The position numbers and the translations under genes are program-made. DNA of 38,678 nucleotides. Source: a virus. The DNA lies in IMG/VR virus record IMGVR_UViG_3300047318_000529, positions 1 through 38,678 of that record; one strand, written 5' to 3'. The number at the start of each line of letters is the position of its first letter. The first letter of the stretch is position 1. The notes below the pieces were generated by a model. That model was not told the DNA's origin, searched no databases, and saw only the letters and a list, made by a program, of their open reading frames with translations. Below, piece by piece: positions 1 to 38,678 of the stretch.

Positions 1-127
1 ATATTATTAGCTATGGGGTTCGTTACACCGCTATCAGAGGTTAGAAAGTTCAGTGCTGAAGTCGTTTGACTAGATGCATTCCAGACCGCTACACCCCCTG
101 ACACGCTCACTAAAACATATTCTATTC
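1..127. repeat. Terminal direct repeat, left copy
   Basis: Bases 1-127 are identical to 38552-38678. The repeat lies inside one fibre gene whose reading frame is continuous across the join, so the contig is circular or circularly permuted and the unit genome is about 38,551 bp. An exact overlap of 127 nt is what a de Bruijn assembler run at k=127 leaves on a closed contig, so this is more likely an assembly overlap than a physical terminal repeat. Confidence 0.95.
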
Positions 128-269
128 CACCAGCCGTGTCGATCCAATTTTGACCAATTTGATATCCAGTATCACTGGCTCCCGGCGCTCTACCAGAAAC
201 TACAGGTGGTAATGCTACGCTAGAGAAAACTCCGTTTGGATATCCATAATAATTTGCTGGGCCGCTCAT
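1..269 (-). CDS. Tail fibre protein, 5' part (continues at 38551)
   Basis: This is the start of the large fibre gene whose remainder is at 36847-38678. The ATG is at 269, preceded by a GAGGA Shine-Dalgarno. The first residues read MSGPANYYGYPNGVF and run in frame through base 1 into 38551. The whole protein is about 657 aa, of which 53 residues lie upstream of the GTG codon at 110 (=38661). The N-terminal segment (residues 1-60) is not repetitive and probably forms the part that attaches to the virion. The repeat-rich shaft is described under the other half. A gene caller treating the contig as linear would lose the true start. Attachment role is inferred from position and composition. Confidence 0.85.
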   Translation of the reverse strand, partial: MSGPANYYGYPNGVFSSVALPPVVSGRAPGASDTGYQIGQNWIDTAGGIEYVLVSVSGGVAVWNASSQTTSALNFLTSDSGVTNPIANN

Positions 270-390
270 ATTTTTTCCTCAATGGGTGAAGTCTTTGTTT
301 TCCCCAAAACTATCAAATAAATATTTTTGATGACAGAAAAATGTAATATAACTTATTTATTATATATTTTATAATAAAGACGAGGTGTAT
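270..390. promoter_or_regulatory. AT-rich divergent intergenic region
   Basis: A 121-nt very AT-rich gap lies between the leftward fibre operon (start 269) and the rightward small-gene cassette (start 391). A TATAAT hexamer sits at 370-375 on the plus strand, just ahead of the GAGG Shine-Dalgarno at 383-386, but there is no good -35 at the right distance. On the minus strand several TATATT/TATAAT-like hexamers could serve the fibre operon. The position says promoters must be here; I cannot fix either one. Confidence 0.5.
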
Positions 391-747
391 ATGATTGGTT
401 CTGTGATTGTTACGGAAGACGGGGAGTTAATTTTAGGAACTTGGATTTTGAGCAAGCACTACAAAATCTATCACTATCATCTCAAAAATTTGGTAAAGAA
501 ACATGTAAAAGACCTGTCTGAGCTTGGGAATTCTCAGCTTATCATGAGAGAGTTCGTTAAGCACCTTAAGGAAGAAGAGAAACAAAAACCAAAGCAGGGA
601 AGGCCTATTCAGGAATACATGCTCAATGGAAGGCAAGCTCTCTTTATTCTCATGATTATCAAGAGAATGAATGACCCCAAGAAGGCCATCAAGGCCATGG
701 ATAAAGAAGAGATAAAGAAATTGTTTGAGGATTTAATCAAAAAATGA
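391..747 (+). CDS. Rha-like phage regulatory protein (putative)
   Basis: 118 aa from the ATG at 391, chosen over the GTG at 385 because GAGG lies 5 nt upstream. The layout resembles the N-terminal domain of Rha/KilA-N-associated phage regulators: an opening strand (VIVTEDGEL), a helical segment with K/H-rich residues, then GRPIQEYMLNGRQALFILM. This recalls the Rha signature in which a basic G-x-P turn leads into Y-x-L followed by a hydrophobic helix. Known Rha proteins are DNA-binding regulators of temperate phages. It is first in a rightward cassette of small genes. The family assignment is by pattern only, and the C-terminal lysine-rich helices are generic. Confidence 0.45.
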   Translation: MIGSVIVTEDGELILGTWILSKHYKIYHYHLKNLVKKHVKDLSELGNSQLIMREFVKHLKEEEKQKPKQGRPIQEYMLNGRQALFILMIIKRMNDPKKAIKAMDKEEIKKLFEDLIKK

Positions 748-804
748 TTAGTAATTGCGGTTAATTCAGTGAATTGATATAATGTAGTCAAATAGGAGTA
801 AACT

Positions 805-939
805 ATGGATTACAAAGAATTTTATCAAAATTGCTATGAGAATCTAGAAGAAGAGCTTGGAAGAGAGCCAACCTGGGAAGAAACGGAAGAATACGTTAGA
901 AACGAAATGTGTGATTTGGTCAGTTGTTATAGGGAGTAA
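805..939 (+). CDS. Small acidic hypothetical protein
   Basis: 44 aa, beginning MDYKEFYQNCYENLEEEL, with AGGAG 6 nt before the ATG. It is strongly acidic, probably helical, with three cysteines and no membrane segment. Its stop is 2 nt before the next start, and the AGGGAG that serves the next gene lies in its last codons, so the two are translationally linked. I do not recognise a family. Confidence 0.65.
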   Translation: MDYKEFYQNCYENLEEELGREPTWEETEEYVRNEMCDLVSCYRE

Positions 940-941
940 AT

Positions 942-1211
942 ATGGATGGATTTCTTGGAATAATTATTGCGATTGTTGGAGGTGTGGTGGCAATCGTAGG
1001 GGTAATGATTGCTTTGTTTCTTTGGACTCGAGGAGAAGCGAGTGCCGATCGGAGACATTTTGACATAGAAAACAAAGAATTAAGACGAGAGCTTATCGAT
1101 GTAATGCGCTCTATAGACGCTGAGTTTAAGGACTTTCATGGAAGATTGTGCGAGATTGAAGCAAGGGCGGCGAATGTTACGAATCCGAAAAAAGAATGGA
1201 CTATAAAATGA
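942..1211 (+). CDS. Small membrane-anchored coiled-coil protein
   Basis: 89 aa. Residues 2-28 form one very hydrophobic segment (GIIIAIVGGVVAIVGVMIAL), followed by a charged helical tail rich in E, R and D that could form a coiled coil. Orientation is probably N-out/C-in because the tail is R/K-rich right after the helix. Start is supported by AGGGAG at -10. It overlaps the next gene by ATGA. With 1208-1450 and 1453-1695 it forms a set of three proteins of the same architecture (one or two TM helices plus a coiled coil). This is a holin- or spanin-like layout, but no motif proves it. Confidence 0.7.
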   Translation: MDGFLGIIIAIVGGVVAIVGVMIALFLWTRGEASADRRHFDIENKELRRELIDVMRSIDAEFKDFHGRLCEIEARAANVTNPKKEWTIK

Positions 1212-1450
1212 TCTGGCCATATGTATTAGTCGCACTAATATTTTCATGGGGAATTTATTGGAACGCTCCTCTTGAAAAATGGCTCAGAAAGCCCATAGAT
1301 ACATTAATAATTTTGGCAGCAATTTTTATCTCATGCATTTGGATGAACTATAGATTCAACGAGATCAATGAAAAACTAGAAATGATGAGTGAAAGTTTGA
1401 GAAAAGAGATACTAACTATAAAGAAAATCATATCTTCGGTGAAAGAATAA
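1208..1450 (+). CDS. Small membrane protein, two TM segments plus coiled coil
   Basis: 80 aa from the ATG at 1208, which overlaps the previous stop as ATGA. An in-frame ATG at 1196 would add four residues but lacks a better ribosome site. Two hydrophobic stretches (about residues 3-17 and 31-46) are followed by a charged helix ending in KKIISSVKE. Two TM helices plus a cytosolic charged tail is a common class II holin layout. No endolysin is adjacent, so the lysis role is only a suggestion. Confidence 0.65.
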   Translation: MIWPYVLVALIFSWGIYWNAPLEKWLRKPIDTLIILAAIFISCIWMNYRFNEINEKLEMMSESLRKEILTIKKIISSVKE

Positions 1451-1452
1451 AT

Positions 1453-1695
1453 ATGGGTGGATCTTTAGGAGTGATTTTAGGGAACTCCATCGCCCAGATT
1501 TTGATTTTAGGCACTATGTTTGGATTCATGATATGGGATCGGTCAAAAACAAAACGAGAGAGGGATAAAGCAACAATAGACGGCAGGGCGTTTCATGAGG
1601 AGCTGGCCAATATAAAAGCAGAAATGCGAGAAAACAGAGAAAAATTCATCGCGCAAATGGCACAGATAAAAAGAAAATCAATAGAAGGAGAATAA
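1453..1695 (+). CDS. Small membrane-anchored coiled-coil protein
   Basis: 80 aa, starting 2 nt after the previous stop. A glycine-rich hydrophobic N-terminus (residues 3-28) is followed by the basic stop-transfer DRSKTKRERDK and a helical region with regular E/K spacing. It has the same architecture as 942-1211 and the two may be distant duplicates: both end the membrane helix with W-[TD]-R. Function unknown; membrane-associated, lysis or superinfection exclusion are both possible. Confidence 0.65.
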   Translation: MGGSLGVILGNSIAQILILGTMFGFMIWDRSKTKRERDKATIDGRAFHEELANIKAEMRENREKFIAQMAQIKRKSIEGE

Positions 1696-1696
1696 G

Positions 1697-1762
1697 ATGT
1701 TAGGTGTTATCGGTTGCTGTTTAGGATTTTTGCTTATGGCTTGGATTAAAGCCTATGACTAA
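1697..1762 (+). CDS. 21-residue membrane peptide
   Basis: The peptide reads MLGVIGCCLGFLLMAWIKAYD. A strong GAAGGAG lies 6-8 nt before the ATG, inside the last codons of the previous gene, and the start follows the previous stop by one base. It is almost entirely one hydrophobic helix with a double cysteine. It overlaps the stop of the convergent ejection gene by 4 nt. Peptides this short are easy to overpredict, but the strong ribosome site and tight spacing argue that it is translated. Confidence 0.5.
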   Translation: MLGVIGCCLGFLLMAWIKAYD

Positions 1763-3003
1763 TCTTCTGAACGAAATTCTTCTACGATCGCTTCTCCAAT
1801 GGCCTTCAACGCTGGAAGATTATGTTTCATGAGAGCGTTCTGAGACTGTTGAACCAGATTTTGAAGCCTAGGAGATGTTAGCATAGCATTCGAGACAGCC
1901 TTCATCCCTGAAAGTCCAAGTATTTTTGATAAGAGACTAAAATTTCCCGTTCCTATGGCAGCAGCTGTCGCATAAGTTTCACCAAGATCCACTATTCCAT
2001 CAAACTGCCCTGGTTTTAGGGTAGAAGCTATTTTAGCCTGTCTCGCCCACATCTTATTCGCGGTATCAAAGTTTTTGGCTAATTCTGGATCTAGAGAAGA
2101 AATTGCCTTCTTAATTGGTCCTTTAAATAACTCAAGTTCAGATCTTCCGATATTATACCTGGAGGAAACGTCTTTGTAGAAATTGATTAGATCAGCTCCT
2201 GAAATTCCTCCTTTAGAGCGTGCAGAGGACACAAGATCTGCTGCATCTTTTTGTAACTGAGATCGCACAGCATGGGGCATTTCTTGCCCAATTTTCTGCA
2301 TTTCAGAAGCAAATTGTTGGCTAGATTGAGGAGTAAGAAGACTTTCAGCTTGTGGACTTGTTCTGAGGGCTTCATATACTGCAGAACCACCCTTTCTCAT
2401 TTCTTTCAGTTTTTCTGCTGTCTTTTCTCCTGTAGAAGCAATCTTGCCAAAGCTTCTTCGCTTAAGACTTTCTGGCATCATAGGAGCAAGTTGTTCTTCT
2501 GTGAGACCATGTTTGCGGCCAAGATCCAAAATAGCTTTTTGTTCGGCATTCGATGGAACGATTTTTCTAGCAAAAGAAGGAGCCGCAAAAGGCGCCGCTT
2601 CTGCGATGCTTTGACCTAAAGGGCCTGCGCCTAATTCTTCCGCAGTTTGGCCTGCAATGGCCCCTAATCCGGCTCTGGCGACTCCGCTAACTCCACCGCC
2701 AACTAAGTAAGGGGAAAGCTTTCCAAAGCGTTCTAGAGACTTTTCTGCGAATTCTGGCTTTGTTGGGAGTCTCTCTTCTATTTCTCTCTCATAAACATCC
2801 TCAAGAGAGGATTTAGGAAGAAGAAGAGATACAGGATCTTGCCATCTAGCAATGTTTGGGAGTTCTTTGAGCAATCCTTTTATAGGAGCAGAAACGAGTG
2901 ACTGAAAGCGAGAAATATCCTTGTCATTAATGTCAATTTTTCTAGCACGGGAAGGAGTAGATTTAACTTCAGTTTCAGGAAGATCAATTGCTCGTGCACT
3001 CAT
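1759..3003 (-). CDS. Putative DNA ejection / internal virion protein (third)
   Basis: 414 aa. Last of three ATGA-overlapping leftward genes downstream of the tail genes, the position where P22-type phages keep the ejection proteins (gp7, gp20, gp16). The N-terminal third is charged. Residues about 97-140 are glycine/alanine-rich (LVGGGVSGVARAGLGAIAG) and could insert in a membrane. The rest is helical with alternating basic and acidic stretches. There is no lysozyme or transglycosylase motif. Function is inferred from operon position, composition and size; sequence similarity to known ejection proteins is not visible by eye. Confidence 0.6.
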   Translation of the reverse strand: MSARAIDLPETEVKSTPSRARKIDINDKDISRFQSLVSAPIKGLLKELPNIARWQDPVSLLLPKSSLEDVYEREIEERLPTKPEFAEKSLERFGKLSPYLVGGGVSGVARAGLGAIAGQTAEELGAGPLGQSIAEAAPFAAPSFARKIVPSNAEQKAILDLGRKHGLTEEQLAPMMPESLKRRSFGKIASTGEKTAEKLKEMRKGGSAVYEALRTSPQAESLLTPQSSQQFASEMQKIGQEMPHAVRSQLQKDAADLVSSARSKGGISGADLINFYKDVSSRYNIGRSELELFKGPIKKAISSLDPELAKNFDTANKMWARQAKIASTLKPGQFDGIVDLGETYATAAAIGTGNFSLLSKILGLSGMKAVSNAMLTSPRLQNLVQQSQNALMKHNLPALKAIGEAIVEEFRSED

Positions 3004-4064
3004 TTTTTACCTAAAGGGATGTATCCTTGGGCTCTATATGCATCCATTTCTTTTTTTGGAATTGCGAATGGACTACCATCAGGAGACATCATCAAAATCT
3101 CTCCAGACTTCAATTTGGATCTAAAAATTGCGTCTCTATTTTCTTCGATTTTTGATAGAGAGCGCAACGTCTTAATCGCCTTTTGCTCGATTTCCTCGAT
3201 TTCTGGCCTAACTTCCTTCTTCACGACTTGCTCAAATCGGCTTGGAAGGTGTTTTTTCTCAGAGATATATTTATCCTCAAGTTCTCTAGTTTTCTCTATG
3301 AGTTTTCTGGAAATATCCTCTTTCATTTTCATACCGAGGAGGATTTTTTGATTAGAGATTGGATCTTGACCTGCCCTCGGGTAGGCATCTCTAAGCTGTT
3401 TTTCGATGAAAATATTTGGCCTTCCGCCCTTAATTGAACTCAGATCTCCGAGAAAATAGCTCTTGATCGCTGAATCGAGTTCAGTCCCAGCAGCACTCTT
3501 GAATCCAGGAAATCCCGTTGCCTCTGCTATTCTATCTTTGAACGCCGCCCATTTATCTGCATTGTGAAGGGCGTCTTCCATCATGGCTAGAGAGAATTCA
3601 GTGGTTGGCATGTCTTTTTCTATCTGATCAACTGAATCGAGGAAGGCTGTGTTCCTCTTCGCTGCATGCTCAATATATTCTTTCTGTGGAAGAAATTCTC
3701 TTTCCCTTTGCTCGCTAGCTCGTTTTTCTTGAAATTCAGCCCCTTTTATGATCGTATTAGCTAGATCATGTTGTCCCATTAAGGAAGCTTTAGCAGCATC
3801 TTCTAGAATATAATTAGGTTGTTGTTGCTGCATTCCTAATTCCGGAGCCATTTGCTGCTGAGTTTGCACAGCCAAATTTGGAGCATTCTGAGGTTGGCTT
3901 GTCATTCCGAAAAGATTAGGAAAAGCCTTTGCAATCTGCTGTTGCTTCTGCTTGTTCAGAATCATCTCAGCGATTGAAGGCATGGCCTGCGCTAATCCTT
4001 GCCCTGCGCCTTGTACAAGTCCACCTAAAGCGCCTCCACGTTCTTGTAAGATCGGTAATGTCAT
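3000..4064 (-). CDS. Putative DNA ejection / internal virion protein (second)
   Basis: 354 aa, overlapping both neighbours by ATGA. The N-terminus contains a glycine-rich hydrophobic patch (residues 9-27) and then a long glutamine-rich stretch (QQQQ runs around residues 40-85). The middle and C-terminal parts are helical, with a probable coiled coil near residues 240-310. Gln/Ala-rich, helical, low-complexity sequence is typical of podoviral ejection proteins. Specific role unknown. Confidence 0.6.
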   Translation of the reverse strand: MTLPILQERGGALGGLVQGAGQGLAQAMPSIAEMILNKQKQQQIAKAFPNLFGMTSQPQNAPNLAVQTQQQMAPELGMQQQQPNYILEDAAKASLMGQHDLANTIIKGAEFQEKRASEQREREFLPQKEYIEHAAKRNTAFLDSVDQIEKDMPTTEFSLAMMEDALHNADKWAAFKDRIAEATGFPGFKSAAGTELDSAIKSYFLGDLSSIKGGRPNIFIEKQLRDAYPRAGQDPISNQKILLGMKMKEDISRKLIEKTRELEDKYISEKKHLPSRFEQVVKKEVRPEIEEIEQKAIKTLRSLSKIEENRDAIFRSKLKSGEILMMSPDGSPFAIPKKEMDAYRAQGYIPLGKK

Positions 4065-4582
4065 AGAAGCCCCGCTAATTTAGTGCCGCCAAATATTCCT
4101 GCCGCTTGCGATCCAGCTCCGCCAAGCATTTGCATCAGATCTCTGAGCATGTTCTGCTTTTGATAAAGACCATATTGTCTATCAGGACTTGCCAACAGCG
4201 TGTTCCCCAAGCTTAAAACATCATGCATCGATTGTTGCATAAGATTCATTCGTTGGCTCTGAAGATTTTCAGCCAAATTCCCTCCCGCCGCGGCCAATGA
4301 GTTTTGCATTCCACTAGATCCGCTTATACCGCTTCCAGCATACCGAGAAGCAATTCCAGGAGCTATTTGCTGTTGAAATTGTCTTAGTGCAGGAGCTTCA
4401 AGTTGTTGGAACATTCCTTGATCGCCACTAGCCATAGAGAGAAGATTTTTGTATACATCCCCTGCTCCGCCCTGGAATTGCCCTCTAATCAAATCATATA
4501 TTTGAGATTGACCGGGCCCCATCGTTTGCATCGAAAATTGCCCAAAGCCTTTTGGAAGTTTAGAAACAGCAGGCATTGACAT
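4061..4582 (-). CDS. Putative ejection / internal virion protein (first)
   Basis: 173 aa from the ATG at 4582 (MSMPAVSKLPKGFG). The upstream in-frame codons to 4609 are excluded because AAGAGG lies 7 nt before 4582. It is rich in Gly, Gln, Met and Ser with motifs like GISGSSGMQNSLAAAGG, resembling small P22 gp7-type proteins that line or exit the portal. It is first of the three-gene ejection set. The plus-strand promoter at 4576-4606 overlaps its start codon, so the two transcription units meet head to head here. Confidence 0.6.
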   Translation of the reverse strand: MSMPAVSKLPKGFGQFSMQTMGPGQSQIYDLIRGQFQGGAGDVYKNLLSMASGDQGMFQQLEAPALRQFQQQIAPGIASRYAGSGISGSSGMQNSLAAAGGNLAENLQSQRMNLMQQSMHDVLSLGNTLLASPDRQYGLYQKQNMLRDLMQMLGGAGSQAAGIFGGTKLAGLL

Positions 4583-4606
4583 AAAAAAACCTCTTGATCT
4601 TATATT
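4576..4606 (+). promoter_or_regulatory. Sigma70-type promoter for array and RAMP-like gene
   Basis: A consensus -35 TTGACA lies at 4576-4581, and TTATAT/TATATT is at 4600-4606 (spacer 18-19 nt). Transcription would start near 4612 and run through the pentamer array (4662-4761) and terminator (4788-4814) before the gene at 4828. The promoter overlaps the start codon of the leftward ejection gene. The -35 is perfect; the spacer is slightly long. Confidence 0.55.
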
Positions 4607-4661
4607 CAAATAATCTTTCAGTCTGACGCAAAAAGCAAGCGTTATTTATCATGTTTATTCC

Positions 4662-4761
4662 CGCTTAGGCAAGCTCTGCTGTGCAACGGCTGGCATTGGC
4701 ATGCCTTGGTGTGGTATGCATTGCCTGGGCGTGCTACGGTTTGCTTTGCAATGGTATGGTG
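4662..4761 (+). repeat. Degenerate pentanucleotide array, 20 units of xGSNN
   Basis: From 4662 the sequence parses without a break into twenty 5-mers, each with G at position 2 and G or C at position 3: CGCTT, AGGCA, AGCTC, TGCTG, TGCAA, CGGCT, GGCAT, TGGCA, TGCCT, TGGTG and so on to TGGTG. Position 1 is T in 14 units; positions 4 and 5 are free. The composition is far richer in G and C than the flanks. It lies in the untranslated leader of the gene at 4828. I do not recognise it as a named element. It is not coding in any frame and not a CRISPR (no identical repeats, no spacers). Confidence 0.85.
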
Positions 4762-4787
4762 GCCCAATCGTTAGATTGATAAGGTCT

Positions 4788-4814
4788 GCCCATAGGTAAC
4801 TATGGGCTTTTTTT
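4788..4814 (+). terminator. Intrinsic terminator / attenuator in leader of 4828 gene
   Basis: Perfect 8-bp stem GCCCATAG / CTATGGGC with a GTAA loop (4788-4807), followed by seven T (4808-4814). It reads as a terminator only on the plus strand. The Shine-Dalgarno of the next gene begins immediately after the T tract, so transcripts from 4612 must read through it to express the gene. A second small hairpin (CAATC-GTTA-GATTG, 4765-4778) precedes it. The arrangement suggests either an attenuator or a separately terminated small RNA of about 200 nt carrying the array. Confidence 0.85.
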
Positions 4815-4827
4815 AAAGGAGAAAATG

Positions 4828-5439
4828 ATGGTAAAATATATAGGAGGAGAATCTCCTACTAATTCAGCAAAAAATTCTATTAAGATTTCAGAACCATATT
4901 CGGTGAATATAGAGATAACCGGATCTTCTAGTCTTATTTTTCATAGATGGCAGAATGAATATGTTGAAGAAAAATCTAAAGCTTCAAAAGGATCAAAAGC
5001 AAAAAAGACTGATGACATCGAAACTTTTGTTTATCGAGATAATGAAGGAAACATCTGTATTCCAGGAGAATATTTGAGGCAATCGATTATTCATGCTTCA
5101 AAGTTTCGACAAGATCCCAGAAGCCCCAGGAAATCTGCTATGGATCTTTTCAAAGCAGGAATAATCGTAGAAACCGAATTGGCAAGCCTTAGAACTAAAA
5201 AATGGGATTACGAGGATCGCAGAAGGGTTTTGGTTCAAAGAAATGCAATAACAAGAACGCGTCCAGCCTTTTCAAAGGGATGGAAGGCGAAATTTCAGAT
5301 TTTAGTCCTATTGCCTGAATATATAAGCTCTGATGAATTGCATGATGTAATCATAAATGCTGGAAAGTTAATAGGAATTGGTGATTTCAGGCCTACTTTT
5401 GGAAGATTTCAGATTACTAAATTTGATATATTATCCTAA
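4828..5439 (+). CDS. Conserved phage protein, RAMP/Cas7-like pattern (putative)
   Basis: 203 aa. ATG at 4828 is preferred to 4825 because AGGAG then has 6-nt spacing. An N-terminal strand, ITGSSSLIFHRW (about residues 31-42), is followed by a lysine-rich loop (KASKGSKAKKT), a central helix with RQSIIHASKF, and a C-terminal block with RTRPAF and GIGDFRPTFGRF. The glycine/arginine loop near the C-terminus and the SPLxxHR-like N-terminus recur in a widespread family of uncharacterised phage proteins and recall RAMP (Cas7-like) RNA-binding folds. That resemblance is by eye only. It is an isolated rightward gene inside the leftward structural arm, with its own promoter and terminator-bearing leader. 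It ends 4 nt into the convergent gene 5436-5939. Confidence 0.6.
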   Translation: MVKYIGGESPTNSAKNSIKISEPYSVNIEITGSSSLIFHRWQNEYVEEKSKASKGSKAKKTDDIETFVYRDNEGNICIPGEYLRQSIIHASKFRQDPRSPRKSAMDLFKAGIIVETELASLRTKKWDYEDRRRVLVQRNAITRTRPAFSKGWKAKFQILVLLPEYISSDELHDVIINAGKLIGIGDFRPTFGRFQITKFDILS

Positions 5440-5939
5440 ACATATTCGAAGACTACAATACCCAAATTTATTGAAGGAGGAGCGCCAGCTCCTTTTACAA
5501 CTATAATTTGCGTTGAAGTAACTTTAATTTGAATTTGATTATTAACGTTTACTAAATCTACATAAGGCAATGGCCACCATACTCCGCTTCCATCTTTAAA
5601 CATTCCGTATAGTCGCGTTCCTTGATTTATTTGCACGATATTATGAACCACCGTCAATACCGAATCGCTTACTTGAACTACAAGGCGATTACCATCTCTT
5701 TGTCTTGTCTGTGGAGGGGATGCATTAGGATCTGGAAACCATCTTTCTCCATTAGGAACAGAAGGGGCAGGAGCATTGCTTGGTGCTGCTTCTGGAGGAG
5801 TGTAAAGCTCAAATATTCCTATCGTTCTCTGATTTATTGCAGTATTTGACTGCGTGTGAAAGTTTACAAGCTGTTTTTCAAGATTATGTGGATCTGAACT
5901 AGGAAACTGCCTATAGACTGGGACAAATGGACTCGTCAT
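5436..5939 (-). CDS. Putative virion-associated (tail) protein
   Basis: 167 aa, starting within the stop of the large tail gene (ATGA). The N-terminal half is Pro/Ser-rich (TPPEAAPSNAPAPSVPNG, about residues 47-64), a likely flexible linker. The C-terminal half alternates V/I/N in short strands (VQVSDSVLTVVHNIVQI), consistent with a beta-rich domain. It lies between the large tail protein and the ejection genes. Probably a small structural component or adaptor; no family recognised. Confidence 0.55.
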   Translation of the reverse strand: MTSPFVPVYRQFPSSDPHNLEKQLVNFHTQSNTAINQRTIGIFELYTPPEAAPSNAPAPSVPNGERWFPDPNASPPQTRQRDGNRLVVQVSDSVLTVVHNIVQINQGTRLYGMFKDGSGVWWPLPYVDLVNVNNQIQIKVTSTQIIVVKGAGAPPSINLGIVVFEYV

Positions 5940-8512
5940 GCAAGCGTCCTCGATGGATAAAGATCAAGGATAATCGTATGCAGAACCCATGGAGCAGTAG
6001 CAATATTCACTTTTCTCATTTGAGTATCATCGAACGTAATCTGTAACTGAATCGTATCTCCAATACAGCTGCTTGCCAGTCTATGCCAAATCTGCTGCTG
6101 AGCTATTGCATTGTCATTGAGACCCAATGAGTCATCCGGTCTTGTCCTTACGATCGCGTTCGAGATGAGTGAAGGAAGAGGATTCGCTGTAGTACTGTTA
6201 TTTAGAGGAAGCGGCGACTGAGATCCGAGAATATTAACGGTAAACTCCCCGAATTCTGTGGTATCTAAGAAATACTTTTGGGCACCTACTCGGGTTTTCC
6301 GAGCATCTGACCAAGCCGCAGGAAATTGTTTTGTTTGAATGAATGGCTGATCCACGATCGATACTTCCCAAGTACCAGGAACAATCGATCCTGGAGTGGC
6401 ACTTGAATCAAAGTTCACTGAGAAAATACTGTCTGGATTTGCGCTATTTCCATCGCCAAGGTGAGCCACATATCCAATAAACGATGGTGTCGCTGCTCCA
6501 GGAGGAAGAAATCCGACATAAGCTCCAGAGAAAAGATTGTGATTCACTGATGTAATCGAATAAGTTCCATCAGGATTGAGCGTAGAAATGTTCTGGATCA
6601 TGATCGATGAATCATTTGTCGATTCATTCGCCCATTTGAGCATCACAAATCCTTGAGGAGTTCCGAATCCTACAAAAGGATATGTCGAAACTGTGGCTGG
6701 TGAATTCCAAGGAGTATTCCAATTCTCCCAAGTAAAATCCGTGAGAGCTGACCATGTTTTCTGCTGATTCTTCACCAATCCATATGTGGATACGGATTCG
6801 TACCATAAGGCGAAGGATTGTTCTCGATAATTAAATACGAGGGTTGTGTCAGGGAATATAGAGCCAGAAGCATCAACAGGATCAAAAATACTAGGATAAC
6901 TGAAATAAACCACTTCATTGACAAAATCCCTCCCTCCAGAAATTCTTTCATACCCATTAGCTGAAGGATTTACCTGGAATATTTGTTGAATGATTGGAAG
7001 ATCGAATCTCTGCGCATCGAAGCTCGAAGCAATGATAAAGCCATATTCTCCTGCCGTAAGGATACCTTTATCCATGGGAATGATAGAGTGAGTTCCGGCG
7101 CTTCCATAGTCAGGATTGATTAACTGCAAGGAGAATGGGTCTGTCTCAATACCAGTATTTACCATCTTACGCTGATCAGACTCCATGCCTAATATCATAG
7201 AGCCTTGTGTAATAGCTGCTGTGATGATCCTTTCTGTAGAATCGATATCTATGAATCCACCGAATCCTTGGATATTAGAGACCCATGCATTCGGCTCAAA
7301 GGATCCGGCTGGCAAAGTGTCGGGTAAAATATTTGCATAGAATGGGGTAGCGGTTACTTCGCAATATCTGATCCTATTCCCATAATAGGTAAACTGACCT
7401 TTAAGAATGTCGGTACTTGTCGCTTCAAAAGTTCCTATAGCTAGAAGGCGATTTCCGAAGGGAATGATGATTCTACATCCGATTAGATAGGTGGTAGATG
7501 CGCTCGCAAGATTATCTAAAGGTGGAGAGAAGTTTACAAATCCCGTTGCACCAGGACCCTGCCCATCAAACCAACGTATTCCATCCCCAAATCCATCTGG
7601 AGAATTTACGTTTAAATATTGTATCGCTCCGCCTGTAAGAGCGACCGTTACAGCAGGAATAGTAAATGTGGTCGGGCTAGTAACAGTTGCTGTAAATGTT
7701 TTTCCATTTACGACAGTAGCGGAAGCTCCTCCAAATTCATTGAGAAATACTGTAAACGTCGTTCCATTAGGCAAAACAGGATTAAACGCCGTTACTGTAA
7801 ATGAAGTTGTTGCCCCTGGAGCAATCCCATCTATTTTAACAAATTGAGCACCAGGATTGTTGTTTGTGACCCACATCGCGCGATAATAGTTTGTGGAATC
7901 AAACTGCTGATAATCGGCTCCAGACCAATGTACGGGGAGACCTGTCGTTTTGTAGAACGAGTTATCGGTAAAAATCACTCCATTGAAAATGTAAGAGTAA
8001 ACAGTATCGAAATAGACGTTTATGTGAAAATCGATCTGATCAGAAGCGCTTTTGTCTGCCTCGAACTCTTCAATTCCCATGACAGGAAGGGCCGGGATAT
8101 ACTGAACCGCAGTTGGGACTATGGCTGGATGATTAATTGTCACTACACCCGTTACGTGATCATAAGTACCATTGTAATTACCAGGATCACTACTTATAAG
8201 CGGCACTGGCTCTGGTCCAGCATATGCCATATTTCCATCTGTTAAGACTGCACTTCCTATTCTGAAGGAAGCAAATCCTCGAACTGTTTGAATAGGGACT
8301 ACAGTACCAACGAATGGAGAAGCTCCTGTATTACCTAAGCTTCTTTCAAGCCTTCCGAGTTGAGCAGAACCAGGCTTTTTTATCAGTCTTTTGCGCCAAC
8401 AGAGTGCATTATCTAGATTGGGGAACGCATCATTATTGAGTAGCCAAGGTTTGTCGAAGGTTTGAAGGCCTGTAGAGATCGAAGAGATTACTAGCCTATT
8501 GGGAGGGATCAT
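5936..8512 (-). CDS. Large tail / tail-stabilising protein
   Basis: 858 aa from the ATG at 8512, which overlaps the previous stop as TGATG; codons upstream to 8545 belong to the previous gene in another frame. The N-terminus carries LQTFDKPWLLNNDAFPNL and WRKRLIKKPGS. An opening that places a short strand before an xxDAxPxxxN segment and basic RxRK residues is typical of podoviral tail proteins of the P22 gp10 / tail-tubular-B type. The rest is long, beta-rich and Asn/Thr/Gly-rich. Position directly after the connector genes supports a role in closing the portal vertex and holding the fibres. Exact homology not verifiable here. Confidence 0.65.
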   Translation of the reverse strand: MIPPNRLVISSISTGLQTFDKPWLLNNDAFPNLDNALCWRKRLIKKPGSAQLGRLERSLGNTGASPFVGTVVPIQTVRGFASFRIGSAVLTDGNMAYAGPEPVPLISSDPGNYNGTYDHVTGVVTINHPAIVPTAVQYIPALPVMGIEEFEADKSASDQIDFHINVYFDTVYSYIFNGVIFTDNSFYKTTGLPVHWSGADYQQFDSTNYYRAMWVTNNNPGAQFVKIDGIAPGATTSFTVTAFNPVLPNGTTFTVFLNEFGGASATVVNGKTFTATVTSPTTFTIPAVTVALTGGAIQYLNVNSPDGFGDGIRWFDGQGPGATGFVNFSPPLDNLASASTTYLIGCRIIIPFGNRLLAIGTFEATSTDILKGQFTYYGNRIRYCEVTATPFYANILPDTLPAGSFEPNAWVSNIQGFGGFIDIDSTERIITAAITQGSMILGMESDQRKMVNTGIETDPFSLQLINPDYGSAGTHSIIPMDKGILTAGEYGFIIASSFDAQRFDLPIIQQIFQVNPSANGYERISGGRDFVNEVVYFSYPSIFDPVDASGSIFPDTTLVFNYREQSFALWYESVSTYGLVKNQQKTWSALTDFTWENWNTPWNSPATVSTYPFVGFGTPQGFVMLKWANESTNDSSIMIQNISTLNPDGTYSITSVNHNLFSGAYVGFLPPGAATPSFIGYVAHLGDGNSANPDSIFSVNFDSSATPGSIVPGTWEVSIVDQPFIQTKQFPAAWSDARKTRVGAQKYFLDTTEFGEFTVNILGSQSPLPLNNSTTANPLPSLISNAIVRTRPDDSLGLNDNAIAQQQIWHRLASSCIGDTIQLQITFDDTQMRKVNIATAPWVLHTIILDLYPSRTLA

Positions 8513-9054
8513 CAATACCCCGTAGCGATATAAAATATCGAGCAATTCCCTTGTGGAGATTTTGCAACAAAACTTCCGCCACCAGCTGCAATAGAGCCAA
8601 CGTTTACCTGATTTCCTGAATTAAAAGCACATACTACTACAGAAACACACGCGACTGGGAATGCTGAAGTAAAGTTTACTGTTACCCCAGCTATAGACGC
8701 TGTAGAACTTCCAGAACGGATCTGAAGTCCTCCTGGCATAAATCCTTCACCAGAAGCAGTGGTCAATGCTTGGTTTGTTATCTGTAAGACACTTCCTGTC
8801 CCAGCTTCTCCTTCATAATACAATTCCGTGTGAGCGGCTGGAGTTTTGGTGTAGGCTATTCCTGCATTTACTACTTTTGTCGGGTCTGATGCCTGACTTA
8901 CAAAAGTAGTTTTATTGCTATATCCTTGAGGAGAACCAGTAAAAGGAATGTGGTCGGTGTTATAACTATCCGCTATTTGCTTAAAATTCTGCCTAATTAA
9001 TGGCTGGCTTTGCGCTGGAGTTTCTGTAGGAAGAGGGGTGTCGTTGTAAGCCAT
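8512..9054 (-). CDS. Tail fibre-like protein with gp53-like C-terminus
   Basis: 180 aa, with AAGGAG before the ATG at 9054. It begins MAYNDTPLPTETPAQSQPLI, then NFKQIADSYNTDHIPFTG, an opening seen in many phage fibre tips. The C-terminal 70 residues (VTVNFTSAFPVACVSVVVCAFNS followed by glycine-rich turns and FYIATGY) match the usual layout of the gp53-like/tail-fibre tip domain that ends in a short aromatic strand. It is co-translated with the large tail protein. Probably a short fibre or needle-like tip. Confidence 0.55.
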   Translation of the reverse strand: MAYNDTPLPTETPAQSQPLIRQNFKQIADSYNTDHIPFTGSPQGYSNKTTFVSQASDPTKVVNAGIAYTKTPAAHTELYYEGEAGTGSVLQITNQALTTASGEGFMPGGLQIRSGSSTASIAGVTVNFTSAFPVACVSVVVCAFNSGNQVNVGSIAAGGGSFVAKSPQGNCSIFYIATGY

Positions 9055-9063
9055 TAATTCTCC

Positions 9064-10152
9064 TTAAATCGAGTTATAACTTCCGGGGTTGTATGAAGTT
9101 TGACCTTGGTAGATCGTTGCTACTCTGGTATTGCTAACTTGCCTATAAGTCTTTCTGAGAACAAAATTCTCTTGCTCTCGAAAGAAAGGCTCGTAGAGAT
9201 TCAATTGCTCTACATCGCCATAATCTTGGAGGATCTTCCGAGAGGTTCCCCTAGCAAAATATTCAGTCATCCAGCGATAAGGAATCGCGTTTGTTGTTGT
9301 GAGAAAGGCTGCCGGATTGTAATAGGCATCGATCTGGAAGATAAAAGGCTTTGAAGGGACAGGTCGGAATGTGAAAGTATTGTCATAGAAAAGAACTGCC
9401 TGTGGCCTTCCAGCTGTGTAAGGAATACTCTGCGTATTTATCTCGCTTGTAGTTGGGATCGAATAGAGAAACGTAACCGCAATTGCCCCCGTGAGATAAT
9501 TAACCGTCCCTACGATCGAAGGAGGATTTGTTGGATTGAGTGGATCGTATTGAATCAGGTTCCCGGTAGTCGCGGACTGAGGATCGTCTTGTGCGACATT
9601 GAGGTTTCCATTCACATCGATCGCCGTCACATAAACATTCGATGTCAGCAAACCCTCTTGTAATCCTCCAGGATTCACCGTATTGCCAGCAGGCTGTATG
9701 TTCTGGTCTCTATGTCCTTGAATAACTGGAGGCTCATAGAGGGGGATTGTGTAGGGCCCTGGGCTCGCTGTTCCGTTCTGCTGGAACTGATTATAGACTC
9801 GATTTGGAAACAGCTTCATCCATTGATCGTGACTCTGCTGCATGACAATTTGGTAGCCATCGACATAGGCTGGCGTTAGATAAGAATTGAAAGTCGGAGT
9901 TACCGCCCCTCCAGGAAGATAAGTGACTGGAGCATTGTACTGATCTACTCCTGGAGTGAGTTCGAGATTGTAGGTGGTTTTGTAGTCAAATGGCTGGATA
10001 CGAGCGGGAACATCGTAGACCATGAATCGATTCAGATAGTCTGCTAGCGTGGCATCAGAGATATCCTGCTGGTTAGGTTGTTTTAATATACGTCGGACGT
10101 ATAAGAAAACCTCTGAGACCATCGGCTGTGTAGGACTAACTGAAAATGTCAT
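9064..10152 (-). CDS. Head-tail connector / neck protein
   Basis: 362 aa, beginning 2 nt after the previous stop. The N-terminus has a helical bundle with DATLADYLNRFMVYDVPARI. The centre is beta-rich. The C-terminal helices (WMTEYFARGTSRKILQDYGD, then EPFFREQENFVLRKTYRQ) resemble the adaptor/neck proteins that dock beneath the portal. The order capsid, small protein, this gene, tail protein fits a connector. I cannot decide between the P22 gp4 and tail-tubular-A type. Confidence 0.6.
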   Translation of the reverse strand: MTFSVSPTQPMVSEVFLYVRRILKQPNQQDISDATLADYLNRFMVYDVPARIQPFDYKTTYNLELTPGVDQYNAPVTYLPGGAVTPTFNSYLTPAYVDGYQIVMQQSHDQWMKLFPNRVYNQFQQNGTASPGPYTIPLYEPPVIQGHRDQNIQPAGNTVNPGGLQEGLLTSNVYVTAIDVNGNLNVAQDDPQSATTGNLIQYDPLNPTNPPSIVGTVNYLTGAIAVTFLYSIPTTSEINTQSIPYTAGRPQAVLFYDNTFTFRPVPSKPFIFQIDAYYNPAAFLTTTNAIPYRWMTEYFARGTSRKILQDYGDVEQLNLYEPFFREQENFVLRKTYRQVSNTRVATIYQGQTSYNPGSYNSI

Positions 10153-10154
10153 AA

Positions 10155-10670
10155 TCAGTACGCGTTAATTGGGTGGAATGTGCCACGTCGTTTCGTCACA
10201 AAGTTATTAAACGGATTCATCATGTCCTCATCGCTATGCGCCGTAGGCTCCTGGTTCCTTCCTAGAGGCATCACTTCCTTCCAGGATAGGTTTTTGGAGA
10301 GGTGTTGGGCCACAAATCGAGGAATTCCTACAGTCTTATTCACTGGAATCTTCCAGCGGCAATAATCGTCACCAGGAAGTCCTGTTAAGAAAAAGTCAAG
10401 AGCTCCTCCAACCAATGTAGACTCAAACACGCCTACCACGTATTCGTGAAGATATATTCTTTGCTTCTCTAGTTCTGGGTGTGGTATCCCTCCGGTCGGA
10501 ATTCTCACAGAAGGCTCTATGTAGGTGGCCTCAGGGAACTTCTTCTTAAACTCAGACAACTTGAGAGTCTTTTCCTCGGCAGTTTCCTTCGATTTCTTCA
10601 TGGCCTCATTCATTCCAGCCACAGCCTGCTCGATCTCTTCAGTTCTTCGGATTATCTTGTCTTTACTCAT
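10155..10670 (-). CDS. Hypothetical head/neck protein
   Basis: 171 aa from the ATG at 10670 (MSKDKIIRRTEEIEQ). The upstream ATG at 10682 is rejected because its own codons contain the GAGG that serves 10670. Residues 1-45 are helical and charged (coiled-coil-like). Then comes a Pro/Gly-rich segment and a C-terminus with WKEVMPLGRNQEP and FNNFVTKRRGTFHPINAY. It is the first gene after the capsid-operon terminator and has its own promoter at 10698-10726. Likely a head-completion or minor virion protein; no family recognised. Confidence 0.55.
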   Translation of the reverse strand: MSKDKIIRRTEEIEQAVAGMNEAMKKSKETAEEKTLKLSEFKKKFPEATYIEPSVRIPTGGIPHPELEKQRIYLHEYVVGVFESTLVGGALDFFLTGLPGDDYCRWKIPVNKTVGIPRFVAQHLSKNLSWKEVMPLGRNQEPTAHSDEDMMNPFNNFVTKRRGTFHPINAY

Positions 10671-10697
10671 TGAAAACCTCATATCAATTAAATCTTT

Positions 10698-10726
10698 ACT
10701 TTACATCCAAAAGACCAATTTGACAA
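10698..10726 (-). promoter_or_regulatory. Promoter for connector/tail genes
   Basis: On the minus strand TTGTCA (10726-10721) and TAAAGT (10703-10698) are separated by 17 nt. They lie between the terminator at 10754-10775 and the start at 10670, so transcription restarts here after the capsid block. Confidence 0.5.
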
Positions 10727-10753
10727 GAGATTAGGGAAAAATAATTTGAAAGA

Positions 10754-10775
10754 AGAGGGGGCAAGAACCCCCTCT
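10754..10775 (-). terminator. Terminator after capsid/decoration genes
   Basis: A perfect 8-bp stem AGAGGGGG / CCCCCTCT with a 6-nt loop, followed on the minus strand by TCTTTCAAATTATTTTT. It lies 6 nt downstream of the stop of 10782-11795. A terminator right after the most heavily expressed head genes is common in phages. Confidence 0.75.
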
Positions 10776-10781
10776 ATGAAA

Positions 10782-11795
10782 CTATGCAGTCAAAGTTGTG
10801 TAAACTCTGGCTGATTTTTGTGCTCTCCAGATTACGAGAGCGCTATTCGCACTGAGAATAGCCGAGCCTGCAGTTGCGCTATTGCCGATGATAACTCCTT
10901 GGAAGTCGTTATCTACAGCAGATAGATCAAATGCGGAAGCTTGATCGCCAATTGGAACCACTTGTGGCCAAGTAACGCCAGCAGCAGCTTGAGCAGTCGT
11001 TGGGAAAGCGAATGCGGAAGCGGCGCTAGAGTCAATTGCGACAACAAATGTGATCGCATCGGTGATAGAGGTTACAATCCCCTGCTGTCCGCTAATCTGA
11101 GTAGTTCCCCATGGAGAAGGAATTACTAGACGAACGGAATCCCCTGCTGTTAATCCATGAGGCGCAGAAGTTACAACGGTGGTTGTGGCACCAGTTGTAA
11201 TTTTTACGATGTAGGATATATAGGGGAACATGACAGTTGGGAAGTTGACCTTTCTTGCTACAACGTTGGTTGCAGCTGCTGCAAAAGCAGAAGCATCAAA
11301 GGTTGTACCTGTGATACCTAAGTTATAGGTCGTTGCACCAGTAGAAACTACTGACCATGGAATACCAGAAAACTGCAATGCAGCGGTGGTTGATTCCAAG
11401 AGAACAACATCGCCCGTTTGATAAACGTTCGAGTTGGTCAAGGTCATAACCGCTGGGTTCGCGTTAGTAATACCAGATCCTGGCTGCGCTACTCCATAAG
11501 AGTTGGCTGCAGAGGTTACAGGAGTAATACCTCCAACGGAAATAAAGTCAGACGTATCAGTCGCTGCACCGTTCGTGTTACGAGTGGTGAGAGCGCTTGC
11601 ATTCGCCATCCCTTTTTGCCAGACAGCATATTTTACGGGACCGGGGTTAGCGGTAGATTCCCATACGCTGCCTGAACTATTTCCTTGGATCCAGAGCTCA
11701 ATGATATCTGGAACGAAAGGCAGTTTGAGGGTTTGGTCAGCATTACCACTAGCTGGGGTGGTGAATGAGCCTGAAAGTACTGCATCAGCAAACAT
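10782..11795 (-). CDS. Putative decoration / head protein, Thr/Ala-rich
   Basis: 337 aa, with AAGGAG overlapping the capsid stop and ATG at 11795. The first 60 residues form a beta-rich domain (FTTPASGNADQTLKLPFVPD). Residues about 195-290 contain TSAPHGLTAGDSVRLVIPS, then a G-x-V-T-S-I strand, FVVAIDSS and PQVVPIGD. The same ordered motifs occur in 15152-15613, so the two genes share a domain (often labelled FCCH-like in phage annotations). It directly follows the major capsid gene and precedes a terminator, which suits a decoration or capsid-stabilising protein made in high copy. Confidence 0.6.
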   Translation of the reverse strand: MFADAVLSGSFTTPASGNADQTLKLPFVPDIIELWIQGNSSGSVWESTANPGPVKYAVWQKGMANASALTTRNTNGAATDTSDFISVGGITPVTSAANSYGVAQPGSGITNANPAVMTLTNSNVYQTGDVVLLESTTAALQFSGIPWSVVSTGATTYNLGITGTTFDASAFAAAATNVVARKVNFPTVMFPYISYIVKITTGATTTVVTSAPHGLTAGDSVRLVIPSPWGTTQISGQQGIVTSITDAITFVVAIDSSAASAFAFPTTAQAAAGVTWPQVVPIGDQASAFDLSAVDNDFQGVIIGNSATAGSAILSANSALVIWRAQKSARVYTTLTA

Positions 11796-11805
11796 AATTC
11801 ACTCC

Positions 11806-13777
11806 TTATAGTGCTAGCGTAGAACGCATGTTTTGAATCCAAGTGTCTTGGGTGATCACTTGTGCTTGGGCGAATTTAACGCCAAGTGTACCGTTCAACG
11901 CCAAAGGTCCGGAGAAGATTGGCGGACGATAGATAAGCTGGCTAGAATAGCCGTCTTGTTCGATGTGAGCATAAGCCTCACGAGCTACAACCATGTTGTC
12001 GTAAACGTCTCTTCCGTTGATGGAAGCTGCGAGTTGGACAACTGAGTTCGAGCTAGTCAGAATGCGGAAGTTTGTGACAGATCCGTATTCAGAATAGAGA
12101 ACGTCGTTTTGGTTTGGATAGTTCCATGCATGGATAAATCCATTGAGGGTATCCAAAGTAGCTTCCTCAAGCGTGTGAGCCAACATAAAGTAGGCAGCAC
12201 GAATTGGAGCTGTACCAAAGCGGTCTTCGCCCTGTTTACCAGTGAGGAATTTGAACGCATTGGCAGTGTCTAATGCAGCGTTTACGTTAGCAAAGTCTCT
12301 CAAGGTCAACTCGGTTGGAGAGTCGCCGTTGACCCCTTTTTGGCAGTTGTATTGTGTAGCTGCCGAAAGGAGGTAGTTGCCGAGGATTGTGTCTTCCGAC
12401 CTGTTACTTTAGACCTCTCGGCGAGGCGGGGGAGCTCTTCGGCATCCCCTCTCGAGTTTCATATATATCTCGAGTCCTGACTGTCGCTTCTCTTTCGAGT
12501 TCTCTCACTCAGTCGATCACGCTGCTTTCGCTTGCGCCTTGTTGCCCATAGGGGCTTCCAAGTCAATCAGAGAGAATTTATACAGACCAAATCTAGCCTG
12601 TTTCATGGCTACGCCAAGACGCTCGGAGACCCAGCTGAGGACCGGATCTTGGTCTTGGATAATTCATTCTGTTACTTAAGACTAATCTAAATACTTTGAT
12701 TAGCGGGACAGGCGCTTCAACCCATCCTCTCATGGTTTCCCATGAGTTCAGACTATAACTTCGCCTTTCGGCGCCTCTGGGGTTAGTCGTTGCGGCTAGA
12801 CATTTAATCGTCTTATCTTGTATAATATAGTAGTCATTTAAAAAGGAGTTTATATGGCTAAAGATATTTACAATCGCAAGGAATATTCGATCGCGGAGAT
12901 CGCCTATCTTGCGGGAATAATTGACGGTGAAGGATGCATCTATATTGGCAATCACTCTTGCAATGCCGAAACCGGAGACAAATACTTTCAAACGATTATG
13001 AAAGTTACCAGTACAGACAAATGCTTGATTGATTGGCTTCAAAAGATTTTTGGAGGTCTTGTTAAGGAGTATACCCCTAACCAAACCCCTGAAAACTCTA
13101 GGAAGCCTGCATGGTTCTGGCAGGCGAGCGGAGAGCGGCTCACTCATCTTTGTGAATTGCTGATTCCTTATGCAATCATTAAAAAGACAGAACTTGAGAT
13201 CATGCTTAGAATGCGAAATACGTATCAAGGAGTGACCCAAAAAGGAAAATACGGTATCCAACGCAACTCTCAAGAGTTGTTGAATCTCCGCCAGTTTCTT
13301 ATGGATCAGATACGAGCCCTTCATGTCAGGAATTATTCCTATAAAAAAGATTAAACCCTTGCCTCGGGTTGCCTTGCGCATTTGCGTTTAGGTTTTCCCA
13401 GGTGTTTACCAGTGGTTTAAAGCAGGCAAAGTATCCAATACCTGCTCGTTCAGGATCACGGATGTCAACTTGGTCCTGAACTCTACGGCACATCATGCAG
13501 CTACCTGCTCTAAACCGTAGAAACTGATCGTAGCATCTATGATATTTCTAGTAGCTACCTGGCTTGTGGGTTCAATCCCAGTGTTTCCCAAAGGCGTAGT
13601 TGGTGGAACAAGTGGATTTGGTCGTAAAAACCTCATCGTTGTACCGCCATTACGAGGCATCGCGTACTTATCCGCAGGGATAATGTAGTTGAAGTTGGGA
13701 GTTGGGACTGAAAGCATACCAGCAGCTAGCGATTGCCTGATCGGAGCGGGCAAGTCGGTTGTTGTGGTGATTGACAT
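11806..13777 (-). CDS. Major capsid protein, N4-gp56 family, interrupted by two group I introns
   Basis: Forms the icosahedral shell. Exon 1 begins at 13777 (AGGA 7 nt upstream) and holds the family N-terminus: MPRNGGTTMRF, then PLVPPTTPLG, then ATISFYG. Exon 2 is 12664-12595 and reads IIQDQDPVLSWVSERLGVAMKQA. Exon 3 is 12399-11806, reading SEDTILGNYLLSAATQYNC, then GVNGDSPTELTLRDF, ending WIQNMRSTLAL. The order and spacing match the family (YG, about 14 residues, DPVL, helix with ED, NG-NGD-PTE). Unspliced translation stops after 94 aa. Splicing gives 312 aa if the 5' site is 13503/13502, or about 317 aa if the 5' site is 13440/13439 and the 48 nt at 13466-13513 are also skipped. The exon 2/3 junction is secure; the end of exon 1 is ambiguous. 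Confidence 0.85.
12400..12594 (-). ncRNA. Small group I intron (195 nt) in capsid gene
   Basis: The 5' exon ends ...AAACAGGCT. P1 is ACAGGCU with GGUCUGU in the intron, placing a U-G wobble at the splice site. P3 is UUCUCUC / GAGAGAA, P4 CUUG / CAAG, P5 GCCC / GGGC, P6 CGC / GCG. P7 is GACUG / CAGUC, P8 CUC-GAAA-GAG, P9 CUCGAG / CUCGAG, with two further 3' hairpins. The intron ends in G (12400) after AAAGTAACAG. Removing it joins MKQA to SEDTIL in frame, as the family requires. It has no ORF. All core helices are present in 195 nt, so it could be self-splicing. Confidence 0.85.
12665..13439 (-). ncRNA. Group I intron with antisense homing gene, in capsid gene
   Basis: The core resembles the IC3 type: CUGGG-AAAA-CCUAAAC, hairpin CGC-AAAU-GCG, then AAGGCAACCCGAGGCAA. 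The distal part has P7 GACUA / TAGTC (12788-12784 / 12755-12751) around P8 GGCGCC-GAAA-GGCG, and P9 CTCATGG-GAAA-CCATGAG (12746-12729). A 7-bp stem UUUAAUC / GAUUAAA closes the P6 loop that contains the LAGLIDADG gene. P1 pairs AGCAGGU in the exon with GCCUGCU. P10 pairs UUGGAUA near the 5' end with UAUCCAA in exon 2. The 3' end is G at 12665, close after AAGTAACAG, the same terminal motif as the small intron. The 5' end may instead be 13502 (838 nt). Confidence 0.85.
12854..13354 (+). CDS. LAGLIDADG homing endonuclease
   Basis: 166 aa. The single motif LAGIIDGEGCIYI lies at about residues 18-31, with the catalytic aspartate-glycine pair at its end. One motif means it should act as a homodimer. 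A basic C-terminus follows. It is encoded on the plus strand inside the P6 loop of a minus-strand intron, so it cannot be translated from the capsid transcript. It has its own signals: TATAAT at 12821-12826 and AAAGGAG about 6 nt before the ATG. By family knowledge it should cut intron-less capsid alleles and drive intron homing. The long minus-strand frame opposite it is a shadow. Confidence 0.9.
   Translation: MAKDIYNRKEYSIAEIAYLAGIIDGEGCIYIGNHSCNAETGDKYFQTIMKVTSTDKCLIDWLQKIFGGLVKEYTPNQTPENSRKPAWFWQASGERLTHLCELLIPYAIIKKTELEIMLRMRNTYQGVTQKGKYGIQRNSQELLNLRQFLMDQIRALHVRNYSYKKD
13466..13513 (-). other. 48-nt stop-containing segment at capsid exon 1 end
   Basis: After codon 88 (GGT, FYG) the frame runs LEQVAA-stop, then 16 codons after FYG reaches TSVILNEQV, exactly the residues needed before IIQDQDPVL. 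The extra 48 nt pair with their flanks. CTACGGT (ending 13514) pairs with GCCGTAG (13481-13489 region). GTTCAGGA (13481-13474) pairs with TCCTGAAC (13455-13448). GGTTTAGAGCAGGT (13515-13502) pairs over 14 bp with the intron guide GCCTGCTTTAAACC. It also brings a second GAGCAGGTA, 63 nt upstream of the one at the proximal splice site. How the ribosome or intron deals with it cannot be read from sequence alone. Confidence 0.7.
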
Positions 13778-13789
13778 TGTTAGTCCTAT

Positions 13790-13808
13790 AAGTTGTTAGT
13801 TACAACTT
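13790..13808 (-). promoter_or_regulatory. Hairpin in capsid leader
   Basis: Inverted repeat AAGTTGT-TAGTT-ACAACTT between scaffold stop and capsid start, ending 12 nt before the ATG at 13777. It could stabilise the capsid message or separate it from the scaffold message. There is no T tract, so it is not a terminator. Confidence 0.4.
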
Positions 13809-13812
13809 CAGG

Positions 13813-14529
13813 CTAATAGACCCTCTTTTGTCCCGCTTTGAGGCGTTCGTAAGCTTTCTTTCGAGCTTCGGGTGACTTTACATCGAATTCAAAAGCATAA
13901 GGATTTGCAGATGGTCCTTGGCCTCCAGGTGAATAGAAATTAGAACCGGTTTGACGATTCTCATTCACTACATCTTGGGCTTTGACCTTTACTCTAGCAT
14001 CCTCTTCGGCCTGAGCCAGCTTTTTCATCTTCTTATAAGCCATCTCTCGACGCTTATACTCGTCTTTTACTTCCGCCAGTAGCGACATAAACTCAGGGTC
14101 TTTCTCCTGAAGTTTTTCAGCATTGGCGTTATTCACCACCTGATCGTAATCAGGGAAGGCCGAATAAAGCTTATGCTGATAGTTTTCGCTATCAATCTTC
14201 TGGTAAGTCTGGCGCGCCACTTCCTCTGCTTCTTTACGCATGGAAGATCGTTCCTTCTCAATGAGTCTTTTGAACTTTGCCTTGTCGAGCAGCTCATCGT
14301 CGGGCAGAGAGTCCAACTCGTCTCGTTGGTCCGGGAAGCGGTTTTGTAGTTGCTGGATCATCTGATGCTGCTGTTGCATCATTTGATCGCGCTTCTGCAA
14401 TTCTGCTTCTAACGCCTCAGTTTTCTTACGTAGTGCCGCGAAATTGATCTCTTGATCGCTCTTTCGCTGCTCTTGAGCTTGGTTAGCTGCTTGGTTGACG
14501 GATTCCGAGCTTTTTACGTCGATTGCCAT
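13813..14529 (-). CDS. Capsid scaffolding protein
   Basis: 238 aa, with GAGGAG before the ATG. Highly charged and helical. A coiled coil spans about residues 30-65 (repeated Q/E/K with MMQQQHQMIQQLQ), followed by acidic DELDSLPDDELLDK and long E/K/R helices. The C-terminus is short and basic (KAYERLKAGQKRVY), as expected for a scaffold that binds coat protein through a basic helix. It lies between the portal region and the capsid gene, the standard scaffold position. Role inferred from composition and place. Confidence 0.75.
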   Translation of the reverse strand: MAIDVKSSESVNQAANQAQEQRKSDQEINFAALRKKTEALEAELQKRDQMMQQQHQMIQQLQNRFPDQRDELDSLPDDELLDKAKFKRLIEKERSSMRKEAEEVARQTYQKIDSENYQHKLYSAFPDYDQVVNNANAEKLQEKDPEFMSLLAEVKDEYKRREMAYKKMKKLAQAEEDARVKVKAQDVVNENRQTGSNFYSPGGQGPSANPYAFEFDVKSPEARKKAYERLKAGQKRVY

Positions 14530-14568
14530 TCAAACTCCTCTTGTACTGGCGGGGTACATTACGCCTTG

Positions 14569-14593
14569 AGTCGGTTACAATTTGTAACCGACT
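14569..14593. promoter_or_regulatory. Perfect 11-bp inverted repeat upstream of scaffold gene
   Basis: AGTCGGTTACA / TGTAACCGACT around ATT, followed by a second weaker palindrome CCTAG...CTAGG. It lies between the scaffold start (14529) and the divergent gene at 14687. Neither strand has a T tract after it, so an operator or RNA-processing hairpin is likelier than a terminator. Confidence 0.5.
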
Positions 14594-14686
14594 GGCCCTA
14601 GTAACGCTCTAGGATGCGTATGTCTATACATTTAACTGAATATTTGATTAGTATCAATAATTTGTTTTGAAAAGGATAAAATATAG

Positions 14687-15088
14687 ATGGAACTACTCAC
14701 TAGGCTTGAAGATTTGCAGGCACAATTAGATGCCTCTTGGCCAGGAACATTAGAGAAGACTCTCAACGAATTTCCCCATGGAAACGAGGATTTTTATATT
14801 TACACTTTCACCAAATGGGACTATCATGTAGTGCCTCCGAAGTTTAATATTAATCACTGCCCAATAAAATTTTATCCTAAAAGCTGGGCGCTTCCGGGGA
14901 CAACGATGAGAAAAATATCGCCAATAGGAGGATGGGTAAAGATCCTGTGGACATTACCTGAAGAGCATGCCTTTGATCTTTTTGAGTCTGGGAAGATTTT
15001 TGCCGACCCGATCGTCCATGAGTCAATTCGTAAATATAAAGCCGGGGAATTCGCGAAGGAAGAAGAAGAAAATTTCAAGCCAATTTGA
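14687..15088 (+). CDS. Hypothetical protein, rightward moron in structural arm
   Basis: 133 aa, with AAAGGAT upstream of the ATG. Rich in aromatic residues (FYIYTFTKWDYHVVPP, then GWVKILWTLPEEHAFDLF), probably a small soluble alpha/beta protein. It is transcribed against the surrounding structural genes and flanked by short intergenic gaps, the layout of a moron, a gene that may act on the host or on other phages. No family recognised. It is not a virion gene by orientation. Confidence 0.6.
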   Translation: MELLTRLEDLQAQLDASWPGTLEKTLNEFPHGNEDFYIYTFTKWDYHVVPPKFNINHCPIKFYPKSWALPGTTMRKISPIGGWVKILWTLPEEHAFDLFESGKIFADPIVHESIRKYKAGEFAKEEEENFKPI

Positions 15089-15151
15089 AGATCTCACAAA
15101 ACGTGTACCTATAAGGTGTATAAACAGCATGAACAGTGGGATCTTCTTTTT

Positions 15152-15613
15152 TTACGTCTGACTCGTAGAACAAGCGCCTGGTGCCTGTAATCCCGGTTTC
15201 TGAAACAATGGGACTTGAGACAAAACTTGAGGGTTAGATGGATTCACCTGCGAAGAGTCATCAAGTTCTATGTTTGTGTACTGTCCTATTGGTATTACTT
15301 GAGGTGATTGTAGAGTCGTACCGATGATAAATGGATCATAGTTTGTTGTGTCAATGGAAATGGAGAATGTGGTTGGAGAAAGAACCTGAATGGTTCCTAT
15401 TTGCTCATTGATCTGATCCATGCCAAAATAGAGAGCATACGGAAAAGGAAACACAACCCGCACGTTAAAGCCGGAACTATACCCATGCGGTTGTGCTGTA
15501 GTAATGATTGCAGGGAAGGCATTGGTTATCGCTGTAATGATGGCTATGTCTGGACGCCAGGGAAAGTTTGGATTCACCGGAAATGTCCATGCGTTTACTG
15601 GGGAGTAAACCAT
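15152..15613 (-). CDS. Putative minor head protein with shared beta domain
   Basis: 153 aa; ATG at 15613 overlaps the previous stop (TGATG) with AGGGG upstream. Residues about 35-115 contain TTAQPHGYSSGFNVRVVFP, a G-TIQV strand, FSISIDTTNYDPF and PQVIPIGQ. These are the same ordered motifs as residues 195-290 of the decoration-like protein 10782-11795. The C-terminus is Pro/Gln/Ser-rich. It is probably exposed on or inside the head. The shared domain suggests duplication or a common partner. Confidence 0.6.
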   Translation of the reverse strand: MVYSPVNAWTFPVNPNFPWRPDIAIITAITNAFPAIITTAQPHGYSSGFNVRVVFPFPYALYFGMDQINEQIGTIQVLSPTTFSISIDTTNYDPFIIGTTLQSPQVIPIGQYTNIELDDSSQVNPSNPQVLSQVPLFQKPGLQAPGACSTSQT

Positions 15614-15810
15614 CAATTCCCCTCATGTCTGGTTGTAACCACGCATTTACCTGAACTCTCTGCTGAGGTCTTTATAATCCCCTGAGAAGAGTTTGGGTTG
15701 GCCCAATAAGTTTGGGTCAATGTTGGGAAAACATCCTCATGAGTTGGTTTCATGTGCTCAGCGGGATTTTCTGTCTGCCCCTTCATGTGTTTTTTGATCT
15801 TTTGAAACAT
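15613..15810 (-). CDS. Small hypothetical protein
   Basis: 65 aa with GGAAG upstream and a one-base overlap with the next gene. A basic N-terminal helix (MFQKIKKHMKGQ) is followed by polar, Pro/Thr-rich sequence. It belongs to a run of four small, lysine- or histidine-rich genes between portal and scaffold. No family recognised. Confidence 0.6.
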   Translation of the reverse strand: MFQKIKKHMKGQTENPAEHMKPTHEDVFPTLTQTYWANPNSSQGIIKTSAESSGKCVVTTRHEGN

Positions 15811-15813
15811 AAA

Positions 15814-15954
15814 TCACTTCCCGCTTACGTCTTTGTGATCCTTTTTAAGAGGCTTAAGATGTTGTTCACCTTTTGCTTTACCCATAGGTTCAACACGACC
15901 CATCTTTCCATGATGTTCACCTTTGCCTTGATGTGGTTTTTTCTTGTGTGACAT
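15814..15954 (-). CDS. 46-aa Lys/His-rich basic protein
   Basis: The start is ATG 15954 (MSHKKKPHQGKGEHHG), because AAGGAG lies 7 nt upstream; the longer frame to 16014 is not needed. Nearly half the residues are K, H or G and there is no hydrophobic core, so it is probably disordered and nucleic-acid-binding. Small basic proteins next to the portal can be packaged in the head. Function unknown. Confidence 0.65.
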   Translation of the reverse strand: MSHKKKPHQGKGEHHGKMGRVEPMGKAKGEQHLKPLKKDHKDVSGK

Positions 15955-16013
15955 TGTTTTCTCCTTGTGTTTTTGAGGCTTAAAATCCCCTGCTATATTG
16001 GGATCAAAAAGCA

Positions 16014-16277
16014 TTATTTTCTTCTCTTTAATTTCGCTTGAGGAGTCATGAACTCTTCTCTAGCTGACTTATATCCCGCTCCTGCAACCTTTGGCATGCC
16101 TTTAGGCTTGTCTTTCTTCCCAATGATCTTCGTCTTGGAAATTCTCGCTTGCCCATAGCCTGGGACCATTCCAGACCCAAATTGTCCTTCATCATTATGC
16201 ATGTCAACGGAGTCTCCTGGCCTTTGCTTGGCCGGATGACGCTTTCCGTACTGAAGGTTTAATGAATCTTGTCCCAT
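16014..16277 (-). CDS. Small basic hypothetical protein
   Basis: 87 aa. The C-terminus is strongly basic (KLKRRK), with Gly/Lys-rich middle (KTKIIGKKDKPKGMPKVAGAG). The ribosome site is weak (AGG) and overlaps the decamer repeat 16276-16305. Probably disordered. Part of the small-gene run after the portal. Confidence 0.6.
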   Translation of the reverse strand: MGQDSLNLQYGKRHPAKQRPGDSVDMHNDEGQFGSGMVPGYGQARISKTKIIGKKDKPKGMPKVAGAGYKSAREEFMTPQAKLKRRK

Positions 16278-16305
16278 TTATACCTATTTATACCTACTTA
16301 TACAC
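16276..16305. repeat. Three tandem decamers
   Basis: ATTTATACCT, ATTTATACCT, ACTTATACAC at the start of the gene ending at 16277. On the minus strand they read AGGTATAAAT, supplying repeated weak AGG Shine-Dalgarnos and TATAA-like hexamers before that gene. Confidence 0.7.
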
Positions 16306-16322
16306 GGTTCAGATAATAACTT

Positions 16323-16347
16323 TAGGGGAGCGTATTAACCTCCCCTA
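16323..16347 (-). terminator. Hairpin after portal-linked gene
   Basis: An 8-bp inverted repeat TAGGGGAG / CTCCCCTA lies between the stops and starts of 16351-16593 and 16014-16277. The sequence after it on the minus strand (AAGTTATTATC) is not T-rich, so termination would be weak; it may only adjust relative expression. Confidence 0.45.
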
Positions 16348-16350
16348 GAA

Positions 16351-16593
16351 TTACTTCCTCTTCATGCCAGATGCACGATCGCGATCTGCGAGCTTGACGT
16401 TGCCTTCTTGCTCGTTATAGATAGCTTCTGCTGTATCTGGATACTTATATCGTCCGATCTCACCTGGTGGGTGCATCGAAACTTCTTTCACTTCTGGAGG
16501 AAAGAATTCCCCTAACAAAGATCCGGCTCTTGAGCCTTTTCCTTGACCTCGGCCCATAAAATCTGGGCTCTGTTTTCCATCATAATCGCGCAT
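16351..16593 (-). CDS. Small hypothetical protein
   Basis: 80 aa from the ATG at 16593 (MRDYDGKQSPDFMGRG), with AAAGGAG 6 nt upstream. Polar and Gly/Arg-rich, with FFPPEVKEVSMHPPGEIGRY in the middle. It directly follows the portal gene. No family recognised. Confidence 0.6.
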   Translation of the reverse strand: MRDYDGKQSPDFMGRGQGKGSRAGSLLGEFFPPEVKEVSMHPPGEIGRYKYPDTAEAIYNEQEGNVKLADRDRASGMKRK

Positions 16594-16621
16594 TTTCAAC
16601 TCCTTTTGTTGTGTTTACGCT

Positions 16622-18658
16622 TTAACTCGCTACTCTTGATCTCACTTCTGTCGAGACCTCTTCTCTTAGCTGTTGATTCTTTTGCTTACCTTCTTCTTTG
16701 TCCACTTGATCCATGGCATGCATGGCTTGCGCCTCTCCATAAAGCTTTACTGACTCCAGGAACTCTTTAACGGCAGAAAACTTGTCTTTGACTGCTTTTG
16801 CTTGATTCTGCTGCACCTCGCTCAAACGCTCTTCCTCCAAACCAATATTGCTTCGAACGCGGCCATATCTCTCTTTGGCCTGGGCGAGTTTTTGGGCCGT
16901 ATCTGCTTGAGAGTTTTGAAGCTGTGCTTGGAGTACTGCTAGGTCAAGTTGGGCTTTTTGATTGCTAAGTTCGGACTGATACTCTTCTTCTTTTTGGATG
17001 CTATCCACAAGCTCGTCTTTTCCCTGAAGGGTGCTGTTCTTGAGGAGGAAGGCTGTTGGTACGGGGATACCCATCTCTCTAAGTTGGAGGAGTTGAACGA
17101 ACTGATTTTGCTTTTGCGTTGTGGTGTTGAGGCTTTCTTCGGGAAGGACGTCATACTGGGAGAAATTTTTGTCATAAAATTCCTGGGTAGGCATTTCTTT
17201 GATGATCCGACTGACCTTGAAAGGAGTCCATTTATTCTGGATGATTCGGAGTTCAAGCATCCCCAAAAGCTTTAGCGATCGATCCCATTGGTCAAAATAT
17301 TTCTGTAGAGTAACAAGACCTGCTCCTTGTCGGAGCATTTCTGTAATGCCAGCCTTGGCGTCTCCTGCCATGCCCATAAGCTCAGGAGTAACCAAAGCAA
17401 GAGGATTAATAAGCTGTTGCATTTGGTCTGATAGCTGCATGTCGGAAGGGGGTACGGCATTGGGAATAATCTTCTGAACATCCGTTAGTTCATAGCCTTC
17501 TTTAACAACAATGTGCTTGCCCTGCCCAGCATACATAATGTTTTCTTCATTAACGACAGAATTTTCTTTATACATCCATCCAGCATTAATAGAAGACTCA
17601 GAAATATCATGATTGAGAATGATACGACGATTAAACAAGAACTGAGCATCCCGCAAATAACGAACCAAAGAACGAACTTGGAGATTGTATTGGGTCTGCC
17701 ATGGTTCATAGTCCCAGTAAACGGGTACGAACGGACACTCATCGAAACCGAGCGGATTCTCTCCGATATGTAGAACAGACTTATTAAGAATAACAGCCAC
17801 ATTCCAAGTGGGGACTTCAACTTCAATCTCCTCCAGTTGAGGAAAAACTTGCAGATATTCCTTGATCGATTTAGGATCGTCGTTCCAATCTGTAATTTCT
17901 CCAGTTTCTTTATTGTAAAGGCGTTTTTTTGTCCTGTGTGATCTATACCAATAATAGGAAAGTACGAGTAGGTCGTTTCTGGCGATGTTATAGTTTTCAG
18001 GCAAAAAGTAGAACTGTCCATCTCGGTTGGAATAGCCTCCCATTGATCCAATTAGTTCTGCGTGTTCTGGAAATTGCGCAATCGCTTCTTTCTTCGATAA
18101 GAACTTTTGACACCAGACCCAATTGCAATCGCTCATATCCGGCTCGCGAAAATATGGATCGACCATAAACGCGTTGTATTCCCAGATTTTTAAGTCTAAA
18201 ACTCCATTGATGGGATCGTCTTTAAAGTCTAGATAAGGCTGCAAGAGAACCATTCCAGAAGTGATGGACTGTTCTATCGCATCTGAGTACTTCTCAAGGA
18301 TGTGTCGTTTGCTATGGGAGTATTGCAGCAATTTATTGAACTGATCCGCTGTGTGCTGAGAAGCGAACTCTACCGGTACAACAGAGATTGACTTTCTGTG
18401 CTGGCGCTGATAGCCACTAATCATACAGACAGGCTGTCGGATGATGTTGAAGTAAAAGTTCTTGAAGTTGTAATTCGGGGCGAATGTGAAGTACTGGTAG
18501 ATGTAGTCTTGATCCCCCGCGTAAAACCTCGTGTCTATGTTGGCTTCATTCCATTTTACTTCACAAACACTCTGAAACCTTGTGTATACGTTCATTAATA
18601 TGTTGACGATATTGTTCGCATTAGGTTCCTCAGGCCAGAGGAATTGACTGGAAGGCAT
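16622..18658 (-). CDS. Portal protein, P22-like
   Basis: 678 aa from the ATG at 18658 (AGG 5 nt upstream). Forms the dodecameric ring at the vertex through which DNA is packaged and ejected. The early segment IRQPVCMISGYQRQHRKSISV is the characteristic P22-type portal motif (helix, GYxRQxR). WEYNAFMVDPYFREPDMSDC and a WCQKFLSKKEAIAQFP segment follow in family order. The C-terminal 150 residues are a long Gln/Glu/Lys helix (barrel-like extension). Length agrees with P22-like portals. It heads the head-gene block; the divergent small-gene cassette at 18766 starts about 100 nt upstream. Confidence 0.85.
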   Translation of the reverse strand: MPSSQFLWPEEPNANNIVNILMNVYTRFQSVCEVKWNEANIDTRFYAGDQDYIYQYFTFAPNYNFKNFYFNIIRQPVCMISGYQRQHRKSISVVPVEFASQHTADQFNKLLQYSHSKRHILEKYSDAIEQSITSGMVLLQPYLDFKDDPINGVLDLKIWEYNAFMVDPYFREPDMSDCNWVWCQKFLSKKEAIAQFPEHAELIGSMGGYSNRDGQFYFLPENYNIARNDLLVLSYYWYRSHRTKKRLYNKETGEITDWNDDPKSIKEYLQVFPQLEEIEVEVPTWNVAVILNKSVLHIGENPLGFDECPFVPVYWDYEPWQTQYNLQVRSLVRYLRDAQFLFNRRIILNHDISESSINAGWMYKENSVVNEENIMYAGQGKHIVVKEGYELTDVQKIIPNAVPPSDMQLSDQMQQLINPLALVTPELMGMAGDAKAGITEMLRQGAGLVTLQKYFDQWDRSLKLLGMLELRIIQNKWTPFKVSRIIKEMPTQEFYDKNFSQYDVLPEESLNTTTQKQNQFVQLLQLREMGIPVPTAFLLKNSTLQGKDELVDSIQKEEEYQSELSNQKAQLDLAVLQAQLQNSQADTAQKLAQAKERYGRVRSNIGLEEERLSEVQQNQAKAVKDKFSAVKEFLESVKLYGEAQAMHAMDQVDKEEGKQKNQQLREEVSTEVRSRVAS

Positions 18659-18714
18659 AGACACCTGTGTAAAATTTAAATTTAACTTTACCAGGAGATT
18701 TCTTAAATGAAAAT

Positions 18715-18743
18715 TTGTGATATTTGCTCAATACAGGTATAAG
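18715..18743 (+). promoter_or_regulatory. Promoter for plus-strand cassette 18766-19719
   Basis: TTGTGA at 18715-18720 and TATAAG at 18738-18743 with 17-nt spacing, about 22 nt before the first start codon. It faces away from the portal gene. Confidence 0.55.
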
Positions 18744-18765
18744 GCTATCAAAAAGGAATAAATTG

Positions 18766-19074
18766 ATGTTTGATGCCCAGGAGTGTGTTGAACTATTTGA
18801 TCTTGAAAGCCGCCTAGAAATCCTACAAGAAAACATCGAAGCTATGGAGAAGACAATGGTCAGAAAGAAAGAAGAAGTATTAGGGCTATTTAAAGAAGAA
18901 ATTAAGAACTCCATAGAAGAGATTCGAGAAAAAGTGAAGGAAAACGAACGACTATGCAACGCTCAAATAGAAAATCTTTCAAAACTTCTGGGGGAAGTGT
19001 CCGTGACTATGGCTAGCCTTCAGAGGCAAATCGAGTATTTAAGCAAAAAAAAATGGTATCAATTCAATGGATGA
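18766..19074 (+). CDS. Coiled-coil protein
   Basis: 102 aa from the ATG at 18766, with AAAAAGGAA upstream. Almost entirely charged helix with heptad-like hydrophobics (LEILQENIEAMEKTM, then IEEIREKVKENERL). A short N-terminal segment has a single cysteine. First of five tightly packed rightward small genes. Its last codons overlap the next start. Its architecture recalls the coiled-coil tails of 942-1695. Confidence 0.65.
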   Translation: MFDAQECVELFDLESRLEILQENIEAMEKTMVRKKEEVLGLFKEEIKNSIEEIREKVKENERLCNAQIENLSKLLGEVSVTMASLQRQIEYLSKKKWYQFNG

Positions 19075-19162
19075 CATGAACTGGATTAGAATATTTGAGA
19101 CTACGATTGCGATTCTTCTTGCAAAATTCATACTATATGTGGTTAACCGTATATTCAAATGA
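19067..19162 (+). CDS. 31-aa single-TM peptide
   Basis: It begins MDDMNWIRIF and continues as one hydrophobic helix (TTIAILLAKFILYVVN) with a basic end (RIFK). It overlaps both neighbours by ATGA-type junctions. Too short for most gene callers. The overlap chain supports translation. Confidence 0.5.
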   Translation: MDDMNWIRIFETTIAILLAKFILYVVNRIFK

Positions 19163-19260
19163 AGATTTTAGTGATATTGATTTTCGTCCTGATTTTCTTT
19201 TTCGTTACATATCTTATTGGTCTGTCGTCAGGAGAAGAGAAGGATGACAAACTGGATTAA
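19159..19260 (+). CDS. 33-aa single-TM peptide
   Basis: MKILVILIFVLIFFFVTYLIG is followed by an acidic tail GEEKDDKLD. It overlaps the previous gene by ATGA. A signal-anchor-like helix with a charged C-terminus fits a tiny holin, pinholin or superinfection-exclusion protein, but nothing decides between these. Confidence 0.5.
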   Translation: MKILVILIFVLIFFFVTYLIGLSSGEEKDDKLD

Positions 19261-19273
19261 AAAATAGGTACGA

Positions 19274-19489
19274 ATGACTGCACAACAAATCCCTTACGTC
19301 AGTCCTCAAGAGATGCATTGGGACTTTCAAGAAATTAAATACAAGATGAACGACTTTCACACATTTACAATTCCAGATGAGCAGGAGTGGTGGTATGAAA
19401 ATGATTGGTTTTACAAGAAATATGATGTGGTGGTTCGTATTGTTTGCCTTGATGGTACCTTTCTCGTGGCTATACGGAAGAAGATCTAA
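19274..19489 (+). CDS. Hypothetical protein
   Basis: 71 aa with AGGTACGA before the ATG. Contains DEQEWWYENDWFYKKYD, very rich in aromatic and acidic residues, and a short C-terminal strand. Soluble. No family recognised. Confidence 0.6.
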   Translation: MTAQQIPYVSPQEMHWDFQEIKYKMNDFHTFTIPDEQEWWYENDWFYKKYDVVVRIVCLDGTFLVAIRKKI

Positions 19490-19494
19490 AGTTC

Positions 19495-19719
19495 ATGAAG
19501 ACTCAAAGACCTCATAAATGCTTGGAATCTGAGTTTAGGTACATCTGCCCTCACGATCCAGAGTGGGAGGCGTGCTTATGCACAGACGAAGATGTTAAGA
19601 AGGCAGTAAAATTCATGGAATCGGTCGAGATTAAGTGGGAAAACGAATGTCCAGATTGTACGCCGGAAGACACGTGCGATTACTGTTGGGATAAATACTT
19701 AAGATCATTAGAAAAGTAG
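19495..19719 (+). CDS. Cys-rich small protein
   Basis: 74 aa with eight cysteines; the C-terminal set (CPDCTPEDTCDYCW) looks like a zinc knuckle, and the N-terminal half has C-x-C-type spacing. It ends the rightward cassette just before convergent 19725. Probably zinc-binding. Function unknown. Confidence 0.6.
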   Translation: MKTQRPHKCLESEFRYICPHDPEWEACLCTDEDVKKAVKFMESVEIKWENECPDCTPEDTCDYCWDKYLRSLEK

Positions 19720-19724
19720 GCCGC

Positions 19725-19907
19725 CTATTCTTCAGTTATGCGCTTCTCCCGAGCAACTGGCTCCGGATCCTTCCCTAACTTCTCGAACAAATCACCCCAG
19801 GCCAAAATCTCATCAATAGTAGACTCTCTGCATGTGCACTGCTTCTCGATCTCTCTAGACTCTGGATAGTGTATCTTATAAGGAGCGCCGCATATGTCGC
19901 ATTTCAT
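19725..19907 (-). CDS. Small zinc-binding protein
   Basis: 60 aa. CDICGAP near the start and QCTCRE downstream form a four-cysteine site of CxxC/CxC type; the remainder is an acidic helix. It overlaps the previous stop by ATGA. Its first 28 nt are duplicated at 20635-20662, where they form a 9-codon remnant. Confidence 0.65.
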   Translation of the reverse strand: MKCDICGAPYKIHYPESREIEKQCTCRESTIDEILAWGDLFEKLGKDPEPVAREKRITEE

Positions 19908-20350
19908 GTCTTATCATTCTCCATAATACTGGTGATGCGAGGACCTTCCTTGTCGCATTTAGTGCAAACAAGAATCGAGAGCCCGAACTTCTTTTCCTCT
20001 CTCCACTCATGATCGCATTCTTTTATAGGAAAGTTGCTGTCACAATAATAGCACTGATACCAATCTCCATAAATCTCTTCTTCGGGAACCTCTTCTCCGC
20101 ACTTCCAGCATCTAAACTCTTTCTTGGGCTGCTCAAAAAGGGAATATATATCGGCGGCCCACATTTCTCTCCAAAAGATTCTTCGTTCATCCTCAGGATG
20201 TCGATACAGAAACCCCAGATTCTCATTTTCTCTGTGAAAGGGATTATAGCAAACGATCGCTAGCGTGTCTGAGAATCCGGTCGACCCGTAGTAAATAACC
20301 CATTCCCCCAACTTTGGACTTCTTTCGCTAACCAACATCTTTTTACTCAT
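19904..20350 (-). CDS. Zinc-ribbon hypothetical protein
   Basis: 148 aa. An N-terminal domain of about 90 residues starts with LGEWVIYYGSTGF and contains many aromatic residues. Two CxxC pairs (CWKCGE, CYYCDS) and a third pair (CTKC) near the C-terminus make a double zinc ribbon. Possibly nucleic-acid- or protein-binding. It is in a leftward run of small accessory genes upstream of the portal block. Confidence 0.6.
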   Translation of the reverse strand: MSKKMLVSERSPKLGEWVIYYGSTGFSDTLAIVCYNPFHRENENLGFLYRHPEDERRIFWREMWAADIYSLFEQPKKEFRCWKCGEEVPEEEIYGDWYQCYYCDSNFPIKECDHEWREEKKFGLSILVCTKCDKEGPRITSIMENDKT

Positions 20351-20385
20351 ATTTCATGCTCACTTAAGGACCGTACTGCGTCTGC

Positions 20386-20601
20386 TCATTTAGAAAAATT
20401 CTCATTGGCGTAAACCATCAGGCATTCGATCAGGTTTTCCTCGGGCGACTTGTTTAAAAATGACATAGAGGGGATAGAGAGAAAGAACGCCCTGACCTTT
20501 TCGTTTTCTATCATTTGTTTCTTCAAATACCACTTTCTCCAAAGAATCACCTCTTGATTAATTCTTTCTATCGCTATCAAAAGCTCTTCCTCTTTGTCCA
20601 T
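20386..20601 (-). CDS. Small helical hypothetical protein
   Basis: 71 aa with AAGGA before the ATG. Helical, with the charged segment EELLIAIERINQEVILWRKW at the start. No family recognised. Confidence 0.55.
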   Translation of the reverse strand: MDKEEELLIAIERINQEVILWRKWYLKKQMIENEKVRAFFLSIPSMSFLNKSPEENLIECLMVYANENFSK

Positions 20602-20634
20602 TCGGTTCCTTCCTAGTGGTATTTACCCTTACTT

Positions 20635-20662
20635 AAGGAGCGCCGCATATGTCGCATTTCAT
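20635..20662. repeat. 28-bp duplicate of a gene start (second copy of 19880-19907)
   Basis: Identical for 28 nt to 19880-19907. On the minus strand it reads ATG plus eight codons (MKCDICGAP) and then TAA, i.e. the truncated start of the zinc protein 19725-19907, with GGGAG before the ATG. It is a recent partial duplication or the scar of a recombination within this accessory region. Confidence 0.85.
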
Positions 20663-20687
20663 AATTTATCTCCCTTAATCATACCGA

Positions 20688-20909
20688 CTATCCAAGGACT
20701 CTCCTCTCCTCATCGCTTAAAGAAAAATACGAAGGAAGAGAGACCGACATTATTTCAATCTCTAGATTGTCATAGATCAGCTTACCCATTGCCGTTGGTG
20801 GCAGCTCTGGATCGCAGTTCCAAGCCTCCACAAAGTTTTGAATGCCGCTAGTCATGAGTGTATCAGTGTTTTCTGCAGTCGAATCGCAATAGACCCTTAT
20901 CTTCTTCAT
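20688..20909 (-). CDS. Hypothetical protein
   Basis: 73 aa from the ATG at 20909 (MKKIRVYCDSTAENTD), preceded by GGGG. The longer frame to 20987 lacks a ribosome site. The opening strand followed by D-S-T looks like an alpha/beta protein. A possible minus-strand promoter begins with TTGACA at 21004-20999. Confidence 0.5.
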   Translation of the reverse strand: MKKIRVYCDSTAENTDTLMTSGIQNFVEAWNCDPELPPTAMGKLIYDNLEIEIMSVSLPSYFSLSDEERRVLG

Positions 20910-21078
20910 TTTTTCCCCTATTTTTCGATCGACCCACTTGACAGAAATTAGGTCGGCTCGGTGGTGATTTTCAACGTCTGATAACACTAATTATGTTGTG
21001 TCAAATAATTTTTACTATGTTTGGCGATCAGATGCGCTAGTTTTTTGCCCAATTTTTTGACCAAGAAAAAATATATTT

Positions 21079-21285
21079 TCATTCCTCAAGATATACCCTT
21101 CTTACATGTGCCATGTTTATAGGAAACCCTTCCTGGGTTCCGTCCTGACGAATGCCCTTGACTAAGACCCACGAATCCCACTTATGTTCGTTTATACAAT
21201 AGGCGACGTCTAATTCATCCAAGAACTCTTTCGACACCTCTATCTTTTCCATATCCCCATTGCTCCAGATAATTACAAACTTCAT
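21079..21285 (-). CDS. Small hypothetical protein
   Basis: 68 aa from the ATG at 21285, overlapping the upstream stop as ATGA with GGGGGAG ahead. Beta-rich (MKFVIIWSNGDMEKIEV). It is translationally coupled to the DUF551 gene before it. No family recognised. Confidence 0.6.
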   Translation of the reverse strand: MKFVIIWSNGDMEKIEVSKEFLDELDVAYCINEHKWDSWVLVKGIRQDGTQEGFPINMAHVRRVYLEE

Positions 21286-21626
21286 TTCTCCCCCGGAGGA
21301 TTGGGCAACGGCATCCAATATGTAACCCCTTTCATATCTTCATCTTTCATATCTTCATCACAACATCCGCATCCACTTGATAAGTACTCCCAAAAATATT
21401 CTTCAATTTTCTGGAAACTCACAAAGATGGTTGCAGCCACTTTTTTTCCATCTGTTGAAAGAACAATTTGATCGGCCTCTGGTAATCGCTCCTTAACGCT
21501 GATCCAATCTCCTTTTTCTTTTTTCAGACGGATGCATTCGGCAGCCAACTTCTGGATTGTTCTTTCTTTCTCTTCCAGAGTCTCCTTCCATGAGCAAACG
21601 ATTTCAAAGTATTCGGATAGGTTCAT
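21282..21626 (-). CDS. DUF551-domain protein (with N-terminal helix)
   Basis: 114 aa from the ATG at 21626 (GGAG 6 nt upstream). An N-terminal coiled helix (residues 1-35) precedes a DUF551 domain: GDWISVKERLPE at the start and GVTYWMPLPNPP at the end. The Cys cluster CGCC lies between. DUF551 proteins are common in phages and of unknown function. The adjacent upstream gene carries the same domain, so this is a tandem pair. Confidence 0.75.
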   Translation of the reverse strand: MNLSEYFEIVCSWKETLEEKERTIQKLAAECIRLKKEKGDWISVKERLPEADQIVLSTDGKKVAATIFVSFQKIEEYFWEYLSSGCGCCDEDMKDEDMKGVTYWMPLPNPPGEK

Positions 21627-21832
21627 TTTTTCTCCGGAGGCTTTGGTAAAGGCCTCCAATGGGTTACGTGACAATCCATGTATTCTTTACAATGCCATCC
21701 ATTTTTTGGATTAAAATCGGGGTCATAATATCCAATGTCCACAAATTCAGGATCCGGAATTTCTTCATCCCATACTAAAACCTTTTTTTCTATCTCCGGC
21801 AACCGATCTTTAACTCTGATCCATTCGCTCAT
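21623..21832 (-). CDS. DUF551-domain protein
   Basis: 69 aa, consisting of the domain alone: SEWIRVKDRLPE at the start and HVTHWRPLPKPP at the end. ATGA overlap with the next gene. Paralogue of 21282-21626, with the same end motifs but a different middle. Confidence 0.8.
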   Translation of the reverse strand: MSEWIRVKDRLPEIEKKVLVWDEEIPDPEFVDIGYYDPDFNPKNGWHCKEYMDCHVTHWRPLPKPPEKK

Positions 21833-21835
21833 GAC

Positions 21836-22087
21836 TCAATCCTCATCGCTCCCCAGATTTACTATATCTAAAGTCCCCAGTCCTCCAAGCCTGATGAATT
21901 CTGAAAGCTGCCGCGCATTAAGATAGATCCTTCCTATAAGACTTACAGCTTCTTTTTCAGGAAGGTCATCTAAGCTTGCCAATCTCGACATATCAACCAT
22001 GACGCAAGCGCATGCATAAGCCACGATCTTTGGATCTTGTGTGAGAAGATATTCTTGGAGTTTTGCGATTACTTCCTTATTCTTCAT
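21836..22087 (-). CDS. Hypothetical helical protein
   Basis: 83 aa. Overlaps the upstream stop by ATGA. Helical with YACACVMVDMSRL in the centre. No membrane helix of full length. No family recognised. Confidence 0.6.
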   Translation of the reverse strand: MKNKEVIAKLQEYLLTQDPKIVAYACACVMVDMSRLASLDDLPEKEAVSLIGRIYLNARQLSEFIRLGGLGTLDIVNLGSDED

Positions 22088-22368
22088 TTTTTTGGCAATA
22101 TGTACCTCAACTCCACCATTTGATCTACCGAATTCAACATAGCCCTCACCTGTTGTTCATCCCCCATCTTATACGCCCTATAGACAAACATCAGGTAAGT
22201 TAACATCTCGTCGCTAGTAGATTTTGATTCGCGAGTAAGCAGAAGCTTATGACTCAAGGAAGAGTCATTATTATATAGGCATTCCCATAGCTGAGTATCC
22301 GCAACCTCATCAGAGAAGCAGTGAATCGAAAAAACCATTGACAAAATAAGTGCGAAAATCTTGTTCAT
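22084..22368 (-). CDS. Exported protein with signal peptide
   Basis: 94 aa from the ATG at 22368, with GGAG upstream. The N-terminus MNKIFALILSMVFSIHCFS is a textbook Sec signal; cleavage is likely near residue 17-19. The cysteine there is not in a proper lipobox, so a lipoprotein is uncertain. The mature part is acidic and helical. A secreted protein directly downstream of terminase could act in the envelope (superinfection exclusion or lysis). No family recognised. Confidence 0.65.
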   Translation of the reverse strand: MNKIFALILSMVFSIHCFSDEVADTQLWECLYNNDSSLSHKLLLTRESKSTSDEMLTYLMFVYRAYKMGDEQQVRAMLNSVDQMVELRYILPKK

Positions 22369-22525
22369 TTGAATTTCTCCTATGAGAAAAGTATACATAA
22401 GGAGGGAATTGAAGGATAGAGTGAAAAATGCCCATCCTCAATTTATCGGCGGATCTCGAAGGGCTACCGTCTTTAACGGGGATGACTCCCGTCACTTATT
22501 TTCGTCCATGGCCGCGACGTTAAGG

Positions 22526-23845
22526 CTATTTAGGCCTTAAAAAATGCATTGGCTTACCCTGAGGTTTAGGAGCAGCCCAAGGAGAGTTTCTCGCTTGCTC
22601 TTTCTTCCATCTCTCAAATTCCCTTTGTTCTTGGGACAGTTCACGAAGATCTCGTTTTTCTCCCCAGTGGGTAAGTATTTGGTACCTTAAACTATCGATG
22701 CAATGATCGTAAGCCTTAATCGGCTCGTCAAGCCCTCTCATCGATTTCTTAGAGTCCCAGCAGTAGGACTGCATCTCATGTATAAGGTTACGGCAACACG
22801 ATCGAATCTTCAAGTCTCCCGTGACAAGGCGCATTGCCATTACCCTGATTCCATTAGCCACATCGTTGTTTGCGTCCTTAATAACTAAGTTAGGGAGTTT
22901 TCTCCTGAGTTCTAGCTTGAATGAGGCTGCGCTTGGGTCAATATATACTGCCTTGACAGGGAAATCACTGATAAAATCGACGAAGTCATTAGCATATTCA
23001 GCATCTGTCTTCTGAAATCCCTCATCTCTAGAGTTGAAATAGTACTCCCTTTCAACCCAGAGCTTCACCGGCGACTCATCATTGAACCCAACCATAGTGA
23101 AAGCGCAGGGGTTTGTCGTTCCATAGTCCACGCCTACAGTAAAGTATTTACCATAGCTTGGAGCTATATCTATACAATGGATTGCTTCATCAAAGAAGTC
23201 GAACACGGCTCCTTCAGCAAGACACCACTCGCCATTGATAAATCTCTTGTACCAAAGACCCTTGTATTCCTTCTTGAGGTCCGAAATATACTTCTCTGTG
23301 AGAGAGGGATTGTCCTGCATGAGGAAATTAAAAATCTTAATGTCTAGCTCGGCCTCTCGATCAATAAAATCTTTCTTCAGCCAGTGGAAGGGAGAATCTG
23401 GGTTAGTTGTGGCGATGAGATAGGATCCATCTCTACTAAGACGAGAAAGGAGCATTTTAAAAAATGATTCCGGGATGAGTGTGGCTTCATCCACGTAAGC
23501 TCCAGAGAACGTAGGTCCTCGTATTTTGGATTCGCTTCGCTCATCATTAGCTCCAATGCAGTAGATAATGCGCCCTTCCATGTGGAGTTCCCTTTTACCT
23601 GGATAATAATGCGCTCGGATGTCAGGGAAGTTGAGGATTTCGTCAATGATGTTTCGTTTGATTGTGTCATTAGTTCTGCCGATGATTACTAGATTTCCAG
23701 GGGGCGCCTTATGGCACATATCAATGAGAGCCCAGAGGGAGATGAACGATTTACCTGAGCGCACTGCACCACACCAAAGATTAATCCTCGCTGTTGCTTC
23801 CTTCAGGGATTTGACTTGTTTCGGGCTGAAGTACATCGTTGTCAT
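22526..23845 (-). CDS. terL: Terminase large subunit
   Basis: 439 aa. The ATPase that drives DNA packaging and the nuclease that cuts the concatemer. The Walker A GAVRSGKS lies at residues 26-33 and Walker B AYVDE ends with the catalytic glutamate at 120, followed by a TTNP coupling motif (147-150). The C-terminal nuclease domain has VGVDYGTTNP with its aspartate at 240, then YIDPSAAS and YDHCIDSLRY supplying further acidic residues. Length is normal. It overlaps the small subunit by 65 nt, with AAAGG before the ATG at 23845. Related to the PBSX/P22-like terminases rather than to T7. Confidence 0.92.
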   Translation of the reverse strand: MTTMYFSPKQVKSLKEATARINLWCGAVRSGKSFISLWALIDMCHKAPPGNLVIIGRTNDTIKRNIIDEILNFPDIRAHYYPGKRELHMEGRIIYCIGANDERSESKIRGPTFSGAYVDEATLIPESFFKMLLSRLSRDGSYLIATTNPDSPFHWLKKDFIDREAELDIKIFNFLMQDNPSLTEKYISDLKKEYKGLWYKRFINGEWCLAEGAVFDFFDEAIHCIDIAPSYGKYFTVGVDYGTTNPCAFTMVGFNDESPVKLWVEREYYFNSRDEGFQKTDAEYANDFVDFISDFPVKAVYIDPSAASFKLELRRKLPNLVIKDANNDVANGIRVMAMRLVTGDLKIRSCCRNLIHEMQSYCWDSKKSMRGLDEPIKAYDHCIDSLRYQILTHWGEKRDLRELSQEQREFERWKKEQARNSPWAAPKPQGKPMHFLRPK

Positions 23846-24185
23846 CGAGACCTTTTATTGCGGATACCTTGGCTTTGAAGTCTTCTGTCACTGCTGTGTT
23901 GTTTTCAGGCTTTCCTTGATCCAATAGAACTTCTCCTAGCCTAAGAAGCATTTGCGTATTTCCTTCTAAAGCTAAATCATATTGTTTCATTCTAATTTTA
24001 GATTTACCAAAATTTTTTTTACTCTGAATAAACTCGGTGAAACCAACACCATATCTTTCTTTAACTCTATCATAGAATGTTTCTGGGTGAATATGAAATA
24101 CAGAGGCTATTTCTGTTCCCGGGGATCCGGCTATTGCCATTTTCTCTACTAGTTGCCAATCCAATTGTTTTGCAGGTCTAGACAT
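23781..24185 (-). CDS. terS: Terminase small subunit
   Basis: 134 aa. Residues 1-40 form a helix-turn-helix (WQLVEKMAIAGSPGTEIASVF...TFYDRV) for recognising the packaging site. The block KKNFGKSKIRMKQYDLALEGN followed by MLLRLGEVLLDQ is a familiar signature of phage small terminases. The acidic, disordered C-terminus overlaps the large-subunit gene. The order terS-terL is standard. Confidence 0.85.
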   Translation of the reverse strand: MSRPAKQLDWQLVEKMAIAGSPGTEIASVFHIHPETFYDRVKERYGVGFTEFIQSKKNFGKSKIRMKQYDLALEGNTQMLLRLGEVLLDQGKPENNTAVTEDFKAKVSAIKGLDDNDVLQPETSQIPEGSNSED

Positions 24186-24188
24186 AAA

Positions 24189-24377
24189 CTACCACGTATA
24201 CTTTATTTTAATTAATATATCAGGTTGATTTATAGATTTAAATTTGTCAAGAACATCTTTTACCATCTTAGAAAGAACTGGATCTTCATGAGAAAGAGAG
24301 AGGCCTTCTTCGTTGAGCAAGAACTTCTCTGTAAGAGTAATATCATCTGCTTGAACTTTAATCGCGACTTCTATCAT
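24189..24377 (-). CDS. Small hypothetical protein before terS
   Basis: 62 aa with AGGGA before the ATG. Short strands and a helix (VKDVLDKFKSI), acidic. It is the first gene of the packaging operon, diverging from the nuclease-repressor fusion at 24509. No family recognised. Confidence 0.6.
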   Translation of the reverse strand: MIEVAIKVQADDITLTEKFLLNEEGLSLSHEDPVLSKMVKDVLDKFKSINQPDILIKIKYTW

Positions 24378-24455
24378 TTTATCCCTAAGTACCTGATGGC
24401 AACGTAGCAGAGGGGGATAAAAAAGTCATATAAATTCTTTTGATTTTCATAAGTG

Positions 24456-24486
24456 TTGACAAACTCCATAGGATATATCGTATGAT
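24456..24486 (+). promoter_or_regulatory. Promoter of nuclease-repressor fusion
   Basis: A perfect TTGACA at 24456-24461 and TATGAT at 24481-24486 with a long 19-nt spacer. It would start transcription near 24493, ruling out the upstream in-frame ATGs and supporting the start at 24509. Confidence 0.5.
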
Positions 24487-24508
24487 GTATATTCAATCTT
24501 GGGAGTTC

Positions 24509-25054
24509 ATGGAAATAGAAGAAACTGAGGTGCTTCGACGCACGTGGTATGCGATGAGGACTAGATGCAAAAATCCAAGAGATCATAATTATAAAAATTA
24601 TGGGCTCCGCGGAATTGGAATCGATCCTTCATGGGACATTTTTGAAAATTTTGCTAGAGATATGGGGCCTCGACCGAGTTCTCTATATTCTATCGATAGA
24701 ATAGACAACGAAAAGGGATACTCCAAAGAAAACTGTAGATGGGCTGACAGGAGTGTTCAAAGTCGCAACAGAAGGAAGAAATCCCCTCCAGCTATCCGTC
24801 TATTGTCTGGTAATGAGCGCATAATAAAGCCTGGAAGCGGAAAATTGCGCAAATGGATAATAACAAATGGGTACACGCACTCAGATTTTTCTAAAAAAAT
24901 TGGAGTGAGTAGAAGTTACTTATTCTTGGTCATGTCTGGAAAAAGAAATCCTTCAAAAAAAGTCATTTCCAAAATTAGAAAAATTACAAAAAACAAGATA
25001 AAATATTTGTCGGATATGCTTGACAAGCCGATAAAAGGAGTAGGTATTGCATGA
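24509..25054 (+). CDS. AP2/HNH-like endonuclease fused to repressor-type HTH
   Basis: 181 aa from the ATG at 24509 (GGGAG just upstream). Residues 10-90 match the phage AP2/HNH-associated domain: W-x-M-R-x-R-C-x-NP, YGLRGIGIDPSW, DMGPRP, SIDRIDNEKGYSKENCRW, then RNRR. Such proteins are free-standing homing nucleases or their DNA-binding relatives. Residues 109-173 form a second domain that aligns without gaps to residues 11-75 of the phage's own repressor (28420-28668), about 35 of 65 identical, including WI--NG, GVSRSYL/GITRTYL, NPSKK/RPSKK and K-KY----LDK. This is either a nuclease that borrowed the repressor's operator-binding domain or the reverse. It overlaps the next gene by ATGA. Confidence 0.8.
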   Translation: MEIEETEVLRRTWYAMRTRCKNPRDHNYKNYGLRGIGIDPSWDIFENFARDMGPRPSSLYSIDRIDNEKGYSKENCRWADRSVQSRNRRKKSPPAIRLLSGNERIIKPGSGKLRKWIITNGYTHSDFSKKIGVSRSYLFLVMSGKRNPSKKVISKIRKITKNKIKYLSDMLDKPIKGVGIA

Positions 25055-25179
25055 CATATAGCAATTATGATAGAGAAGTTCGAGAAAGTATTGAAACCAG
25101 CTACGAAAGATGGCTTCTCAGCGATCGAGAAGAGGAAAAAGAGAAAGAAGAAGACGATATGTCATGGGATGATAAATAA
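25051..25179 (+). CDS. 42-aa charged protein
   Basis: Starts MTYSNYDREVRESIETSYERW; the second half is a run of E, K and D. Its ATG overlaps the stop of the fusion gene and its stop abuts the next ATG, so all three are translated together. No family recognised. Confidence 0.6.
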   Translation: MTYSNYDREVRESIETSYERWLLSDREEEKEKEEDDMSWDDK

Positions 25180-25467
25180 ATGAAGAAGTGGAAGCCAGAA
25201 GAGTTAAAGGTCGGAAAGGCCTCGATGTTTGCCGTTACAGTGCCTGTTTTGCTGGATTTCGATGAGTTTTATGAACCTGAGGATGAATCCGAAGAAAGTG
25301 AAGTTCGCATCCAGCTTCTTAAGGTCGGCGAATATTGGCTCGTCATCACTGAAAGCGTATATGACGGCGAGTTAATTTCCGACTACGCTTGCTTTGCCGG
25401 CCGAGATGATGCCTTGGGCTATCTCAATCTCTTGGGTTTCGAGATCGAAGACGCTCCTTTAGAATAA
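25180..25467 (+). CDS. Acidic hypothetical protein
   Basis: 95 aa, starting directly after the previous stop. Strongly acidic, with an insert of D/E repeats (about residues 30-44) and a C-terminal alpha/beta part (YACFAGRDDALGYLNLLGFEIED). The acidity is reminiscent of DNA-mimic proteins, but that is only composition. It ends 9 nt into the convergent gene. Confidence 0.55.
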   Translation: MKKWKPEELKVGKASMFAVTVPVLLDFDEFYEPEDESEESEVRIQLLKVGEYWLVITESVYDGELISDYACFAGRDDALGYLNLLGFEIEDAPLE

Positions 25468-25740
25468 ACTAGCATCCTTCAAAAACGGCTTTAGGGCTTC
25501 CATAATCGCCTTGTTAAAGTCGGCCCTTCTCTTCTCGTTGATCTCAATGAGTTGGGCCCATTTCTTTTCGCCATTCTCTCCCTCATAGGAATAAGAAGGT
25601 CCGGCTATAAAGCTTCTCCCCCCTTTCGCCCGAATCAGCTTCCAGTTGTGAAAGATCATGCCGAGGGCCGGAATAGTCAGGTCGAATATCGCGACGACGT
25701 TACCTGCAGCGGCTTGCTCTCGATAGTTAAGTATTTCCAT
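25459..25740 (-). CDS. Hypothetical protein, SpoVG/ssDNA-binding-like pattern
   Basis: 93 aa. VVAIFDLTIPALGMIFHNWKLIRAKGGRSFIAGPSY resembles the strand-turn-strand layout of small phage proteins related to SpoVG or the p15 coactivator, where a conserved W/F-H-N segment is followed by G-x-x-FIA-P-S. The C-terminal helix is basic. It is last in a leftward regulatory trio. The assignment is by pattern only. Confidence 0.45.
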   Translation of the reverse strand: MEILNYREQAAAGNVVAIFDLTIPALGMIFHNWKLIRAKGGRSFIAGPSYSYEGENGEKKWAQLIEINEKRRADFNKAIMEALKPFLKDASLF

Positions 25741-25975
25741 TTTTAAGTTCTACAATTCCACTATTTAATATTTCTGACATTAGTTTTTTTGATTTAGATA
25801 TAGATATATTATATCTTTTGGAAATTCCTTCAGGACTACTGTCTGTTATATATTCATCACATAAAAGGCGAAGCATTAACCCCAACGCTTCTAAAGAAAT
25901 TTTTGTTTCCCAAATCTCGTCTCTTTCAAAGACGAGAGGCCTGAACTTAGATAATACTTTCACTCTATTTCCCAA
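25727..25975 (-). CDS. Winged-helix DNA-binding protein
   Basis: 82 aa. EGISKRYNISISKSKKLMSEILNSGIV is a typical winged-helix recognition unit, of the kind found in phage replication or antirepressor modules. It overlaps the gene before it by 11 nt and the gene after it by 14 nt, so the three are co-translated. Confidence 0.6.
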   Translation of the reverse strand: MGNRVKVLSKFRPLVFERDEIWETKISLEALGLMLRLLCDEYITDSSPEGISKRYNISISKSKKLMSEILNSGIVELKNGNT

Positions 25976-26720
25976 TATTTTTAGAACAGTGCCTACTCAT
26001 GGCATCTCCAAAAAACGCTGCAAAGTTCGTTATCGTTTTCCCAGTTTCTTTAAGATACCACCTCATATCCTCTATAGACAATCTAATCTTTTTCTGAAGG
26101 TATTCTTCCATTTCTTTAAATTTTCCAAATGGCACAAAGTCAGTACAATTTTCTAATGTCAAAGATAGAGAGTTAGAGCTTGAAGGACATTTTTTAAAAT
26201 CACCGAGGGACATTTTTTTGCTCCCCTGTTCATAATTCTTCGATTTCCTCAATGGAGAATAGCTCCAAACCTTGTTCATAAACCGGTCATGATCGCAACC
26301 CAGATCCATCCACATTTTTTTGATCCATTCCCACCTTTCTTGAAACCTAATCCCAACCTTAAAAAGACCTAATCGCCTAAATGCCTTAAGGTATTGGTAG
26401 AATATCTTGCTCATTTTGTAGAGGTTTGATGTTTGCTTGCCGGCTTTCCAACGATTCCTCTTAAAAATCACACATGCCAAGTCTTTATTGAATCGATGAA
26501 CCGTCTTCTGGCTGATGTCTAAATCATGCGAGAGCTTATTGGCAGAAGGATAAACCTCTTTTATGACCCTATCTTCTACCATTTGTTGGTATCGAAAGTG
26601 CTCAATGAGAAGTTTTTGGTAAGATTTTGAGGCTGATTCCATCAGAAGAAAGATATCATCGCCTGTTTTTACGTCTGTTGGGTTGACTGCGCTGAGTTGG
26701 TGATTTTTCCAGATTTTCAT
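25965..26720 (-). CDS. Winged-helix replication/regulatory protein
   Basis: 251 aa from the ATG at 26720, since AAGGAG lies 6 nt upstream; the longer frame to 26756 is only leader. Residues 55-110 form a winged helix (VYPSANKLSHDLDISQKTVHRFNKDL) close to phage replication-initiation (O-like) or DnaD-type proteins. The C-terminal half is basic and aromatic. No helicase or primase motif is present. With no other replication gene in the genome, this is the best candidate for the initiator. That is inference. Confidence 0.55.
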   Translation of the reverse strand: MKIWKNHQLSAVNPTDVKTGDDIFLLMESASKSYQKLLIEHFRYQQMVEDRVIKEVYPSANKLSHDLDISQKTVHRFNKDLACVIFKRNRWKAGKQTSNLYKMSKIFYQYLKAFRRLGLFKVGIRFQERWEWIKKMWMDLGCDHDRFMNKVWSYSPLRKSKNYEQGSKKMSLGDFKKCPSSSNSLSLTLENCTDFVPFGKFKEMEEYLQKKIRLSIEDMRWYLKETGKTITNFAAFFGDAMSRHCSKNIGK

Positions 26721-26755
26721 TGTGGACTCCTTTTGGTTTAGGAGCCCTTTTCGCA

Positions 26756-26771
26756 CTTGACCTCTATCAAG
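26756..26771. promoter_or_regulatory. Operator-like inverted repeat
   Basis: CTTGA-CCTCTA-TCAAG, a perfect 5-bp inverted repeat 36 nt upstream of the winged-helix gene start (26720). It is centred where a leftward promoter is expected and may be an autoregulatory site. Confidence 0.4.
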
Positions 26772-26846
26772 AAATTACTTAAGGTGGAATTTAATTCAGC
26801 CTTTAGTAAAATCTATGTTCTTCCCTGCCTAAGAGAAGACCGAGAG

Positions 26847-26870
26847 GCCCTTGCGCGAACAAGGGCTTTT
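26847..26870 (+). terminator. Orphan plus-strand terminator
   Basis: The stem GCCCTTG / CAAGGGC with loop CGCGAA is followed by TTTTCACTTTT. It reads only on the plus strand, yet no rightward protein gene precedes it. It may end a small RNA starting near 26780, or protect against read-through into the antisense strand. The whole gap 26721-26964 holds no ORF that I can support. Confidence 0.65.
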
Positions 26871-26964
26871 CACTTTTAACTACGCTTTGATTTTTCATTT
26901 ATTCGTTCAAAGTTTTCCCGAAATGTAACAAAATTTTCCCTTTAGATCGAGAAATTCCTGCTTC

Positions 26965-27144
26965 TCACAGTAGATGAAGCCTGGTTTGCTGATTCAAAAC
27001 GAGCCACATATGCCCACAGAACCGGCATTCCACGAACTCTTTGTAGATGATTGAAATGTTATCCCTGTCCCCGACGATCTTGCAACAAGGGCATCGGATT
27101 AAGTAGTGTGTGTATTTTTTTCGTCCAAAGTTGTTTCTCTTCAT
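26965..27144 (-). CDS. Zinc-ribbon protein (Ogr-like)
   Basis: 59 aa starting MKRNNFGRKKYTHYLIRC. Two pairs, CPCC and CRFC, are 20 residues apart; with YIRCP--C and EC--CGH they resemble Ogr/Delta-type phage late activators, which bind zinc through four cysteines. It is shorter than a full Ogr (about 72 aa). The ribosome site is weak (AAGG, 11 nt). It diverges from the rightward promoter at 27152. Confidence 0.6.
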   Translation of the reverse strand: MKRNNFGRKKYTHYLIRCPCCKIVGDRDNISIIYKEFVECRFCGHMWLVLNQQTRLHLL

Positions 27145-27151
27145 AGAAAAA

Positions 27152-27181
27152 TTGACCTTAACTCTCTCGGTTTCATATCAT
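27152..27181 (+). promoter_or_regulatory. Promoter of RusA operon
   Basis: TTGACC at 27152-27157 and TATCAT at 27176-27181, 18-nt spacer, 40 nt before the first gene of the rightward cassette. Confidence 0.5.
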
Positions 27182-27220
27182 TTAACCACTTTGAATGACA
27201 CATTTTAATTTTGGACACGA

Positions 27221-27406
27221 ATGCACCCTGCACAAATGGATTTTTTCTCAGAAACCATAGAGAGAAAAATCATGAACCTTGAGAAGAGAATGGTTTGGAT
27301 ACGAAGAGACATCGAGTTTTTAAAAGGCGTTTATGAAATGACACAAAAAAAACCTTTCTTGCCTAAAAAACCCAAAATCGAGCAACTTAAATTTTTAGAC
27401 ACATGA
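27221..27406 (+). CDS. Small coiled-coil protein
   Basis: 61 aa: a helix with charged heptads (ERKIMNLEKRMVWIRRDIEFL) and a basic Pro/Lys tail. Overlaps the next gene by ATGA. No family recognised. Confidence 0.55.
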   Translation: MHPAQMDFFSETIERKIMNLEKRMVWIRRDIEFLKGVYEMTQKKPFLPKKPKIEQLKFLDT

Positions 27407-27774
27407 ACGGAAAGACTCTTAAGTTCACCATTTCCGTTCCAAAAGATGGCATCTGGAGGCCTCGCAAAATGAACCGTTGGTTCAAAGTTGGAATACTCGC
27501 CTGCGTCATAATGGAAGCCTTCCTCATTGGAATGGTCGCTCATGCCTATGTCTTTGACTGCCATTTTTTCTCCCCTCGAGAAGAATATGAACTCACTTGC
27601 AAAGATCCAACCCTTAGCTTTGAAGACTGGCTTGTAGAAAAAGAAGAGAGAGAGGGCAGATTTTTTGACTGGTTTGTCGATGGATGTGCAGTCTCTCTAG
27701 ACCCGACCTATGCTTCTTGCTACGACACCCCCGACGGACACGATAAGGACAATGATCACAGCGGAAGAGATTGA
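27403..27774 (+). CDS. Single-pass membrane protein
   Basis: 123 aa. A basic N-terminus is followed by one TM helix at about residues 29-50 (GILACVIMEAFLIGMVAHAY) and an acidic soluble tail with several cysteines (CHFF, LTCKD, DGCAV, ASCYD). Oxidisable cysteines would place the tail outside the cytoplasm. It overlaps the RusA gene start by 23 nt. Function unknown. Confidence 0.6.
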   Translation: MNGKTLKFTISVPKDGIWRPRKMNRWFKVGILACVIMEAFLIGMVAHAYVFDCHFFSPREEYELTCKDPTLSFEDWLVEKEEREGRFFDWFVDGCAVSLDPTYASCYDTPDGHDKDNDHSGRD

Positions 27775-28162
27775 GATTTTAGGCATTCCTCTTCCCTGGA
27801 AAGCCCCTTATGTTTCCTCTAGAGGCGCTTATTCCCCTCGAACCAACATGATGGAAGACACTCGCTTCGTCCTCCGAAACAAGTATAAAGGCCCTTTTTT
27901 CACCGAAGCGATCAACGTCGACTTCATATTCAACATGCCGATTCCCAAAAGCACCTCCAAGAAAAAAAGGCTCTTGATGCTTTGTGGAAACATTCGCCCG
28001 ATAGGTACTCCCGATCGAGGCAATTTAGAAAAGCTCTATGCAGATATCCTTCAAGGAATTTGTTACAAAAACGACTCAATTGTCGTTGGCGGGGCGGTAG
28101 AAAAGTGGTATAGTGAAATTCCATCCACTAAAATAAGGATTTACCCCGCATGTCCATCTTAA
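27752..28162 (+). CDS. RusA-family Holliday junction resolvase
   Basis: 136 aa from the ATG at 27752 (MITAEEIEILG), with AAGG just upstream; a longer start at 27710 adds 14 residues without a better site. RusA dimers cut four-way junctions that would block packaging. The family core is present as GTPDRGNLEKLYADILQGI followed by YKNDSIVVGG. In canonical RusA this is D-x-D-N-L-x-K with a DD pair further on. Here the second aspartate is glycine (DRGN) and the DD pair is ND, so one metal ligand may be lost. The two-gene recombination module follows downstream. Confidence 0.8.
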   Translation: MITAEEIEILGIPLPWKAPYVSSRGAYSPRTNMMEDTRFVLRNKYKGPFFTEAINVDFIFNMPIPKSTSKKKRLLMLCGNIRPIGTPDRGNLEKLYADILQGICYKNDSIVVGGAVEKWYSEIPSTKIRIYPACPS

Positions 28163-28263
28163 TTACCGTTTTGTTGGTTGTGTTTTTCGTTGGCTTAAGC
28201 TATTTTACGTTCAGAATGGTTAAGTATATAAACAGCCTACCAGAGACACCAAAGGATCACTAA
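28150..28263 (+). CDS. 37-aa single-TM peptide
   Basis: MSILITVLLVVFFVGLSYF is one hydrophobic helix, followed by a basic FRMVKYINS and a short polar tail. It overlaps the RusA end by 13 nt and the next start as TAATG. Possible holin-like or regulatory membrane peptide. Confidence 0.5.
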   Translation: MSILITVLLVVFFVGLSYFTFRMVKYINSLPETPKDH

Positions 28264-28403
28264 TGCCGTTAAAGAAAGGCAAGAAAGCCATAGGCGAAAA
28301 CATCAAGACAGAAATGGCCGAAGGAAAACCTCAAAAGCAGGCTGTCGCCATAGCCCTTAATGTGGCCCGAAAATCCGGCGCAAAAATTCCCAAAAAAAAG
28401 TAA
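28263..28403 (+). CDS. DUF6496-like small basic protein
   Basis: 46 aa beginning MPLKKGKKAIGENIKTEM, with GKPQKQAVAIALNVARKSG in the middle. This pattern (G-K---I--NI--E---GKP-KQAVAIAL--AR) recurs in many phages and corresponds, as far as I can tell, to DUF6496; function unknown. It ends the rightward operon before the terminator. Confidence 0.75.
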   Translation: MPLKKGKKAIGENIKTEMAEGKPQKQAVAIALNVARKSGAKIPKKK

Positions 28404-28414
28404 CTCCGTTGTTG

Positions 28415-28442
28415 CCCCTTTAGGACATGCTAGAGGGGTTTT
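28415..28442 (+). terminator. Terminator of rightward RusA operon
   Basis: CCCCTTTAG / CTAGAGGGG (9 bp, one G-T) with a 6-nt loop, then TTTT. It overlaps the last codons of the convergent repressor gene. Confidence 0.8.
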
Positions 28443-28668
28443 GCTTATCCAAAATATCTCCAAAATATTTTACTTTACCCACAGTAAAATCTCTAATCTG
28501 CATAATCAGCTTTTTAGATGGCCTACGAACTCCCGTCATTACCATGTTAAGATAGGTCCGGGTGATGCCCATTTCCTTGGCAAATTTGGTCATCGTTAAT
28601 CCATTATTTAAAATCCATCTTCGGAGTTTTCCTCGTCCTACTGGAAGCACTTTTTTATCTTTTTCCAT
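28420..28668 (-). CDS. XRE-type phage repressor / Cro-like regulator
   Basis: 82 aa with GAGGA before the ATG. Residues 11-60 form a helix-turn-helix (LTMTKFAKEMGITRTYLNMVMTG) and there is no peptidase domain, so it is not a RecA-cleavable repressor. Transcription diverges from bet-exo across two palindromes (28704-28713, 28721-28729), the classic repressor arrangement. Its DNA-binding region is copied in the C-terminal domain of the nuclease at 24509-25054. Whether it acts as CI or Cro cannot be told. Confidence 0.8.
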   Translation of the reverse strand: MEKDKKVLPVGRGKLRRWILNNGLTMTKFAKEMGITRTYLNMVMTGVRRPSKKLIMQIRDFTVGKVKYFGDILDKQNPSSMS

Positions 28669-28683
28669 AAATCCTCAAAATTG

Positions 28684-28729
28684 TTGACGTAAATCTGTTG
28701 TCCATGTTAACATACGAGTCATGTTACAT
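28684..28729 (+). promoter_or_regulatory. bet-exo promoter with two operators
   Basis: TTGACG at 28684-28689, 18-nt spacer, TAACAT at 28708-28713. The palindrome ATGTTAACAT (28704-28713) covers the -10, and a second one, ATGTTACAT (28721-28729), lies at the expected transcription start. Both are likely sites for the divergently encoded repressor, which would then shut off the recombination genes. Confidence 0.7.
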
Positions 28730-28747
28730 CAAGAGAAAAGGAGAAAA

Positions 28748-29500
28748 ATGACAATTCAAACCCAATCCCAAGAAAACGCTGTGTCTGCAATGTTTTCTGA
28801 TGAAGAGATCAAGATTATACGAGAGTCCTATTGCAAAGAGGCAACGGAGTCTGAATTTAAAATATTTATGAGACTGTGCCAGAAAAGCAAGTTAGATCCT
28901 TTTTCCAGGCAAATCTATTTCATGAAAGTGGGCAATAAAATGACTACCATTACTGGGATAGATGGATTTCGAGTCATAGCCGAAAGAACCGGAAGATACA
29001 TGCCTGGAAAGGAGACTTCCTTCACATACGACGACAAAAATGGTCTCTTTAGCGCTACAAGCTATGTAAAAAAGCTCGGCCCAGACAAACAATGGCATGA
29101 GATTTCTGCTACTGCATTCCTGATAGAACAGAGAGGCAATAGTACTCCATGGCAGAAAATGCCTCATGTAATGCTGGCAAAATGCGCTGAATCGGCTGCT
29201 CTACGCAAGGCATTCCCTTCCGATCTTTCTGGCCTTTATACCAAAGAGGAAATGGACCAAGCAATTGTGTCGGAAGTTGAAACAATTGAAGAACCACCAA
29301 AAGAAACCTTCATAACCGAAGAACAAGTCGAAGAAATTTTGGGAACCCTAGAGATGGGAATTCTTCCTTACGAAGCAGGATATACAGAGACTTTTTTGAA
29401 GGTATATAAAATTCCTTCGGTTGAAAAGCTTCCTGCTGACGCTTTCCAAAGAGCAATGATATACTTGAATAAAAAAGTTCAAGCACTACAACCAAAATAA
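28748..29500 (+). CDS. bet: Phage recombination protein Bet (RecT/Redbeta family)
   Basis: 250 aa. ATG at 28748 is chosen (AAGGAG 4-5 nt upstream) rather than 28721, which lies in the operator. Single-strand annealing protein. The family core is clear: LCQKSKLDPFSRQIYFMKVG, TGIDGFRVIAERTGRY, and PHVMLAKCAESAALRKAFP, as in phage Bet proteins. The C-terminal 80 residues are variable and acidic and may bind the partner nuclease or host SSB. It is followed after 49 nt by its exonuclease. Confidence 0.92.
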   Translation: MTIQTQSQENAVSAMFSDEEIKIIRESYCKEATESEFKIFMRLCQKSKLDPFSRQIYFMKVGNKMTTITGIDGFRVIAERTGRYMPGKETSFTYDDKNGLFSATSYVKKLGPDKQWHEISATAFLIEQRGNSTPWQKMPHVMLAKCAESAALRKAFPSDLSGLYTKEEMDQAIVSEVETIEEPPKETFITEEQVEEILGTLEMGILPYEAGYTETFLKVYKIPSVEKLPADAFQRAMIYLNKKVQALQPK

Positions 29501-29502
29501 AG

Positions 29503-29527
29503 AAACCCCAGATTGATGCTGGGGTTT
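29503..29527 (+). promoter_or_regulatory. Hairpin between bet and exo
   Basis: AAACCCCAG / CTGGGGTTT, a 9-bp perfect stem with a 7-nt loop, directly after the bet stop. No T tract follows, so it is more likely a stability or processing element (uncoupling Bet and Exo levels) than a terminator. Confidence 0.55.
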
Positions 29528-29549
29528 ACCATCAGAAACGAGGAATTTT

Positions 29550-30398
29550 ATGAAAGAATACGCACCGATATTAGTCCCTTTAGAACAGAGAAGTCAAGAG
29601 TGGATTTCCTTCCGTGAAGGCAAGATAGGGGCCTCAGATGCTCCAGCTATCATGGGAGTCTCTCCCTGGAAAACTAAACTGCAACTTTGGGAGGAAAAGA
29701 TTTTAGGCACTAAAAAAGCCTCCACCCCTTCCATGGAAAGAGGCACTAAATATGAGCCCGAGGCTTTAGCTTGGTTTAATAGTCAAGTCAAAGATCTCTT
29801 CACTCCAGAAACTTACCAGCATGGGATTCACCACGACATCATTGCCTCTCTTGATGGATTCAATGGAGAAGTGAACGTAGAGCTAAAAATACCGAGCAAG
29901 TTCAGCTCTGATTTTCCCGAGCACTACATGCCTCAGCTCCAGCATCAGATGATGGTGTTAGGAACGGACTTTACATGGTATGCTGAGTACAGTCCCGATC
30001 TCAGGAAAGGATGGTATGCAAAGATTGAGAGAGACGATGACTATATTCACGAGCTACTTGCCTCAGAATTGGCCTTTTTAGCCTCTCTGATCGATTTACG
30101 AGCTCCAGAGCCTAGCGACAAGGATTGGGCTCAGATCGACGATCCTGAGCTTCTTTTGGCATCAAAAGGGTATAAACACATTTCTTATCAAATAGATGAA
30201 CTCGAAAGACAGAAAGATGAACTGAAAAAGAAACTCATTGGATCTGGAAACAACAACAGAATGAGATGCGGAGAGCTAAAGATCCAAAAGATCTATCGTA
30301 AAGGAAATCTGGACTACGCGAAAATGATCGAGGACTACAAGATTACTGGATATGAACGCTATCGGAAAGAATCCATTGAGACTTGGAGAATAACTTAG
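29550..30398 (+). CDS. YqaJ-family viral recombinase exonuclease
   Basis: 282 aa with CGAGGAA before the ATG. Lambda-Exo-like 5'-3' nuclease that makes the single strands Bet anneals. Motifs in order: SQEWISFREGKIGASDAPAI (residues 15-34), ERGTKYEPEAL (motif I glutamate), IIASLDGF (catalytic Asp near 106) and VNVELKIPS (catalytic Glu and Lys), then QLQHQMMVLG. Complete and of normal length. With bet it forms a standard two-component recombination module. Confidence 0.9.
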   Translation: MKEYAPILVPLEQRSQEWISFREGKIGASDAPAIMGVSPWKTKLQLWEEKILGTKKASTPSMERGTKYEPEALAWFNSQVKDLFTPETYQHGIHHDIIASLDGFNGEVNVELKIPSKFSSDFPEHYMPQLQHQMMVLGTDFTWYAEYSPDLRKGWYAKIERDDDYIHELLASELAFLASLIDLRAPEPSDKDWAQIDDPELLLASKGYKHISYQIDELERQKDELKKKLIGSGNNNRMRCGELKIQKIYRKGNLDYAKMIEDYKITGYERYRKESIETWRIT

Positions 30399-30541
30399 CG
30401 CTTCTTCTTAAGAGCCTTTTTCCCAGCATCTACGAACCTATCCCTCTTGCGATCCTCTTTCTCAAGAGACTTGAGGGATTTTTCTTCGGCCTTTGTGTCT
30501 TTTGCGATCTTTTTCTCGATCGATCTAATCTTTTTGTCCAT
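30395..30541 (-). CDS. 48-aa lysine-rich protein
   Basis: MDKKIRSIEKKIAKDTKAEEK and on to KKALKKKR; AAAGGA upstream. Nearly all K/E/D/R helix. It is last in the fibre operon and overlaps the convergent exo stop by 4 nt. Function unknown; too short for many callers. Confidence 0.55.
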   Translation of the reverse strand: MDKKIRSIEKKIAKDTKAEEKSLKSLEKEDRKRDRFVDAGKKALKKKR

Positions 30542-30548
30542 ATTTCCT

Positions 30549-32273
30549 TTAGCAAATTAAATGTCCCGAGAACCAAGTATCAATGACTCCAGAAGCACCT
30601 AGAATGCCCGCAGTTTTTGTAGAACCTCCAACAGCCACAAAAACATAAGCTGTGTCTGAGGCAGCCATTGAAATAATACCACTAACATTCTCTCCTGTAC
30701 CTGAAGACGAAGCGCCAGCTACCGCATATCCTAAGCTCCTTCGTAAGGTTAATGATGTTGCAGCAATATCAATCTGAAAAGAAGACATATTCGCATTCAC
30801 ATTATTAAAAAATACCGAAGCCTCGAAGTGATATTTTCCTGCAACTGGAGCTGTAAAGATACCGGTTCCTGCATTATAGTTTGAGTTTTGATCGAATGAA
30901 ACACTGTCGAAAATAATTGTATATGGTGAACCATCGCCAGTAGCATTCGGTACGGTGGTACTTAAAGAAGCAAAGAAACAAGGTTGCGCTGTATTTGTCG
31001 CTCTATTCGACGCGTCTATTTTAGAAGTAGTAGATGTAACCAAAGAGGTTCCATCAAATTTGACTACGCCATTTGTTGTGCTAAATGAGCTTGCATTTGT
31101 TCCTCCTCCCACAATCGGAAGAACTCCAAAAGCCGGATTGCTTCCAGCTCCTCCAGAGACCAAGGCTTGGCCAGAGGTTCCAGTTCCAATCGATGTCAAG
31201 GATCCACTTGCATTGCCAACTTGAACCGCGTGATTCGTGGTCCCAGTCACATTGAAGTTAAGAGCATTTCCTCCAGCTGTAACAGTTAGGTTATTCCCAC
31301 TGTGGACTAGGATAACTCCGGCGACAGGAGTTGCACTCCCTGCGAAATCATCTGTAAAGGTCGTAACCGCTCCTCCACTTCCACCAGTAAGTGAAACGAA
31401 TCCATTCGCATCTACCGCAAAGTCTGTGTTCTTGAAGTGAGCAATTCCATTCTTAGTGGCATCTGATGCAACGACCGCTGAGGCTCTTTGGATTTGAACG
31501 GTATAAGTGTTTGCTGCGAGAGAGTTAGTTCTAATAGCATTCGCGATCGTTCCGGCTGCAGCTTGTGCGCCAGTAACGGTGATTAAACCAGCTCCTGTAG
31601 GAACGACAGGGTTGGTACCAGGAGGAGTACTTGCATCTACTCCCACCTGCGTTATGGCTCCAGAGCCTCCCGCAGTCTCAAGATTAATCGTTCCGGCACC
31701 ATTGGTGATCGTGATCGATCCGCCAGTGGAGGTAAGATTTGCAGCAACGGGATTACTTCCAGTTGAACCAATCGCAAGCTGACCATTTGTCAAAGGACCA
31801 ACTGTTGTAATTGGAGAGGTGCCTTGGCCTATCATGATCGCATGATTGGTAATAGTATTTACACCCGTTCCCCCATGAATAACAGGAACGATTCCAGTAA
31901 TAGCTAATGTAAGTTGACTAGCGCCTGTTTTCGTGCTAGTCATCACAGTTCCATCGCCAATGACATTGATATTGGAAGAACCATCCGGAACAACCTGTGC
32001 TCCTACCTGATCGGTAAGATTAGTTGCTGAACCACTACCCGGAGTGATGATAGACCAAATTGCATCTGCATGTTTGGTCATCGTATTCCAAGTGATTCGA
32101 AGCAGTTTATAGAATACGAATGTAACCGTATTTTCCCATTCAGTGCCGATTTCGTAGTTATTATCCTCGACAGTAGGAGCTCTATTCACGAACACCATGT
32201 TGACAGGAGCACGCTGGGCTACATTGAGAGGATTACTGCTTGGTGTTGTGTTGAAACCGCTAAAACTGCTCAT
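30549..32273 (-). CDS. Tail fibre with C1q-like C-terminal domain
   Basis: 574 aa with AAAGGGA before the ATG. The shaft is Gly/Thr/Ser/Ala-rich with repeated G-T-N-x-V and T-T-V-G units typical of trimeric beta-structured fibres. The last 130 residues read FDSVSFDQNSNYNAGTGIFTAPVAGKY...FEASVFF...GHLIC, the layout of a C1q/TNF-like jelly roll. Its nearest match in the genome is the next gene, whose C-terminus shares FDSxxxDQNSxxNxGTxxFTAPVxGKY. Likely receptor-binding. Confidence 0.75.
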   Translation of the reverse strand: MSSFSGFNTTPSSNPLNVAQRAPVNMVFVNRAPTVEDNNYEIGTEWENTVTFVFYKLLRITWNTMTKHADAIWSIITPGSGSATNLTDQVGAQVVPDGSSNINVIGDGTVMTSTKTGASQLTLAITGIVPVIHGGTGVNTITNHAIMIGQGTSPITTVGPLTNGQLAIGSTGSNPVAANLTSTGGSITITNGAGTINLETAGGSGAITQVGVDASTPPGTNPVVPTGAGLITVTGAQAAAGTIANAIRTNSLAANTYTVQIQRASAVVASDATKNGIAHFKNTDFAVDANGFVSLTGGSGGAVTTFTDDFAGSATPVAGVILVHSGNNLTVTAGGNALNFNVTGTTNHAVQVGNASGSLTSIGTGTSGQALVSGGAGSNPAFGVLPIVGGGTNASSFSTTNGVVKFDGTSLVTSTTSKIDASNRATNTAQPCFFASLSTTVPNATGDGSPYTIIFDSVSFDQNSNYNAGTGIFTAPVAGKYHFEASVFFNNVNANMSSFQIDIAATSLTLRRSLGYAVAGASSSGTGENVSGIISMAASDTAYVFVAVGGSTKTAGILGASGVIDTWFSGHLIC

Positions 32274-32285
32274 TTAAATCCCTTT

Positions 32286-34301
32286 TTAACAAAGTAACGT
32301 TCCTTGCCAACTTGTAGCCGTTGCTCCTCCGACTATATCAACAATCTTTGTCCCGCTCACAACAGTTATATTTACAGTAGCTGTATTAGTTGCTGTCATC
32401 GGTACAGTAATACACCATGTCAGATTTAATATTCCATTACCTGCCATAGTAAATGGATTAACTGTGAGTAATTGATACGTTCCACCAGTAGTTACTAGAT
32501 TCAAATATGCTTGAGTCATAGCAACACTAAAATCTGTAAAATATAGAAATCCAGTCATCAAATATTTTCCAGTAACTGGAGCAGTAAATGTTGAAGTTCC
32601 TGTATTAAAGTCGCTATTTTGATCATATAATTCTGAATCGAATGCTATCGTGTAGGTAGTTCCATCACCAGTGACGTTACTTGCAGTACCAGCTAAATAA
32701 GCAAAAAAAGCAGACTGTAAAGGATAATTTATTTCTCCCGTTGTGGCGACTCTCATTACATTAGTTGTTCCAAGAGTAGCATTCGAAGAAATCGCAAAAG
32801 CATCTGAATCGCTATTATCCAATCCGAAGGTCCACGCTTGTCCCCCGCTGATATTAGTCTCTATAAATGCATCTGATGCGGTAGATCCTGCTACTTGAGC
32901 TTGGTAAAATGCTCTAGCAGAGGCTGTATTTGAAGTATTTGATACAATCGCTGATAAATCGCCTCCAGAAACTGCAGCAGTAATAGATAGATTGCCTGTA
33001 TCATCTTCCGTAATGACGCCATTTTGAATGATCTTTCCAGTCGCTCCATCAAAACGAACAAGAGCATTGTCAGTTGAAGATCCTGGACCTGTCACATCTC
33101 CACTACTTGCAGCCTGAGACCCTAACTGTCCTGTAGAAGTATTGATTGTTACCACGTTTAGGTTTGCAACAGCAACGCTCGCTACACCAGTCATGCTTAC
33201 GCCACCAGTAGGAGCCTGAATTACTGTAGTTGCAGAAGCTGTAGTAGAGCCAACTGTAGTTGCATGAGCGTTCGCAGAGGTTCCAACGTTACAGCCACCA
33301 GTGCCACAAGCGATAGTAGTTGTGCTGGTAGTTGTTGTAGAACCTAAAGTAGTAGTATGGGCATTCGCTGAAGCTCCGACGCTACATCCACCCGTCCCAC
33401 ATTCAATCGTGGTAACAGATGTTGTATTAGTTGATCCCATGGATAATGTTTTTACCGCGCCACCTTGAGCAATTGCGACTGTAGTTGCGGCAGAATCCCC
33501 ACTAATCGTCAACGCACCTGTGCCAGAATTTATTGTCAGTGCGCCGTTGGTCGATGTGACATTTAATGCTCCACTTCCACTTTGGACAGTAGTTGCACTA
33601 GATGAGTTCGTCGATCCTAGGAATGTTGATTTGACCCCACCTCCCGTTCCAATATTGAGAGTGGTGGCTGTAGCATCTGTGCTTATAGAAATCGTTCCAG
33701 TCCCAGTCGTAAGGCCAAAGGTACCGTTGCTAGAGGTAGCCACAGTAATGCCGCCTGAGCCCGATTGAATGCCCGTGGTAGCCGTTGTGGTGGTAGAGCC
33801 TAATGTGGTTGTATGAGCTGTAGCGTTCGTGCCTATATTAAGAGCTCCTGTTCCATCAGAAACTACAGTTAATGTTCCATTGGAGTTCGTGGCAGAAATC
33901 GTATTGGAATCTAGTCGGATGTTATCCAACTGGGCCGTGATATTCGTAGTTGCAATCGTAGGAGCTGTGACAAAGAGTCCATAGCCTGTAGTTACTGCGC
34001 CTGCTCCAGAGAAAGTTCCACTCGCGATGTACAAACCATAGCCATTAGAAATTGTCACTCCACCCGGAGGAGCCATTGTAGGATATAGGCCTATAGACGC
34101 TGCGTTCGTTATGTTCGATGATGGGGCAAAAGAGGCATCAACGAAGATGCCATCTGCATCAGAGCCAGTAGAAACATTCGATCCAGTCACCCATAAGCCG
34201 ATGCGATTCGGAAGATTCACATAGAGGGATGCTGTCGTAGCAGAAGCACCCACTCCGAAGGCCGCTAGGCTATAATTATTGAGTGTATTTTGCGAAGCCA
34301 T
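32286..34301 (-). CDS. Tail fibre with Thr-rich shaft and C1q-like tip
   Basis: 671 aa from the ATG at 34301 (GGTGG upstream), which overlaps the previous stop as TGATG. The shaft holds many repeats of the form TTLGSTTTTATTxIxSGxGG and AHTTTxGSTT, about 25-35 residues each. The C-terminal 140 residues form a second C1q-like domain (DQNSDFNTGTSTFTAPVTGKY, ending WQGTLLC). The repeats suggest a trimeric beta-helix. Paralogue of 30549-32273. Confidence 0.75.
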   Translation of the reverse strand: MASQNTLNNYSLAAFGVGASATTASLYVNLPNRIGLWVTGSNVSTGSDADGIFVDASFAPSSNITNAASIGLYPTMAPPGGVTISNGYGLYIASGTFSGAGAVTTGYGLFVTAPTIATTNITAQLDNIRLDSNTISATNSNGTLTVVSDGTGALNIGTNATAHTTTLGSTTTTATTGIQSGSGGITVATSSNGTFGLTTGTGTISISTDATATTLNIGTGGGVKSTFLGSTNSSSATTVQSGSGALNVTSTNGALTINSGTGALTISGDSAATTVAIAQGGAVKTLSMGSTNTTSVTTIECGTGGCSVGASANAHTTTLGSTTTTSTTTIACGTGGCNVGTSANAHATTVGSTTASATTVIQAPTGGVSMTGVASVAVANLNVVTINTSTGQLGSQAASSGDVTGPGSSTDNALVRFDGATGKIIQNGVITEDDTGNLSITAAVSGGDLSAIVSNTSNTASARAFYQAQVAGSTASDAFIETNISGGQAWTFGLDNSDSDAFAISSNATLGTTNVMRVATTGEINYPLQSAFFAYLAGTASNVTGDGTTYTIAFDSELYDQNSDFNTGTSTFTAPVTGKYLMTGFLYFTDFSVAMTQAYLNLVTTGGTYQLLTVNPFTMAGNGILNLTWCITVPMTATNTATVNITVVSGTKIVDIVGGATATSWQGTLLC

Positions 34302-35527
34302 CAAACCACCGTTATATTCCCTGATTTTATCGCGCAGCACCAGCGTGCATTCGCTGTCTCACAGACTAACTCTACCCAATCTCCTACAGCAGTTGAAGCT
34401 AAAGATCCTCCAACTCCGAGAGTAGTCTGCTGGTTTCCGATTCTGATTCTTGTAGCAGCATTTGGTTGAGTGATCGTCCAGGAAGTAGATCCATCAAGAA
34501 CCACTTCGATTGTATCTCCTACAGCTGACACTGCTGGGAGAGCGAGTGATAAAGCGCCTCCAGTAGTACAAAAATATCCATTGCTGATTGCTAAAGTCTG
34601 GCTTGCACCAATGACTTGCCAGTTAATGCCACTCCCTACAGCTGCTATAGTGATGGAATTAGATCCATTCGAAATGGAAATACCCGCTCCAGCAGTAAGA
34701 GTCGCTGCGGCTGGGACACCTGCTGTAGATCCGATGATAAGCTGTCCATCAGTAGCCAAAGCAGTTAAGACTGGGATGCCAGTAGCTCCGGTAGTGAGAA
34801 CTGCTCGGTTAGCTGTAGCAAGTCCAGTGATTGTGTTGTTGGCTGAGGAATAAAGGATCTGATTGATCGTGGTGGTTGCAGGATAAGTTGCAGTCGTGTA
34901 GATGTTATTCGTTCCATCTGATCGAAGAATAACCCCCGCAGAACCACTTGCGCTTGGATAGGTTGGAATAGACCACGTTGGATCTGCTCCGGTATTGGTC
35001 TGAAGCACTTGGCCTGTTGTGCCCGATCCTAACTGTGTTAGCGTGGCTGTTCCTGCGCCGATTTGGAGAGCATGGTTAGTAAGGCCAGTAAGTTGCACCG
35101 TTTCAGTATTCAAAGAGCCGACAATTGTGATACTTCCAGTGCCAAGCAGGTTAAAATTGCCCGCGCCGTCGGGAACTTCCGCTCCTCCAGAATTCCCAGT
35201 AATCGTGATAATCGCACCAGAAGATGAAACAGATTTAAATGATGGATCCGCCGCAGGTCCATTACTGGTCAGAACAAATCCAGCAGTTCCAGGAGCAACT
35301 TTGGTGATCGTATCAGTTCCAGCGCCAATAAGCACACTGTGATTAGTAAGACCTGTTAACTGAGTTGTAAGAGTAGAAATTCCGGGATTACCAACAACAG
35401 TGATACTCCCAGAACCGATGGTGTTAATATTGTTGAGCGTGGGCGGGACTGGGCCCCCGGAATTGCCAGTCAGAGTAGTGACAAACCCGCTACCGCCACC
35501 TGGTAAAAAGGCACCTGCCTGGCTCAC
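34301..35527 (-). CDS. Tail fibre protein, repeat-rich
   Basis: 408 aa with a GTG start at 35527 (AAGGAAGG upstream). Repeats of the form LTGLTNHSVLIGAGTDTITKV and NHALQIGAGTATLTQLG, plus ITGNSGG near GSITVVG/GSITIVG, give a regular beta shaft. The C-terminal part (SNGYFCTTGGALSLALPAVSAVGDTIEVVLDGSTSWTI) differs from the C1q tips of the other two fibres. Confidence 0.7.
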   Translation of the reverse strand: MSQAGAFLPGGGSGFVTTLTGNSGGPVPPTLNNINTIGSGSITVVGNPGISTLTTQLTGLTNHSVLIGAGTDTITKVAPGTAGFVLTSNGPAADPSFKSVSSSGAIITITGNSGGAEVPDGAGNFNLLGTGSITIVGSLNTETVQLTGLTNHALQIGAGTATLTQLGSGTTGQVLQTNTGADPTWSIPTYPSASGSAGVILRSDGTNNIYTTATYPATTTINQILYSSANNTITGLATANRAVLTTGATGIPVLTALATDGQLIIGSTAGVPAAATLTAGAGISISNGSNSITIAAVGSGINWQVIGASQTLAISNGYFCTTGGALSLALPAVSAVGDTIEVVLDGSTSWTITQPNAATRIRIGNQQTTLGVGGSLASTAVGDWVELVCETANARWCCAIKSGNITVV

Positions 35528-35539
35528 GATCTACCTTCC

Positions 35540-35869
35540 TTAGTTAGCGTAATAGACGCTAAGATATACTGATCCTGTACCTGCAGCCCCTTTTACATAA
35601 AACTGGGTATTTGCCGGTAACTCAAAAGCATTTCCTGTTTCTCTGTTAGCTGAAAAATCGATCAGAACAAAAGATCCTGCTGGCAAAACCTCGTTATCAT
35701 TGAGCCCATCAATAGAAATCGTCACTAAGACAGTGCTATTATTGGTGATCTTAATGAGACGCATTGAATGGGTGACAGCACTTCCCAGAGTCTGATAGGT
35801 ATTGTTAAAAGTCGCAGAGTCTCTGCTTCTTAAGGTATCTATCGTGGCTCTAGTATTTAACTGGGTCAT
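35540..35869 (-). CDS. Small virion-associated protein
   Basis: 109 aa. Beta-rich, ending FELPANTQFYVKGAAGTGSVYLSVYYAN, a layout common in small fibre-cluster proteins. Its ATG overlaps the previous gene's TAA. Probably structural. No domain name can be fixed. Confidence 0.6.
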   Translation of the reverse strand: MTQLNTRATIDTLRSRDSATFNNTYQTLGSAVTHSMRLIKITNNSTVLVTISIDGLNDNEVLPAGSFVLIDFSANRETGNAFELPANTQFYVKGAAGTGSVYLSVYYAN

Positions 35870-36051
35870 TAAGCACCTTCAGGTTTTGGCTCTTCTTTTT
35901 GTTTATCAAGATCTACAATTTTCTGTACTACAATAGCCCTCATTTGGCAGAGGGCATCATGCACTGCGCCCAGAGGAGCATCTGAATCGCAGAGCAGTTG
36001 ATAGAGTTTTTCGTCAATCGTTATTTCCACAGAAGATTTCGGTTTAATCAT
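35869..36051 (-). CDS. Small hypothetical protein
   Basis: 60 aa. Short helix-rich segment with KLYQLLCDSDAPLGAVHDALCQM; acidic/basic tail. It overlaps the HNH gene's end by 8 nt and lies between that gene and the 109-aa gene. Probably expressed with the fibres. Confidence 0.55.
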   Translation of the reverse strand: MIKPKSSVEITIDEKLYQLLCDSDAPLGAVHDALCQMRAIVVQKIVDLDKQKEEPKPEGA

Positions 36052-36787
36052 GGTTAGGTTCCTTTACGTGTTTCCAGGATTGTCCAGATTTTATCTTTGC
36101 TATAGCCGTTTTATTAACGCCATATTCTCTAGCCAATCTGCTTCCTGTTACACCTAATCTTAGCATCTCTTTAATTTTCATCACTTTCTTTTCATCCAAT
36201 TTTGAACACCCATTACTACTTCCTATATTAGGGTTGTGATTTCTTGCTGCACGTCCTTTTCTAACCATATCTGCCGAGTTGTCTTTTGGAGTCCCGACAA
36301 AAAGATGCTTAGGGTTTGTACAGATTGGATTATCACAGTCATGGCATACAAGATATCCTTCAGGAATTTCTCCTTTAAAGAGCAAGTAAGAGACCCGGTG
36401 ACCTCTGGAATATTGTCCATGCCACATTCTTGTATATCCTGCGCGATCTTTGTCTCCATTCCAGTGCCAACAACCATCTTTTCGAATAACATGGCTTTCA
36501 AAAATTTCTCTGGTTTTAGCCAGTTTTTGATCTTCAGTGAGTTTTTTCCACTCAAAATCAACCCAAGCTTTGCCTTTATATTTACATTCTTTGGAACAGA
36601 ATCTCGACCTTGGACGCCCTGGAGATCTGTAAGATGTATATCTTTTTCCACAAATTTCACATTCATCCTCATCGATTTTCCTCTGCGGTCTGCAACCATT
36701 GCTGCAATATTTTGCCGCTCCGTTGGCTGTATTCCTTTTCCACTTGAACTCTATTCCACATGTCACACATATCGATTTACCTATCAT
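36044..36787 (-). CDS. HNH homing endonuclease with zinc fingers
   Basis: 247 aa. N-terminal Cys-rich domains (CVTCGIEF...CSNGC; CEICGKRY...CSKEC) are followed by an HNH_3-type nuclease: GCWHWNGDKDRAGYTRMW, GHRVSYLLFKGEIPEGYLVCHDCDNPICTNPKHLFVG and DNSADMVRKGR, with the H, N and H residues in place. A C-terminal helix-turn-helix (LGVTGSRLAREYGVNKTAIAKIKSG) is the usual DNA-binding part. It is inserted in the fibre operon after the 657-aa fibre. Its Shine-Dalgarno AAGGAGG is hidden in a hairpin (36794-36809). Confidence 0.88.
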   Translation of the reverse strand: MIGKSICVTCGIEFKWKRNTANGAAKYCSNGCRPQRKIDEDECEICGKRYTSYRSPGRPRSRFCSKECKYKGKAWVDFEWKKLTEDQKLAKTREIFESHVIRKDGCWHWNGDKDRAGYTRMWHGQYSRGHRVSYLLFKGEIPEGYLVCHDCDNPICTNPKHLFVGTPKDNSADMVRKGRAARNHNPNIGSSNGCSKLDEKKVMKIKEMLRLGVTGSRLAREYGVNKTAIAKIKSGQSWKHVKEPNHD

Positions 36788-36793
36788 CTTAAC

Positions 36794-36809
36794 CTCCTTT
36801 GGTAAGGAG
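36794..36809 (-). promoter_or_regulatory. SD-sequestering hairpin before HNH gene
   Basis: CTCCTT / AAGGAG with a 4-nt loop. On the minus strand the second arm is the Shine-Dalgarno itself (AAAGGAGG, 7 nt before the ATG). Free-standing homing endonucleases of other phages are known to be limited by such hairpins on read-through mRNA, so this probably represses the nuclease when it is co-transcribed with the fibre gene. Confidence 0.65.
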
Positions 36810-36846
36810 ATTAAGATATCAAATCAGGGCACTTTTGTCTACCCTA

Positions 36847-38678
36847 CTAAACCATAGACCATGCATTCCACAACGTTCCATTGTATATAAGTCCCACTGC
36901 TTTATAGGCAGCTGTGATGGTCTTCGTACCTGCAGATACCGCGGCCAAGCTGATATTCTTACCATTGCCATCTATCGTAATCGTGTTAGCACCCGCCTGA
37001 CCTACAGAGTCAGATACGATTACATATCTTCCTGTTGCAGGGGCTGCTGGGAGAGTGATTGTCAATACACCACCAGTGACATCGCAAGCGATGAAGAAGT
37101 CTGTTCCTAGAACAGCATATGGTGTTACTGCTGCAGCGACGCTTGTTACTTTGACGTTTTGTCCGCTAGCAAGTGTGATCCCAAGCGTTCCAGCGTTGAT
37201 TGTAGTTGAAGCAGCTCCTGTAGTAGATCCAAGAGTAACAACGTTCGCCACTGCTGAGTCAGCGATATGGACTGTTTTGACACCAGTTCCTCCAGTGGCC
37301 ACGTTCACAGTCTGAGCACCCGTTCCGCCACCGAGAGTAATTGTTCCTACTTGGAGGCCAGTACCGCCGATTGAGATGGTACCTGTTGTCATGCCCGCGC
37401 CGATTGAGACAGAGCCTCCCACTTGAGCGTTTGCGATTTGAACAGCGGTTGCGCCAGCACCTCCAGCTATAACCAATGTGTTGGTTGCTGAAGATGAACC
37501 AAGAGTCATTGTTCCACTTTGAGCAGTACCACCGATCGTGATCGTACCTGTGGTTGTCGCTGCGCCCACGGTATAAGTTGAGCCTACAGCACCATTAAGA
37601 GCGAAGTTACCGGATCCTACTAGCATCGAAATACCGGAAGCTCCAGAAACACTGCCGATAGTGATTGTGTTCGCCGATGCTGCCGTTCCGATATTGACCG
37701 CGTTTGTTCCCGCGCCGTTGGCTATGTTGACTGTATTGCCACCCACGCCGTTGGCTATAGTAACTGTGGTAACTCCAGCACCATTGCCGATTAAGACACT
37801 ATTTATTCCAGAAGATGAACCTAGAACAATGTTTCCTGTCTGCGCTGTACCACCGATGGTGATAGTACCTGTAGTAGTAGCAGCACCGATTGCATAAGTA
37901 GATCCGGCCGCACCATTGAGGGCAAAGTTTCCAGTTCCTACCAGCAAAGAAATGCCAGAAGTAGAAGAAACACTACCAATAGTAATGACTTGCGCTGAAG
38001 CTCCTGTACCGATTCCGATGGTATTAGTACCTGCGCCAGTTCCGATATTGATTGCGTTTGTTCCAGTTCCTGTGCCAATGGCAATCGTTTTGTCGCCGTT
38101 GCCAGTTCCTAGGTTTAAAGCGTTCGTGGTTGTCGATGCTCCTACTGAGATTGTGCCAGTCTGAGCCGCAGCACCGAGCGTGATGACAGCAGCGGCAGTC
38201 GCGGTGGTCAATCCGCCTGTGAGGACAGTATTACCAGTTGCGTTTCCTAAGTTTAAAGCTCCGGTACCGCCAGTGTTGATGGTAGTGACACCCGCACCGG
38301 AGGCGTTGAGGTTAATCGTTCCAGTCGCTGTGATAGATCCGAGTGTAATGGCACCAGTTACTGCTAAAGTACCGCCAATCGTCGCGTTCCCAGTTACGGC
38401 GAGGTCAGTACCTACTGAAAGAGAAGTTCCTGCCGCAAGAGTAGTTGTAGAAGCAATGGATCCAGGAGCAACAAAGGTAGCAGGAATGCTAAAAGTAATT
38501 GTATCTGCAACAGTTGTGGTGGCGATCTGGTTAGCTGACCCAAAAAGATTTATATTATTAGCTATGGGGTTCGTTACACCGCTATCAGAGGTTAGAAAGT
38601 TCAGTGCTGAAGTCGTTTGACTAGATGCATTCCAGACCGCTACACCCCCTGACACGCTCACTAAAACATATTCTATTC
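36847..38678 (-). CDS. Tail fibre protein, repeat-rich (start wraps to 269)
   Basis: 3' part of a 657-aa fibre; the start is at 269 after passing the join. Built from many short repeats such as TITIGGTAQTG, VNIANGAGTNAVNIG and TTTLAAGTSLSVG. A 105-residue unit occurs twice: TITIGSVSSTSGISLLVGTG, then NFALNGAAGSTYAIGAATTTG, and again TITIGSVSGASGISMLVGSG with NFALNGAVGSTYTVGAATTTG (around 37809-37995 and 37494-37680). The C-terminal 120 residues are non-repetitive (TPYAVLGTDFFIACDVTGG, then TLPAAPATGRYVIVSDSVG). First gene of the fibre operon. Confidence 0.8.
   Translation of the reverse strand, partial: IEYVLVSVSGGVAVWNASSQTTSALNFLTSDSGVTNPIANNINLFGSANQIATTTVADTITFSIPATFVAPGSIASTTTLAAGTSLSVGTDLAVTGNATIGGTLAVTGAITLGSITATGTINLNASGAGVTTINTGGTGALNLGNATGNTVLTGGLTTATAAAVITLGAAAQTGTISVGASTTTNALNLGTGNGDKTIAIGTGTGTNAINIGTGAGTNTIGIGTGASAQVITIGSVSSTSGISLLVGTGNFALNGAAGSTYAIGAATTTGTITIGGTAQTGNIVLGSSSGINSVLIGNGAGVTTVTIANGVGGNTVNIANGAGTNAVNIGTAASANTITIGSVSGASGISMLVGSGNFALNGAVGSTYTVGAATTTGTITIGGTAQSGTMTLGSSSATNTLVIAGGAGATAVQIANAQVGGSVSIGAGMTTGTISIGGTGLQVGTITLGGGTGAQTVNVATGGTGVKTVHIADSAVANVVTLGSTTGAASTTINAGTLGITLASGQNVKVTSVAAAVTPYAVLGTDFFIACDVTGGVLTITLPAAPATGRYVIVSDSVGQAGANTITIDGNGKNISLAAVSAGTKTITAAYKAVGLIYNGTLWNAWSMV
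38552..38678. repeat. Terminal direct repeat, right copy
   Basis: Identical to bases 1-127. See the left copy: it closes the genome at about 38,551 bp. Confidence 0.95.

What the first reader, a model, noticed from the sequence alone, without database searches (positions are those of the whole stretch)
4576..5439. Pentamer array, terminator and RAMP-like gene: a candidate undescribed RNA system
Seen: a consensus TTGACA promoter, twenty unbroken xGSNN pentamers (4662-4761), a small hairpin, an 8-bp intrinsic terminator with T7, then directly the ribosome site of a 203-aa gene with GIGDFRPTFGRF and SLIFHRW. The unit is a self-contained rightward island in the leftward structural arm. Inference: the gene product may be a RAMP/Cas7-like protein that polymerises along RNA or ssDNA with a short regular footprint, and the 5-nt periodic array may be its binding track and autoregulatory leader. 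Alternatively the array is released as a terminated RNA of about 200 nt.
Basis: partly seen in the sequence, partly recalled or inferred. Interest (0 to 1): 0.85.

Follow-up and report, generated by a model that had tools for sequence, protein, structure and literature searches.

The report
A phage RNA-guided VIPR cassette
This phage carries a tiny RNA-guided DNA-recognition cassette, one Cas7-like protein plus one guide RNA built of 5-letter repeats, which belongs to the VIPR systems first reported in April 2026 and whose guide appears to be aimed at a structural gene of rival phages.

Summary
In detail: 20 of 20 in-phase GS-NN pentamers (4663-4762), a structured tail, an intrinsic terminator and a RAMP-like gene (4825-5439). 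'Undescribed' does not hold: it is a VIPR system (preprint PMC13142463). A profile of 50 relatives hits only one solved chain, 'SUSP1 Vipr protein' (36pp, E 5e-12); the AlphaFold model matches Csm3/Cas7; and 37 of 47 non-redundant relatives have a sense-strand array beside the gene (0.25 expected). So the array is the variable part of a guide RNA (vrRNA), not an autoregulatory track. Sequence tests support the published 1-nt-skip code in this clade: 30 near-perfect array-target pairs with skip 1, against 13, 1 and 9 with skips 0, 2 and 3. Decoded with the skip base as wobble, the window guide spells a peptide of the adjacent virion gene, best in a related phage that lacks vipr (0 of 1000 permutations); the closest relative's guide hits the other flanking gene there. 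This member is unusual: 11 of 20 units are GC instead of GG (about 10% elsewhere), 20 units, no vap gene, probable Chlamydiota host. Expression, RNA binding and repression are untested, and no perfect target was found.

The parts
4623..4652 (+). candidate promoter CTGACG-N18-TATCAT; would start the RNA near 4659
   Evidence: consensus scan, 9 of 12, not above shuffles; TTGACA at 4576-4581 is an alternative -35 without a well-spaced -10
4663..4762 (+). vrRNA variable region: 20 GSHNN pentamers (9 GG, 11 GC)
   Evidence: 20/20 in phase, longest chance run 7 in 300 shuffles; decodes with 1-nt skip
4763..4787 (+). vrRNA 3' tail, small hairpin CAAUC-GUUA-GAUUG and AAGGUC
   Evidence: z -3.7 to -4.2; conserved with stem-preserving changes in L009
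4788..4814 (+). intrinsic terminator, 8-bp stem plus T7
   Evidence: same in L009
4817..4821 (+). AGGAG ribosome-binding site
   Evidence: sequence
4825..5439 (+). vipr gene: single-domain RAMP with glycine loop GIGDFRPTFGRF (start 4825 or 4828)
   Evidence: phrog_4652; 36pp SUSP1 Vipr E 4.8e-12; fold matches Csm3/Cas7
5436..5939 (-). flanking late gene; its homologues in relatives are the decoded target of the window guide
5608..5667 (+). own copy of the decoded target site, 9 of 20 units matched (10 of 20 in the vipr-less relative)
4061..4609 (-). other flanking late gene (likely start near 4582); its homologue is the decoded target of L009's first guide

Best explanation
The unit is a VIPR cassette on the opposite strand within the late operon of a P22-portal-type phage, probably of Chlamydiota. 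A short RNA is transcribed from just upstream of the array to the terminator. Its pentamers are bound by Vipr, a single-domain RAMP that should assemble along it, about one subunit per unit. The two variable bases of each unit pair with DNA, skipping one target base per unit, and the skipped base falls on the codon wobble position. The guide is aimed at a homologue of the neighbouring virion gene (5436-5939) in rival related phages, and the bound complex blocks transcription there. Shown here by sequence: family membership, fold, association of array and gene, tail, decodability with skip 1, target gene family. Inferred from the preprint: RNA release, ribonucleoprotein assembly, DNA binding, repression. 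Inferred only: that rival phages are the functional target.
For: Profile match to solved SUSP1 Vipr, E 4.8e-12. AlphaFold model (pLDDT 90) matches Csm3/Cas7. Arrays beside 37 of 47 non-redundant relatives, 0.25 expected; clade consensus GGY-NN. Tail and terminator shared with L009. Skip-1 excess, 30 pairs against 13, 1 and 9, and 8 hits for permuted guides against 70. Window guide decodes to the same virion-gene site in three related phages, 0-2 of 1000 permutations. L009's guide decodes to the other flanking gene, 14 of 20 units. Own copies match less well than rivals' in five of five arrays. Preprint biochemistry for SUSP1 and P. fulva.
Against: No expression, binding or repression data for this clade. 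No perfect target found; best 10 of 20 units, and at DNA level alone the own-site match is not significant. Eleven of 20 units are GC, four have A in third place, away from GGY. No vap gene. Promoter weak. Host inferred only.
Confidence: 0.9

Rival explanations
1. It is a VIPR system, but the guide serves self-regulation of the phage's own late operon (own site 5608-5667) rather than attack on rivals.
For: The best decoded site in the window is its own neighbouring gene (score 8.6, 2 of 1000 permutations).
Against: The own copy matches less well than a rival copy in five of five arrays. The preprint's assigned natural targets are satellites, prophages and other VIPR systems.
Confidence: 0.08
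2. One reading: the array is a regular binding track and autoregulatory leader for the RAMP protein, with no sequence-specific target.
For: The array lies directly upstream of the gene with a terminator between.
Against: In relatives arrays also lie downstream of the gene; the NN bases are near-uniform but decode to specific genes with skip 1.
Confidence: 0.03
3. A decaying VIPR: the GC units are damage and the cassette no longer works.
For: GC in 11 of 20 units against 10% in the clade.
Against: Every non-GG unit is GC, none GA or GT, which random decay would not give; the gene is intact; GC units match the decoded target as well as GG units do (from the alignments).
Confidence: 0.05

Closest known systems
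VIPR systems (Viral Interference Programmable Repeat), type II SUSP1 and P. fulva (PMC13142463; PDB 36pp)
   Same: Phage-encoded about 20-kDa RAMP related to SUSP1 Vipr; guide of in-phase pentamers with two variable bases; structured 3' tail; 1-nt-skip decoding with wobble skip; targets in competing elements.
   Different: Deep separate clade; GSH instead of GGY; 20 units against 9-16; one guide upstream with its own terminator; no vap; probable Chlamydiota host. The VIPR type could not be assigned because the supplement was not readable.
Class 1 CRISPR-Cas Cas7/Csm3
   Same: Fold and presumed assembly along a guide RNA.
   Different: No CRISPR repeats or other cas genes; gapped code; single small protein.
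PHROG family phrog_4652 (unknown function)
   Same: The window protein is a member (E 2e-21).
   Different: The family is unannotated; this links it to Vipr.

Membership tests
VIPR | RAMP protein of the Vipr lineage | tested here: met
   36pp SUSP1 Vipr E 4.8e-12, the only PDB hit; Csm3/Cas7 fold
VIPR | glycine loop and thumb that bind guide RNA | tested here: inconclusive
   glycine loop motif conserved (G183, D186, R188, P189, G192, R193 invariant in 50); thumb not examined
VIPR | guide RNA of alternating GGY/NN motifs or a related consensus | tested here: met
   20 of 20 GS-NN; clade consensus GGY-NN; the window deviates with GC units
VIPR | structured invariant 3' tail after the repeats | tested here: met
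   comparison with one relative only; pseudoknot not tested
VIPR | non-contiguous DNA recognition with 1-nt skip | tested here: met
   sequence test only; no biochemistry
VIPR | encoded mainly by phages or prophages | tested here: met
   portal, terminase, tail genes in the window
VIPR | vap accessory gene beside vipr (described as typical, not as defining) | tested here: not met
   no + strand gene follows in the window; no gene shared by more than a few of 47 relatives' neighbourhoods
VIPR | vrRNA expressed and co-purifying with Vipr | not testable with these tools
   needs small-RNA sequencing and pull-down
Class 1 CRISPR-Cas | Cas7-type RAMP fold | tested here: met
Class 1 CRISPR-Cas | CRISPR repeat-spacer array with further cas genes | tested here: not met
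   no such array among tandem repeats; neighbouring genes are late phage genes

The most novel reading that the evidence does not exclude
This VIPR clade works as a locus-competition device: its guides are aimed at the genes that flank the cassette's own insertion site in rival phages lacking the cassette, while the carrier's own copies have diverged out of range. It would be homing-like exclusion by silencing instead of cutting. Support: both guides tested against the whole cassette-free 35-kb relative G195 hit its two flanking genes. L027, L042 and L046 show the same pattern, but there only about 4-kb flanks were searched, which biases towards flanking hits. L009's second guide hits a different gene. 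In addition, GC can replace GG as the fixed motif.
Probability: 0.25. Interest if true: 0.78.

Novelty: new member of a known kind. Interest (0 to 1): 0.55.

Why it matters
It places VIPR, a months-old proposed ancestor of class 1 CRISPR, in phages linked to Chlamydiota, Phycisphaerae and other hosts. It gives independent sequence support for the gapped 1-nt-skip code in a clade far from the tested ones, and names likely natural targets. It shows that the fixed GG can be GC in over half the units of one guide, which bears on how Vipr recognises its RNA. The flanking-gene targets make a concrete, testable idea about what the system is for.

Tried and rejected
Rfam: no match. Pfam: no match for the protein. 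Exact 1-nt-skip scans of IMG/VR with four stretches of the guide gave only chance hits, with at most 12 of 20 units over the whole guide. 192 Chlamydiia genomes: no target within 3 mismatches. DNA-level self-match at 5608: not above permutations; the codon-level test is what separates it. Phage contigs in Chlamydiia genomes gave no decoded target for the window guide. The array itself as a folded RNA: not better than shuffles. Whether the S base pairs with the skipped target base: looked at by eye, no convincing pattern. Pfam gave no family for the LVDEATGYQ protein hit by L009's second guide, so my recollection of it as a P63C-type motif is unconfirmed.

Full report
What is there. At 4663-4762 the + strand holds twenty unbroken pentamers that begin with G then G or C (9 GG, 11 GC). 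The longest chance run in 300 shuffles of the whole window is 7, and the longest on the other strand is 4. A small hairpin and an 8-bp terminator with T7 follow, then AGGAG and a 203/204-aa gene (4825-5439). The unit runs rightward between two leftward late genes. The TTGACA at 4576 overlaps the first codons of the left gene and has no well-spaced -10. A weaker site at 4623-4652 would start the RNA right at the array; both are only consensus matches.

What the protein is. It belongs to phrog_4652. Relatives occur in Felix O1-like phages including SUSP1, in Pseudomonas and Gordonia phages, and in about 100 closer loci from viral contigs and bacterial genomes. A profile of 50 of them finds one solved chain, SUSP1 Vipr (36pp), at E 4.8e-12. 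The model (pLDDT 90) matches class 1 CRISPR backbone subunits, mostly Csm3/Cas7, in all 50 PDB hits listed. SUSP1 is the model phage of the VIPR preprint PMC13142463. Its locus (L113) has the gene order described there.

Arrays go with the gene. In 47 non-redundant relatives, 37 have a sense-strand array within 700 bases upstream or 900 downstream, against 0.25 expected from shuffles; the antisense count is 4. Of the other ten, about six have shorter or altered arrays above shuffles (L020, L048, L057, L065, L101, L104). One of them, L057, uses xGYNN (25 GY units in a stretch of 27). Over 72 arrays the consensus is G, G 90%, Y 92%, N, N. The window's array is the outlier: 55% GC against 10%, and four units with A in third place.

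The tail. The closest relative, L009 (77% identity), has a 43-unit stretch (39 of its units GG or GC) and the same tail and terminator. The small hairpin stem differs by two pair changes that keep pairing (CAAUC/GAUUG against CAAGA/UCUUG; read from two sequences only, and the thermodynamic fold of the L009 tail prefers another pairing). The tail is more stable than shuffles, the array is not, as expected for a guide with an open reading region.

Does the code hold here? The preprint reports that NN pairs with DNA with one target base skipped per unit, and that the skip base mostly falls on codon wobble positions. I tested this with 229 arrays against all sequence held (about 1.2 Mb, arrays masked). 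Stretches of nine units with at least eight matches: 70 hits in 30 array-target pairs for skip 1; 13 pairs for skip 0; 1 for skip 2; 9 for skip 3; permuted guides with skip 1 gave 8 hits. Several pairs share homologous targets, so they are not independent. In the pairs inspected the skip base was mostly at codon position 3 of the longest open frame; three of eleven were not (L046 to L027, L042 to L090, L075), and in high-GC targets the longest frame may not be the gene.

The window's target. Reading the reverse complement of each NN plus a wobble base gives a peptide pattern. In the six-frame window its best match is the neighbouring gene 5436-5939, DSVLTVVHNIVQINQGTRLY (8.6; 2 of 1000 permutations; second best 5.6). 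In G195, a related phage with a 69% identical homologue and no vipr, the same site is best in the whole 35-kb contig, DSVLTVIHNITVINLVTRLY (10.2; 0 of 1000). It is also best in the L009 phage (0 of 1000). These are one homologous site, so one result. At plain DNA level the own-site match alone is not significant, and the best natural copy matches 10 of 20 units, so the true target strain is probably not in the collections.

Replication. L009's guide, units 1-20, hits the start of the other flanking gene in G195: 14 of 20 units, where skips 0 and 2 never exceed 9 in anything held. Its units 28-36 match LVDEATGYQ, nine of nine, in a related phage contig of a Chlamydiia genome. In five arrays with a flanking-gene target, the phage's own copy matches less well than a rival's: 9 against 12, 9 against 11, 7 against 9, 10 against 14, 9 against 10. 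That fits attack on rivals rather than self-control.

Cassette and host. In G195 the two flanking homologues lie about 80 bases apart (L167 14183-14668 and 14743 onward) with no vipr, so the window's array and gene look like an insertion in the late operon. The window is a P22-portal phage with RecT and a YqaJ exonuclease. Its terminase is 39-51% identical to that of phage-sized contigs in three Chlamydiia genomes, and a Chlamydiia genome holds a close partial vipr with an array (L108), so the host is probably a Chlamydiota bacterium (inference).

Verdict. A VIPR system, with high confidence, in a clade deeply split from the SUSP1 type (100/100), without a conserved vap. The preprint describes vap as typical, and names six vap genes for types II to VII, so a type without one may exist; I could not read the supplement to check. 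It is a new member of a known kind with an unusual GS motif. RNA production, RNA binding and silencing are inferred from the preprint and untested here.

Noticed in passing
L042:3241-3315, L046:3220-3294: Arrays just upstream of the phage's own DUF669 gene decode to the DUF669 gene of related loci (11/15 and 12/15 units) better than to their own (9/15).
   Followed up: partly
L057, upstream of vipr: Array with consensus xGYNN (25 GY units in a stretch of 27): the first G has become variable.
   Followed up: partly
L009 units 28-36 (about 3858-3902) and L129 minus strand: Second L009 guide matches LVDEATGYQ, 9 of 9 units, in a phage contig of a Chlamydiia genome, although three of these units are not GG or GC.
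   Followed up: partly
L108:4001-4409: Chlamydiia genome with a vipr that matches only over its first half, followed directly by an array and terminator.
   Followed up: no
L101, L103: Two vipr copies with the same match values on one contig of the cyanobacterium Stenomitos rutilans, 100 kb apart.
   Followed up: no
L078-L088: Arrays followed by repeated structured tails of the form GAGCTGCTATGCAGCG...GATGCGTAAGCATC with varying stems.
   Followed up: no
window 30549-32273 and 34301-35527, minus strand: Tail-fibre-like proteins with a C1q domain (E 3e-9) and a weak Pgp3_N match (E 0.008, below cut-off), the latter a Chlamydia plasmid protein domain.
   Followed up: no
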